Part shown: in pieces, positions 1 to 38,742 of the stretch
Numbering within the stretch: position 1 is the first letter of the stretch
How the letters are laid out: each line of letters starts with the position of its first letter
From: Anaerolineales bacterium
Lineage (GTDB): Bacteria > Chloroflexota > Anaerolineae > Anaerolineales > Villigracilaceae
Length of the DNA stretch: 38,742 nt
Assembly (NCBI GenBank): GCA_020060235.1
Contig: JAGVAO010000279.1
Location: forward strand, 1-38,742
Direction: 5' to 3'
The notes under the pieces: generated by a model
What the model was told of the DNA's origin: nothing
The model's database searches: none
The model's input: only the letters and a program-made list of their open reading frames with translations
Program-made: the position numbers and the translations under genes

Positions 1-2151
1 GAGCAAATCGGCGAGGGCGGTCAGGGCTGTGTCTGGTCGGCGTTTGATTCAGGGCGCGGCCAGGTGGTGGCAATTAAGTTTTCGGAAACCCCCGAAGCGG
101 ACGAGAAAAAATCGGTCGAAGATGTCAGCCTGCAAAAACACATCGGCCAATTGATGGAATTGCGCCATCCTTACATCCTGCCGATGCTCGATTTCGGCGC
201 GTCGTCACAGGTGCGCTTCCTCGTCTCCCCCTACATCCCCGGCGGCTCGCTGGAAGATATCGTCAACAGGGGGCCGCTTACGCCGGAAAGGGCGCTCGGT
301 TATGCGGCAAAAATCGCATCCGCGCTCGATTACCTGCACGAGAGGGCGGTCATCCACCGTGACCTGAAACCATCCAACATCCTGCTCGATTTACAGCACA
401 ACATCTACCTGTCCGATTTTGGGCTTGCGCGGGTTATTTCCAGCCAGACCCAGGTCATGCACACCGGGCGCGGCACGCCTTACTATGCCTCGCCCGAACA
501 GCACACCATGTCTGAAGCCACATTGCAATCAGATATTTATAGTTTTGGCATCCTGGTCTATGAACTGCTGACGGGGCAATTACCCTGGCGCGGCGAAAAA
601 GTGATGGGCGTCGAGCAGCTCCAGAGCAAGGAAGAAATGCCCGACCCGCGCGAGGCCGTCCCAGACCTGCCGGAAGGTTTGTGCGCCGTCCTGCGCCAGA
701 TAACCGCCACCCTGCCCGAAGCGCGGACAGAATCGGCAGGTAAAGCAATGCGGATGCTCTACCAGGCCTTCGATATGCCGCCCATTAAAATCGCCTCGGC
801 TGAAGATTGGGACGAGAAAGCCATCCAGAACCTGAACGCGGTCGAGATTTATAAACGGGTTGCCAAGGACTGGAAATCCCCTGCGGCCACTGTGCCGCTC
901 AGCCTGACATCCTTTGCCATCGTCGAAGCCAGTTCGCAATTGGAGCAGGCCGATAGCAACGATGCCTGTTTCATGCTCCACACAGCCGTCAGTTATGGCT
1001 ATAAAGAAGAGACCTGGTGGCAGCGAGTCCCGGCCCTCGAAGACCGGCTGACAGTCGCCCAATCGCTGCTGCAAAGCGGACAGGAGTTGCTCTGTCGGCG
1101 CACGGCCCTGCTTTTGGTTGCCGACCAGGAACTGCGCGCCCAAAATTTCTCGCCCCAGGACGAACTTATCCAGGACATCGTCAAAGGGATGGGCATCATC
1201 CAGGACCGCCGCATACGCCATGCCCTGCTGAAATTGCTGGCGAATATTTTGCCCCCTGCTCCAAAATGGGCTCCTTTTGCCATCTCGCACCCGATGGACA
1301 GCCTGCTGGCCTACCAGGCCCTCGAAGATTCGGAGGTCGGCGACGAAGCCGCCAGGCTGGCGGGCTACTTGCGTTCTGAACAGGCGTTACGAACCATCTT
1401 CAAGACCGCGTCGCAAACCAGGCGGCTTCCGGCCCTGTTGGCGTCCCTTCAGGCGGCAGGCAGCCTGCCCACCGCCATTCCCGGGCACGCCCGCTTCGAA
1501 GCCCTCGGCGAGTGGATGCTTACCCAGGCTTTTGCGCGCCCCGGCCAATTGGCCCTGATGGCAGCGCTGTCCCTGCTCGGGTCGGCGCTCGGGTTTGGTC
1601 TCTACACCTTTAACGTTTACCGCCTGGCCGACTTTCTCGATTCTGCCCGCATCCTGACCGCCATCCAGCACGGCCTGTTCCTCGGGGCCGGGTTTTTGCT
1701 TGCCGTCTTTCTGGTTCGTGTCGTTGTCGAACGCTTCCCTCAATGGCTGCGCCGCCACCGCGTTGCAGGGGCAGCCCTGCTCGGCGTCCTGCCGCTTGGC
1801 AGCGTCTTCCTGCTCTACCATACCCTCTTGCTCAAGCGTTATGAAATCCTAAACCAGGGTTTCGCCCAGATGGTCCCGCTTCTGGCGGGCTGCCTTTTAA
1901 TGACGTTTGGATTTGCCCTCTCAAGCCTGGCCCAAGCGCGCCCGCTCAAGATGCTTATTTCGGCGGCAGGAATAATCCTGGCCCTGGCCGGAACCTGGTG
2001 GGCGCATACCGGCCTTGCCCTTCGGCCTTTCCCCCTTCTTTATTATGAATACACCTGGCCCGTAAGCCAGGTGCTTATACTCATCTTTTTCACGGCCCTG
2101 CCGGCGGCCATCGCCGCGCACCTCACCAAAATCACTGAACAGGCTTCGTAA
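1..2151 (+). CDS. Membrane-anchored serine/threonine protein kinase (5' end outside window)
   Basis: The reading frame is open from base 1, so the N-terminus lies upstream; the first in-frame ATG at 64 lies after the glycine-rich loop (GEGGQGCV) and just before the VAIK lysine, so it is not the start. Further along are the catalytic loop HRDLKPSN, the DFG magnesium motif and an APE-like YASPEQ, making an active Hanks-type kinase likely. A long middle region with no motif I recognise follows the kinase domain. The C-terminal third (about nt 1530-2140) has roughly six hydrophobic segments, so the protein is probably anchored in the membrane with the kinase domain in the cytosol. Substrate unknown. 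The 3' end overlaps prmA tail-to-tail by 20 nt. Confidence 0.9.
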   Translation, partial: EQIGEGGQGCVWSAFDSGRGQVVAIKFSETPEADEKKSVEDVSLQKHIGQLMELRHPYILPMLDFGASSQVRFLVSPYIPGGSLEDIVNRGPLTPERALGYAAKIASALDYLHERAVIHRDLKPSNILLDLQHNIYLSDFGLARVISSQTQVMHTGRGTPYYASPEQHTMSEATLQSDIYSFGILVYELLTGQLPWRGEKVMGVEQLQSKEEMPDPREAVPDLPEGLCAVLRQITATLPEARTESAGKAMRMLYQAFDMPPIKIASAEDWDEKAIQNLNAVEIYKRVAKDWKSPAATVPLSLTSFAIVEASSQLEQADSNDACFMLHTAVSYGYKEETWWQRVPALEDRLTVAQSLLQSGQELLCRRTALLLVADQELRAQNFSPQDELIQDIVKGMGIIQDRRIRHALLKLLANILPPAPKWAPFAISHPMDSLLAYQALEDSEVGDEAARLAGYLRSEQALRTIFKTASQTRRLPALLASLQAAGSLPTAIPGHARFEALGEWMLTQAFARPGQLALMAALSLLGSALGFGLYTFNVYRLADFLDSARILTAIQHGLFLGAGFLLAVFLVRVVVERFPQWLRRHRVAGAALLGVLPLGSVFLLYHTLLLKRYEILNQGFAQMVPLLAGCLLMTFGFALSSLAQARPLKMLISAAGIILALAGTWWAHTGLALRPFPLLYYEYTWPVSQVLILIFFTALPAAIAAHLTKITEQAS

Positions 2152-3055
2152 CCTGCAGGGCAACCCAATCCCCCATCTGTTTTTTCGCCGTAAGCGTCAT
2201 GCCGTGTTTGCCAGCCGCGGCGGCCACATCGTCAGCCAGGTGTTCGAGGATGCCAGACAGGATGAGCGTCCCGCCCGGCGCAACGGTATCGGCCAAACCG
2301 GCATCGAACAGGCGGATAAGCACCGGGCCGAGGATATTTGCCAGCACCAGCGGCGCAGATTTGGCCCCGAACGTCCCCGCGCGAATTTCATCCACCGAGC
2401 CCAGTTCCACCCGAAACGCCGCGCTGTCTACGCCGTTATTTTGAGCGTTTTCCAGGCTGTTGGTTATCGAAGCCTCGTCGATATCGACTCCCAGGGCAAA
2501 TTGCGCACCCAGTTTGAGCGCGGCAATCGCCAAAATCCCTGAGCCACAGCCAATATCAATCACCAACGGGCAATTTTCAGGCAGTGATTCTTCGAGGAAT
2601 TCCAGGCATAACTGGGTCGTGGGGTGGGTTCCCGTGCCGAAAGCCATGCCAGGGTCGATTTTAATGGAAACACGCTGCGGGTCGGGAGATTGCATCCAGG
2701 CTGGCACAATGACCAGTCTGCGGCCAATCAAAATCGGCTGGTAACGAACCTTCCAGGCTTCCATCCAGTTTTGGTCGGCAATCGGCGTAAACACCGGGGC
2801 AGGCAGCGGCTGAATCATGCCCAGGTAATAGAGCGATTCTTCCAGTTTTTGGCGGGTTTCCTCCAAGGTTTCATCGGCCGCCAGGTAAGCGCGCACGGTA
2901 ATATCGCCTACCGGCGTGCCTTCGTCTTCATCGTCCAAAAAGTTGACCGCTTGTTCGGTCATCACGCCGTTGGGCGCAAAACGAGCCAGCACATCGGCCA
3001 CAGCCTCGGCCAGTTCGCCGTTGACGGTCAGAGATACTTCGAGCCAGTTTGACAT
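2132..3055 (-). CDS. prmA: Ribosomal protein L11 methyltransferase
   Basis: A 307-residue protein of normal family length. It has an N-terminal substrate-recognition region, then a class I methyltransferase fold with SAM motif I DIGCGSGILAIAALKLGA, an acidic motif II region (GVDIDEASITNS) and the PrmA-typical NILGPVLI segment. PrmA uses S-adenosylmethionine to trimethylate amino groups of ribosomal protein L11 in the cytosol. The ATG at 3055 starts MSNWLEVSL, a typical PrmA beginning. It is transcribed divergently from the phosphofructokinase gene and its 3' end overlaps the kinase gene by 20 nt. Confidence 0.93.
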   Translation of the reverse strand: MSNWLEVSLTVNGELAEAVADVLARFAPNGVMTEQAVNFLDDEDEGTPVGDITVRAYLAADETLEETRQKLEESLYYLGMIQPLPAPVFTPIADQNWMEAWKVRYQPILIGRRLVIVPAWMQSPDPQRVSIKIDPGMAFGTGTHPTTQLCLEFLEESLPENCPLVIDIGCGSGILAIAALKLGAQFALGVDIDEASITNSLENAQNNGVDSAAFRVELGSVDEIRAGTFGAKSAPLVLANILGPVLIRLFDAGLADTVAPGGTLILSGILEHLADDVAAAAGKHGMTLTAKKQMGDWVALQVTKPVQ

Positions 3056-3088
3056 AACGCAACCTTTTACAGGAAATTGAACCGGTTG

Positions 3089-3097
3089 ATTTTACCA
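3089..3097 (-). promoter_or_regulatory. Candidate extended -10 promoter for prmA
   Basis: On the minus strand this reads TGGTAAAAT, an extended -10 (TGN followed by TAAAAT), about 34 nt upstream of the prmA ATG. No good -35 is visible. It overlaps the divergent phosphofructokinase promoter region, so the two genes may compete for polymerase. Confidence 0.35.
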
Positions 3098-3115
3098 GCC
3101 ATTGCACAAAGCGGT

Positions 3116-3121
3116 TATAAT
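3116..3121 (+). promoter_or_regulatory. Candidate -10 box for the phosphofructokinase gene
   Basis: A perfect TATAAT lies 38 nt upstream of the ATG at 3160. The best -35 candidate is TTTACC at 3091-3096 with a long 19-nt spacer. A GGAG ribosome site sits just before the start codon. Confidence 0.45.
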
Positions 3122-3159
3122 GCTGCGTGATTTTTTGAACTTATTATGGAGATTGAAGC

Positions 3160-4281
3160 ATGAAAGAAGAATTACGCCCCATCAGACGCGTTGCCCTCAG
3201 CACCGGCGGAGGCGACGCGCCCGGCCTGAACGCGGTTATCCGCGCTGCCGTGCTTTCCGGCCTGAAACGCGGCTGGGAGATGTACGGTATCCGCGACGGT
3301 TTTCACGGCATGTTGACCCCCGAACAATATCCTGAGGGTGGAATTATCCGCCTGACCCGCGACCGCGTGCGCGGCATCACCCACCGGGGCGGCACCATCA
3401 TCGGCACCAGCAACCGCAACAACCCGATGCGCTACCCGATTATCCTGCCCGATGGCTCAAAGGAAGAAGTAGACCGCACCGACGAAATTGTGCGCGCCTT
3501 TGCCCTGCACGGCATCGACGCGCTGATTACCGTCGGCGGCGATGGCTCGCTGGAAATCGGCAATGTGCTCGCCAAGAAGGGACTGCGCGTGATTGCCGTC
3601 CCCAAGACGATTGACAACGACCTCGACAAAACCGATGTCACCTTCGGCTTCGACAGCGCGGTGGCTTTCGCAGCCGAAGGAATCGACCGCCTGCACTCGA
3701 CCGCCGCTTCGCACGGGCGTGTGATGGTGGTCGAGGTGATGGGCCGCTACGCTGGCTGGATTGCGCTCGAATCGGGAATTGCCGGTTCGGCGGACATCAT
3801 CCTGATTCCAGAAATTCCCTACGATTTGCGCAAAGTGTCGCAAAAAATCCTCGAGCGCGAACAATCGGGACGTTATTTTACAATCGTTGTGGTGGCTGAA
3901 GGAGCCAGACCTGTTGGAGGCAGTTCATCGGTCATCGACAAGGAAGCCGGGCGCGCCGAACGGCTGGGCGGCATCGGCGAAAAAGTCGCTGCTGAAATCC
4001 AGGAACTGACCGGCAAAGAGACCCGCGTGGTGGTGCTTGGCCACTTGCTGCGCGGCGGCACCCCGACCGCCTTCGACCGCATCATTGCCCTGCGTTTTGG
4101 CGCCGCCGCCGTGCGCGCGCTGGAGCAGGGGCTATCCAACGTCATGGTTGCCCTCGACGGCCAGCAGATGAAATTTGTCCCCATCACCGAGGCGCACGGG
4201 AAAATGAAATCCGTGCCGGTCGGCAGCGACATCATCCAGACCGCCAAAGACCTGGGAATCAGTTTCTGCGAACCGGAATAG
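3160..4281 (+). CDS. pfkA: 6-phosphofructokinase, mixed ATP/PPi active-site signature
   Basis: A 373-residue PfkA-family enzyme that phosphorylates fructose 6-phosphate to the 1,6-bisphosphate. Visible motifs are the N-terminal phosphate-binding GGGDAPGLNAVIR, GGDGS at 126-130, PKTIDND at 148-154 with catalytic Asp152, and MGRYAGW. By alignment with E. coli PfkA, position 104 is Gly (here G129), as in ATP enzymes, but position 124 is Lys (here K149), as in pyrophosphate enzymes. That G/K pair is known in actinobacterial-type PFKs, where the phosphate donor cannot be read from sequence alone. It is longer than E. coli PfkA (320 residues). A GGAG site precedes the ATG; the gene is monocistronic and faces the terminator at 4286-4327. 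Confidence 0.92.
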   Translation: MKEELRPIRRVALSTGGGDAPGLNAVIRAAVLSGLKRGWEMYGIRDGFHGMLTPEQYPEGGIIRLTRDRVRGITHRGGTIIGTSNRNNPMRYPIILPDGSKEEVDRTDEIVRAFALHGIDALITVGGDGSLEIGNVLAKKGLRVIAVPKTIDNDLDKTDVTFGFDSAVAFAAEGIDRLHSTAASHGRVMVVEVMGRYAGWIALESGIAGSADIILIPEIPYDLRKVSQKILEREQSGRYFTIVVVAEGARPVGGSSSVIDKEAGRAERLGGIGEKVAAEIQELTGKETRVVVLGHLLRGGTPTAFDRIIALRFGAAAVRALEQGLSNVMVALDGQQMKFVPITEAHGKMKSVPVGSDIIQTAKDLGISFCEPE

Positions 4282-4285
4282 TCTT

Positions 4286-4327
4286 AAAAAAATCAGCCCC
4301 CGCGCTTTTTCACAGCGTGGGGGCTGA
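4286..4327 (-). terminator. Intrinsic terminator of the 8883-4341 operon
   Basis: Inverted repeat 4293-4306 / 4314-4327 (arm TCAGCCCCCGCGCT, one G-T wobble) with a 7-nt loop. On the minus strand the stem is followed by seven T (4292-4286). It lies just beyond the stop codon at 4341. On the plus strand there is no T tract, though the hairpin may also serve the phosphofructokinase transcript. Confidence 0.85.
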
Positions 4328-4340
4328 ATCAAACTCCCCA

Positions 4341-5126
4341 TCAATTCGATTTATTAAACTCAGCAATCGCGTTGCGAATGGCCGCCTGGATTTCAGGGTC
4401 AGGCACGCTGTCGATTCCCGGATAGCGGGTTGTGCCGACATGCACCAGCACCTCGCCGGTTGCGCCCTGTTCGAGGCGAATCTGGCGGCTTGCCAGCGGA
4501 GTCCCGGCGATTTGTTTTTGCAGCACTTCGTCAATCAGCGCGACAACGCTCAACAGGCCGGGGGCGGGGTCGGTTTTCTTGGTGTCCATCATCGCGCGCA
4601 TACCGCTAATCAGGTTGGCGCGCATGGGCGAGGGCGGCAGGTTGGGCTGGGACGATGCGGAAGAAGCGGGCTGGGGCGGCATGGAGGCCGGGGAAGACGG
4701 CGCAGGCGGCACAGATTCGGGGTTGGCCAGGGGCTGTGTGGTTCTTAGCGAGAGTGGTTTGGCCTCGACCAGCGGACGCGCCTGGGTCAGCAACGCAATC
4801 AATCGCGTGCGCTGTTCCACGCTGATGGTTTCGGGGCGCGTCGGAACGCCGTCGATTTCGACCACCCACACGCCCGATTCCGATTGCGCAATTCTCAGGG
4901 CCGATTTGCCCTCAGGCTGTGGGACGCTGACCTGTTGGCGGGCTTGTTCCCTGGCCTGTTCAAGCGCCTTGGTCAGTTGCTCGATTTCCTGATGGAGGGC
5001 CTGTTCCTTTTTTGCCTCGCGGTTTTTCTTCAGGTTATTGGTGAAAACCGTGTCGAGTTTTCCAAAAATGATGCCGGCAATGGCTGCGATGATGATGTAG
5101 AGAATAGGATTATCCATAGCAATCAC
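4341..5126 (-). CDS. Membrane-anchored coiled-coil protein of unknown function
   Basis: About 261 residues, not recognised as a named family. The N-terminus has one transmembrane helix (ILYIIIAAIAGIIFGKL), followed by a charged Gln/Glu/Lys/Ala-rich stretch that should form a coiled coil (about residues 30-70). A small globular stretch comes next, then a Pro/Ser/Ala-rich linker (about 125-165) and a conserved-looking C-terminal domain of about 80 residues. A GTG start at 5126 overlaps the mutM stop as GTGA, with AGGGAA just upstream; an ATG at 5117 (three codons later) is the alternative, but its spacing is poor. It is the last gene of the operon. Function cannot be assigned; it is probably a cytosolic domain tethered to the membrane. 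Confidence 0.75.
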   Translation of the reverse strand: MIAMDNPILYIIIAAIAGIIFGKLDTVFTNNLKKNREAKKEQALHQEIEQLTKALEQAREQARQQVSVPQPEGKSALRIAQSESGVWVVEIDGVPTRPETISVEQRTRLIALLTQARPLVEAKPLSLRTTQPLANPESVPPAPSSPASMPPQPASSASSQPNLPPSPMRANLISGMRAMMDTKKTDPAPGLLSVVALIDEVLQKQIAGTPLASRQIRLEQGATGEVLVHVGTTRYPGIDSVPDPEIQAAIRNAIAEFNKSN

Positions 5127-5926
5127 TCATTTCCCTGGCACTGTGGACAAAAATGGGTGCTGCGCTGTCCAACCACAATCCGTTCGATGGATGTTGCGCA
5201 GACCGGGCAGGGCTGGCCGGTGCGCCCGTAGGCGCGAAAATGATTCTGGAAGCCGCCGCCGCGATAGACCCAGTCGATGCTTGCGCCGTTGTTCTCGATT
5301 CCGGCCTGCAACACGGAGCGAATCGCCGTAAACAACCTGTGCGCTTCTTCACTTGTAATTGTATCGGATTGCCTGAGCGGATGCAAACCCGCCAAATGTA
5401 ATGCCTCGTCACTGTAAATATTCCCCAAACCGGCCAGGAAGGATTGGTCGAGCAGCAGCGGCTTTAATTGCCGCCGCCGGGCGTGCAACTTGCTCAAAAA
5501 AATATCCGGGGTGAAATCGTCGGCCAGCGGCTCCGGGCCGAGGCTGCCAAGCACCTCCTGCGCGTCGTCCACCAGCCAGACGCGACCGAATTTGCGCGTG
5601 TCGTTGAAAGCCAGGGTCTGGCCCGAATCCAGCGCGAGATGCAGGCGGTCGTGGGGTTCGGGCGCGCAGGGCGAAGGGCGCAGCAACAGGTCGCCGCTCA
5701 TGCGCAGGTGGATGAGTAAATTCCCATCCGAGAGAACCAGGTGCAGGTATTTTGCGCGGCGCGTCACCGTCTCGATGCGCTGCCCGCTCATGCGTTGCTG
5801 AAATTCATCCGCCCCTGGCGCGGCCAGGGTGCGCGGCCAAAACAACCCGACCGACAAAATCCGCCTGTCGGCCAGTTCGGGGCGCAGGTTGCGCGCAATG
5901 GTTTCAACCTCGGGCAGTTCGGGCAT
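5123..5926 (-). CDS. mutM: Formamidopyrimidine-DNA glycosylase (Fpg)
   Basis: A 267-residue bifunctional base-excision repair enzyme that removes 8-oxoguanine and other oxidised purines and cleaves the abasic site. The start MPELPEVETIARNLRP supplies the catalytic N-terminal Pro2 and Glu3. RRAKYLHL carries the conserved lysine. The C-terminal zinc finger is complete, with CPVC and FCPQC cysteine pairs around the VGQRSTHF segment. It starts 9 nt after prs and its stop overlaps the next start as GTGA, so it is translationally coupled within the operon. Confidence 0.95.
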   Translation of the reverse strand: MPELPEVETIARNLRPELADRRILSVGLFWPRTLAAPGADEFQQRMSGQRIETVTRRAKYLHLVLSDGNLLIHLRMSGDLLLRPSPCAPEPHDRLHLALDSGQTLAFNDTRKFGRVWLVDDAQEVLGSLGPEPLADDFTPDIFLSKLHARRRQLKPLLLDQSFLAGLGNIYSDEALHLAGLHPLRQSDTITSEEAHRLFTAIRSVLQAGIENNGASIDWVYRGGGFQNHFRAYGRTGQPCPVCATSIERIVVGQRSTHFCPQCQGNE

Positions 5927-5935
5927 GCGGATGTC

Positions 5936-6922
5936 TTACTCGTTGAACATTTCGCCGACCGAGCGGCCTTCGTGCGCCCGCAGGATGACCTCGCCCAGCA
6001 GCGAAGAAACGGTCAGGACTTTGATTCGGTCGCCGAGCAGGGATGCTTTCTCGGGCGGCAGCGGAACCGTGTCGGTGGTGATGAACTGTTTTACCGGCAG
6101 GGCCGCCAGCCGTTCCGCCGCGCTGGACGAAAAGATGGGGTGTACACAAACCACGTACACATCCCGCGCGCCATTCTGTTTGACCAGGTTGACCGCCTGG
6201 ACAATCGAGCCGCCCGTGTCGATTTCATCGTCCACCAGGATGACATCCCGCTCTTTGACGTCGCCGATGATGGTCAGGGCCTGGGCTTTGGCGTCGTTGG
6301 CGACTCGCCGCTTCTCGATGAAGGCAATCGGCGCGTCGATGCTGGCGGCCACGTTGCGGCCTTTTTTGGCAAAGCCCAGGTCGACGGTCACAACGACGGG
6401 GTCTTTCAAGTTCGGCTTGATTTGGACAAGGTATTCCATAATCTCGTGGAAAGCGGTCAGCACGTCGCCGGGAACTGAGAAAAATCCCTGCACCTGCCCG
6501 GCGTGCGGCTCGATGATGATGTATCGGTCGGCTCCGGCGACTTCAATCATATCGGCAATCAGGCGGGCGGTGATGGGTACGCGCGGCTGGTCTTTTTTGT
6601 CGGAGCGGCCATAAGCCAGGTAGGGGATGACTGCCGTGATGCGCGCCGCAGAATCCAGTTTCAAGGTTTGAATCATGATGAGTAGTTCCATCAGGTTGCG
6701 GTGCACCGGCGATGAAGTGGTCTGGATGAGGTAGACATCCTGCCCGCGCACGCTGGAATGCAGCTTGACGAACAGGTTTTCGTTGGGGAACTGGATGATG
6801 TCCCGCCCGCAGAGCGGTTGTTTCAGGTAATCGGCCACTTTTTGGGCCAGGTCGGCGGACCCTGTCCCGGCATACAATTTGATTCCGCCGTACACTTTCA
6901 TATCGAGGGCATTGGAAGGCAT
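5936..6922 (-). CDS. prs: Ribose-phosphate pyrophosphokinase
   Basis: A 328-residue enzyme that makes PRPP from ribose 5-phosphate and ATP for nucleotide, His and Trp synthesis. The family signatures are GRSDKKDQPRVPITARLIAD (flexible-loop and ATP region), IIEPHAGQVQGFF, and the PRPP-binding loop VDDEIDTGGSI. The last differs from the usual DDxIDTAGT, and the DLGFAKKGR segment differs from the common DxGGxxRAR, so this is a somewhat divergent member. The start MPSNALDMKVYGG has an extra few residues before the usual beginning; Met8 is a possible alternative. It sits 3 nt downstream of the acetyltransferase gene. Confidence 0.92.
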   Translation of the reverse strand: MPSNALDMKVYGGIKLYAGTGSADLAQKVADYLKQPLCGRDIIQFPNENLFVKLHSSVRGQDVYLIQTTSSPVHRNLMELLIMIQTLKLDSAARITAVIPYLAYGRSDKKDQPRVPITARLIADMIEVAGADRYIIIEPHAGQVQGFFSVPGDVLTAFHEIMEYLVQIKPNLKDPVVVTVDLGFAKKGRNVAASIDAPIAFIEKRRVANDAKAQALTIIGDVKERDVILVDDEIDTGGSIVQAVNLVKQNGARDVYVVCVHPIFSSSAAERLAALPVKQFITTDTVPLPPEKASLLGDRIKVLTVSSLLGEVILRAHEGRSVGEMFNE

Positions 6923-6925
6923 GAC

Positions 6926-7471
6926 TTATTTATCCTTGATTTGGTCCCATTCAGAGCGCAATACGCTCATCATGTGAACGTCAAAATATTTCCCGTTCTT
7001 GTAAACTGCCTGGCGCATACAGCCCTCGTGGACATAGCCGACCTTCTCATAGGCGCGGATGGCGCGCGGGTTGTCGGCATGGACGTGCAGGAAGATGCGG
7101 TTCAGGTTAAGGGTTTCAAATCCGTGCTGGAGCATCAGGCGGGTGGCCTCTGTGCCGTATCCCTGGTTCCAGGCGCTTTTGTCGCCAATCGAGATGCCAA
7201 ATTCGCTTTCGCGGTCAACGTTATTGATTTCGTGAAAACCGGTTGTGCCAATCATGCGCCACGAATCGCCCTCGCGGATTTCAATCACTAAAACCCGCTC
7301 GGCTGGTGGACGTTGTGCCATTCCGTCAAACCAGCGCTGCTCGTCTGCCATCGAGAGCGGCAGGCGCATCAGCAGCCCGGCGGTGACTTCAGGGTCGTTC
7401 ATCCATTCGACAAATTTGGGCAGGTCTTCGCGTTCGGCGGCCCGCAGGCGGATTCGTTTTCCGTAAATCAT
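6926..7471 (-). CDS. GNAT acetyltransferase, RimJ/RimL type
   Basis: 181 residues with the whole Acetyltransf_3 layout: RLRAAEREDLPKFVEW at the N-terminus, the beta4 segment (SEFGISIG), the acetyl-CoA loop WNQGYGTEATRLML, and the motif B region HADNPRAIRAYEKVGYVHEG. These enzymes transfer acetyl from acetyl-CoA to protein N-termini or small amines; the substrate cannot be told here. The ATG at 7471 overlaps the meaB stop by 4 nt (7468-7471). Confidence 0.88.
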   Translation of the reverse strand: MIYGKRIRLRAAEREDLPKFVEWMNDPEVTAGLLMRLPLSMADEQRWFDGMAQRPPAERVLVIEIREGDSWRMIGTTGFHEINNVDRESEFGISIGDKSAWNQGYGTEATRLMLQHGFETLNLNRIFLHVHADNPRAIRAYEKVGYVHEGCMRQAVYKNGKYFDVHMMSVLRSEWDQIKDK

Positions 7472-8475
7472 GATTTCATCCTTTGCAGCAATTGGCCGAT
7501 TGCCTCGCGCGGGGCGAGCCGTCGCGCCAGGGTCTCGGCGAACAGGCTGGAAACAACCTCGTCGGGGACTTGTTGTCGAAAATGTTCGACCAGTTTTTCG
7601 CGCAGCAGCAGGTCGAATTCGACTTCCAGGCGGGCTTCTTCACGCCGCGCCCAGTCCCCGCTTTCGCGCAGGTAGGCGGTGTGCAGGTCAATCGCTTCGA
7701 GCAGTTCAGGCAGGCCTTTGGCTTCGGTTGCCACCGTGCGCCGGATAAGCGGAATCCAGAGCAGGCGGCCGTTGTCTTCGATAGTATGATGCGCCGGGAC
7801 TTCAAACGCCTGGCCGTGATGCTGGAAGACCCGCCTGACCGGGTGCGCCAGTTCGAGCATGGTTTTCAGGGCGCGCTCGGTCGCATCCACGCCGGAGTGG
7901 TCGGCCTTGTTGATGACCAGGATGTCGGCGATTTCCAAAATCCCGGCCTTGATGGCCTGGATGTCGTCGCCCAGGCCGGGGGCCTCGACCACCAGGGTGG
8001 TGTGCGCCAGGCGGGCAATATCCACTTCCGACTGGCCCGCGCCGACCGTCTCGATGATAATCACATCGAACCCGGCGGCGTCGAAGACCTGCACCACGCC
8101 CGCAGTCGCCTGCGCCAGCCCGCCCAGCGAGCCGCGCGAAGCCATCGAGCGGATGAAGACGCCAGTGTCGCCCGAAAGGTCGCGCATCCGCACCCGGTCG
8201 CCGAGCACCGCCCCGCCCGTAAAAGGACTGGAGGGGTCGACCGCCACAATTGCTACTTTCTTCTCTTGCTTGCGGTAGTGCAGGGCCAGTTGGTTGACCA
8301 GCGACGATTTCCCCGTGCCGGGCGCGCCGGTGACACCCAACAAATGAGCCTTGCCGGTGTGTGGGAAAAGCGCATCCAACGCGGCAAGGCCCTCGGGTGT
8401 GGTGTTTTCCACACGCGAGAGCAAGCGCGCCAGCGCCAGCCGGTCGCCGTTCAGAACGGACTGGGCGAGATTCAT
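7468..8475 (-). CDS. meaB: Methylmalonyl-CoA mutase-associated GTPase MeaB (ArgK family)
   Basis: A 335-residue G3E-family GTPase that gates cobalamin loading and protects methylmalonyl-CoA mutase. The P-loop is GAPGTGKSS, switch-like ETVGAGQSEVDIA follows, and the base-specificity motif is NKAD. Length and order match MeaB throughout. It lies 3 nt downstream of the B12-binding mutase subunit, the expected functional partner, and overlaps the next gene by 4 nt. The catalytic large mutase subunit is not in the window. Confidence 0.95.
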   Translation of the reverse strand: MNLAQSVLNGDRLALARLLSRVENTTPEGLAALDALFPHTGKAHLLGVTGAPGTGKSSLVNQLALHYRKQEKKVAIVAVDPSSPFTGGAVLGDRVRMRDLSGDTGVFIRSMASRGSLGGLAQATAGVVQVFDAAGFDVIIIETVGAGQSEVDIARLAHTTLVVEAPGLGDDIQAIKAGILEIADILVINKADHSGVDATERALKTMLELAHPVRRVFQHHGQAFEVPAHHTIEDNGRLLWIPLIRRTVATEAKGLPELLEAIDLHTAYLRESGDWARREEARLEVEFDLLLREKLVEHFRQQVPDEVVSSLFAETLARRLAPREAIGQLLQRMKS

Positions 8476-8478
8476 GCT

Positions 8479-8883
8479 TTATCCTGCGGTCGGGATTGCG
8501 GAGCGAATATCGCTGATGACTTTTTCGGTTGAAGCGCCGGGGCCATAGACTTCCATGACGCCCATTTCTTTCAGGCGTGGCACGTCCTCATCGGGGATGA
8601 TGCCGCCCACAAAAACCTTGACATCCTGCTGGCCATTGGTCTTGAGCAGTTCGACCACGCGCGGCACCAGGGCCATATGCGCCCCGGATAGAATCGACAG
8701 GCCGACGGCGTCCACATCCTCCTGCAGGGCGGCTTCGGCTATCATTTCGGGGGTCTGGCGCAGGCCGGTGTAGATGACTTCCATCCCGGCGTCGCGCAGG
8801 GCGCGGGCGACAACTTTCGCGCCGCGGTCGTGCCCGTCCAGGCCGGGCTTGGCTACCAGCACACGGATTTTTCGTTCGGTCAT
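8479..8883 (-). CDS. Methylmalonyl-CoA mutase, stand-alone B12-binding subunit
   Basis: A 134-residue single-domain protein with the base-off/His-on cobalamin motif DGHDRG (DxHxxG), followed by GLSILSG and the GG of VFVGGIIP, the classical B12-binding fold of mutase C-termini. It pairs with a separate large subunit to isomerise methylmalonyl-CoA and succinyl-CoA. I chose the ATG at 8883 rather than 8895 because a GGAGG lies within the apparent 5-residue extension, correctly spaced for 8883. It is the first gene of the operon, directly before meaB. Confidence 0.92.
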
Positions 8884-8911
8884 TAAGGCCTCCATTGGGA
8901 ATTCTTTCTTG

Positions 8912-8917
8912 ATTATA
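8912..8917 (-). promoter_or_regulatory. Candidate -10 box for the mutase/meaB/prs/mutM operon
   Basis: The minus strand reads TATAAT here, 28 nt upstream of the ATG at 8883. No convincing -35 is present at 16-18 nt. Its position just before the first gene of a close-packed operon supports it. Confidence 0.35.
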
Positions 8918-8928
8918 CTATCAGCAGG

Positions 8929-8959
8929 TTACAATCTAGCCGCCTGAAACAGATATAAT
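8929..8959 (+). promoter_or_regulatory. Candidate promoter for the S9 peptidase operon
   Basis: A TATAAT at 8954-8959 is preceded by a weak TTACAA at 8929-8934 (19-nt spacer). Transcription from here would run through the inverted repeat at 8979-9074 before reaching the ATG at 9096. Confidence 0.3.
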
Positions 8960-8978
8960 TCATAAAAATCTGACCAAC

Positions 8979-9074
8979 AGACCTGACAGGTTTCACCAGG
9001 CAGCCAACCGGCAGAGACGCCTGCCAGCCACAGAAACCCGATAAGAAAGACATTTTTGAAAACCTGTCAGGTCT
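8979..9074. repeat. Perfect 15-bp inverted repeat spanning a 5' leader
   Basis: AGACCTGACAGGTTT (8979-8993) is matched exactly by its reverse complement at 9060-9074. Each arm also contains the near-palindrome ACCTGACAGGT. Between them is a smaller hairpin (GGCAG / CTGCC, 9010-9025), and a run of T follows the right arm. It lies immediately upstream of the S9 peptidase start and could be a folded leader, a terminator or a small non-autonomous repeat element. Confidence 0.65.
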
Positions 9075-9095
9075 TTTTTTAAAAAAGGACCCCCA

Positions 9096-10943
9096 ATGAC
9101 CCTAAAACACGCCCCCTTTGGCTTGTGGCCCTCGCCCATCACCCCCGAACTGCTCGGGATGCGCATCCGCCTCGAAGATGTGCAATTCGACAGCGATGGC
9201 GAAACCCTGGTATGGCAGGAAGGCCGCTCGGGCAAGCGCGTACTCGTTGTCCGCAAGCCCGGTGACGCTCCGCGTGACCTGACCGACGCCCTTAAAATCG
9301 GCGGCGGCATTGGCTATGGCGGCGGCGATTTCAGCGTCCGCAACGGACTGGTCGCTTTTGCCAGCGAGGGACGCCTGTACCGCCAAAGGCTGGAAGGCGA
9401 GCGTCCGCGTGCGATTACGCCCAAGTTTGGCGACCTGGCTTCGCCCGCCATCTCGCCCGACGGCTCGAAAATCCTGTTCGTGCATTCGTATGAGCGGCGC
9501 GACTGCCTGGCGCTGGTCGATAGCGAGGGCCTGCGCTGGCCCGTTCAACTGGCGACCGGTGCGGACTTTTACATGCAGCCCGCCTGGCATCCCGATGGGG
9601 AGCGCATCGCCTGGGTGGAATGGAATCACCCGCAGATGCCGTGGGATGGATGCCGCTTGGTGACGGCCCGATTAAATGGCGCGGAACTGACCGACATCCA
9701 GCATGTTTTTGGGGATGAAAATATCCCGGTCTTCCAACCCGAGTTTTCGACGGATGGCCGCTTTTTGGCTTTTCTTGCCAACGACGGCGAGTGGGACTCG
9801 CTGCGCGTCCTCGACCTGTCTACAAGCCAGGTGCGGATTCTGGTCGAGAACGCTTCCCTGCTCGACCCGGCCTGGGTGCAGGGACTGCGCCTTTTCGGCT
9901 GGGACGGCACGCGCCTGGTCTACGCCCGCAACGACAAGGGTTGGCGCACGCTCTGGGCGGTGGAGGCAACTGGAGGGGAGTCCGTTCCGATTGCAACCGC
10001 CCCCTACACCTGGTTCGGACAGGTAACGGTATCAGCCAGGGGCCAGGTCGCATTTATCGCTTCCGCCCCAAAAATCCCAACCCGGATTGTTTCGCTGGCC
10101 GAGGGCAACCTGCGCGTCGAGAAGTATTCCGAGGCCGAGAGCATCCCGGCGGGCTACCTGCCCGAGCCGCAGGCCATCGAGTGGCCCGCGCCGGATGGCA
10201 TGCCGGTGCATGGGCTGTATTACCCGCCAGCCAACCCGGCCTTTACGGATGAGGGCTTGCCGCCGGCGATGATTAACATTCACGGCGGCCCGACCTCGGC
10301 GCGGACGTCCAGTTACAACCCCGATGCGGCCTATTTCGCCAGCCGGGGATTCGCCTATGTCGAGGTCAATTACCGCGGCTCGACGGGTTATGGGCGTTCG
10401 TATATGCTGACCCTGCGCAAAAACTGGGGGCCTGTGGATGCCGAGGACGCGGTTGGCGCGGCGGGGGCGCTGGCGGCGCTCGGCCTCGCCGACCCGCAGC
10501 GGATGGTGATTATGGGCGGCTCGGCGGGTGGTTTTACGGTGCTGAATTGCCTGGTACATCATCCGGGCGTTTTCAAGGCCGGGGTGAACCTGTTTGGCGT
10601 CTCGAACCTGTTCGGCCTGGACGAAGACACCCACAAGTTCGAGGAGCGCTACAATATTTCGCTGGTCGGCGAACTGCCCGCCGCGGCGGAGCATTATAAA
10701 AAATGGTCGGCGGTTTTCCATGCCGACAAAATCCGCGACCCATTGGCGGTTTTCCAGGGTGCGGACGATAAGGTCGTGCTCCCGAACCAGTCCGAGAGCA
10801 TTGTCGAGGCCCTGCGGCGCAACAAAGTGCCGCACGTCTATCGCCTGTACGAGGGCGAAGGCCACGGCTGGCGCAAGAGCGAGACGATCGTGGATTATTA
10901 TGAGACGCTGAATAAGTTCTTGAAGGAATTTGTGCTGCTGTGA
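9096..10943 (+). CDS. S9 family prolyl oligopeptidase / acylaminoacyl-peptidase-like hydrolase
   Basis: A 615-residue two-domain serine peptidase. The N-terminal half has repeated short strands with SPDG and HPDG turns (TolB/WD40-like beta-propeller). The C-terminal half is an alpha/beta hydrolase with the oxyanion region NIHGGPTS, nucleophile motif GGSAGG (Ser476), GADDKV (Asp557) and EGEGHGW (His590), so the triad is complete. No signal peptide is visible, so it is probably cytosolic. It cleaves oligopeptides or acyl-peptides; substrate not predictable. Its stop overlaps the next start as GTGA at 10940-10943, beginning a five-gene coupled operon. Confidence 0.88.
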   Translation: MTLKHAPFGLWPSPITPELLGMRIRLEDVQFDSDGETLVWQEGRSGKRVLVVRKPGDAPRDLTDALKIGGGIGYGGGDFSVRNGLVAFASEGRLYRQRLEGERPRAITPKFGDLASPAISPDGSKILFVHSYERRDCLALVDSEGLRWPVQLATGADFYMQPAWHPDGERIAWVEWNHPQMPWDGCRLVTARLNGAELTDIQHVFGDENIPVFQPEFSTDGRFLAFLANDGEWDSLRVLDLSTSQVRILVENASLLDPAWVQGLRLFGWDGTRLVYARNDKGWRTLWAVEATGGESVPIATAPYTWFGQVTVSARGQVAFIASAPKIPTRIVSLAEGNLRVEKYSEAESIPAGYLPEPQAIEWPAPDGMPVHGLYYPPANPAFTDEGLPPAMINIHGGPTSARTSSYNPDAAYFASRGFAYVEVNYRGSTGYGRSYMLTLRKNWGPVDAEDAVGAAGALAALGLADPQRMVIMGGSAGGFTVLNCLVHHPGVFKAGVNLFGVSNLFGLDEDTHKFEERYNISLVGELPAAAEHYKKWSAVFHADKIRDPLAVFQGADDKVVLPNQSESIVEALRRNKVPHVYRLYEGEGHGWRKSETIVDYYETLNKFLKEFVLL

Positions 10944-11833
10944 CCTCCCCCTCAAAACCCTCCCGCTCCCTGCTCCTGAAAATCATCGGAACCCTGCTCT
11001 CGACCGGGCTGCTGGCCGCCCTCATCGCCTGGAGTTGGGACGATGTGGTGATTGCCCTCGGCAAAATTTCACTGCTCGAACTGCTGGCCGCCGCGGCCTT
11101 CATCTTCGCCTCGCGCCTGTTTACCGTGATGCGCTGGCATACCCTGCTGCGCTCCGGCGGCATTCCGATTGCGCTCAAGGACACGGCCCGCCTGACCTTT
11201 ACCGGCCTGTTTGCGACCAACTTCCTGCCCACCACCATCGGCGGCGACGTGGTGCGCCTGGCCGGGACAATGCAAATGGGCTACGACCGCGCCGTTTGCC
11301 TGGCCTCGCTGGCCGCCGACCGGCTGGTCAACATGACCGGCATGTCGCTGGCCGCCCCGCTCGGCATCTACCAAATCTTCCAACTTGGCCCGGCTGCCGC
11401 CCAGGCCGCCTTCCTGCCCGGCCTGTGGCGCAAGGGCTGGGATTTTGTCCGCCGCACCCTGGCTTCGCTGGCCCTGTGGCTCAAAAAACCGCTTTCCCTG
11501 TTGACCGCCCTCGGCTTCGCCTTTGCCCACATGTTGTGCATGTTTTCGGCCAACTACATTCTCGTCCATGCCCTGGGCGGCGAACTGGCCTTCTGGCGCG
11601 TGGTCGGCCTGTCGAGCCTGGCCTACTTTATCGGCCTCGCGCCGATTTCCATCAACGGCTACGGCTGGCAGGAACTGACCGTCTCGGCCCTGCTGGGCAC
11701 CCTCGGCGGGCTGGATGTTTCGGTCGCCGCCACCGTTCCGCTCATCAACCGGATGCTGCTCATGCTGGCCAGCACCCCCGGCGCATTGACCCTGCCCGGC
11801 ATCCTGGCCCAAATGGACAAATCAGACTCATGA
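10940..11833 (+). CDS. Flippase-like integral membrane protein (LPG synthase TM / UPF0104 family), copy 1
   Basis: 297 residues with about seven or eight hydrophobic segments. The family hallmarks are RWHTLLRSGG, FTGLFATNFLPTTIGGD and the Asp-Arg of SLAADRLVN. This family (AglD/YbhN-like, related to the membrane part of lysylphosphatidylglycerol synthase) is generally linked to lipid or lipid-linked glycan handling, with mechanism unsettled. The GTG start at 10940 overlaps the peptidase stop; the stop overlaps the next ATG (11830-11833). A second homologue lies at 13872 in the same operon. Confidence 0.85.
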   Translation: MTSPSKPSRSLLLKIIGTLLSTGLLAALIAWSWDDVVIALGKISLLELLAAAAFIFASRLFTVMRWHTLLRSGGIPIALKDTARLTFTGLFATNFLPTTIGGDVVRLAGTMQMGYDRAVCLASLAADRLVNMTGMSLAAPLGIYQIFQLGPAAAQAAFLPGLWRKGWDFVRRTLASLALWLKKPLSLLTALGFAFAHMLCMFSANYILVHALGGELAFWRVVGLSSLAYFIGLAPISINGYGWQELTVSALLGTLGGLDVSVAATVPLINRMLLMLASTPGALTLPGILAQMDKSDS

Positions 11834-13875
11834 CCCAACCCAAAAACTTCTGGCAAACCACCCTCGCGCTGACCTTTTTTGCCAATCTCGGCATCCTGGG
11901 TTGGTCGGTCGCGCGTTGGGCCGAACTGGGCGTCATCCTGCATCGCTCGGTCTGGGGGCTGGTGCTGCTGCTCTACATCGCCGTGCTGGCGGGCTGTGTT
12001 TTTCTTTTTTATTGGATGAGAAGCCCAAAAGCGGACGCTTTCATCGCCTCCCTTGAGTTGTCTCGCCTGCAAGCCCCCGTCTGGCGCGGACTCGGCCTGG
12101 GCCTGTTTACCGGCATCCTGCTGCTGATTCCGCACCTGAAGTTCACCTACCAAATCGGCGAGGTCGTCAAGAACTCGACCCGCGACCCGGTGCTGACGAT
12201 GATTCTCTTCTACTGGGCCTGCTGGTGGCTGATACTTGTGGCCGCTGGCGCGCTCAAAGTGGGACTCAAAACCTCCTGGGCGGGCGGCTTTGCCTCGGCG
12301 CTCATCCTGCTGGGCGTCGCTTACGAAATCTATGTGCGCTTCCAGGCGGTGACAACCTACCCCTTCTCGATGGGCTGGTCTGAATCGAGTCGCTTTTATT
12401 ACGCCTCGCTGTATTTTTCGCAAACGCTTTATGGCGAAACCTTTCCGCTTTCCACCCTGCACCCCAGCCGCTACTTCCTGCAATCGCTGGCTTTCCTCGT
12501 CCCCGGTCTCGACCTGACCGGGCATCGCTTCTGGCAATTCCTGCTCTGGATGCTGATGACCCTCGCGGCAGTGGCGGCGCTTGTCTGGCGCGCCTTCTCC
12601 GCGGACTCCAATGACTCCAGTCGTTGGAACTCAAAAGTTGGCAGGCTTTTGAGTCCGTTCAACCTGCTGCTGGCGGGCTGGCTGTTCCTCTTTTACCTGC
12701 TGGTCGGTGTCTACTATCACCTGATGCCGATGGTATTCATCCCGCTGTTGTTTGTCTCGCACAAGCATCCGTGGAGGTCGCTGGTGGCGGTGGTGATAGC
12801 CTCGCTCTGGGCCGGGGTCAGCCGGGTCAACTGGTTCCCCGTCCCGGCCATGATTGCGATTGCGGTTTATTTGATGGAGGTCCCTTTTTCGAATACTCGA
12901 ACATCGAATGCTCGAATAATCGAGTACTTGAAATGGCCTTTCTTTTGGGCCACCAGCGGCCTGCTCTCGGCCCTCGGCGCTCAGGCGGCTTACATCTTCC
13001 TTTCGGGCAATGCCGAAAACGCCAAAGCGTTTACTTCCAGTTTTACGTCTGATTTGATTTGGTCACGGCTGTGGCCGAATGAACTCTACCCGTTGGGCAT
13101 TTTCTGGGGCATTTTGCTGGTCAGCGCTCCCTTGCTGGGCGCGCTTGCCCTGGCGCTGACTCATTGGAAACGGCTGCATCCCATTCGCTGGGCCGGGATT
13201 CTCTCGATGTTGGCGGTCTTGTTCGCAGGCGGGCTGGCTGTCAGCGTCAAAATCGGCGGCGGCGGAGATTTACACAACATGGACGGGTTCGCCGTGCTTC
13301 TCAGCGTGGTTGCGGCCCTGTTTATCGGCGGGCAGGTTCGGGCTGAGTCCGCGCCGGATGACGCCAGGGTGCAGGCCCGGCCCGGGTGGCCGGTACAGGC
13401 CGTCGCCGCGCTCATCCCGCTCTTTTTCCTGATTCCCATGCTTGCGCCGCGCCCGGTCTATGACCAGGCCTTGAACCAGACCCGTTTCGAGGAGTTGAAA
13501 GCGCTGGTCGAGGCGGCGCAGGGGCCGGTGCTGTTCATCAACGAGCGTCATTTTGTGACCTTTGGCGATATTGACGTGGCGCTGGAGCCAGATTATGAGA
13601 ATGTGACCCTGATGGAAATGGCGATGAGCAACAACCAGCAGGTTTTGGGCCAGTTTTACGCCGATTTGCGCGAGCATCGCTTTGCCATGATTGTGGCCCG
13701 GCGGCAGAATTTGTTCATCCAGGAGGAGGGCGGGTTTGTGGAGGAGAATAATGTCTGGAATACGCGCGTTTCCCCGCACATCCTGTGCAACTACGAAGAA
13801 TTGACCCTCCTTGAACCGAGCCACAGCCGCCTGGCGGTGTATGTGCCGCGTGCCGAGCCGGGGAAGTGTCCGTGA
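11830..13875 (+). CDS. Large polytopic membrane protein, possible GT-C-type glycosyltransferase
   Basis: 681 residues from ATG 11830 (ATGA overlap with the preceding stop). The same frame is open far upstream, but that part lies inside the previous gene in another frame and is not coding. There are about a dozen hydrophobic helices, then a soluble C-terminal domain of about 130 residues with no clear motif. The segment GWSESSRFYYASLYFS after the first helices is placed like the acidic loop of GT-C glycosyltransferases, but no clear DxD is present, so this is a guess from layout and neighbours. Two short repeat-rich stretches lie in frame inside the gene (12603-12656 and 12889-12932). Confidence 0.7.
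   Translation: MTQPKNFWQTTLALTFFANLGILGWSVARWAELGVILHRSVWGLVLLLYIAVLAGCVFLFYWMRSPKADAFIASLELSRLQAPVWRGLGLGLFTGILLLIPHLKFTYQIGEVVKNSTRDPVLTMILFYWACWWLILVAAGALKVGLKTSWAGGFASALILLGVAYEIYVRFQAVTTYPFSMGWSESSRFYYASLYFSQTLYGETFPLSTLHPSRYFLQSLAFLVPGLDLTGHRFWQFLLWMLMTLAAVAALVWRAFSADSNDSSRWNSKVGRLLSPFNLLLAGWLFLFYLLVGVYYHLMPMVFIPLLFVSHKHPWRSLVAVVIASLWAGVSRVNWFPVPAMIAIAVYLMEVPFSNTRTSNARIIEYLKWPFFWATSGLLSALGAQAAYIFLSGNAENAKAFTSSFTSDLIWSRLWPNELYPLGIFWGILLVSAPLLGALALALTHWKRLHPIRWAGILSMLAVLFAGGLAVSVKIGGGGDLHNMDGFAVLLSVVAALFIGGQVRAESAPDDARVQARPGWPVQAVAALIPLFFLIPMLAPRPVYDQALNQTRFEELKALVEAAQGPVLFINERHFVTFGDIDVALEPDYENVTLMEMAMSNNQQVLGQFYADLREHRFAMIVARRQNLFIQEEGGFVEENNVWNTRVSPHILCNYEELTLLEPSHSRLAVYVPRAEPGKCP
12603..12656. 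repeat. 54-bp palindromic repeat in frame inside a membrane-protein gene
   Basis: The stretch begins GGACTC and ends GAGTCC. It contains ACTCAAAAG (12629-12637) paired with CTTTTGAGT (12646-12654). Its length is 18 codons, and it encodes a polar segment (DSNDSSRWNSK) between two hydrophobic helices, unlike its surroundings. This looks like insertion of a short palindromic element in a membrane loop. Confidence 0.55.
12889..12932. repeat. Degenerate TCGAAT/CTCGAA repeat inside a membrane-protein gene
   Basis: Three tandem imperfect units of about 15 bp: TCGAATACTCGAACA (12889), TCGAATGCTCGAATAA (12904) and TCGAGTACTTGAA (12920). The last is also a near-inverted copy of the first. Translation gives FSNTRTSNARIIEYLKW, polar and low in family-like character, in frame with the gene. 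Confidence 0.55.
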
Positions 13876-14759
13876 GCGAAAAACGCCGTTCGATAGCAAC
13901 CTGGGTTCGCTGGATTGGGACGATACTTAGCCTGGGGCTTTTTGCCTGGCTGGTGACGCGCCTCGACTGGCCCCTGCTGGCCGATAAACTGACCGGTCTC
14001 AACCCCTGGGCGCTGGCCCTGGCTGTCGGGCTGTACCTGGCTTCTCAGGCGTTTAACACCCTGCGCTGGTGCGTCCTGCTCTGGACGCGCGGCGTTTCGA
14101 TTTCATACTGGCAGGCCTTTCGGATTGCCTGGAGCGGGATTTTTGCCTCGAACTTCCTGCCCTCGACCATCGGCGGCGACGGTTTGCGCATGGCGGCCAT
14201 CCTGCCGTATACGCGCAGCAAGTCGGTGGCTTTTGGCTCGATTGCGCTCGACCGGCTGATTAACATGGCGAATTATGCCTGCTTGCTGCCCCTGCCGCTC
14301 TGGGCCTTTGGCGATAGGCTGAACCTTCTTTTTGCCCTGGCCCTGCCTTTCGACCTGCGCCAACTGGCCGATAAATACTTTCCGAAGATAACCGGGGCGT
14401 TGCGCGAGTGGGCTTCCCGCCCGGCGGCTTTTGGCTGGGCTTTCCTGGCGGCCTGGCCCTCCAACCTGGCGATTATGCTGGCAAATTATGTTATCGCCCG
14501 CCAGTTGGGGGTCGAGATTTCCTTCGCGCAGGTCGTGGCCGTCCAGACGGTGGGCTACTTCCTTTCAGTGCTGCCGATTTCGATTAACGGGTATGGCGTG
14601 CGCGAAGTCACCTTCACAACCCTGCTGGTTGCGCTGGGCGCTTCGCTGGAGCAGGCTTCGGCCATGGCGGTCATTACGCGTTTCCTGGCGGTATTGGTGA
14701 CTGTCCCTGGCGCGTTATGGTTTTCGCGCGTGGCTTCTGATGTGGCGGAAAAAGCATGA
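13872..14759 (+). CDS. Flippase-like integral membrane protein (LPG synthase TM / UPF0104 family), copy 2
   Basis: 295 residues, paralogous to the protein at 10940-11833. It shares the RWCVLLWTRG segment, SGIFASNFLPSTIGGDGLRM, the ALDRLIN Asp-Arg, and a late ISINGYGVRE loop (ISINGYGWQE in copy 1). I chose the GTG at 13872, which overlaps the previous stop as GTGA with GGGGAAG well spaced upstream; GTG 13866 has no room for a ribosome site. The stop overlaps the next ATG (14756-14759). Two diverged copies in one operon suggest two substrates or a heteromer. Confidence 0.85.
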   Translation: MSEKRRSIATWVRWIGTILSLGLFAWLVTRLDWPLLADKLTGLNPWALALAVGLYLASQAFNTLRWCVLLWTRGVSISYWQAFRIAWSGIFASNFLPSTIGGDGLRMAAILPYTRSKSVAFGSIALDRLINMANYACLLPLPLWAFGDRLNLLFALALPFDLRQLADKYFPKITGALREWASRPAAFGWAFLAAWPSNLAIMLANYVIARQLGVEISFAQVVAVQTVGYFLSVLPISINGYGVREVTFTTLLVALGASLEQASAMAVITRFLAVLVTVPGALWFSRVASDVAEKA

Positions 14760-15898
14760 AAGTCCTGGTCCTGTGCCATGAATTTCCCCCGGTGGGCGGC
14801 GGCGGCGGACGCGTTGCCCGCGACATTGCGCTTGGCCTGGCCCGGCGCGGGCACGAGATTCGCATCCTGACCGATTCTTTCGACGGCCTGCCCGCCGAAG
14901 AATTGCTGGAAGGCGTGCGGGTTGAGCGCATCCCGTCGCAGCGGCGGGCGGCTTTCCAGGCTGAATTTGCCGAAATGGCGCGCTACGACCTGGCGGCTTT
15001 CCAGTCCGGATTGAAAATCATCCGCGAGTGGCAGCCGGATGCCATTCATACCCATTTTGCGGTTCCGGCGGGGGCGGCGGCCTATGCGCTCTCGAAGATG
15101 ACCAAAGTCCCCTATTTGCTGACCGCCCACCTCGGCGATGTGCCGGGGGCCGTGCCGGATAAAACCGACCGCTGGTTTAAGTTGATTTATCCGCTCACGC
15201 CGCTGATTTGGAAGGGTGCGGCGCGGGTGGTGGCGGTCAGCCAGTACACGCGTTCGCTGGCGCTCAAGCACTACGATGTACCGATAAACGTCATTCACAA
15301 CGGGGTCGAGTTATCGCAATTGCCGCGCTGGCAGCCCGCGCAGGATGGCGTTGCGCGGATTGTCTTTGCCGGGCGGTTTGTGGCCCATAAAAATCCGCTC
15401 GACTTGGTCGAGGCGCTGGCGCGTCTGGCGCACCTGCCCTGGACTTGCGTGATGGCTGGCGACGGCGAACAATTGGAGACGGTACGCGGCCTGGCTGAAC
15501 ACCACGGGCTGGCAGGCCGCATCCATTTGCCGGGCTGGGTCACGCCTGAACAGGTTCTGGAGCATTTCGGGCAGTCTGACATCCTGGTGCTGCCTTCGCG
15601 TTCGGAGGGATTGTCGGTGGTCGGGGTGCAGGGACTGGCGATGGGCCTGGCGCTCGTCCTGAGCGACGCAGGCGGCAACCCCGAACTGGTTCGCCCTGGC
15701 GAAAACGGGTTCCTCTTCCCGGCAGGCGACGTCGACGCCCTGGCCTCCGCGCTTGAATCCCTGCTTTCTGCGCCGGGGAAGTTGTCCGCTTTGCAGGCCA
15801 GGAGCCGCGAACTGGCCGCCGATTTTGAGTTGGGGAAAATTGTGGGGCAGTACGAGCAGGCTTTGGGGGAAGTGGCTGCGAAAGAACAGGATTTTTAA
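14756..15898 (+). CDS. Family 4 glycosyltransferase
   Basis: 380 residues with a GT-B fold. The N-terminus MKVLVLCHEFPPVGGGGGR has the glycine-rich acceptor loop, THFAVPAG and LLTAHLGD follow, and the C-terminal donor domain carries FAGRFVAHKNP, GDGEQLE and LPSRSEGLSVVGVQ. The usual EX7E donor motif here reads EX7Q. It transfers a sugar from a nucleotide donor on the cytosolic side, plausibly to a lipid carrier handled by the membrane proteins encoded just upstream. It is last in the coupled operon; no clear terminator follows. Confidence 0.9.
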   Translation: MKVLVLCHEFPPVGGGGGRVARDIALGLARRGHEIRILTDSFDGLPAEELLEGVRVERIPSQRRAAFQAEFAEMARYDLAAFQSGLKIIREWQPDAIHTHFAVPAGAAAYALSKMTKVPYLLTAHLGDVPGAVPDKTDRWFKLIYPLTPLIWKGAARVVAVSQYTRSLALKHYDVPINVIHNGVELSQLPRWQPAQDGVARIVFAGRFVAHKNPLDLVEALARLAHLPWTCVMAGDGEQLETVRGLAEHHGLAGRIHLPGWVTPEQVLEHFGQSDILVLPSRSEGLSVVGVQGLAMGLALVLSDAGGNPELVRPGENGFLFPAGDVDALASALESLLSAPGKLSALQARSRELAADFELGKIVGQYEQALGEVAAKEQDF

Positions 15899-15908
15899 AA
15901 ATACCCTA

Positions 15909-15937
15909 TTGACAAAATAGAATTAATGTTCTATATT
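15909..15937 (+). promoter_or_regulatory. Strong sigma-70-type promoter
   Basis: TTGACA (15909-15914, perfect), a 17-nt spacer and TATATT (15932-15937). Transcription would start near 15944, giving a leader of about 45 nt to the ATG at 15990, which has AAGGAG at 15976-15981. This is the best promoter match in the window. Confidence 0.8.
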
Positions 15938-15952
15938 TAGAACACCTGTTCG
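15919..15952. promoter_or_regulatory. Tandem palindromic operator-like sites over the promoter
   Basis: AGAATTAATGTTCT (15919-15932) and AGAACACCTGTTCG (15939-15952) both have the form GAAY-N4-GTTC, with centres exactly 20 bp apart. A third palindrome, TGTTCTA-TATT-TAGAACA (15927-15944), lies across the -10. The second site resembles the Gram-positive LexA box (CGAAC-N4-GTTY). The regulator is not identified. Confidence 0.45.
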
Positions 15953-15989
15953 ATAGTATTCGCATGGCACACAAAAAGGAGCCGAAGCC

Positions 15990-16688
15990 ATGAACAAACG
16001 CTTGCATTTCAACTTTTTATCCACTTTTCGAGGAATGGGCCGGAGCCGCGGGGCGCTTTTTGGCGGTATCTTGATGCTGGCCGTGCTGGCCTTCGAGGTC
16101 TTCAACTACACCACCACCGATTTTGCCCTGACCGATTTGCTCGGCACCAACCTGAAATTTATCGGCATTCGCTGGGCAACCATCCTTTCGATTGCCTTCT
16201 GCGCAATCGACTTTGCCGGGGTGGCGCGCCTGTTCACCCCGGAGCAGGGCCGCGACGAACCTGTTGAGGTGTGGTACTTGTTTGGCGCGTGGATACTGGC
16301 CGCCGGCATGAACGCCACCCTGACCTGGTGGGGAGTCTCGGTTGCGATTAACAGCCACCCGACCCAGGGCGCTGCAATCGTCGGGCGTGATGTGGTTAGC
16401 AACGTCGTGCCGGTCTTTGTCGCTGTGATGGTCTGGCTGATTCGCATCCTTATCATCGGGACGTTTGCAATGGCCGGTGAAAGGCTCTTTACGATGGACG
16501 CCTCGCGCGTCAGCCGCCAGCCGGTTGGCCGTCTCGACGCGCCGCGCCCGGCCCTGAACACTGCGACCCCGCGCTCAATGCCGCGCCCGCAGGCTACCAA
16601 TGTTATCCGGCCTCGCTCTGAGCCGAGCTATCACCCGGCTGGCATGTCGGCCAAACCGCGTGAAGAAGAAAAAGTAACCTGGCGGTAG
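15990..16688 (+). CDS. Four-helix membrane protein of unknown function
   Basis: 232 residues. Four hydrophobic segments lie at about residues 22-42, 60-80, 94-115 and 135-160, followed by a basic Pro/Arg-rich tail of about 65 residues that is probably cytosolic and disordered. I do not recognise a named family. The start is set by AAGGAG 8 nt before the ATG. It is a single-gene unit with a near-consensus promoter and a strong terminator, so it is probably well expressed but tightly controlled by the operator-like sites. Confidence 0.75.
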   Translation: MNKRLHFNFLSTFRGMGRSRGALFGGILMLAVLAFEVFNYTTTDFALTDLLGTNLKFIGIRWATILSIAFCAIDFAGVARLFTPEQGRDEPVEVWYLFGAWILAAGMNATLTWWGVSVAINSHPTQGAAIVGRDVVSNVVPVFVAVMVWLIRILIIGTFAMAGERLFTMDASRVSRQPVGRLDAPRPALNTATPRSMPRPQATNVIRPRSEPSYHPAGMSAKPREEEKVTWR

Positions 16689-16705
16689 TTTCCCGGCAGA
16701 ATCGG

Positions 16706-16739
16706 AGCGGCCTTGCTGTACCCAGCAAGGCCGCTTTTT
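16706..16739 (+). terminator. Strong intrinsic terminator
   Basis: Perfect 13-bp stem AGCGGCCTTGCTG (16706-16718) / CAGCAAGGCCGCT (16723-16735) with a 4-nt loop, then TTTTT. It lies 17 nt after the stop at 16688 and also faces the end of the opposing gene at 16756. Confidence 0.92.
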
Positions 16740-16755
16740 GTTTGGCTTGAATTTA

Positions 16756-17079
16756 TTATCCTACGCCTTCGAATTCCGCTTTTTGTTTTTCGGCTTTGCC
16801 CTGCACGAACTTCAAAATATCGTGGACGAAGTTCGAGCCGCGGCTGGCGATGACGCCGGTCAGGATGGAACCCAGGTATGGGATGGAAACCATGAACCCG
16901 AGTTCGGCGAATAAATCGACATTGGTGACCAGGCAGACGGCGATACCGACGATTACCGATATGATTTTGTCCATGTTCCAGCCGGTTTCTTTGTCGTAGA
17001 GCGGCTTGAGGGTCTGGATGAGCGACTCAACCAGGAAGGCAACCAGCATAAGGTGCGTAAAATCGAGCGAAGTTTCCAT
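16756..17079 (-). CDS. Small holin-like membrane protein
   Basis: 107 residues with about three hydrophobic stretches (about residues 8-25, 38-56, 62-80), then GVIASRGSNFVHDILKF and a charged C-terminal tail. The size, helix layout and the RGSNFVHD motif resemble small phage-holin-like proteins seen in Gram-positive phages and genomes. No endolysin or other phage gene is nearby, so a lysis role is not supported. The ribosome site AAGGAGAG lies 8 nt before the ATG. Confidence 0.7.
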   Translation of the reverse strand: METSLDFTHLMLVAFLVESLIQTLKPLYDKETGWNMDKIISVIVGIAVCLVTNVDLFAELGFMVSIPYLGSILTGVIASRGSNFVHDILKFVQGKAEKQKAEFEGVG

Positions 17080-17115
17080 GAGCGTCTCTCCTTCTAAATA
17101 AGTTCAGATGAAACT

Positions 17116-17145
17116 ATTGTACAGGAATTTTGCTGTTACGCGCAA
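17116..17145 (-). promoter_or_regulatory. Candidate promoter for the holin-like gene
   Basis: On the minus strand TTGCGC (17145-17140), an 18-nt spacer and TACAAT (17121-17116), about 36 nt upstream of the ATG at 17079. Confidence 0.4.
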
Positions 17146-17151
17146 CGACTT

Positions 17152-18018
17152 TTATAAATCGCTCAGGGTACTCTCGCCATGCGCCAGAATATAATAACTG
17201 CGCGGGGTCGGGTCGCTTTCGTAGATAAAGTCGGTCACCAGGTAGCCTTGCGCGAAGCATTCGCTGAAGACCAGGCGGCTAAACGAGCGCCAGGCGCGGG
17301 CCAGGGGAAAGTCGCCCCGTTTGAGTTTTGGGAAATCGGAGGGGATTTCAGCCAGGACGAGGGAATCTTGCGGGGCGCTGAAATGTTCGGGCGGGCGCGG
17401 AAAGGCTCCGGGTGAGTGCGTTACCCGGTACAAGGCCGGGGTGTCGGCGGAGGCGTAATGGTCAAAGCCCAGGCCGGGGCGTGGACGACGCCCCAATCTC
17501 CTGCTGACGCGGCGGGTGTTGAGCCACCAATCGACCTGGAAGCGGTCAGACTCAAGCCCGCTGTTCAGCCCGTCGCGCATTTCGCCGTAGTAGTTGGGCA
17601 GGTAGGTGTTGCAAACCGCGCCCAGGCGGGCGATGTTGAGGTGGGCGTTGCGGCTGAGTAGGGGGTCGTAGGTCCAGGTTGCCAGGGACAGGCCTTGCTG
17701 GCGCAGCATTTGCCACTGGGCGCGTTTGAGCGCAAAGCCGATGCCGCTGTTCTGGTAGTCGGGATGCACGCCGAGTTCGTGCGAGCAGTGTTTGGGCTGC
17801 GGGCCGTCGGGCAGTTGGTACAGTCCGGGGAAGCCGACCAGCAGGCCGACCAGTTTGAGGCCGTCGTATGCGCCTAGCACCAGCCCGCCGTGATGCGCAA
17901 AGGTCAGCAGGATGTGGCCGGGCAGGATTTCGGCGTCGGAGCCGGGCCAGACCAGGCGTTGCAGGTCTTCGACCTGCTCCATTTCTTCGATGGTTGTCAG
18001 GATGCGGATGGGAAACAT
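17152..18018 (-). CDS. GNAT-superfamily acetyltransferase-like protein
   Basis: 288 residues of the kind grouped as predicted GNAT acetyltransferases (COG3375-like). The acetyl-CoA-binding part lies in residues about 30-150: GGLVLGAYDGLKLVGLLVGF, CSHELGVHPDYQNSGIGFALK and NAHLNIARLGAVCNTYLPNYYG. The C-terminal half has no motif I recognise. The substrate is unknown. It starts 7 nt after the epimerase gene, so the two are probably co-transcribed. Confidence 0.82.
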   Translation of the reverse strand: MFPIRILTTIEEMEQVEDLQRLVWPGSDAEILPGHILLTFAHHGGLVLGAYDGLKLVGLLVGFPGLYQLPDGPQPKHCSHELGVHPDYQNSGIGFALKRAQWQMLRQQGLSLATWTYDPLLSRNAHLNIARLGAVCNTYLPNYYGEMRDGLNSGLESDRFQVDWWLNTRRVSRRLGRRPRPGLGFDHYASADTPALYRVTHSPGAFPRPPEHFSAPQDSLVLAEIPSDFPKLKRGDFPLARAWRSFSRLVFSECFAQGYLVTDFIYESDPTPRSYYILAHGESTLSDL

Positions 18019-18025
18019 GCGCAGG

Positions 18026-18958
18026 TTAGGGTAAGCGATAGAAGGCGCGCAGGGCGTCGCGCCGCCAGTCGATGGCTTTCAGGTGGTCAAGGCGGTAGGT
18101 AAAGCGGGCCGGGATGAAGCCGAAAACGCGCGAGATGGTATCGCTGAGGGCGGTGCGGTTGTAGCCCAGGTAGTCGACCCAAAAACTGGACAGGGGGAAT
18201 TTGGGCACAATTCCTTGCATGAAAAGGGTCAGGGAGCGCAGGTAGGGCAGGCCGAGCGGCAGAAGCGCAGGATTTTTCTGAATGACCGACAGGATGATTT
18301 CGAGCACCTGGCGGTAAGAGAAATATTCCGCGCCGCCGACTTCGTAGGTCTGGTTGGCGGTTTCGGGGTTGTCGAGCGACCAGAGCAGGCAGGTGACCAG
18401 GTCTTCGACCCACAGCGGCTGGAGCAGGACTTCGCCCTGGCCGGGCAGGAACATGACCGGGTAAAGCGAGGCAAGGCGCGCCAGGTTGGTGGTAAAGTGG
18501 TCTTCCGGCCCGTATAAGATGGCCGAACGGAAGATGGTGTGCGAGATGCCGCTCTTGCGGATGTGTTCCTCAGCCACGCCCTTGATTTTAAGCAGCGGGT
18601 AATAGGAGGAGCGACTTGCGCCCAGGTGGCTGACGTAAAAGAATCGCTGGATGCGCGCTTGGGCCGCCGCGCGGGCCAGGTTGGCGGTGCCGTGGGCGTC
18701 GGTTTGCAGGATGTTGCCGCGCGGGCCTTCGTGTTCGGCCCCGGCCAGGTGGTAGACCACATCGACCCCGCGCAGGGCGGCGCGCAGGCCGCGCTCGTCG
18801 TTTAGTGAAGTAACCGCCACCTCGACCTCGACCCCGCGCGGCAGGGCCGGGGTGCGCTTCGACGGGCGGATGAGAGTCCGCACTTGCTGGCCGTTGCGCA
18901 CCAGTTGGCGTATCAAGGCCCGGCCAATGAAGCCGGTGCCGCCTGTTACCAGAATCAT
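18026..18958 (-). CDS. NAD(P)-dependent epimerase/dehydratase, atypical SDR
   Basis: 310 residues with an N-terminal Rossmann fold: TGGTGFIGRALIRQL (GxxGxxG), an Arg after beta2 (RTLIRPSKR) suggesting NADP, and VVYHLAGAEHEG. The active-site region has SHLGASRSSYYPLLKIKG, where a YxxxK appears as YPLLK. It resembles NDUFA9-like or complex-I-associated atypical SDRs rather than sugar epimerases. The substrate is unknown. It may be translated from a leaderless message (see 18966). Confidence 0.83.
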   Translation of the reverse strand: MILVTGGTGFIGRALIRQLVRNGQQVRTLIRPSKRTPALPRGVEVEVAVTSLNDERGLRAALRGVDVVYHLAGAEHEGPRGNILQTDAHGTANLARAAAQARIQRFFYVSHLGASRSSYYPLLKIKGVAEEHIRKSGISHTIFRSAILYGPEDHFTTNLARLASLYPVMFLPGQGEVLLQPLWVEDLVTCLLWSLDNPETANQTYEVGGAEYFSYRQVLEIILSVIQKNPALLPLGLPYLRSLTLFMQGIVPKFPLSSFWVDYLGYNRTALSDTISRVFGFIPARFTYRLDHLKAIDWRRDALRAFYRLP

Positions 18959-18965
18959 GTTCGCG

Positions 18966-18971
18966 ATTATA
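18966..18971 (-). promoter_or_regulatory. -10 box giving a probable leaderless epimerase transcript
   Basis: The minus strand reads TATAAT, and only 7 nt (CGCGAAC) separate it from the ATG at 18958. The predicted start of transcription falls on or next to the start codon, and no Shine-Dalgarno is present. Confidence 0.45.
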
Positions 18972-19017
18972 CCCGTTTCGGCGGGTTGGCGGGTTGGCGC
19001 AGCCTGCGCTTAAACGT

Positions 19018-19047
19018 AAAAGGCTCCCATAAAGATGGAAGCCTTTT
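19018..19047 (-). terminator. Probable dnaA terminator
   Basis: Arms AAAAGGCT (19018-19025) and AGCCTTTT (19040-19047), with an inner CCAT/ATGG pairing after one mismatch. The hairpin lies 19 nt downstream of the dnaA stop and ends in T on the minus strand. Confidence 0.65.
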
Positions 19048-19065
19048 GGTGATAAAGTTTCGATG

Positions 19066-20424
19066 CTAGACCGCTACGGCCTGCCCATACAACTGGTCGC
19101 GGATTTGCTTGACGCGGTTGCGCAGGCGGTCGTCGCGCTCGATGACATCGCTGATTTTTTCGATGGCGTACATGACGGTGGTGTGGTCGCGTCCGCCGAG
19201 CACCTCGCCGATTTGCGGCAGGGAGGCGTCGGTTTCCTGGCGCAGCAGGTACATGGCCACCTGGCGCGGCTCGGCGATTTTTTGCGAACGGTCGCGGCCA
19301 AGCAATTCATCGACGGTGGTGTTCCAGGTGCGTGCCACCAGTTCAATCAGTTTGGCTGGCTGGATGTTGCGGCTTTGCGGCAGCAGGTCTATCAGGGCGG
19401 TTTCGGCCAATTTGACGGTCAGCGGCGCGCCGCTCAGTTCGGAGAAGGCCACAATGCGGTTGAGCGCGCCTTCCAGTTCGCGGATGTTGGACTGCACCCG
19501 GCGTGCGACCAGGTCGAGTACTTCGTCGGGAACCTGGCGGCCAGATTTTTCGGATTTGTAGCGCAGGATGGCGGTGCGGGTTTCCAGGTCGGGGGCCTGC
19601 ACGTCGGCGGTCAGCCCCCACTCGAAGCGCGAGCGCAGACGGTCTTCGAGCGTGACCATGGCCCTGGGCGGCCGGTCGGAGGAGACGATGATTTGTTTGT
19701 CTTGTCCGTGCAGGGTGTTGAAGGTGTGGAAGAATTCTTCCTGGGTCGATTCTTTGCCGGCGATGAACTGGATGTCGTCAATCAGCAGCACGTCGGCAGA
19801 GCGGTATTTTTCGCGGAAGGAGGCGGTGGTGTGGCTGCGGATGGCATTAATCAGGTCGTTGGTAAATTCTTCAGAAGAGACGTAAAGCACATTCAGGCCG
19901 CGGGCGTGGCAGGCATTCCCGATTGCGTGAAGCAGGTGGGTTTTACCCAGTCCGACGCCGCCATAGAGAAAAAGCGGGTTGTAGGCGCGGGCCGGTTTTT
20001 CGGCCACCGCCAGGGCGGCGGCATGCGCCAGCCGGTTGTTTGCCCCGACTACAAAGGTGTCGAAGGTGTAGCGCGGGTTGAGGGTTGTCGAACGCGGCCG
20101 GGCAGGAGCAGGCTCCGGGGAGTCCGGGTCGGCGGCGGCCGGTTCGGGAGCCGATTCGGACTCCGGGCTGGTGTCGCGCCCGTTGCTGACGACAAATTCG
20201 ACATCCACCGGCTGGTTTAACAGGCCAGAGAGCAGGTTGGCGGCAGTGTCTTGCAAACGATTTTCGAGCCAGTCGCGGGCGTAGGCGTTGCGCACGCCGA
20301 CGGTGACCAACCCTTGCTCAAGGGTAAGCAAGTGCGAATCGCGCACCCAGGTGTCGAAAGAGGCGCGCGGCATTTCCATTTGGAGTTGTCCGAGCACTGA
20401 TTGCCAGGCCTGTTCTGCGTTCAT
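19066..20424 (-). CDS. dnaA: Chromosomal replication initiator DnaA
   Basis: 452 residues with all four DnaA domains. Domain I begins MNAEQAWQSVLGQLQ. A Pro/Glu/Ser-rich linker (about 95-115) precedes AAA+ domain III with RYTFDTFVVG, Walker A GGVGLGKTHLLHAIG, Walker B LLIDDIQF and sensor ISSDRPPR. C-terminal domain IV has the DNA-binding signature GGRDHTTVMYAIEKI. It binds DnaA boxes and opens oriC. The usual neighbours dnaN and recF are absent. AGGAG lies 8 nt before the ATG; a structured leader and promoter lie upstream. Confidence 0.97.
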   Translation of the reverse strand: MNAEQAWQSVLGQLQMEMPRASFDTWVRDSHLLTLEQGLVTVGVRNAYARDWLENRLQDTAANLLSGLLNQPVDVEFVVSNGRDTSPESESAPEPAAADPDSPEPAPARPRSTTLNPRYTFDTFVVGANNRLAHAAALAVAEKPARAYNPLFLYGGVGLGKTHLLHAIGNACHARGLNVLYVSSEEFTNDLINAIRSHTTASFREKYRSADVLLIDDIQFIAGKESTQEEFFHTFNTLHGQDKQIIVSSDRPPRAMVTLEDRLRSRFEWGLTADVQAPDLETRTAILRYKSEKSGRQVPDEVLDLVARRVQSNIRELEGALNRIVAFSELSGAPLTVKLAETALIDLLPQSRNIQPAKLIELVARTWNTTVDELLGRDRSQKIAEPRQVAMYLLRQETDASLPQIGEVLGGRDHTTVMYAIEKISDVIERDDRLRNRVKQIRDQLYGQAVAV

Positions 20425-20456
20425 GTGTTGCTCCTGTCAATAGGGTATGGGGTGCC

Positions 20457-20483
20457 GAACCCTCTGCATGGGTTCGCAGAGGG
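20457..20483 (-). promoter_or_regulatory. Mutually exclusive hairpins in the dnaA leader
   Basis: Two stems share the same bases: CCCTCTGC (20460-20467) with GCAGAGGG (20476-20483), and GAACCC (20457-20462) with GGGTTC (20470-20475). Only one can form at a time. They lie about 30-60 nt before the dnaA ATG, so they could alter translation or transcription elongation. Confidence 0.45.
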
Positions 20484-20566
20484 CGCAGGGAGTTTGTTCT
20501 TGTACGCCGGTACTTCTCAGGGAGTCTGGCTGTGGTAAGTGGGAGTCACCACAATTGACTGCTCAA

Positions 20567-20595
20567 ATTCTAGCAGAAGAAGCGCAGGATTGCCA
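20567..20595 (-). promoter_or_regulatory. Candidate dnaA promoter
   Basis: On the minus strand TGGCAA (20595-20590), a 17-nt spacer, and an extended -10 TGCTAGAAT with the hexamer at 20572-20567. This predicts a leader of about 135 nt that includes the hairpins at 20457-20483 and an inverted repeat TGTGGT / ACCACA (20531-20553). Confidence 0.5.
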
Positions 20596-20883
20596 CACGC
20601 CAAACCTACGCTACCTTAAAAAGATTGCTTTTTTTAAGGTGGTGAAACCTTAAAGAAGCGTGGGAATTGCGGCGGTGAATTTGTTAATAAACCGAACACT
20701 TGTTTCAGCCATTATCGCTTTTGCATTTGCAGGCCACCCCCACATATAGGGGTTTTGCCAAAAAAAAGCGCGTTTTTTGGATATGTACGTTAAAAAACTT
20801 AGCGGCCACCACAATCGATTTGGCCGCCCGTGAAACGTTGAATCTGAGCATTCCTAAACGCAATCGTCAATATTAACAACAGG
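20596..20883. other. Intergenic region upstream of dnaA, possible regulatory or origin-linked DNA
   Basis: No gene is visible here. It contains a perfect 10-bp inverted repeat ACCTTAAAAA / TTTTTAAGGT (20613-20640) followed by a third copy AAACCTTAAAG (20645). It also holds a LexA-box-like CGAACACTTGTTTC (20693-20706), a CCCC/GGGG mini-hairpin (20737-20753) and a GCGGCCA / TGGCCGC pair (20802-20827). I find no TTATCCACA DnaA box, so an origin cannot be claimed. Confidence 0.35.
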
Positions 20884-22560
20884 TTAATGGGATTTGCCGT
20901 TTGGCACCCAAACCAAAATGGATGTCCCCTCCCCAACCACCGAACATAACTCCACATCCCCGCCGACCTGGTGGGCGCGGGTGTGCATGTTCGAAAGGCC
21001 GTGCCCCAGGGCCTTGTTCACTTTTTGCATGTCGAAGCCTTTGCCGTTATCGCGGATTTCCAGCATGACCCGTTCGGTGGTTTTCCATACGCTGATTTCG
21101 ACTTTCTTTGCGTTGGCGTGTTTGGCGGCGTTGGCCAGGGCTTCCTGGCAGACATGGAAGAGGGCCAGTGAATGGCTTTTGGGCAGGTCGGCGACATCTT
21201 CGGGCGCGCCGCTCAGGTTGGCTTCGGCCAGGGTGTTGGCGCGGAATTCGAGCGCCAGGCGGCGCAGGCCGTCCATCAGGTTTTCGTCGCCCAACTGGCG
21301 CGGGCGCAGGTCGAGGATGTAAGTGCGGATGTCGCGGATGGTATGGTTCAAGTTATTAATCGCCTGCTGGATGCGTTCCGCCGCCTGTTTGGGGTCTTCA
21401 TCTGAGAGCAGGCGGGCGTGTTCGAGCACCAGCCCGACGCCGTAAATGGACTGGATGATGCCGTCGTGCAAATCCATGCCGATGCGGTCGCGTTCTTCAA
21501 GTACCGCCAGGCGGCGGGCGTCGTCATGCAGGCGGGCGTTTTCTATGGCCAGCCCGGCCCAATTGCCGACGGCTGTCACCAGCAGCACGTCATGGTCATC
21601 GATGGGCAGGTTACTGCGTGTAACCGCGCTCAAGACGCCGATGACATTGCCGCTCGAAGTGAGCGGAATGCAGGCAATTTGCCGAAACCCGGCCTGGACG
21701 ACCGCCGGGCGCACATAACGGGTGTCCCGCGCCAGGTCGTGACTCAGGATAGGCTCGCCAGTCTGGGCTACCAGCCCGACAATCCCCTCCCCGACCTGCA
21801 TCCTGTCGCGGGTCCAGAAGGCTTCGGCAGCCTGTCCGCGGTGGAAGGCCATCCGCAGGGTTTGTTTGTCTTCCTCGAGCAGGAAAATCTCGCCCGCCTC
21901 GACCTTCAAATATTCCATCACCTGCGCCAGGGTCTGGTTCAGGATATCGTCCATTTTTAAAGAGGACGTCAGCGTTTCGGCGATGTTGTTCAGCAGGGCC
22001 AGGTCCTGGTTGCGACGAGTCAGGGCGCGGTCGCGCTCCTTCAGGTCGTCGTACAGGCGGGCATTGTGAATCGCCACTGCCGCATAAGCCGCCAGCATCT
22101 GGATGATTTGCTCGTCATCGCGGGTAAATTCGGGCGCGTCTATCTTTTCGGTCAGGTAAATCTGGCCGAGTTGTTTTTCGGCATAGTGAATGGGCACGCC
22201 CAGGAAAGAGCGCATGTGCGGGTGGTTTTGCGGAAACCCGATGCTGCGATAATCATCCTGGATGTTCGGCAGGCGCAGGGTATCGTCGGTGTGCATCAGC
22301 GCGCCCAGCAGCCCGCGTCCCATCGGCGGGTGCGGGATGCGTCGAATCTCATCGTCGCTCATGCCAACCGAAATGAATTTTTTGAGCCTGCCGTCATCGT
22401 CCAAAACCCCCAGGGCGGCATAACGCGCATCGACCTGCTCGCAGGCTGCCGAGGCAATCCTTTCGAGCAGGGATTCAAGAGAAATATCGTCAACCAGTGT
22501 CAGGCTGGCTTGATGCAGGGCAATCAAGCGTTCTTCCAACTGTTGGCGCGTTAAAAGCAT
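20884..22560 (-). CDS. Cytosolic GAF-domain sensor histidine kinase (NarL/DesK-type)
   Basis: 558 residues with no transmembrane segment. Two GAF domains (about 18-170 and 195-345) are followed by a HisKA_3 dimerisation domain with the phospho-acceptor His365 in MDLHDGIIQSIYG, and a HATPase_c domain with ANAAKHANAKKVE, the G1 box RDNGKGFD and GHGLSNM. GAF domains bind small ligands, haem or redox cofactors, so a soluble signal is sensed. HisKA_3 kinases normally phosphorylate NarL/FixJ-type response regulators; none lies next to it, so it is an orphan. AAGGAGAG precedes the ATG. Confidence 0.93.
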   Translation of the reverse strand: MLLTRQQLEERLIALHQASLTLVDDISLESLLERIASAACEQVDARYAALGVLDDDGRLKKFISVGMSDDEIRRIPHPPMGRGLLGALMHTDDTLRLPNIQDDYRSIGFPQNHPHMRSFLGVPIHYAEKQLGQIYLTEKIDAPEFTRDDEQIIQMLAAYAAVAIHNARLYDDLKERDRALTRRNQDLALLNNIAETLTSSLKMDDILNQTLAQVMEYLKVEAGEIFLLEEDKQTLRMAFHRGQAAEAFWTRDRMQVGEGIVGLVAQTGEPILSHDLARDTRYVRPAVVQAGFRQIACIPLTSSGNVIGVLSAVTRSNLPIDDHDVLLVTAVGNWAGLAIENARLHDDARRLAVLEERDRIGMDLHDGIIQSIYGVGLVLEHARLLSDEDPKQAAERIQQAINNLNHTIRDIRTYILDLRPRQLGDENLMDGLRRLALEFRANTLAEANLSGAPEDVADLPKSHSLALFHVCQEALANAAKHANAKKVEISVWKTTERVMLEIRDNGKGFDMQKVNKALGHGLSNMHTRAHQVGGDVELCSVVGEGTSILVWVPNGKSH

Positions 22561-22581
22561 GACTCTCTCCTTTGTGAAAAT

Positions 22582-22610
22582 ATTCTACACTACCCATTTG
22601 ATTTGGACAA
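22582..22610 (-). promoter_or_regulatory. Candidate promoter of the histidine kinase gene
   Basis: On the minus strand TTGTCC (22610-22605), a 17-nt spacer and TAGAAT (22587-22582), 21 nt upstream of the ATG. Confidence 0.5.
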
Positions 22611-22716
22611 GTTGATAGGTTTTGCCAGAAGGCAACTGTAGAATAACTGTAAAGTAAAATAGGGGCGTTTCCACCGTCCTTGATTTCCCTGATTGGTTCT
22701 CTTTATAAGGATATTT

Positions 22717-24012
22717 ATGACATCTTCGCGCATCCCCGGCTTTTACAACCTGTCCCTGGCTGAACGCTTGTCCCGGGCCGCTTCCGCCGCGGACCAACCC
22801 CACGAAACGCTTGCCCCCTGGACGACCGGCGGACTCTCCCCTGAGGCCGCCGACCACATGATAGAGAACGTCATCGGCATGCACAGCCTGCCCCTGGGCC
22901 TGGGCCTGAACTTCCTCGTCAATGGGCGCGAGGTGCTGGTGCCGATGGCGGTCGAGGAGCCTTCGGTGGTGGCCGGGGCGTCGTTTATGGCAAAGTTGGC
23001 CCGCGCCGGGGGCGGATTCAGCGCCACCACCAGCGAACCGCTCATGATTGGGCAAATGCAGGTAATTAACCTGGTCAATCTTGAAGAGGCCAAATTTAAA
23101 ATTTACGAGAAAAAGGATGAGTTGCTGGCCGAAGCCGATTCGATTGACCCCGTCCTAAAAAAATTTGGCGGCGGCGCAAGAGACCTCGAGGTTCGAACCA
23201 TCGAGGATTCGGCTATCGGCGGCTTCCTCGTCATCCACCTCGTTTATGATGTGCGCGATGCAATGGGCGCAAACGCGGTCAACACCGCTTGCGAGCGCCT
23301 GGCCCCGCGCGTGGAAGAAATCACCGGCGGCAAAGTCCACTTGCGGATTTTGTCAAACCTGGCCGACCGGCGCATTGCGCGGGCGCGGTGTACGGTTCCG
23401 GTGAAAGAACTTGAATTTGGTAAGGGCGACCCAGCGGGTCGTCCCTACAGCGGCGAAACCGTGCGTGACGGAATCATCGCCGCCTATGCTTTCGCCGCCG
23501 CTGACCCATATCGCGCCGCGACCCACAATAAGGGCATCATGAACGGCGTCGATGCGGTGGTGCTGGCGACCGGCAACGACTGGCGCGCCATCGAGGCCGG
23601 GGCGCACGCTTATGCTGCCCGCTCGGGGCGCTACACCAGCCTGAGTACTTGGGGCAAGGATTCCGAAGGCAACCTGGTCGGTACGCTCGAAATGCCGATG
23701 GCGGTCGGCATCATTGGCGGGGCGACCAAAGTCCATCCGGCGGCAAAGGCGGCCATCCAGTTGATGGGCGTCAAAACGGCCTCCGAACTGGCCGAAATCA
23801 TTGTCTCGGTTGGGCTGGCCCAAAACCTGGCGGCCCTGCGCGCCCTGGCGACTGAGGGCATCCAGCGCGGACATATGTCCCTGCATGCCCGCCAGGTGGC
23901 GATTGCCGCCGGGGCCGAAGGCGAACTGATAGAAAAAGTTGCCGCCCAGATGGTGGCCGAGAAAACCGTCCGCATTGACCGGGCCGAGGAAATTATCAAA
24001 AATTGGAAATAA
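22717..24012 (+). CDS. mvaA: Hydroxymethylglutaryl-CoA reductase, class II type
   Basis: 431 residues from ATG 22717 (AAGG six nt upstream); an in-frame TTG at 22693 gives an unconserved extension. It converts HMG-CoA to mevalonate with NAD(P)H. Catalytic residues match Pseudomonas mevalonii class II enzyme: Glu81 (EEPSVVAG), Lys272 (THNKGIMNG), Asp288 (GNDW) and His386 (RGHMSLHAR). Relative to the known Glu83/Lys267/Asp283/His381 the offset shifts by +7 between Glu and Lys. That fits the extra segment [10 protein letters not shown] (about 235-244), which is encoded by a palindromic repeat. First gene of the mevalonate cassette. Confidence 0.94.
   Translation: MTSSRIPGFYNLSLAERLSRAASAADQPHETLAPWTTGGLSPEAADHMIENVIGMHSLPLGLGLNFLVNGREVLVPMAVEEPSVVAGASFMAKLARAGGGFSATTSEPLMIGQMQVINLVNLEEAKFKIYEKKDELLAEADSIDPVLKKFGGGARDLEVRTIEDSAIGGFLVIHLVYDVRDAMGANAVNTACERLAPRVEEITGGKVHLRILSNLADRRIARARCTVPVKELEFGKGDPAGRPYSGETVRDGIIAAYAFAAADPYRAATHNKGIMNGVDAVVLATGNDWRAIEAGAHAYAARSGRYTSLSTWGKDSEGNLVGTLEMPMAVGIIGGATKVHPAAKAAIQLMGVKTASELAEIIVSVGLAQNLAALRALATEGIQRGHMSLHARQVAIAAGAEGELIEKVAAQMVAEKTVRIDRAEEIIKNWK
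23421..23448. repeat. Palindromic repeat (GTAGGG...CCCTAC family) in frame inside HMG-CoA reductase
   Basis: TAAGGGCGACCC and GGGTCGTCCCTA form an imperfect palindrome of 28 bp. It is clearly related to the intergenic copies at 24016 and 25128. It is translated as KGDPAGRPY within the reductase. Confidence 0.75.
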
Positions 24013-24015
24013 CTT

Positions 24016-24044
24016 GTAGGGGCGACCCGCCGGGTCGCCCCTAC
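24016..24044. repeat. Palindromic repeat, perfect copy between HMG-CoA reductase and synthase genes
   Basis: Arms GTAGGGGCGACCCG (24016-24029) and CGGGTCGCCCCTAC (24031-24044) are perfect reverse complements around one base. It starts 3 nt after the reductase stop codon and ends 14 nt before the synthase ATG. Confidence 0.85.
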
Positions 24045-24058
24045 GTCGGGAGAACAAA

Positions 24059-25123
24059 ATGCCAAACACCACTCTTCTAAAACCCAACCGCCCCGTCGGC
24101 ATTACCGGCTACGGGGCCTACGTGCCGCGCTATCGCATCGCGGCCAAAGAAATTGCCCGCGTTTGGGCCGGCGGCAGGGCCGCCCTGCCGGTTAAAGAAA
24201 AAGCTGTGCCCGGCCTCGACGAGGACGTGATAACCATGTCCATCGAAGCGGCGCGCAACGCCATGGCGCGGGCCGAGATTGCGCCCGGCGATTTGCGCGC
24301 CGTCTGGGTCGGCTCGGAATCGCACCCCTACGCTGTCAAGCCGACCTCCACCGTCGTGGCCGAGGCGATTGGGGCTGTCCCCAACGTCCAGGCGGGCGAC
24401 TGGGAATTTGCCTGCAAAGCCGGCACCGAGGCAATGGTGGCTGCGATAGGATTTGTCGGTTCGGGCATGGCCGAATACGCCCTGGCCATCGGCATGGACA
24501 CCGCCCAGGGCAAGCCCGGCGACGCGCTCGAATATACTGCTGCGGCGGGCGGTGCGGCCTTCGTACTTGGTCCGGCGGAGAACGCCCTGGCGACCATCAA
24601 CGCGACCTATTCTTACGTCACCGATACGCCTGATTTCTGGCGGCGCGAATACCAGAAATATCCCGAACATGGCGTGCGCTTTACCGGCGAACCGGCTTAC
24701 TTCCAGCACATTACCTCGGCGGGCAAGACCATGATGGAAGAATTGGGCACCACTGCCAAAGACTACAAATGGGCGGTTTTCCACCAGCCGAACACCAAAT
24801 TTCCGCAGAAGGCTGGGCAAATGCTCGGTTTTACGCCCGAGCAAATTGCCCCCGGCCTGCTCGTGACGGTCATTGGCAACACCTATTCGGGCGCGGCCAT
24901 CATCGGCCTGACCGCCATCCTGGATATTGCCGAACCCGGCGACCGCATCCTGCTGGTTTCTTTCGGCTCCGGGGCCGGGTCGGACGCGATGGACATCACC
25001 GTGACCGATAAAATCACCTCCCGTCGCGACCGGGCCACCAAGACCCAGGAATACATTGCCCGCCGCACCGAAATCGACTACGCCACCTACGCCCGCTATC
25101 GCGGCAAAATTACGATGAAATAA
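24059..25123 (+). CDS. Hydroxymethylglutaryl-CoA synthase, archaeal type
   Basis: 354 residues, the short archaeal form. It condenses acetyl-CoA with acetoacetyl-CoA. Visible are the N-terminal [32 protein letters not shown], catalytic Glu87 ([14 protein letters not shown]), nucleophile Cys119 ([10 protein letters not shown]) and His242 ([10 protein letters not shown]). All three catalytic residues are intact. In archaea this enzyme forms a complex with a thiolase and a DUF35 protein, and both follow here. The start is the ATG 14 nt after the palindromic repeat. Confidence 0.93.
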
Positions 25124-25127
25124 TACG

Positions 25128-25155
25128 GCAGGGGCGATTCGCGAATCGTCCCTAC
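25128..25155. repeat. Palindromic repeat, third copy, between HMG-CoA synthase and thiolase-like genes
   Basis: Arms GCAGGGGCGATTCG (25128-25141) and CGAATCGTCCCTAC (25142-25155) pair with one mismatch and one wobble. The outer part matches the copy at 24016 while the inner part differs (ATTCG instead of ACCCG). A GAGGA ribosome site follows directly. Confidence 0.75.
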
Positions 25156-25166
25156 GAGGAATTAAC

Positions 25167-26327
25167 ATGACAGACGTTGTAATTGCAGGAATTGGACAAA
25201 CAAATATCAACGAACATTGGGACAAAAGCCTGCGCCAGTTGGGGGTTGAGGCCATCCAGGCGGCGCTTGCTGATTCGGGTGGGCTGCAACCGCAGGCCTT
25301 GTTTGTCGGCAATATGTTTGCGCCCAACCTTTCGCGCCAGGCGCACCTGGGCGTGCTGCTGGCCGATTTTGCCGGCCTGCGCGGCATCGAGGCGGTGACA
25401 GTCGAGGCAGCGGGGGCATCCGGTGGCGCGGCCTTGCGCCAGGGTTACCTGGCTGTCAAAAGCGGAATGGTCGACGTGGCCCTGGTGGTCGGCGTCGAAA
25501 AAATGACCGATGTCGTCGGCTCGGAGAACGAATCAGCATTGGCAACCGTCTCGGATAGCGATTATGAATCGGTGCAGGGGCTGACTCCCGCCGGGCAGGC
25601 GGCCCTGCTGATGCGCCGCTATATGCACGAATACGGCGTCCCGGCGGATGGTTTTGCCGGTTTCGCGCTGGCGGCCCACGCGCACGGGGCGGGCAACCCC
25701 AGGGCCATGTTCCAGAAGGCCATCAAGCCCGAACTGTACGCCAGGGCCGAGATGGTCAGTGACCCGCTCAATATGTTCGACATTGCCCCAAATGCGGATG
25801 GCGCTGCCGCGCTCGTCCTGACCCGCCGCTCGCTCCTGCCCCGCGACTTTGTTCATCCGCTGGTGGCGATTGCCGGCTCCGCCGTTTCGACGGATATGCT
25901 GGCCCTGCATGACCGCCACGATTTGCTGCACTTCGAATCGGTGCAGATTGCGACTGCCAAGGCCCTACGCCAGGCCGAAATTTCGCTGGAGCAGGTTGGC
26001 TTTTTGGAATATCACGATGCTTTCAGCATTTTTGCCGCACTCTCGCTTGAGGCAGCCGGGTTTGCGCCCCGCGGCCAGGGCTGGAAAATGGCCGCCGATG
26101 GCGCGATAGGCCTGGGCGGGAAACTGCCCTGCGCCACGATGGGCGGGTTGAAGGCGCGCGGCAACCCCGGCGGGGCTGCGGGCGTTGTCCAGGCTGTCGA
26201 AGCGGCGACCCAACTGCGGGGGAGTGCGGGCGCGAATCAGTTAAACGGAATCTGCTACGGGATGATTCAGTCACTTGGCGGACCAGCATCCACAGCCGTT
26301 GTCCATATCCTTGAAAAAGTTGCCTGA
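25167..26327 (+). CDS. Archaeal-type thiolase-like protein lacking the catalytic cysteine
   Basis: 386 residues, aligning over the full length with archaeal acetoacetyl-CoA thiolases of the thiolase/HMG-CoA synthase/DUF35 complex. The nucleophile motif VEAACASGG reads VEAAGASGG, with Gly83 (codon GGG) in place of Cys. The HDAF motif (His283) is kept. The usual NPSGGLKARGHP reads CATMGGLKARGNP, so the GHP histidine is Asn333, and the late AHNVGG segment reads CYGMIQSLGG. Flanking family sequence is well conserved and the frame is intact, so it is probably expressed but not a normal thiolase. It may be a structural or channelling partner of the synthase. Confidence 0.85.
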   Translation: MTDVVIAGIGQTNINEHWDKSLRQLGVEAIQAALADSGGLQPQALFVGNMFAPNLSRQAHLGVLLADFAGLRGIEAVTVEAAGASGGAALRQGYLAVKSGMVDVALVVGVEKMTDVVGSENESALATVSDSDYESVQGLTPAGQAALLMRRYMHEYGVPADGFAGFALAAHAHGAGNPRAMFQKAIKPELYARAEMVSDPLNMFDIAPNADGAAALVLTRRSLLPRDFVHPLVAIAGSAVSTDMLALHDRHDLLHFESVQIATAKALRQAEISLEQVGFLEYHDAFSIFAALSLEAAGFAPRGQGWKMAADGAIGLGGKLPCATMGGLKARGNPGGAAGVVQAVEAATQLRGSAGANQLNGICYGMIQSLGGPASTAVVHILEKVA

Positions 26328-26413
26328 CAAACCTGCAAAGAAGCCTGCCTGATAGTTCTTGATAGTTGCCCTGTGTAGAATTAGGCTTGCAACTACAAAC
26401 AAGGAGTGATGTT

Positions 26414-26827
26414 ATGGAAATCCCGCGCCATTGGCGATTGAAAGCACAACGATATGGACTGGTCGGCGAAGTTTGCCCGCACTGCGATGTCAAGATTTTT
26501 CCGCCCCGCGATGTCTGTCCCGATTGCGGCGGCGAGGCCAAAACCACCTTTGCCTTTAGTGGCAAGGGTGCTGTGTATTCGTACACGACCATCTATGAAG
26601 CCCCCAGCGGTTACGATGAAATGGCGCCCTACACGGTGGCGCTGGTCAAACTGGACGAAGGCCCGGTGGTGACAGCCCAACTGACCGACCTGGGCGACCA
26701 GTCGATTGAAATCGGTATGCCGGTTGAAATGGTCACGCGCAAGATGCGCAACGACGGCGACGAGCGCGGCATTTTGGTCTACGGGTATAAATTTCGTCCG
26801 CTTGCGTTGGCGGCGCAAGAAAAATGA
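26414..26827 (+). CDS. DUF35 zinc-ribbon/OB-fold protein
   Basis: 137 residues from ATG 26414, set by AAGGAG at 26401-26406; an in-frame ATG at 26366 lacks a ribosome site. The N-terminal rubredoxin-like zinc ribbon has Cys21, Cys24, Cys35 and Cys38 (CPHC, CPDC). An OB fold follows (GKGAVYSYTTIYEAP through GILVYGYKFRP). In archaea this family bridges thiolase and HMG-CoA synthase and binds the CoA tail. A TAGAAT at 26376-26381 could be a weak internal promoter. Confidence 0.93.
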   Translation: MEIPRHWRLKAQRYGLVGEVCPHCDVKIFPPRDVCPDCGGEAKTTFAFSGKGAVYSYTTIYEAPSGYDEMAPYTVALVKLDEGPVVTAQLTDLGDQSIEIGMPVEMVTRKMRNDGDERGILVYGYKFRPLALAAQEK

Positions 26828-26842
26828 AATAGTGTCTTTTCG

Positions 26843-26894
26843 TTAATATCACACAGGGCTGTCCGGTTAGCTGGACAGCCCTGTGTGATATTAA
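26843..26894. repeat. Perfect 22-bp inverted repeat between convergent genes
   Basis: The arms 26843-26864 and 26873-26894 are exact reverse complements, beginning TTAATATCACACAGGG and ending CCCTGTGTGATATTAA, with an 8-nt loop. It lies between the ends of the DUF35 gene and the opposing HExxH gene, so it probably stops both transcripts, but no T tract follows on either strand. Confidence 0.8.
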
Positions 26895-26910
26895 TGCCCT
26901 TTACAGGCAA

Positions 26911-27873
26911 TCAAATTTTGTGGGGAATTGTTGTTTTGCCGAATCCCCCTGAGGCATTTTCGCGTTCAGATAGCGTTTTTAGCGCCAGGTCAATTTCCCG
27001 TATCAATGTTTCGTTATCCAGTTCAAGCAGGGTGTCTAGCGAATATTTCTTTGCCAGGGCATCTGCGATTAACATTCCGATGTAATAGCCGCAACCGGTG
27101 GGAATGTGGGGATTATTTTCGCGTGGAAAGTAAAAGAAACCGGCAATATCTTGTAAAGAAGAGGATGTGAGCGTGCGCCGGGCTTCTTCTGCCAGTGCAG
27201 GGAGCGAGGGCCTGACTTGTTCAACAAGCGGACGCCAATCCAGGATTTCTTCTTCCGGGATTTCGGGATATACGACCCGAACGGCACGACAGGCGAGGCC
27301 TTCCGTCCAGAGCAGGCCCCACAACTCCGGCATTTTCATGGTTTTTATGGCCAGTTCGGCGGCGACCCGTACGGCTGGAACGCGTTGGAAATGGTATCTA
27401 TGGAATAGTTCGTGGGTGAGATAGCCCCTGAAATGATGCTCCGAAAGTTCGGACAGGGCATCCGCACCGAGTAAAAGAACGATTTGCTCTTGAAATGGAA
27501 TGGCCATCCCTTTGAAAAGGTTCAGTGATGGCAACAGGTAGGTAACAAAGCTGGTTTGAAAACTGGGGAAGTGTGCCTGGAAGCGGGCGAAGATGTGATT
27601 GATTTGCTCACGCACCGCATCCTGACTGGAACTCAGGCGGGTAATTTTTTGCCCGGTTTCGGAGATGTAGTCGCGCAAGCCTGCTTCGTTGAGGCCAAAG
27701 ACGCAGGAATAGAATTTGATATTCGGTTCAATGATGGTTGATTTCAATTGCCCGATTTTTTCATCCAGAGAAGATGCCTGGGGTTGCTCAAAAATCGCCC
27801 AGAATGAATCCATGAGGTCAACGATTTGAAAAGCAACCTTGTGGGTGGATGGGAAAAGGATGGGCGCTGTCAT
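26911..27873 (-). CDS. HExxH zinc-peptidase-like protein (DUF2268-like gluzincin)
   Basis: 320 residues from ATG 27873 (GGAG 7 nt upstream); an upstream in-frame start adds 14 unlikely residues. The centre has a zinc motif LTHELFHRYH (His154, Glu155, His158) and a downstream WTEGLACRAV with Glu191 as probable third zinc ligand, the gluzincin pattern seen in predicted Zn proteases of the DUF2268 type. No signal peptide or membrane segment is evident. It is the last gene of the operon that also encodes a CPBP protease and a lipoprotein. Confidence 0.75.
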   Translation of the reverse strand: MTAPILFPSTHKVAFQIVDLMDSFWAIFEQPQASSLDEKIGQLKSTIIEPNIKFYSCVFGLNEAGLRDYISETGQKITRLSSSQDAVREQINHIFARFQAHFPSFQTSFVTYLLPSLNLFKGMAIPFQEQIVLLLGADALSELSEHHFRGYLTHELFHRYHFQRVPAVRVAAELAIKTMKMPELWGLLWTEGLACRAVRVVYPEIPEEEILDWRPLVEQVRPSLPALAEEARRTLTSSSLQDIAGFFYFPRENNPHIPTGCGYYIGMLIADALAKKYSLDTLLELDNETLIREIDLALKTLSERENASGGFGKTTIPHKI

Positions 27874-27889
27874 TTTTGGTCTCCAAAAT

Positions 27890-28780
27890 CTACGCATTCG
27901 CCAGCATGGCAACAAACAGGAAGAAATCGGCGGCGGCGTGGATCAGGGTTGGGCCCCAGATGCTGTCTGATTTCATCATCAGGTAGCCGCAGGCCAGCCC
28001 CAGGGTGAAGGTATTCGCCAGCATGAACGGGAGCGCGATGGGAGTCAGGTAGGTTGCCCCGGCATGGATGATGGCAAAAACAAGGGAGGTCGCCAGCACC
28101 GAACCGCCCATCCCCAAAAGTGGTTCAAGACGGCGCAAGAAAATGGCGCGCAGCCATAGTTCTTCCAGGAATCCATTGGTAAAGGCAAAGACCAGCCCCC
28201 AGCCCGCCGCCGCGAGGAGTTTATCGGGGCTATTAAAACGCATGGCAAAAAACAGGAAAGCCGAGGTCGCAAAGTTGAACCAGACAAGCGCGCCGAAGCC
28301 CAGCCCCATTTTCAGGTTGCCGCGCTTGAGATAGATGTCTCCCAGGTTTGCGCCGGCCACTTTGGCCAGGATGATGAGCGGGATGATGGTCAACAGCATC
28401 TGAAATACTTTATCGAGCGCGGTCCCTTGCGATGTGGCCATTGCCACAACACCCAGGCGGCTTAACATCTCAGCTTTCCAATTTACTGTGAGAGATGTGA
28501 TGGGATATACGGTGGAGGCCATGAATAGCGCAAACGTGATGGGCCAGTAGCGGTTCAGACGTTTATCAAGCTTGAACCATAGCGACAGGGCAAGGAAAAG
28601 GGCCGAGATACCGAGGTTGTAGGCCAGGTTTTTGTTGGTTGGAAAGATTTCGTAGAAGTTGGAGCCGAGGAGCAGGATGGCCAATCCGCACAGCAGGAAG
28701 AGGGTGAACAGGCCAAGGCGTTGCGGCCAATGGATTGGACTTGATTCTGCGCTTGAGAAATTTACGGGTTGGGTGGTCAT
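27890..28780 (-). CDS. CPBP/CAAX-type intramembrane metalloprotease
   Basis: 296 residues with about eight hydrophobic helices. The family's three motifs are present: EELWLR (Glu206, Glu207, Arg211), FAIIHAG (His239) and the late LIHAAADF (His281). These proteins cleave within or near membrane helices, or act in peptide processing and self-immunity. It lies 16 nt from the HExxH gene and 17 nt from the lipoprotein gene. Confidence 0.9.
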   Translation of the reverse strand: MTTQPVNFSSAESSPIHWPQRLGLFTLFLLCGLAILLLGSNFYEIFPTNKNLAYNLGISALFLALSLWFKLDKRLNRYWPITFALFMASTVYPITSLTVNWKAEMLSRLGVVAMATSQGTALDKVFQMLLTIIPLIILAKVAGANLGDIYLKRGNLKMGLGFGALVWFNFATSAFLFFAMRFNSPDKLLAAAGWGLVFAFTNGFLEELWLRAIFLRRLEPLLGMGGSVLATSLVFAIIHAGATYLTPIALPFMLANTFTLGLACGYLMMKSDSIWGPTLIHAAADFFLFVAMLANA

Positions 28781-28797
28781 TTTGCGTTCCTAAGTCT

Positions 28798-29601
28798 TCA
28801 CGGCACCGTGAGTGAAGCAATAATCATCTCACCAACCCGCTGGGTTTTACCGCCCAGGCTCAGGCCGGGCTCGCAGTGACTGCCAATACTGTAGATGAAG
28901 CCAAATTCCATGTCGCCGCGCACGATGTTGGGCTGGTCCTCATCCGAACTGCGGTACCAGATGGCAGTCACTTCGCCGGTGGGGCAGGCCAGCAGAATGC
29001 GGCGCGCCGATTGACCGGCAATCTCCAGCGTGCCTTGCTCGATGAATTCACCCTGCCCAACGCCAGTGGGCCACAACAAAACATCTTCACCCATGCGGCG
29101 GAAGGTCAGGCGGATGTTTTCTTTTGCCACGGCGTCTTTGGGGTGCAGGTTGAGCAGGTATCCGTTCATCAGCGGGTCAGCTGTTGTGATTTGCTCCACT
29201 ATCCAGTCCTCGGGCAGCATGAGGCTAAAGCCATAGACGGAGTGGGTGTAAGTCCACCAGCCCTGGTCGTAGGCTGCGGGGTCAATGGGCAGGGCAGTTG
29301 GGATTTCGGTGAGTGATGCGGCCTGGCCGGCCGGCCCACATTCGCCGCGGAAGTAAGCCCACTCGTCACATTCATTGCCATCTGAAAAGATACAGTAGCC
29401 AGCCTGGCTTCCGTCAGTGGCGGTGCGAATCTCAAGACGATATCCCTGCTGTTCGCAGTAGGCCGAGGCCGGGTTGGGCAGGTTCGGTTGGGATGTGTCT
29501 GTCGAAACGGGAGCCGGCTCCGGGTAGCTTTGTTCCGTCGGGGCTGGCGCGCAACCCGTCAAAATCAAAAAAGCGGCTGTGATGCAAATCAGTTTTTTCA
29601 T
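28798..29601 (-). CDS. Secreted lipoprotein of unknown function
   Basis: 267 residues from ATG 29601, which has AAGGA about 8 nt upstream; the ATG at 29610 lies too close to that site. The signal peptide MKKLICITAAFLILTGC ends in a lipobox with Cys17, so the protein is lipid-anchored outside the membrane. A Pro/Thr/Ser linker leads to a cysteine-containing domain (YCEQQG, YCIFSDGNECDEW), resembling the DUF333-like EQxG/ATDGSQAGYC motif of small hemolysin-like lipoproteins. A second domain (VYGFSLMLPEDW) resembles PsbP-like folds. Function unknown. Confidence 0.8.
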   Translation of the reverse strand: MKKLICITAAFLILTGCAPAPTEQSYPEPAPVSTDTSQPNLPNPASAYCEQQGYRLEIRTATDGSQAGYCIFSDGNECDEWAYFRGECGPAGQAASLTEIPTALPIDPAAYDQGWWTYTHSVYGFSLMLPEDWIVEQITTADPLMNGYLLNLHPKDAVAKENIRLTFRRMGEDVLLWPTGVGQGEFIEQGTLEIAGQSARRILLACPTGEVTAIWYRSSDEDQPNIVRGDMEFGFIYSIGSHCEPGLSLGGKTQRVGEMIIASLTVP

Positions 29602-29616
29602 CGTAACCATCCTTCT

Positions 29617-29865
29617 TTATTGGCTTTGAGAATCGGGCGGCTTTGTAAGCTTTTCCAGACGCAATACGGTGAAGTTGAAATCCCAAAGCTGGTTCATGAA
29701 TCCGCGCAGGGCGGACTGGTCGGGGAACTGCCCTTCCAGCACGGTTTGGCCCTTTTCCTGCTTGCGGATGGTAATGCCGCCAAACCAGTCGGCGGCTGAG
29801 GGCGAAATGCTTTCCTGAAGCAGGATGCGGTAGGTGGGGCCGGGGGAAGTCTTTTTTTCTGGCAT
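29617..29865 (-). CDS. Small conserved protein (82 aa), typical neighbour in Chloroflexota
   Basis: 82 residues with an extended strand-rich pattern: YRILLQESISPSAADWFGGITI, then GQTVLEGQFPDQSALRGFMNQLWDFN. I recognise the GxxVLxGxxxDQxALxGxxxxL pattern from many short Chloroflexota proteins but know no function. GAGGA lies about 10 nt before the ATG. It is the first gene of a four-gene run behind the MalT-like regulator. Confidence 0.75.
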   Translation of the reverse strand: MPEKKTSPGPTYRILLQESISPSAADWFGGITIRKQEKGQTVLEGQFPDQSALRGFMNQLWDFNFTVLRLEKLTKPPDSQSQ

Positions 29866-29898
29866 GATGACAGGTTCCTCAGTTAAACAATAGCGCCA

Positions 29899-29920
29899 AG
29901 GGCCTGCAAATGCAGGCCCT
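29899..29920. terminator. Hairpin between the LuxR regulator and the small protein gene
   Basis: AGGGCCTGCA (29899-29908) and TGCAGGCCCT (29911-29920), perfectly paired around AA. No T tract follows, so it may act as an attenuator or RNA-processing site rather than a full terminator. Next to it (29924-29948) GGGGTATT is repeated imperfectly three times. Confidence 0.45.
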
Positions 29921-29949
29921 GAATGGGGTATTGATGGGGTATTTTGGGG

Positions 29950-32643
29950 TTAGATAAGACGCATGGTGCGGGCGCGGATGACGGCCTCGGCGCGGCTGTG
30001 AACTTCGAGCTTGGCGTAGATGTTTTTCAGGTGTTTGTGGACGGTTTCGCGGGCAATCACCAGTTGCGCAGCGATTTGCTTGTCGGGGTGTCCTTGCGCC
30101 AGCAGGTTGAGAATTTCCAACTCGCGCGGGGAAAGCGAGTCGAGCAGGGGTTGGGCCGGTTGGGGCAGTGCGCGCTCTGGCTGGAAAGCGCGCAGCAGTT
30201 CGCGCAGGTAGGGTTGCAGCATGACCTGTTTATACGGGGCCGGGTCGTCCAAGGTTTGCGCCAGGCGGGCCAACAGGTTGCGCATGGGTTCGCCCTCGTC
30301 CAAAAATACGCGGATGTACCCACCCGGCGCGGCCAGGCTGACCGCTTGCAGGATATTTTGGAGCGCCTGTTTGTTTTGTCCACGCGCATGGTGGTTGAGC
30401 GCCAGCATCACCCGCAGGCGGATTTCTTCATGCACCCAGCCCGCCTGGCCTGCTTTGTCAATCAGATTTTCCAGCAGGGATTCGGCATCCTGGCAGGCTT
30501 GCTGTGACCCGTTGAGCATACCTTCGGCCACCAGCACCCGCGCCAGGTTCTGGTGGTGCAGGTCATGTTGGTAGCTGAACGGCCCGGAACATGACAACCC
30601 GCTGTTTTTTGCCCACGCTATCGCGGCGGGCAGGTTGCCCGATGCAAGCCAGGCTTTCACTCGCAAATCATCCAACCAGCACAACAGCCAGTGATCTACC
30701 AGCGAATGTTGCGTCAGGTGGTCGGCATTTTTCAGCGACTCGCGGACGCCATCCAAGTCGCCGGTGGCGAGTTGGTAGCGCCCCAGGCAAACCCAGGCAT
30801 CTACCAGCACATCAATTTGCCCGAGTTGCTGGCAAAGTTCCAGCCCACTGCGTAAAAAATCAGCGGCAGGCGCGAGCCGGTCCTGTTCGCGGTAAATATC
30901 GCCCAGTTTGATACGCGCAAAACCGGCCAGCGGAGTTTCGGTGCCATTCGGCAGGGTTGCCAGTTGCATTGCCTCGCCAAAGGTTGTGGCGGCCTCGCGC
31001 AGTTGGCCCTGTTTGACTTGTTGGATGCCGATATAGGTGGTGGCAGGCGCGGCGCGAATTGGGCTGATACGAAACCCGGCCTCGCGCGCCACCCGGAAGG
31101 CCTGCTCCGTCCGGGCGACATCGCCGCTGGCCCAGTATGCCGCCCCCAGGGCAGTGGCCGCGCTGCTGCGCATCCGGTCATCTTCGGGCAGAAGCGCCAG
31201 CGCCTTTTGACCCATTTCGAGGGCGCGGGGCACGTCTTCGCGGCTGATGGCGGCATATGAGCGCAGGGCGGCAAGATGCCCGTGGATGTGGGATTTTTGC
31301 GGGTCGCCGGCATCCATCGCGGTTTCGATGGAGTTTTCCAACGCCTGGAGATTACGCTCGGCGGCCTCCCTTTGGCCGGTTTCAAAATCCACCCAGCCGC
31401 GATACACCCCCAGCCAGGGATGGGCCTCGACGACCGCGCTCGGTAGGCTCTCCAGCCAGCCTTTGATGGCAGGCAGTTTGTTCAACACTTCGGCCTGGTT
31501 GATGGCACGCTCCATCAGACTGGCGGCAAATTCAAAATCCTGCCCGGCCAGGGCGTGTTCAACGGCATGTTCAAAGTCGTTGTTGGCGGCATACCAGGCA
31601 CTGGCGCGCTGGTGCAGGAGCGCAATTTGCCCGGGGCTGGTCTGCTTCAAGCGGACTTTGAGCAGGTCGCCAAAGAGATGGTGATAGCGGAACCACTCGC
31701 GCTGATCGTCCAGTCGAATCAGGAACAGGTTGTTCATCTCCAGGGTGTGGAGCAAGGCCTGACTGTTGCGGCTTTCGGTCACCGCATCGCACAACGATTC
31801 GCAGAACTGTTTCAGGATGGAGGTTTGCAGCAGGAAACGCTGGACGGCTTCGGGTTGGTGTTGAAAGACTTCCTCGAAAAGAAAGTCGAGAATAAAACGG
31901 TCTTCACCGCTGAAAGTGCGGATGAAGCTTGATGGGTTGGCCCGATCCATCAGCGACAACCCGGCCATTTGCAGACCGGCAATCCAACCTTCGGTGCGGA
32001 TGGTCAGGCGCTCGACATCTTCGGGTGACAGATTTAGGCCGAGGGTGTGGGCCAGAAAATCGGCGGATTCGCGGGTGGTGAAACACAAATCCGCCTGGCG
32101 AATTTCCAAAACGCCAGAGCGTGCCCGTAGTTTCGCCAGTTGCAGCGGCGGGTCGGCGCGCGTCAGGAGCATGACCAACAGCGTGGGCGGACGATGCTCT
32201 AGCAGGAATCCGAGCGCCTGGTGAATGGATTGGTTCTGAATCAGGTGGTAATCATCCAGCACAAGGCAGGTTGGGCGCGCCGATTGCGCTAATTGGTTGA
32301 TAAACGGGGTCAGGAGCGCATCAATTTCCGGGAGCGACTGAACGCGCAAGGCGTTTTCGAGGGCTTCGCTGGCCGGGGCGTCCACAGCGCGCACCATCGC
32401 CGCCAGGTAAGCCAGGAAGCGGTCAAGTTCATTGTCTTTTTCATCGAGGGAAAGCCAGAGCGCGTGACACTGCGCGTGCCTCAACCAATCGCTGACCAGT
32501 GTTGATTTTCCATATCCCGCCGGGGCTGAAACCAGCACAAATCCATATTCCATCCCCCTATCCAATTTTTGGAACAAGCGCATGCGCGCAATGCTCCTGG
32601 CGCGCAAAGGTGGAAGCGATATTTTTGTCGAGATGATTTGCAC
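29950..32643 (-). CDS. MalT-like LuxR-family transcriptional activator (LAL type)
   Basis: 897 residues. The N-terminal STAND ATPase has Walker A APAGYGKSTLV near residue 45 and Walker B-like CLVLDDYH near 130. A long TPR-like helical repeat region (about 340-800) follows, and a C-terminal LuxR HTH, SPRELEILNLLAQGHPDKQI to TVHKHLKNIYAKL. Such proteins bind an inducer with ATP, oligomerise and activate nearby promoters. The start is GTG 32643 with AAGG upstream. The four genes that follow on the same strand are candidate targets. Confidence 0.93.
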   Translation of the reverse strand: MQIISTKISLPPLRARSIARMRLFQKLDRGMEYGFVLVSAPAGYGKSTLVSDWLRHAQCHALWLSLDEKDNELDRFLAYLAAMVRAVDAPASEALENALRVQSLPEIDALLTPFINQLAQSARPTCLVLDDYHLIQNQSIHQALGFLLEHRPPTLLVMLLTRADPPLQLAKLRARSGVLEIRQADLCFTTRESADFLAHTLGLNLSPEDVERLTIRTEGWIAGLQMAGLSLMDRANPSSFIRTFSGEDRFILDFLFEEVFQHQPEAVQRFLLQTSILKQFCESLCDAVTESRNSQALLHTLEMNNLFLIRLDDQREWFRYHHLFGDLLKVRLKQTSPGQIALLHQRASAWYAANNDFEHAVEHALAGQDFEFAASLMERAINQAEVLNKLPAIKGWLESLPSAVVEAHPWLGVYRGWVDFETGQREAAERNLQALENSIETAMDAGDPQKSHIHGHLAALRSYAAISREDVPRALEMGQKALALLPEDDRMRSSAATALGAAYWASGDVARTEQAFRVAREAGFRISPIRAAPATTYIGIQQVKQGQLREAATTFGEAMQLATLPNGTETPLAGFARIKLGDIYREQDRLAPAADFLRSGLELCQQLGQIDVLVDAWVCLGRYQLATGDLDGVRESLKNADHLTQHSLVDHWLLCWLDDLRVKAWLASGNLPAAIAWAKNSGLSCSGPFSYQHDLHHQNLARVLVAEGMLNGSQQACQDAESLLENLIDKAGQAGWVHEEIRLRVMLALNHHARGQNKQALQNILQAVSLAAPGGYIRVFLDEGEPMRNLLARLAQTLDDPAPYKQVMLQPYLRELLRAFQPERALPQPAQPLLDSLSPRELEILNLLAQGHPDKQIAAQLVIARETVHKHLKNIYAKLEVHSRAEAVIRARTMRLI

Positions 32644-32769
32644 AGGACCTTCTTGTGCGAAAAGAGGAAAGGTATTAATATGCTAGCGCATTCGGAGTGT
32701 TTTGGCAACTGCCCCCGGTTGATTTTCACAACATCACCACAACCACCCCTGCGTGGCGCATCTTGGGCA

Positions 32770-32808
32770 TACGGGTATAAATTCCGCCCTGCGGTTGTTG
32801 CCCATTAA
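32770..32808 (+). pseudogene. Possible 3' remnant of a second DUF35 gene
   Basis: Codons 32770-32790 encode YGYKFRP, identical in protein and nearly in DNA to the C-terminus of the DUF35 gene (26780-26800). The DNA differs mainly at third codon positions, and a stop follows at 32806. No recognisable DUF35 sequence lies upstream. The match is short, so chance is possible. Confidence 0.35.
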
Positions 32809-32836
32809 CAGAACGAGACCAATCAAAGTTCCTTGC

Positions 32837-32864
32837 TCCCTGCGCTTCACAGCGGGGATTTTTT
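32837..32864 (+). terminator. Intrinsic terminator without an obvious upstream gene
   Basis: TCCCTGC (32837-32843) pairs with GCGGGGA (32852-32858) through one wobble, followed by six T. It lies about 30 nt after the DUF35-like fragment, as if it once ended that gene. The rest of the 349-nt gap 32644-32991 shows only a TATAAT at 32898-32903 and the palindrome at 32937. Confidence 0.6.
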
Positions 32865-32936
32865 ATTTTCGGGGTATCTATTTAATCCATAAACCTTTAT
32901 AATTTTTGTCGTATTTGCGCGCCTTAAATGTAGTGC

Positions 32937-32956
32937 AATAAAGTCAGGACTTTATT
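32937..32956 (+). promoter_or_regulatory. Palindromic operator-like site upstream of the binding-protein gene
   Basis: AATAAAGT-CAGG-ACTTTATT is a perfect inverted repeat 41 nt before the ATG at 32998. Its right arm runs into TATTATAAAG, a possible -10. Position and symmetry suggest a repressor site or a leader hairpin. Confidence 0.45.
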
Positions 32957-32997
32957 ATAAAGAAATACCCTGGCAATCAACCAAGAGGAGAATGAGA

Positions 32998-34005
32998 ATG
33001 AAAGTCTTTCAATCTGTTTTAATCCTGACCCTGTTGTTTCTTTCTGCCTGCGGCGCTGCGCCTGCCACGCCTGCCGAGCCGCTGGAAACGGTGAAGTTGA
33101 AAATTTCCATGGGCCGGAATATGAGTTATGCGCCCTTCTACATTGCCCAGGAAGAAGGATATTTTGCCGAGCAGGGCCTTGAAGTGGAATTTGTGTTCCT
33201 GAACCGCGCAGGGGATGCGCTGGCCCTGCTGGTCGCCGGCGAAATTGATGCCTATACCGGCATTATGAGCGCGGGTGTGCTTAATATCATTTCCGAATCG
33301 AACGCGCTGAAAGTAGTTGCCGACCGGGGCCATGTTTCCCGGGAGAACTGCACCTATGAGGCGCTCCTGGTTCGTAAAGACTTGTATGACAGCGGTGAAG
33401 TGACCGGCCCTGGCGATTTAAAGGGGAAGTTATTGTCCATCAATGCAACCGGCAATTCGGGATATTTCCTGTCCAGTTACCTTGCCCAGGCTGGCCTGAC
33501 CTTGGAAGATGTGGAACTTACCGAAATGAATACCCAGGCTGAGATAGCGGCGTTTGCCGATAAGAGTATTGCCGTGGCTGCCGCAACCGACCCGGATTTG
33601 TCGCTCATGCTCAAAGAGGGGACATCGGTTATCCTTGCCCGCTCTGAAGAAGTAAAAGAATATGCCCAGACTGGCGTGGTTGCATTCGGTAAAAACCTGC
33701 TCGAAGACAGGCCCGATGTCGGCGCGCGCTTTCTGGCGGCTTACCTGAAAGGCATCCGGCAATATAATGAAGGCAAAACCGAACGTAACCTTGAAATTAT
33801 GAGCGTGGTTACCGAGACCTCGCCCGAAGAGCTTGCGGTGGCTTGCTGGCCTGGTATTGCAGACGATGGACAAATCAAATTTGAGGGCGTGGTTGGTTTC
33901 CAGGAATGGGCCTTGTCGCGCGGCCTGATTGACCAGTTGGTGACAGAGGAACAGTTCTGGGCGCCCAAACCGCTTGAAGATGCATATAAGTTGCTAGACA
34001 AGTAA
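32998..34005 (+). CDS. NMT1/THI5-like ABC transporter substrate-binding lipoprotein
   Basis: 335 residues from ATG 32998, correctly spaced from GAGGAG; the ATG at 32992 is too close. The signal peptide ends in lipobox LSAC with Cys18. The mature protein has the SsuA/THI5/NitT-TauT fold: NMSYAPFYIAQEEGYFAEQGLEV, VAGEIDAYTGI and LKGKLLSINATGNSG. It should capture a small organic molecule such as a pyrimidine precursor, sulfonate or aromatic acid. No permease or ATPase gene is adjacent, which is unusual. It is followed by a strong terminator. Confidence 0.88.
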   Translation: MKVFQSVLILTLLFLSACGAAPATPAEPLETVKLKISMGRNMSYAPFYIAQEEGYFAEQGLEVEFVFLNRAGDALALLVAGEIDAYTGIMSAGVLNIISESNALKVVADRGHVSRENCTYEALLVRKDLYDSGEVTGPGDLKGKLLSINATGNSGYFLSSYLAQAGLTLEDVELTEMNTQAEIAAFADKSIAVAAATDPDLSLMLKEGTSVILARSEEVKEYAQTGVVAFGKNLLEDRPDVGARFLAAYLKGIRQYNEGKTERNLEIMSVVTETSPEELAVACWPGIADDGQIKFEGVVGFQEWALSRGLIDQLVTEEQFWAPKPLEDAYKLLDK

Positions 34006-34022
34006 TTGAGTTTGAGCAAAAC

Positions 34023-34082
34023 CGCGGGGAGGACTGGCATGACGATTTTTCATCATGGACAATCCTCCCCGCGTTGTTTTAT
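34023..34082 (+). terminator. Intrinsic terminator after the binding-protein gene
   Basis: CGCGGGGAGGA (34023-34033) pairs perfectly with TCCTCCCCGCG (34063-34073), followed by TTGTTTTATT. It sits only 16 nt before the next start codon, so the A-T-TE gene would be expressed by partial read-through or from a promoter I cannot see. Confidence 0.8.
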
Positions 34083-34097
34083 TGAAGGGAATACGCA

Positions 34098-36740
34098 TTG
34101 AATCTCGTGACCAATCCTTACACTAAAGAGGAACTATTGGGTAATTTTTTTGGCTGTGTTGAAAAAATTGCCCAGGAATTTAGTCGAAAACCCTTTATCG
34201 TAAACCGGCAGGGTACGCTTACCTTTGGCGAAAACCTTCAGCATGCCAACCAGGTTGCCAATGCAATTACCCGTCAATATGGCTTTAGGCAGGTGGGCGT
34301 TGGCCTGTTTCTCGAAGACCCTCGGGATGTTTTCCCCGCAATGATAGGGATTCTCAAGTCGGGTAACTACATTATTCCATTCGGGATTGATTTTCCGGCG
34401 GCCACGTTGACGGCCATGTGCCGCGACGCGAACATTCAACTTATTTTGACGCGGCAAGCGTACAGGGAAAAAGCCTCGTTTTTCAAGGAAATGAACCTGC
34501 CTGTGTTGTCGCTCGAGGAGATTGAGGCCACATTCGATGGGCAGTCTGCCCCGACTGTTCCTTACAAGCCGCAGGATATTGTCCAGATTCTTTTTACTTC
34601 GGGGTCGACCGGCGCGCCCAAGGGGGCGGTGGAAGATTACCGCTACCTGACGAGGGCGGCACTCCAGCGTACAGAGATGTCGGGGCCGGATGCCAACTCG
34701 AACTCACGCTACCTGCGACTTTCCACCTTTACTTTTTCCGGAACCCACACCCAGGTATTCGCATCGCTGCTCGATGGTTCTTCCGTCCATTTTTATAGCC
34801 TGAAGGCTGACGGGTTGGCCGGCTTGCCGACCTGGATACGTGACCAGGCCATTACCGATTACAGTTCTGCTGTGACCATCTTTCGCAGCCTGGTTGGCAT
34901 CCTGAAACGTGATGAAGTCTTCCCGAGCGTCAAACATTTTGCCCTTTCCGGCGAGCGCAGGGTGAGTACGGACATAGAAGCGATACGCAGGCATTTCCCG
35001 GCCATCACCTACATTCGGCTGGGGTATGGGTCGACGGAGTTGCCGCGGGTTTCTTCCACCCGTTATCCGGTCGATAGCGAACTTTTCAACCAGCCGCACC
35101 TGCCCTGCGGAAAGCCCACCGAGGATGTCAAAATCCTGATTTGGGATGAAGAAGGCATGGAATTGCCGATTGGCGCAGAGGGCGAAATTGTTGTTTACGG
35201 GGATTCTATGGCGAGGGGTTACATCAACAACCCCGAACTTACCCGCCAGCGGTTCATTGCTGACCCGCACAACGAAGGCTGGCAATATTTCAAAACCGGC
35301 GACCTCGGCAAACTCCTGCCCGATGGGCAGCTGCTTGTCCTCGGGCGCGCGGACAACATGGTCAAAATCAATGGCGTGCGTATCGAATTGGATGCGCTGG
35401 AAACGCACCTGCTTAAATATCCCGGGGTGGTGCAGGTGGCTTCGGCTCCCTTCGACACGCCTCATGGGACCAAAAAACTGGCCTGCTATTATGTGGCGGA
35501 AGATGGAATCCAAATCCCGGTTTCCGATTTGCGCAAGCATCTCGCCCAGAATTTGCCCAGGCATCTCTTGCCCCATTTCCTGATTCCGCTGGACACCATG
35601 CCCATGACTGGCAGCGGAAAGGTGGCCCGGACGCTGCTCCCGCCTCCTCAGTTCAAGCGGCCCAATTTGCCCTATCCATACAGGGAGCCGGGCACCGAAC
35701 TGGAAAAGAAACTGGTCAAAATTTGGGAGGAAGAAATCGGCATCACCGGGATAGGTGTTGACGACGATTTTTTCGACGTGGGCGGCGATTCACTCATTGG
35801 GGTCATCCTGTTTGCCAGGATTGAAGACGTTTTGCAGAAGAAATTACCGGTATCTGTGCTGCTTACCGCTTCGACGGTCAGGAAACAGGCCGCCCTGATT
35901 TTAGGCGATGAACAAAGTAACGCTTTCTCTGCGGTTATCCCCATCCAACCGGGCAAGGAAGGCCGCGCCCCCTTGTTTTTTATCCCCGGCAAGGGCGGTT
36001 ACCCGGTACGGGTCCGCCACCTTGCCAAAGGCATGGATGGTGACACGCCGATTTTTGCCTTGCAGGGATTGATGACCCGCAAAATGAAAACCGAATACAC
36101 CATTGAATCAGTGGCATCTTTTTACCTGAACGAAATTCGCAAGGTTGTCCCTAATGGCCCGTATTTGTTTGTTGGCGAGTCGATGGGCGGCAAGATTGCC
36201 CTGGAGATGGCCCAACAACTGCTTAAGTTGGGACAGCAAACGCCCCTGCTTGTTATGTTGGATACTTTCTACACCGCCAACTGGCGTAAGCGCGGCGGTT
36301 CTGATTATTTCAGGAAACTCAGGTTCTACGGTATGCTGTTAAGAAAACACCTGACCATTCTCTGGAAATCCGACAGGCGTGGCAGGCAGGAATATTTCAG
36401 TTTCTATGGCAATCTTTTGCGGGAAAAAATCCGCAAGTGGCGCTCAGGCAAAAACCCCCTGCAACCGGCTTTGCCCGACGAACAGCGATTGCTGGAAAAG
36501 AAAAACCTCCAGGCCGATGCGGCCTACCAGCCCAGGCCCTACCCGGGCAAGGTGGTGTACGTCAAGGCGACGCGCGGGAAGGTCAACGACCTGCCTGCCA
36601 ACGGCTGGGAAACCGCCCAACTCGGCGGCCTGGATGTGTACGCGCTGGATTGTTATCACGGCAGTATTTTGTTCGAGCCAGCGGTGGGGCAGTTGGCTGA
36701 AATTATCCAGGGCAAGATAAACGAGTTGCAGGATACATAA
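34098..36740 (+). CDS. Adenylation-carrier-thioesterase (A-T-TE) NRPS-like enzyme
   Basis: 880 residues from TTG 34098 with AAGGGA 7 nt upstream. The adenylation domain (about 20-515) has ILFTSGSTGAPKGA, YGSTE, YFKTGDLG, RADNMVKINGVRIE and the late GSGKVAR lysine. The carrier domain has FFDVGGDSL (Ser near 564) for phosphopantetheine. The thioesterase (about 615-875) has GESMGG (Ser near 694), LDTF and a late YHG histidine. It should activate an acid as AMP-ester, hold it as thioester and release or cyclise it. There is no condensation domain. The position that is Asp235 in amino-acid-activating domains appears to be Ser (FTFSGTHTQVFASLL), suggesting a substrate without an alpha-amino group. 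Confidence 0.9.
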   Translation: MNLVTNPYTKEELLGNFFGCVEKIAQEFSRKPFIVNRQGTLTFGENLQHANQVANAITRQYGFRQVGVGLFLEDPRDVFPAMIGILKSGNYIIPFGIDFPAATLTAMCRDANIQLILTRQAYREKASFFKEMNLPVLSLEEIEATFDGQSAPTVPYKPQDIVQILFTSGSTGAPKGAVEDYRYLTRAALQRTEMSGPDANSNSRYLRLSTFTFSGTHTQVFASLLDGSSVHFYSLKADGLAGLPTWIRDQAITDYSSAVTIFRSLVGILKRDEVFPSVKHFALSGERRVSTDIEAIRRHFPAITYIRLGYGSTELPRVSSTRYPVDSELFNQPHLPCGKPTEDVKILIWDEEGMELPIGAEGEIVVYGDSMARGYINNPELTRQRFIADPHNEGWQYFKTGDLGKLLPDGQLLVLGRADNMVKINGVRIELDALETHLLKYPGVVQVASAPFDTPHGTKKLACYYVAEDGIQIPVSDLRKHLAQNLPRHLLPHFLIPLDTMPMTGSGKVARTLLPPPQFKRPNLPYPYREPGTELEKKLVKIWEEEIGITGIGVDDDFFDVGGDSLIGVILFARIEDVLQKKLPVSVLLTASTVRKQAALILGDEQSNAFSAVIPIQPGKEGRAPLFFIPGKGGYPVRVRHLAKGMDGDTPIFALQGLMTRKMKTEYTIESVASFYLNEIRKVVPNGPYLFVGESMGGKIALEMAQQLLKLGQQTPLLVMLDTFYTANWRKRGGSDYFRKLRFYGMLLRKHLTILWKSDRRGRQEYFSFYGNLLREKIRKWRSGKNPLQPALPDEQRLLEKKNLQADAAYQPRPYPGKVVYVKATRGKVNDLPANGWETAQLGGLDVYALDCYHGSILFEPAVGQLAEIIQGKINELQDT

Positions 36741-36766
36741 ATTTATCCTCGGAAGGAAAGCCCTTG

Positions 36767-37267
36767 ATGCCGAGCGAAGGAAGTGTTGAAGAAGCAATCA
36801 GGCTTTTGGAATTGGACAGTCTCTCCGCCCAAAAATGGGCCAGGGATGGAAAAATCGAAGCGTGGGTTCACAAATATCTTTTGAGCGGCCTGGGGGGCGC
36901 GACAAACCCGCAATTTTCAGAAGGCCTGAAGCGCGAAAAACGCTGGTGGAACGGCCCGCTGGAACTTCCGCTGGCAGGTTTGTTTCCGGCGGTCGGGCCG
37001 GAACCCGGTATGGAATATGTGGTTGACAGGGATGGCTGGCGCGCCCGCACCCGAAAACTGGCGGCCTCGTTTTCCAGTCCCTTGTCCCTGCCCCCGCTGA
37101 TTGTCGAATATCGGACTGGCGTGTTGAGTGTGCGCGATGGAAACACGCGATACGGCGCGATGCAGCTGCTCGGCTGGCAGGCCTGCTGGGTTGTCGTCTG
37201 GTACAACACCAGGGACGATTATGACGGGCACAACAAAATTCTCTTGGGGCGCAAAACCGCCCCGTAA
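36767..37267 (+). CDS. ParB/sulfiredoxin-like small protein
   Basis: 166 residues from ATG 36767 (GGAAGG upstream; TTG 36764 also possible). The C-terminal half has a ParB/Srx-like core: LPPLIVEYRTGVLSVRDGNTRYGAMQLLG, matching the box seen as DGxxRxxAxxxLG. The N-terminal half has no motif I know. ParB-fold proteins include nucleases, partition CTPases and small-molecule kinases such as SbnI/SerK. Lying 26 nt behind an A-T-TE gene, a biosynthetic role is plausible but unproven. Confidence 0.7.
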   Translation: MPSEGSVEEAIRLLELDSLSAQKWARDGKIEAWVHKYLLSGLGGATNPQFSEGLKREKRWWNGPLELPLAGLFPAVGPEPGMEYVVDRDGWRARTRKLAASFSSPLSLPPLIVEYRTGVLSVRDGNTRYGAMQLLGWQACWVVVWYNTRDDYDGHNKILLGRKTAP

Positions 37268-37278
37268 TGAGCAGCAAA

Positions 37279-37332
37279 GAAAATCAAAAAGACCCGCTCG
37301 CCTAAAAAAGTGATGGGTCTTTTTTGATTTTC
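37279..37332. terminator. Bidirectional terminator between convergent genes
   Basis: GAAAATCAAAAAGACCC (37279-37295) pairs with 37315-37332, which ends TTTTTTGATTTTC, with a single-base bulge. A/T tracts on both sides serve both directions: the ParB-like gene from the left and the FAH gene from the right. Confidence 0.85.
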
Positions 37333-37336
37333 AACA

Positions 37337-38155
37337 TTAAGCCTGAACGCTATTCTCGATTTTTGCCGCGCCCACTCGCACGGTAACAACGTCGCCGGGC
37401 AGCAGGGTGAAGTCGTCGGGCACGAGGCAGGTGCCGGTCATCAGGAAGACCCCGCGGGGGAAATCCAGTTCGCGGGTCAGGAAATCGACCAGTTCGGGCA
37501 GGGTGCGTTTCATTGTCGCGGTGTTGGCTTCACCGCTGAAAACCGCTTTGCCGGCGCGTTCGATTTCAAGGCCGATGGGAATATCCTTGATTTCTTTTGG
37601 CTCGCATAACAGGATGCCGTGCCCCAGCGCGCACGAGCCGTTATAGACCTTGGCCTGCGGCAGGTAGAGCGGATTCTCGCCTTCGATGTCGCGCGAGGAG
37701 ACATCGTTCCCGGCGCAATAGCCCACAATTTCGCAATGCGCGTTGACCACCAGCGCGAGTTCAGGTTCGGGCACGTTCCACTGGCTGTCCTTGCGAATAC
37801 GGATTGGTGCCCGGTGGCCCGAGACGCGCCAGCCGATTGATTTGGAGAAAATTTCGGGGCGTTCGGCTTCGTAAACTTTCTGGTACATATCGGCCACCGT
37901 TGATTCGGCTTTGCGCGCGTCGCGGCTGCGCAGGTAGGTGACGCCTGCCGCCCAGACCTCGTGGTGCGGGTCGATGGGCGCATCCAGGCCTTCGTCCCTG
38001 GCGGCAGGCCCGGATGCGGACAAAAGGGCCAGGACGGCGAACATTGTTTCGCGCGGCATTTCCAGCAGGTCGCCCAGGCCCAGGCCGGGGGGCAGGAAGC
38101 GGCCATCCACAGCCCAGCGCGCCCCGGCGGTTGTTTTGTGTTTGGTCAGGAACAT
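37337..38155 (-). CDS. FAH-family hydrolase/dehydratase, probable 2-keto-3-deoxy sugar-acid dehydratase
   Basis: 272 residues from ATG 38155, with GGAGG 7 nt upstream; the frame is open further upstream but that overlaps the dehydratase gene. The fumarylacetoacetase fold is shown by [24 protein letters not shown] (metal-binding acidic residues), [17 protein letters not shown] and [21 protein letters not shown] proteins of this group include 2-keto-3-deoxy-arabinonate/xylonate dehydratases. It overlaps the IlvD/Edd-type dehydratase stop by 10 nt, which supports consecutive steps in pentonate breakdown. Confidence 0.85.
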
Positions 38156-38742
38156 TGCATACCTCCAAGTTTCTCGATGATTTTTTCGACATCGTAGACG
38201 CATCCGCCCCAGGCGCCGCCGCTGGCGTTTTGCAGGGCAGCCCACAGGCGCGTATCCGCTGGTAAATCGGGATTCAGGCCCAAATCGGGGTGGGGCGGGC
38301 GGGCTTCCAGGCTGGCGGCGTCCTCGCCGAGGACATCCACCGAACCGGTCAGGTGAACGCGGTCGATGATGATGCGAATGGTGTCGCCGTCGCGCAGTTT
38401 GCCGAGCGGGCCGCCCGCCAGGGCCTCCGGGCCGACGTGTCCGATACAGGCCCCGGTGCTGACGCCGCTAAAGCGCGCATCGGTCACCAGGGCGATGCTC
38501 TTGCCGTGCGGCAGGTATTTGAGGGCGGAGGTGAGTTGGTAGGTTTCTTCCATGCCGGTGCCCATCGGGCCGCAGCCGATGAGGGCGATGATATCGCCAG
38601 ACTTGACCGGGTTTTCGCCCAGGCCTTTGACGGCGGCGATGGCGGCGCGCTCGCTGGTGAAGACACGCGCCGGACCGGTTTTGCGGTAGACGCCGTCGGC
38701 ATCGACCACGCCAGGGTCGATGGCGGTGCTTTTGACGATTGC
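38146..38742 (-). CDS. IlvD/Edd-family dehydratase, YjhG/YagF type (C-terminal part)
   Basis: About 199 C-terminal residues; the frame runs off the right end, so the 5' part with the iron-sulfur cysteines is outside. Seen are [41 protein letters not shown] and [17 protein letters not shown], characteristic of IlvD/Edd dehydratases. The [14 protein letters not shown] segment is as in YjhG/YagF, enzymes that dehydrate D-xylonate to 2-keto-3-deoxy-xylonate. Coupled to the FAH gene downstream. Confidence 0.9.

Follow-up and report, generated by a model that had tools for sequence, protein, structure and literature searches.

The window, that is, the whole stretch of 38,742 nucleotides of Anaerolineales DNA analysed here, holds a mevalonate cassette of four genes in the order HMG-CoA reductase, HMG-CoA synthase (HMGS), thiolase-like gene and DUF35 gene (Table 1). 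The thiolase-like gene, third in the run, is the focal gene of this report. Its frame is open throughout, and the protein can be aligned over its full length with the thiolases of Pyrococcus (7YVY, E 8e-91) and Methanothermococcus (6ESQ, E 8e-60). In these alignments Gly83, in the motif VEAAGASGG (residues 79–87), lies on the nucleophilic cysteine, and Asn333, in GNP (residues 332–334), lies on the GHP/GHA histidine.

Table 1. Genes of the mevalonate cassette and diagnostic sites of the focal gene (window coordinates)
Feature	Position	Strand	Basis or remark
HMG-CoA reductase (TIGR00532), ATG at 22717	22717–24012	+	Profile match
Archaeal-type HMG-CoA synthase (TIGR00748, 543 bits), Glu87/Cys119/His242 present	24059–25123	+	
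Thiolase-fold pseudoenzyme, 386 aa	25167–26327	+	ORF, alignments, site counts, AlphaFold2 model, structure match
Codon 83 = GGG (Gly), thiolase nucleophile position	25413–25415	+	DNA, alignments
HDAF, residues 283–286	26013–26024	+	His283 present here
Codon 333 = AAC (Asn), GHP histidine replaced	26163–26165	+	DNA, alignment, site counts
SLGG, residues 369–372, where intact relatives have N-I-G-G	26271–26282	+	DNA, alignments
DUF35 protein, zinc ribbon PF12172 and OB fold PF01796, four zinc-ribbon Cys present	26414–26827	+	

The initial annotation of this DNA had claimed both replacements in an intact frame, and the reading frame, the DNA and the alignments bear it out. It had also singled out the stretch CYGMIQSLGG; the notable change there is from Asn to Ser at position 369, where Ser369 replaces the asparagine of the NxGG motif, and the CYGMIQ part is not the point. 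The base that it took to be critical, 25411, belongs to codon 82, codon 83 being 25413–25415. Neither a conserved cysteine at the nucleophile position nor a base-call error, two of the objections it had foreseen, was found. The GGG codon is at least two substitutions away from any Cys codon (TGT/TGC), and a sequencing error is rejected because two congeners (L010 and L011, 87–88% identical) and all 50 orthologues described below have no Cys at position 83. Among the residues that mark the archaeal SCP2-type acetoacetyl-CoA thiolases, the nucleophilic Cys of VEAAC(A/G)SG and the GHP His are both missing, and the HDxF His is present. The match to the NCBIfam equivalog AcCoTHIOL_METTL reaches 320 bits, below its 600-bit cut-off.

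The AlphaFold2 model of the focal protein has a pLDDT of 94.6 and is weakest at residues 121–140. Its best structural match by Z score is the archaeal thiolase/HMGS/DUF35 complex (6ESQ/6ET9), with Z 61.5, an rmsd of 1.4 Å over 384 residues and 35% identity to 6esq_A. The next by Z is 7YVY, at 59.5; its sequence is nearer than that of 6ESQ, and it comes first in Foldseek by E-value. The focal protein is thus predicted with high confidence to fold like the thiolase subunit of the archaeal complex.

Distribution and origin of the Cys-less form

We found 50 orthologues (L009–L058) in 61 related genomes, and the nucleophilic Cys is absent from all 50, position 83 being mostly Gly but also Glu, Asp, Ser or Gln. 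None of the 50 matches has an internal stop (that of G055 lies in two contig pieces and that of G047 is cut at a contig end). HMGS was seen in 49 of these 50 genomes, and in the fiftieth, G055, the contig starts inside the HMGS gene. The 11 genomes lacking a Cys-less copy comprise seven with no HMGS match, two in which HMGS appears as a fragment at the end of a contig, and two with an intact copy in the cassette.

The initial annotation had proposed a search for homologues across Chloroflexota, and this search shows that Cys-less, HMGS-linked forms are widespread. Of 301 Chloroflexota genomes sampled evenly across the phylum, 65 carry an archaeal-type HMGS, and the linked thiolase could be read in 64, of which 53 lack the Cys and 11 have it; in the 65th, G296, it is cut at a contig end. 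A larger alignment, with identical proteins removed, contains 149 HMGS-linked thiolases, 24 with the Cys and 125 without, the latter having 88 G, 19 D, 13 E, 3 Q and 2 S at position 83. This set adds the best 80 loci of a wider contig scan and leans towards HMGS close to the focal one, so that the 64 thiolases of the even sample are the less biased set. The titles of those best 80 loci are of Chloroflexota only, archaeal cassettes being outside the survey. A further 18 loci read later are outside the alignment, as are proteins shorter than 300 aa, namely L151 (frameshifted) and L176 (contig end). In G352 (L151/L233), the frame of the Cys-less thiolase is broken in the assembly, by error or by real loss. 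The Cys-less cassette protein also occurs in the named strains Leptolinea tardivitalis (L189) and Thermanaerothrix daxensis (L207). Among the open-licence papers listed by literature searches, no title or abstract opening concerned a Cys-less thiolase in a mevalonate operon.

In a 127-row tree built with the catalytic columns removed, the Cys-less cassette proteins form one clade (SH-aLRT 98), at a fork that also takes in L146, a long branch with Thr at the nucleophile position and no adjacent HMGS seen. The clade is recovered with SH-aLRT 95 under LG+C20 in a 97-row IQ-TREE tree, again with the catalytic columns removed, which is restricted to rows of at least 350 aa and excludes L060, L061, L075–L077, L146 and the PDB rows including 4yzo. 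On the latter tree a single change between Cys and non-Cys suffices. Both trees are quick searches without bootstrap. As judged from these sequences, catalysis was probably lost once, and early, among the Chloroflexota sampled.

Pairwise omega between Cys-less proteins is 0.05–0.11 in nine of ten pairs and 0.23 in the tenth, a distant pair. The intact cassette thiolase gives 0.04–0.11 (three pairs), and the intact paralogue 0.06–0.07 in three pairs and 0.19 in a fourth. The HMGS of the same ten Cys-less pairs gives 0.01–0.08 and is the more conserved partner in nine of them. The low omega therefore indicates that the Cys-less protein is needed, though it is less constrained than HMGS. With its catalytic residues gone and the protein under purifying selection, it qualifies, at the level of sequence, as a pseudoenzyme. 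Recent decay of a single gene is rejected by the low omega together with the single old origin. The broader idea that the gene is degrading or an artefact, with no present role, can point to the broken frame in one MAG (G352, L151), but it is refuted by the selection and distribution data, namely the low omega, the lack of any stop in 50 matches and the single old origin, and we regard it as scarcely credible.

Residues lost and kept

Site counts were made on a set reduced to 85% identity, comprising 31 intact and 105 Cys-less proteins and leaving out L060, L061, L075–L077, L146 and the PDB rows. Cys83 is present in 31/31 intact and 0/105 Cys-less proteins, His333 in 31/31 against 5 of the 104 Cys-less proteins with a residue there, and Asn369 in 28/31 against 15/104. 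His283 is present in 31/31 intact and 57/105 Cys-less proteins, the remaining 48 having S, Y, F, T, D, W or C at this position. Just 4 of the 127 Cys-less proteins have both histidines. The intact relatives share 87 invariant positions, and at 46 of these the residue is still found in 95% or more of the Cys-less set. Losses are strong at 83, 283, 333 and their neighbours, among others, and positions 83, 283, 285, 333 and 335 rank with the most relaxed when compared with the intact relatives. The active-site motif residues differ widely from lineage to lineage, and no new invariant polar residue was seen in these relaxed motifs of the Cys-less set. Conserved nearby are Asp284 (105/105), Glu281 (102/105) and Ala84, which is invariant. 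Given His283 in 57 and Asp284 in all 105, some acid–base chemistry may remain, and the use of Gly, Asp or Glu instead of Ala at position 83 may be more than drift.

The kept residues lend some support to a repurposed enzyme, in which the thiolase fold and DUF35 would carry out a new acyl-CoA chemistry (a retro-aldol reaction like that of Ltp2 and Sal, or malonyl-CoA decarboxylation) that feeds HMGS. There is also precedent, since in CtSal, as excerpted from PMC12329534, the nucleophile position is likewise Gly and the partner is a DUF35 domain, and the same excerpt reports weak malonyl-CoA decarboxylation by TbSLP. However, the Tyr-Asp signature of Ltp2, Sal and TbSLP is absent, position 283 being His in 57/105 and mixed in 48, and the most relaxed positions are those of the active site, with no new invariant polar residue there. 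We consider a repurposed enzyme unlikely. An aldolase of the Ltp2/Sal type is rejected by motif, as the focal protein has HDAF instead of YD(H/C)(F/Y) and Tyr occurs at position 283 in 8/105 of the clade; the DUF35 partner of such aldolases does have a counterpart in the cassette.

A related proposal is that the ancestral substrate-channelling complex was remodelled, its first active site becoming a new functional site. There, acetoacetyl-CoA or malonyl-CoA would be taken up from the cell pool and either processed or handed on to HMGS, which would make it a new entry to the mevalonate pathway in much of Chloroflexota. The features that speak for it are a nucleophile position occupied by a small or acidic residue and the lineage-specific pockets, and we hold it to be a minor possibility. 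Alternatively, the dead site could be an allosteric sensor, with acetyl-CoA, CoA or a different acyl-CoA as its ligand, that would tune HMGS rather than feed it. Cys-less proteins of the thiolase fold can indeed bind acetoacetyl-CoA, going by the PDB titles of 1M1O (a C89A mutant) and 5AB6 (TbSLP), but the wide variation of the active-site motifs between lineages is unlike a conserved effector site and makes a sensor quite improbable.

Other Cys-less thiolase-like genes were encountered. L075, L076 and L077 form another set, with Pro at the nucleophile position and with GHP and HDAF kept. L060 (on C258 of the focal genome), L241 and L243 have YDPF, which resembles the Tyr-Asp signature of Ltp2 and Sal; C258 also holds two DUF35 domains.

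Partner genes and the supply of acetoacetyl-CoA

For 125 of 127 distinct Cys-less proteins, an HMGS gene of the same strand lies no more than 3 kb upstream, and DUF35 lies downstream within 3.5 kb, within the sequence examined, for 87 of the 127. The synthase keeps Glu87, Cys119 and His242 both beside Cys-less thiolases (119/119) and beside intact ones (23/23), so the statement of the initial annotation that its catalytic residues are preserved holds across the clade. The DUF35 protein is less uniform. In L127–L144 (families f35, f45, f71 and f74), it has none of the four zinc-ribbon Cys in 18/18 cassettes examined, whereas this holds for 0/86 of the other cassettes; the 18 combine an intact HMGS with a thiolase that is likewise dead. 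Degeneration thus went further in the lineages of these four families. Of the three DUF35 matches in the focal genome, one belongs to the cassette and the other two are on C258, with none on the contig of the intact paralogue.

Several cassettes depart from the common order. G040 (L051, G040:C177) has HMGS, a Cys-less copy, DUF35 and an intact copy in one run, and family f2 (L070, L071) has the order HMGS, DUF35, intact copy. At L160, L164, L169, L208 and L220, DUF35 directly follows HMGS; each of these genomes has an intact homologue elsewhere, and none has a match of the Cys-less type at E 1e-20. These variants, together with the 11 genomes lacking a Cys-less copy, therefore indicate that HMGS nearly always has a thiolase-fold partner, dead or alive. 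The two exceptions, both in MAG-based genomes that may be incomplete, are G351 (L148), where HMGS is present and no thiolase homologue was found, and G356 (L192), where an Asp-type dead copy is not adjacent to HMGS.

A second, intact thiolase elsewhere in the genome, which the initial annotation had suggested looking for, was found. The focal genome has four classical thiolases (TIGR01930) and an intact paralogue, 47% identical, at G000:C100 (L059:4998–6149), flanked by genes for a response regulator and an HNH endonuclease. Classical thiolases occur in 84/84 genomes with a Cys-less cassette protein (in eight of these the cassette thiolase was read later, with Gly in 8/8) versus 8/12 with an intact cassette thiolase (Fisher p 1.5e-4, the genomes being related). 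Adding five genomes with an intact homologue and G356 gives 85/85 versus 13/17 (p ~6e-4 by hand calculation, the genomes again being related). The presence of a classical thiolase is nonetheless weak evidence, because such enzymes are common anyway, occurring in 14/14 further genomes (7/7 and 7/7). The four intact-cassette genomes without one belong to three families (G037 and G051 in one, G188, and G094), and in these acetoacetyl-CoA may come mainly from the cassette enzyme.

A second homologue, 44–53% identical, is present in 37 of 50 genomes with a Cys-less copy; the minority of these homologues that were read at the nucleophile position have the Cys. This invites the idea of a heteromer, in which the dead subunit is the passive half of an active thiolase formed with the intact paralogue and the mixed assembly channels to HMGS. 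The single run of both copies at L051 would fit such an arrangement. Against it, 13 of the 50 genomes lack the paralogue, that of the focal genome sits among unrelated genes, and comparable homologues are present where HMGS is absent (G005, G019, G032 and G053). We therefore find a heteromer improbable.

Proposed role and comparison with known complexes

The complex of thiolase, HMGS and DUF35 is a model case of an unfavourable Claisen condensation pulled by channelling. We propose that the focal protein is probably a pseudo-thiolase, formerly the acetoacetyl-CoA thiolase of an archaeal-type complex and now kept as a non-catalytic partner of HMGS. The initial annotation expected a partner unable to do Claisen chemistry beside a working synthase, and the single-origin, selected, Cys-less and HMGS-linked clade supports this expectation from sequence data. 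Among its suggestions, that of a scaffold or acyl-CoA binder, with acetoacetyl-CoA coming from other thiolases, fits best.

The proposed sequence of events begins with the loss of the Cys, the GHP His and the NxGG Asn, read directly from the sequences, and the retention of the protein under purifying selection beside an intact synthase. Its fold is predicted with high confidence to be that of the thiolase subunit. The protein would dock with HMGS and DUF35, contribute its share of a three-protein CoA site like that of the archaeal complex, and hold incoming acetoacetyl-CoA there for HMGS. The acetoacetyl-CoA would be supplied by classical thiolases, or by the intact SCP2-type paralogue where present, as their co-occurrence suggests. 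We infer that the reaction moved to free thiolases while the dead subunit stayed, HMGS having need of its surface and probably also of what it contributes to the CoA site.

The case is larger than the initial annotation saw, as an entire lineage appears to carry a pseudoenzyme where the mevalonate pathway begins, with a likely partner function. A large lineage that has the genes of the complex minus its first reaction offers a natural way to find out whether the assembly serves channelling or simply forms the CoA site of HMGS. Furthermore, the label 'thiolase' would be wrong for most of the HMGS-linked genes sampled (53/64 in the even sample of the phylum). This bears on metabolic models and on the use of such operons in isoprenoid engineering.

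Among the closest known systems is the archaeal complex 6ESQ, which shares with the focal cassette the thiolase fold and the same partner genes, HMGS and DUF35, whereas the focal protein lacks the nucleophile Cys, the GHA/GHP His and the NxGG Asn. In 6ESQ, according to excerpts of PMC6392133, CoA is bound at an interface formed by residues of all three proteins, and this common site is described in an excerpt of PMC12329534 as the basis of channelling. ST0096 of Sulfolobus tokodaii (4YZO) is likewise an archaeal thiolase-like protein without the Cys (Ser), but it keeps GHP and HD and groups with the Cys-less L075 and L076, outside the focal clade. TbSLP (5AB6, 5AB7) has an SCP2 fold without the thiolase cysteines and binds acetoacetyl-CoA and malonyl-CoA (PDB titles; excerpt of PMC12329534), but is eukaryotic, has a YDCF motif and lacks DUF35. 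The steroid aldolases Ltp2 and Sal (6OK1, 9MYR) combine an SCP2-thiolase fold with DUF35, and Sal has Gly at the nucleophile position (excerpt of PMC12329534), but their catalytic Tyr-Asp motif is absent in the focal protein and their operon is different. PhlABC, or PpATase (5M3K, 5MG5), is also a trio of HMGS-like, DUF35 and thiolase-like proteins in which one condensing-enzyme subunit is apparently kept for assembly, the HMGS-like subunit being thought to be required for it in the excerpted text of PMC6392133. In PhlABC it is the thiolase-like PhlC (Cys88) that is active, and the HMGS-like PhlA takes no active part in the acyl transfer. This is the reverse of the focal cassette and makes PhlABC a mirror image of the case described here.

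Follow-up and report, generated by a model that had tools for sequence, protein, structure and literature searches.

Gene content of the locus

The window, i.e. the whole stretch of DNA that was analysed, corresponds to one entire contig (38.7 kb) from a draft genome of 4.0 Mb with 96.9% completeness. The named close relatives of this genome are metagenome-assembled genomes of Chloroflexi/Anaerolineae. The features under study all lie on the forward strand:

32992..34005, +, NMT1/SsuA-type substrate-binding lipoprotein (SBP), 337 aa (Pfam NMT1, lipobox, AF2 model, synteny in relatives)
34023..34083, +, RNA hairpin between the SBP and A-T-TE genes (MFE -36.5, z -5.0 against shuffles)
34098..36740, +, single-module NRPS-like enzyme with adenylation (A), thiolation (T) and thioesterase (TE) domains (A-T-TE), 880 aa (Pfam domains; relatives)
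34164..35624, +, adenylation domain (alignment to GrsA, numbering per PDB 1AMU)
35709..35903, +, thiolation domain with Ser565 in GGDSL (Pfam PP-binding, residues 538-601)
35970..36713, +, type I thioesterase domain with Ser695 (GESMG), Asp722 and His854 (Pfam Thioesterase, residues 625-872)
36767..37267, +, 166-aa protein with a weak ParB-like C-terminal motif, DGNTRYGAMQLLGW (PHROGs matches)

The three genes reported in the initial annotation are real open reading frames and lie where that annotation placed them. The hairpin is probably a terminator or attenuator, and its strength makes separate transcription of the SBP and A-T-TE genes possible. It was not picked up by a simple terminator scan, for which its loop is too long. 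In the closest relatives the gap between the two genes measures only 12-30 bases, in contrast to the strong hairpin of the window.

The binding lipoprotein

The SBP matched the NMT1 family (PF09084, E 1e-19) and carries the lipobox LSAC. Its AF2 model (pLDDT 92) was nearest to the solved folds of TauA, SsuA, ThiY and Thi5, and more weakly resembled PqqT. The protein thus has the NMT1 domain, the SsuA/TauA-like fold and the lipoprotein signal of its class. Because the ligands of these five proteins are small, polar and chemically diverse, the fold matches cannot name the ligand of the SBP. Two cysteines, Cys 120 and Cys 285 in the numbering of the window SBP, were invariant in 25 family members and perhaps form a disulfide.

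A tblastn search of the window found no trace of an ABC ATPase or permease, as the initial annotation had noted for the permease. Close homologues were also absent elsewhere in the genome, where the best permease was 29% identical and came from contig C43. The cognate ATPase and permease that define a NitT/TauT importer are present in relatives, whereas the window copy has lost both and kept the binding protein. Hence, the window SBP would have to borrow another NitT/TauT importer, or it may no longer serve transport.

Domains and specificity code of the A-T-TE enzyme

Translation of the A-T-TE starts at a TTG codon (34098) preceded by GAAGGGA. All three domains were recognised by Pfam (AMP-binding, E 2e-45; PP-binding, E 6e-13; thioesterase, E 7e-17), and their motifs are complete: TSGSTG in A3, TGD in A7, the A10 Lys, Ser565 of the T domain and the TE triad Ser695/Asp722/His854, which was invariant across the family alignment. 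As the initial annotation had it, the enzyme lacks a condensation domain; Pfam found none in the protein, and none occurs anywhere in the genome assembly. The A-T-TE therefore stands outside any NRPS assembly line. The only phosphopantetheinyl transferase found in the genome was of the AcpS type. A genome search for the Sfp type found none, which may be explained by the 3% that the assembly misses, and loading of the T domain is hence a presumption.

The A domain was also said to lack the Asp that binds alpha-amino groups, and this was borne out by the alignment to GrsA, the numbering of which was verified against PDB 1AMU. Motif A4 aligned without gaps, and the alignment placed Ser at 235 and Lys at 517. 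The full code reads S-G-T-S-A-S-G-R-V-K (positions 235, 236, 239, 278, 299, 301, 322, 330, 331 and 517). A further mark had gone unnoticed: in motif A5 (YGPTE), Ser takes the place of the conserved Pro at position 325. Both changes have precedents, since StsA, an alpha-keto acid domain, lost the alpha-amino Asp as well as the A5 Pro, and hydroxy-acid A domains carry Ala or Gly at position 235 (PMC11253843). Furthermore, A-T-TE enzymes without Asp235 are known that dimerise aromatic alpha-keto acids, and fungal enzymes of this keto-acid dimerising kind have Val as the first code position (PMC10316625). A DhbE-type specificity for aryl acids is unlikely, as the A5 motif is STE-like rather than MAEGL-like. 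The sequence suggests that the acid activated by the window enzyme is not an ordinary amino acid.

Neither Asp235 nor Pro325 occurred in any of the 23 A domains linked to an SBP (counted in a MAFFT alignment; an automatic count placed just 14 of the 23 onto the profile columns). Among the other A domains of the fetched loci, Asp235 was present in 49 of 80 and Pro325 in 41 of 80; the loss of Pro325 was also seen in unlinked standalone A-T-TEs of the sampled loci and is not specific to linked enzymes. The first code residue of the linked A domains was S, A, G, P or E, and the pocket varied strongly from locus to locus, so that one substrate cannot fit all.

The third protein

The best start of the third gene is the ATG at 36767, 26 bases after the A-T-TE gene. 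Its product gave weak matches to ParB-like PHROGs families (E 0.08-0.5), and Pfam returned no ParB match even at E<10. With few homologues to build on, the predicted fold (pLDDT 44) was too poor for use. A homologue (72% identical) was found in one of 152 family genomes. It lies at 3458-3955 on the minus strand of locus L041, flanked by an aminotransferase-like gene on one side and an unknown gene of 328 aa on the other, with no A-T-TE beside it.

Linkage of A-T-TE genes with binding proteins and importers

A locus search with the single A-T-TE as query yielded no related loci, and a search with a four-member A-T-TE alignment retrieved four true relatives together with generic NRPS matches. 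Relatives of the window enzyme occur in genomes G075 (54% identity), G019 (48%) and G087 (39%). These and more distant A-T-TEs directly adjoin an NMT1-type SBP, mostly together with an ABC ATPase and a permease, and the adjoining SBPs are 37-51% identical to that of the window. Hence, the lipoprotein is not the orphan neighbour described initially, but a conserved partner across many Chloroflexota genomes.

All four genes were found together at six loci (L042, L044, L045, L046, L051 and L107), of which L051 is a second A-T-TE locus in the window's own genome, on contig C43. Locus L043 holds an A-T-TE with an SBP, plus a second copy with all four genes that is cut by the contig end. Of the two copies in G019, the first has the SBP only. 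The arrangement of the window, an intact SBP and A-T-TE without ATPase or permease, recurred in L140, in L145 and, within L043, in the first of its two copies. In several genera, a second type of importer with A-T-TE is flanked by glyS and dnaG (L051, 4747-18354; L046; L050); in L050, from genome G028, the A-T-TE is broken into pieces and the importer is gone.

The reverse search, with an SBP profile, gave 25 strong hits (at least 150 bits) at 16 loci in 12 genomes. An A-T gene lay within about 5 kb at 16 of the 16 loci with a window-type SBP above this cut, which was taken from the same search that it sums up. The control set came from a phylum-wide search with a wider SBP profile, which mostly caught unlinked NMT1 SBPs; here, none of 19 loci with other NMT1-family SBPs had an A-T gene nearby (Fisher p 2e-10). 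Distances among SBPs and among A-T-TEs covaried over 18 pairs (Mantel r 0.70, p 1e-4), in part through shared ancestry. In the A-domain tree, all linked A domains, with L144 counted as linked, fell into one well-supported part (100/100), apart from ordinary NRPS A domains. The same part also holds three unlinked A-T-TEs with no importer adjoining (L047, L108 and L111).

A second group of standalone A-T-TEs (L109, L112, L113, L115 and L116) has no importer and represents an uncharacterised enzyme type of Anaerolineae. Its code is nearly constant (ALVRDVIIGV/AVVRDVVIGV at positions 235, 236, 238, 239, 278, 299, 301, 322, 330 and 331).

Gene fusion and domain swap

In one metagenome-assembled genome, Anaerolineaceae bacterium BL5_bin.16 (G742, locus L054), the A-T-TE runs in frame into an ABC ATPase. 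The fusion, known from this genome only, spans 6974-10426 and encodes 1150 aa; seven SBPs and a second A-T-TE lie beside it. In four linked A-T proteins, the TE is swapped for an LpxL/HtrB-like acyltransferase, and the same SBPs adjoin: L147 (6753-9644), L148 (2-2140), L149 (2277-3482) and L162 (genome G977, 8181-11681). Three of these domains matched PF03279, and that of L147 was assigned via homology to L149. The L162 protein begins with a methyltransferase domain. An LpxL-type acyltransferase as last step is confined to these four proteins; the window enzyme has a TE in this place. Since the importer is kept although the release domain changes, its ligand is more likely the substrate of the A domain than the product.

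Proposed function of the module

In the reading to which we give an about even chance, Chloroflexota have a module that couples import to the activation of an acid, with uptake, loading of the acid by A-T and release by the TE, and the SBP and A-T-TE of the window are what is left of one such module. A complete module comprises an ABC ATPase, a permease, at least one NMT1/TauT-type lipoprotein and one A-T-TE or A-T-acyltransferase. The gene content, the linkage, the residue changes, the fusion and the domain swap are observed, whereas the identity of imported ligand and A-domain substrate, the product and the direction are inferred as follows. The lipoprotein would capture a small carboxylic acid without an alpha-amino group, be it a keto acid, a hydroxy acid or another acyl acid, for transport into the cell by the ABC importer. 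There, the A domain would adenylate the imported acid, and the T domain would keep it as a thioester. Finally, the TE would free the acyl group, whether by hydrolysis, by dimerisation or by passing it to an acceptor, which would give a small non-peptide product; in the acyltransferase versions, release or transfer would fall to the acyltransferase instead. More tentatively, and with a clearly lower probability, the importer may be physically and functionally coupled to the mini-NRPS, such that incoming acids are covalently trapped on the carrier and converted at once, in a manner resembling group translocation, while SBPs and A pockets co-diversify.

Siderophore systems classically pair a synthetase with uptake genes, and the arrangement reported here would fit that pattern. 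The A-T-TE might accordingly make a small secreted molecule from an internal precursor, for instance a dimerised keto acid, which the SBP and importer would retrieve. The ability of A-T-TEs without Asp235 to dimerise aromatic alpha-keto acids (PMC10316625) is consistent with this, as is the ratio of seven SBPs to two synthetases in L136/L054, as if several related products were taken up. However, the cassettes contain no exporter or precursor enzyme, their SBPs are of the NMT1/TauT type rather than the usual siderophore class, and position 235 is not Val as in the fungal enzymes. Moreover, the versions that end in an LpxL-like domain would hand the group on to an acceptor instead of setting it free. 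We therefore consider retrieval of a secreted product a possible but rather unlikely explanation.

The putative acyltransferases, assigned by domain match in four linked loci, and the glycosyltransferase or sulfotransferase genes that lie nearby in L137, L147 and L162 point to another option, in which the TE or LpxL-like domain would move the imported, A-T-loaded acid to a glycan or lipid of the cell envelope in the style of DltA/DltC or AlmE/AlmF/AlmG. Yet a TE forms the end of the window enzyme and of most linked proteins, and the window pair has no glycan genes next to it, which makes envelope acylation improbable. It is still less probable that the window genes lie side by side by chance, or are decaying leftovers, and do not act together in this genome. 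The missing ATPase and permease, the hairpin that makes separate transcription of the two genes likely, and the broken A-T-TE of G028 would agree with decay. In contrast, the SBP and A-T-TE of the window are intact, with no catalytic or binding feature missing, and correspond to a conserved pair; L140, L145 and L043 (in its first copy) also hold intact pairs without ATPase or permease. The pathway proposed in the initial annotation, in which the A-T-TE acts with a ParB-like small-molecule kinase of the SbnI/SerK type and the lipoprotein is unrelated, is very improbable despite the weak ParB-like matches and a 26-base gap that suggests co-transcription, because the pair is not conserved, the sole homologue among the 152 genomes lacking an A-T-TE and all A-T-TE relatives lacking the protein.

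The import-coupled module is a new, recurrent combination of known parts. No description of an importer with an A-T-TE was found in the literature searched, which had most subscription journals outside its scope; this agrees with the initial suggestion of a small unexplored metabolite pathway, insofar as the pathway appears to be of a metabolite type. NRPS-type enzymes are usually regarded as makers of secreted products. A recurrent module of single-module synthetase and importer, linked in one case even through a gene fusion, points to an unrecognised way in which the little-cultured phylum Chloroflexota uses acids that it imports. The module predicts that the lipoprotein binds the same small acid that the enzyme adenylates, and its many paired variants of SBP and A domain offer a natural set from which to learn the substrate codes of non-amino-acid A domains.

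Comparison with known systems

The A-T-TE order, without a C domain and without Asp235, is shared with RalA, EchA and the fungal quinone and furanone synthetases. The code of these enzymes starts with Val, whereas window-type enzymes have S, A, G, P or E and are paired with an ABC importer. StsA of cereulide biosynthesis resembles the window A domain in that neither has the alpha-amino Asp or the A5 Pro; however, it is part of an A-KR-T module that initiates an assembly line, and it carries Ile and Met where the window enzyme has Ser and Ser.

NRPS siderophore clusters likewise combine an NRPS-type enzyme with ABC uptake genes, but the module described here has one module, no C domain, an NMT1-type SBP and no exporter. 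The AlmEFG and Dlt systems also use an adenylation domain and a carrier, and an LpxL-like acyltransferase is shared with the four relatives. Unlike them, our module has a single fused chain, a non-amino-acid A domain and an attached importer, and in the window a TE. Finally, the NitT/TauT importers TauABC, SsuABC and ThiXYZ have the SBP fold, ATPase type and permease type in common with the module, whereas the SBPs of the module form a distinct subclade with two invariant cysteines and are tied to A-T genes; in one case, the ATPase is fused to an A-T-TE.
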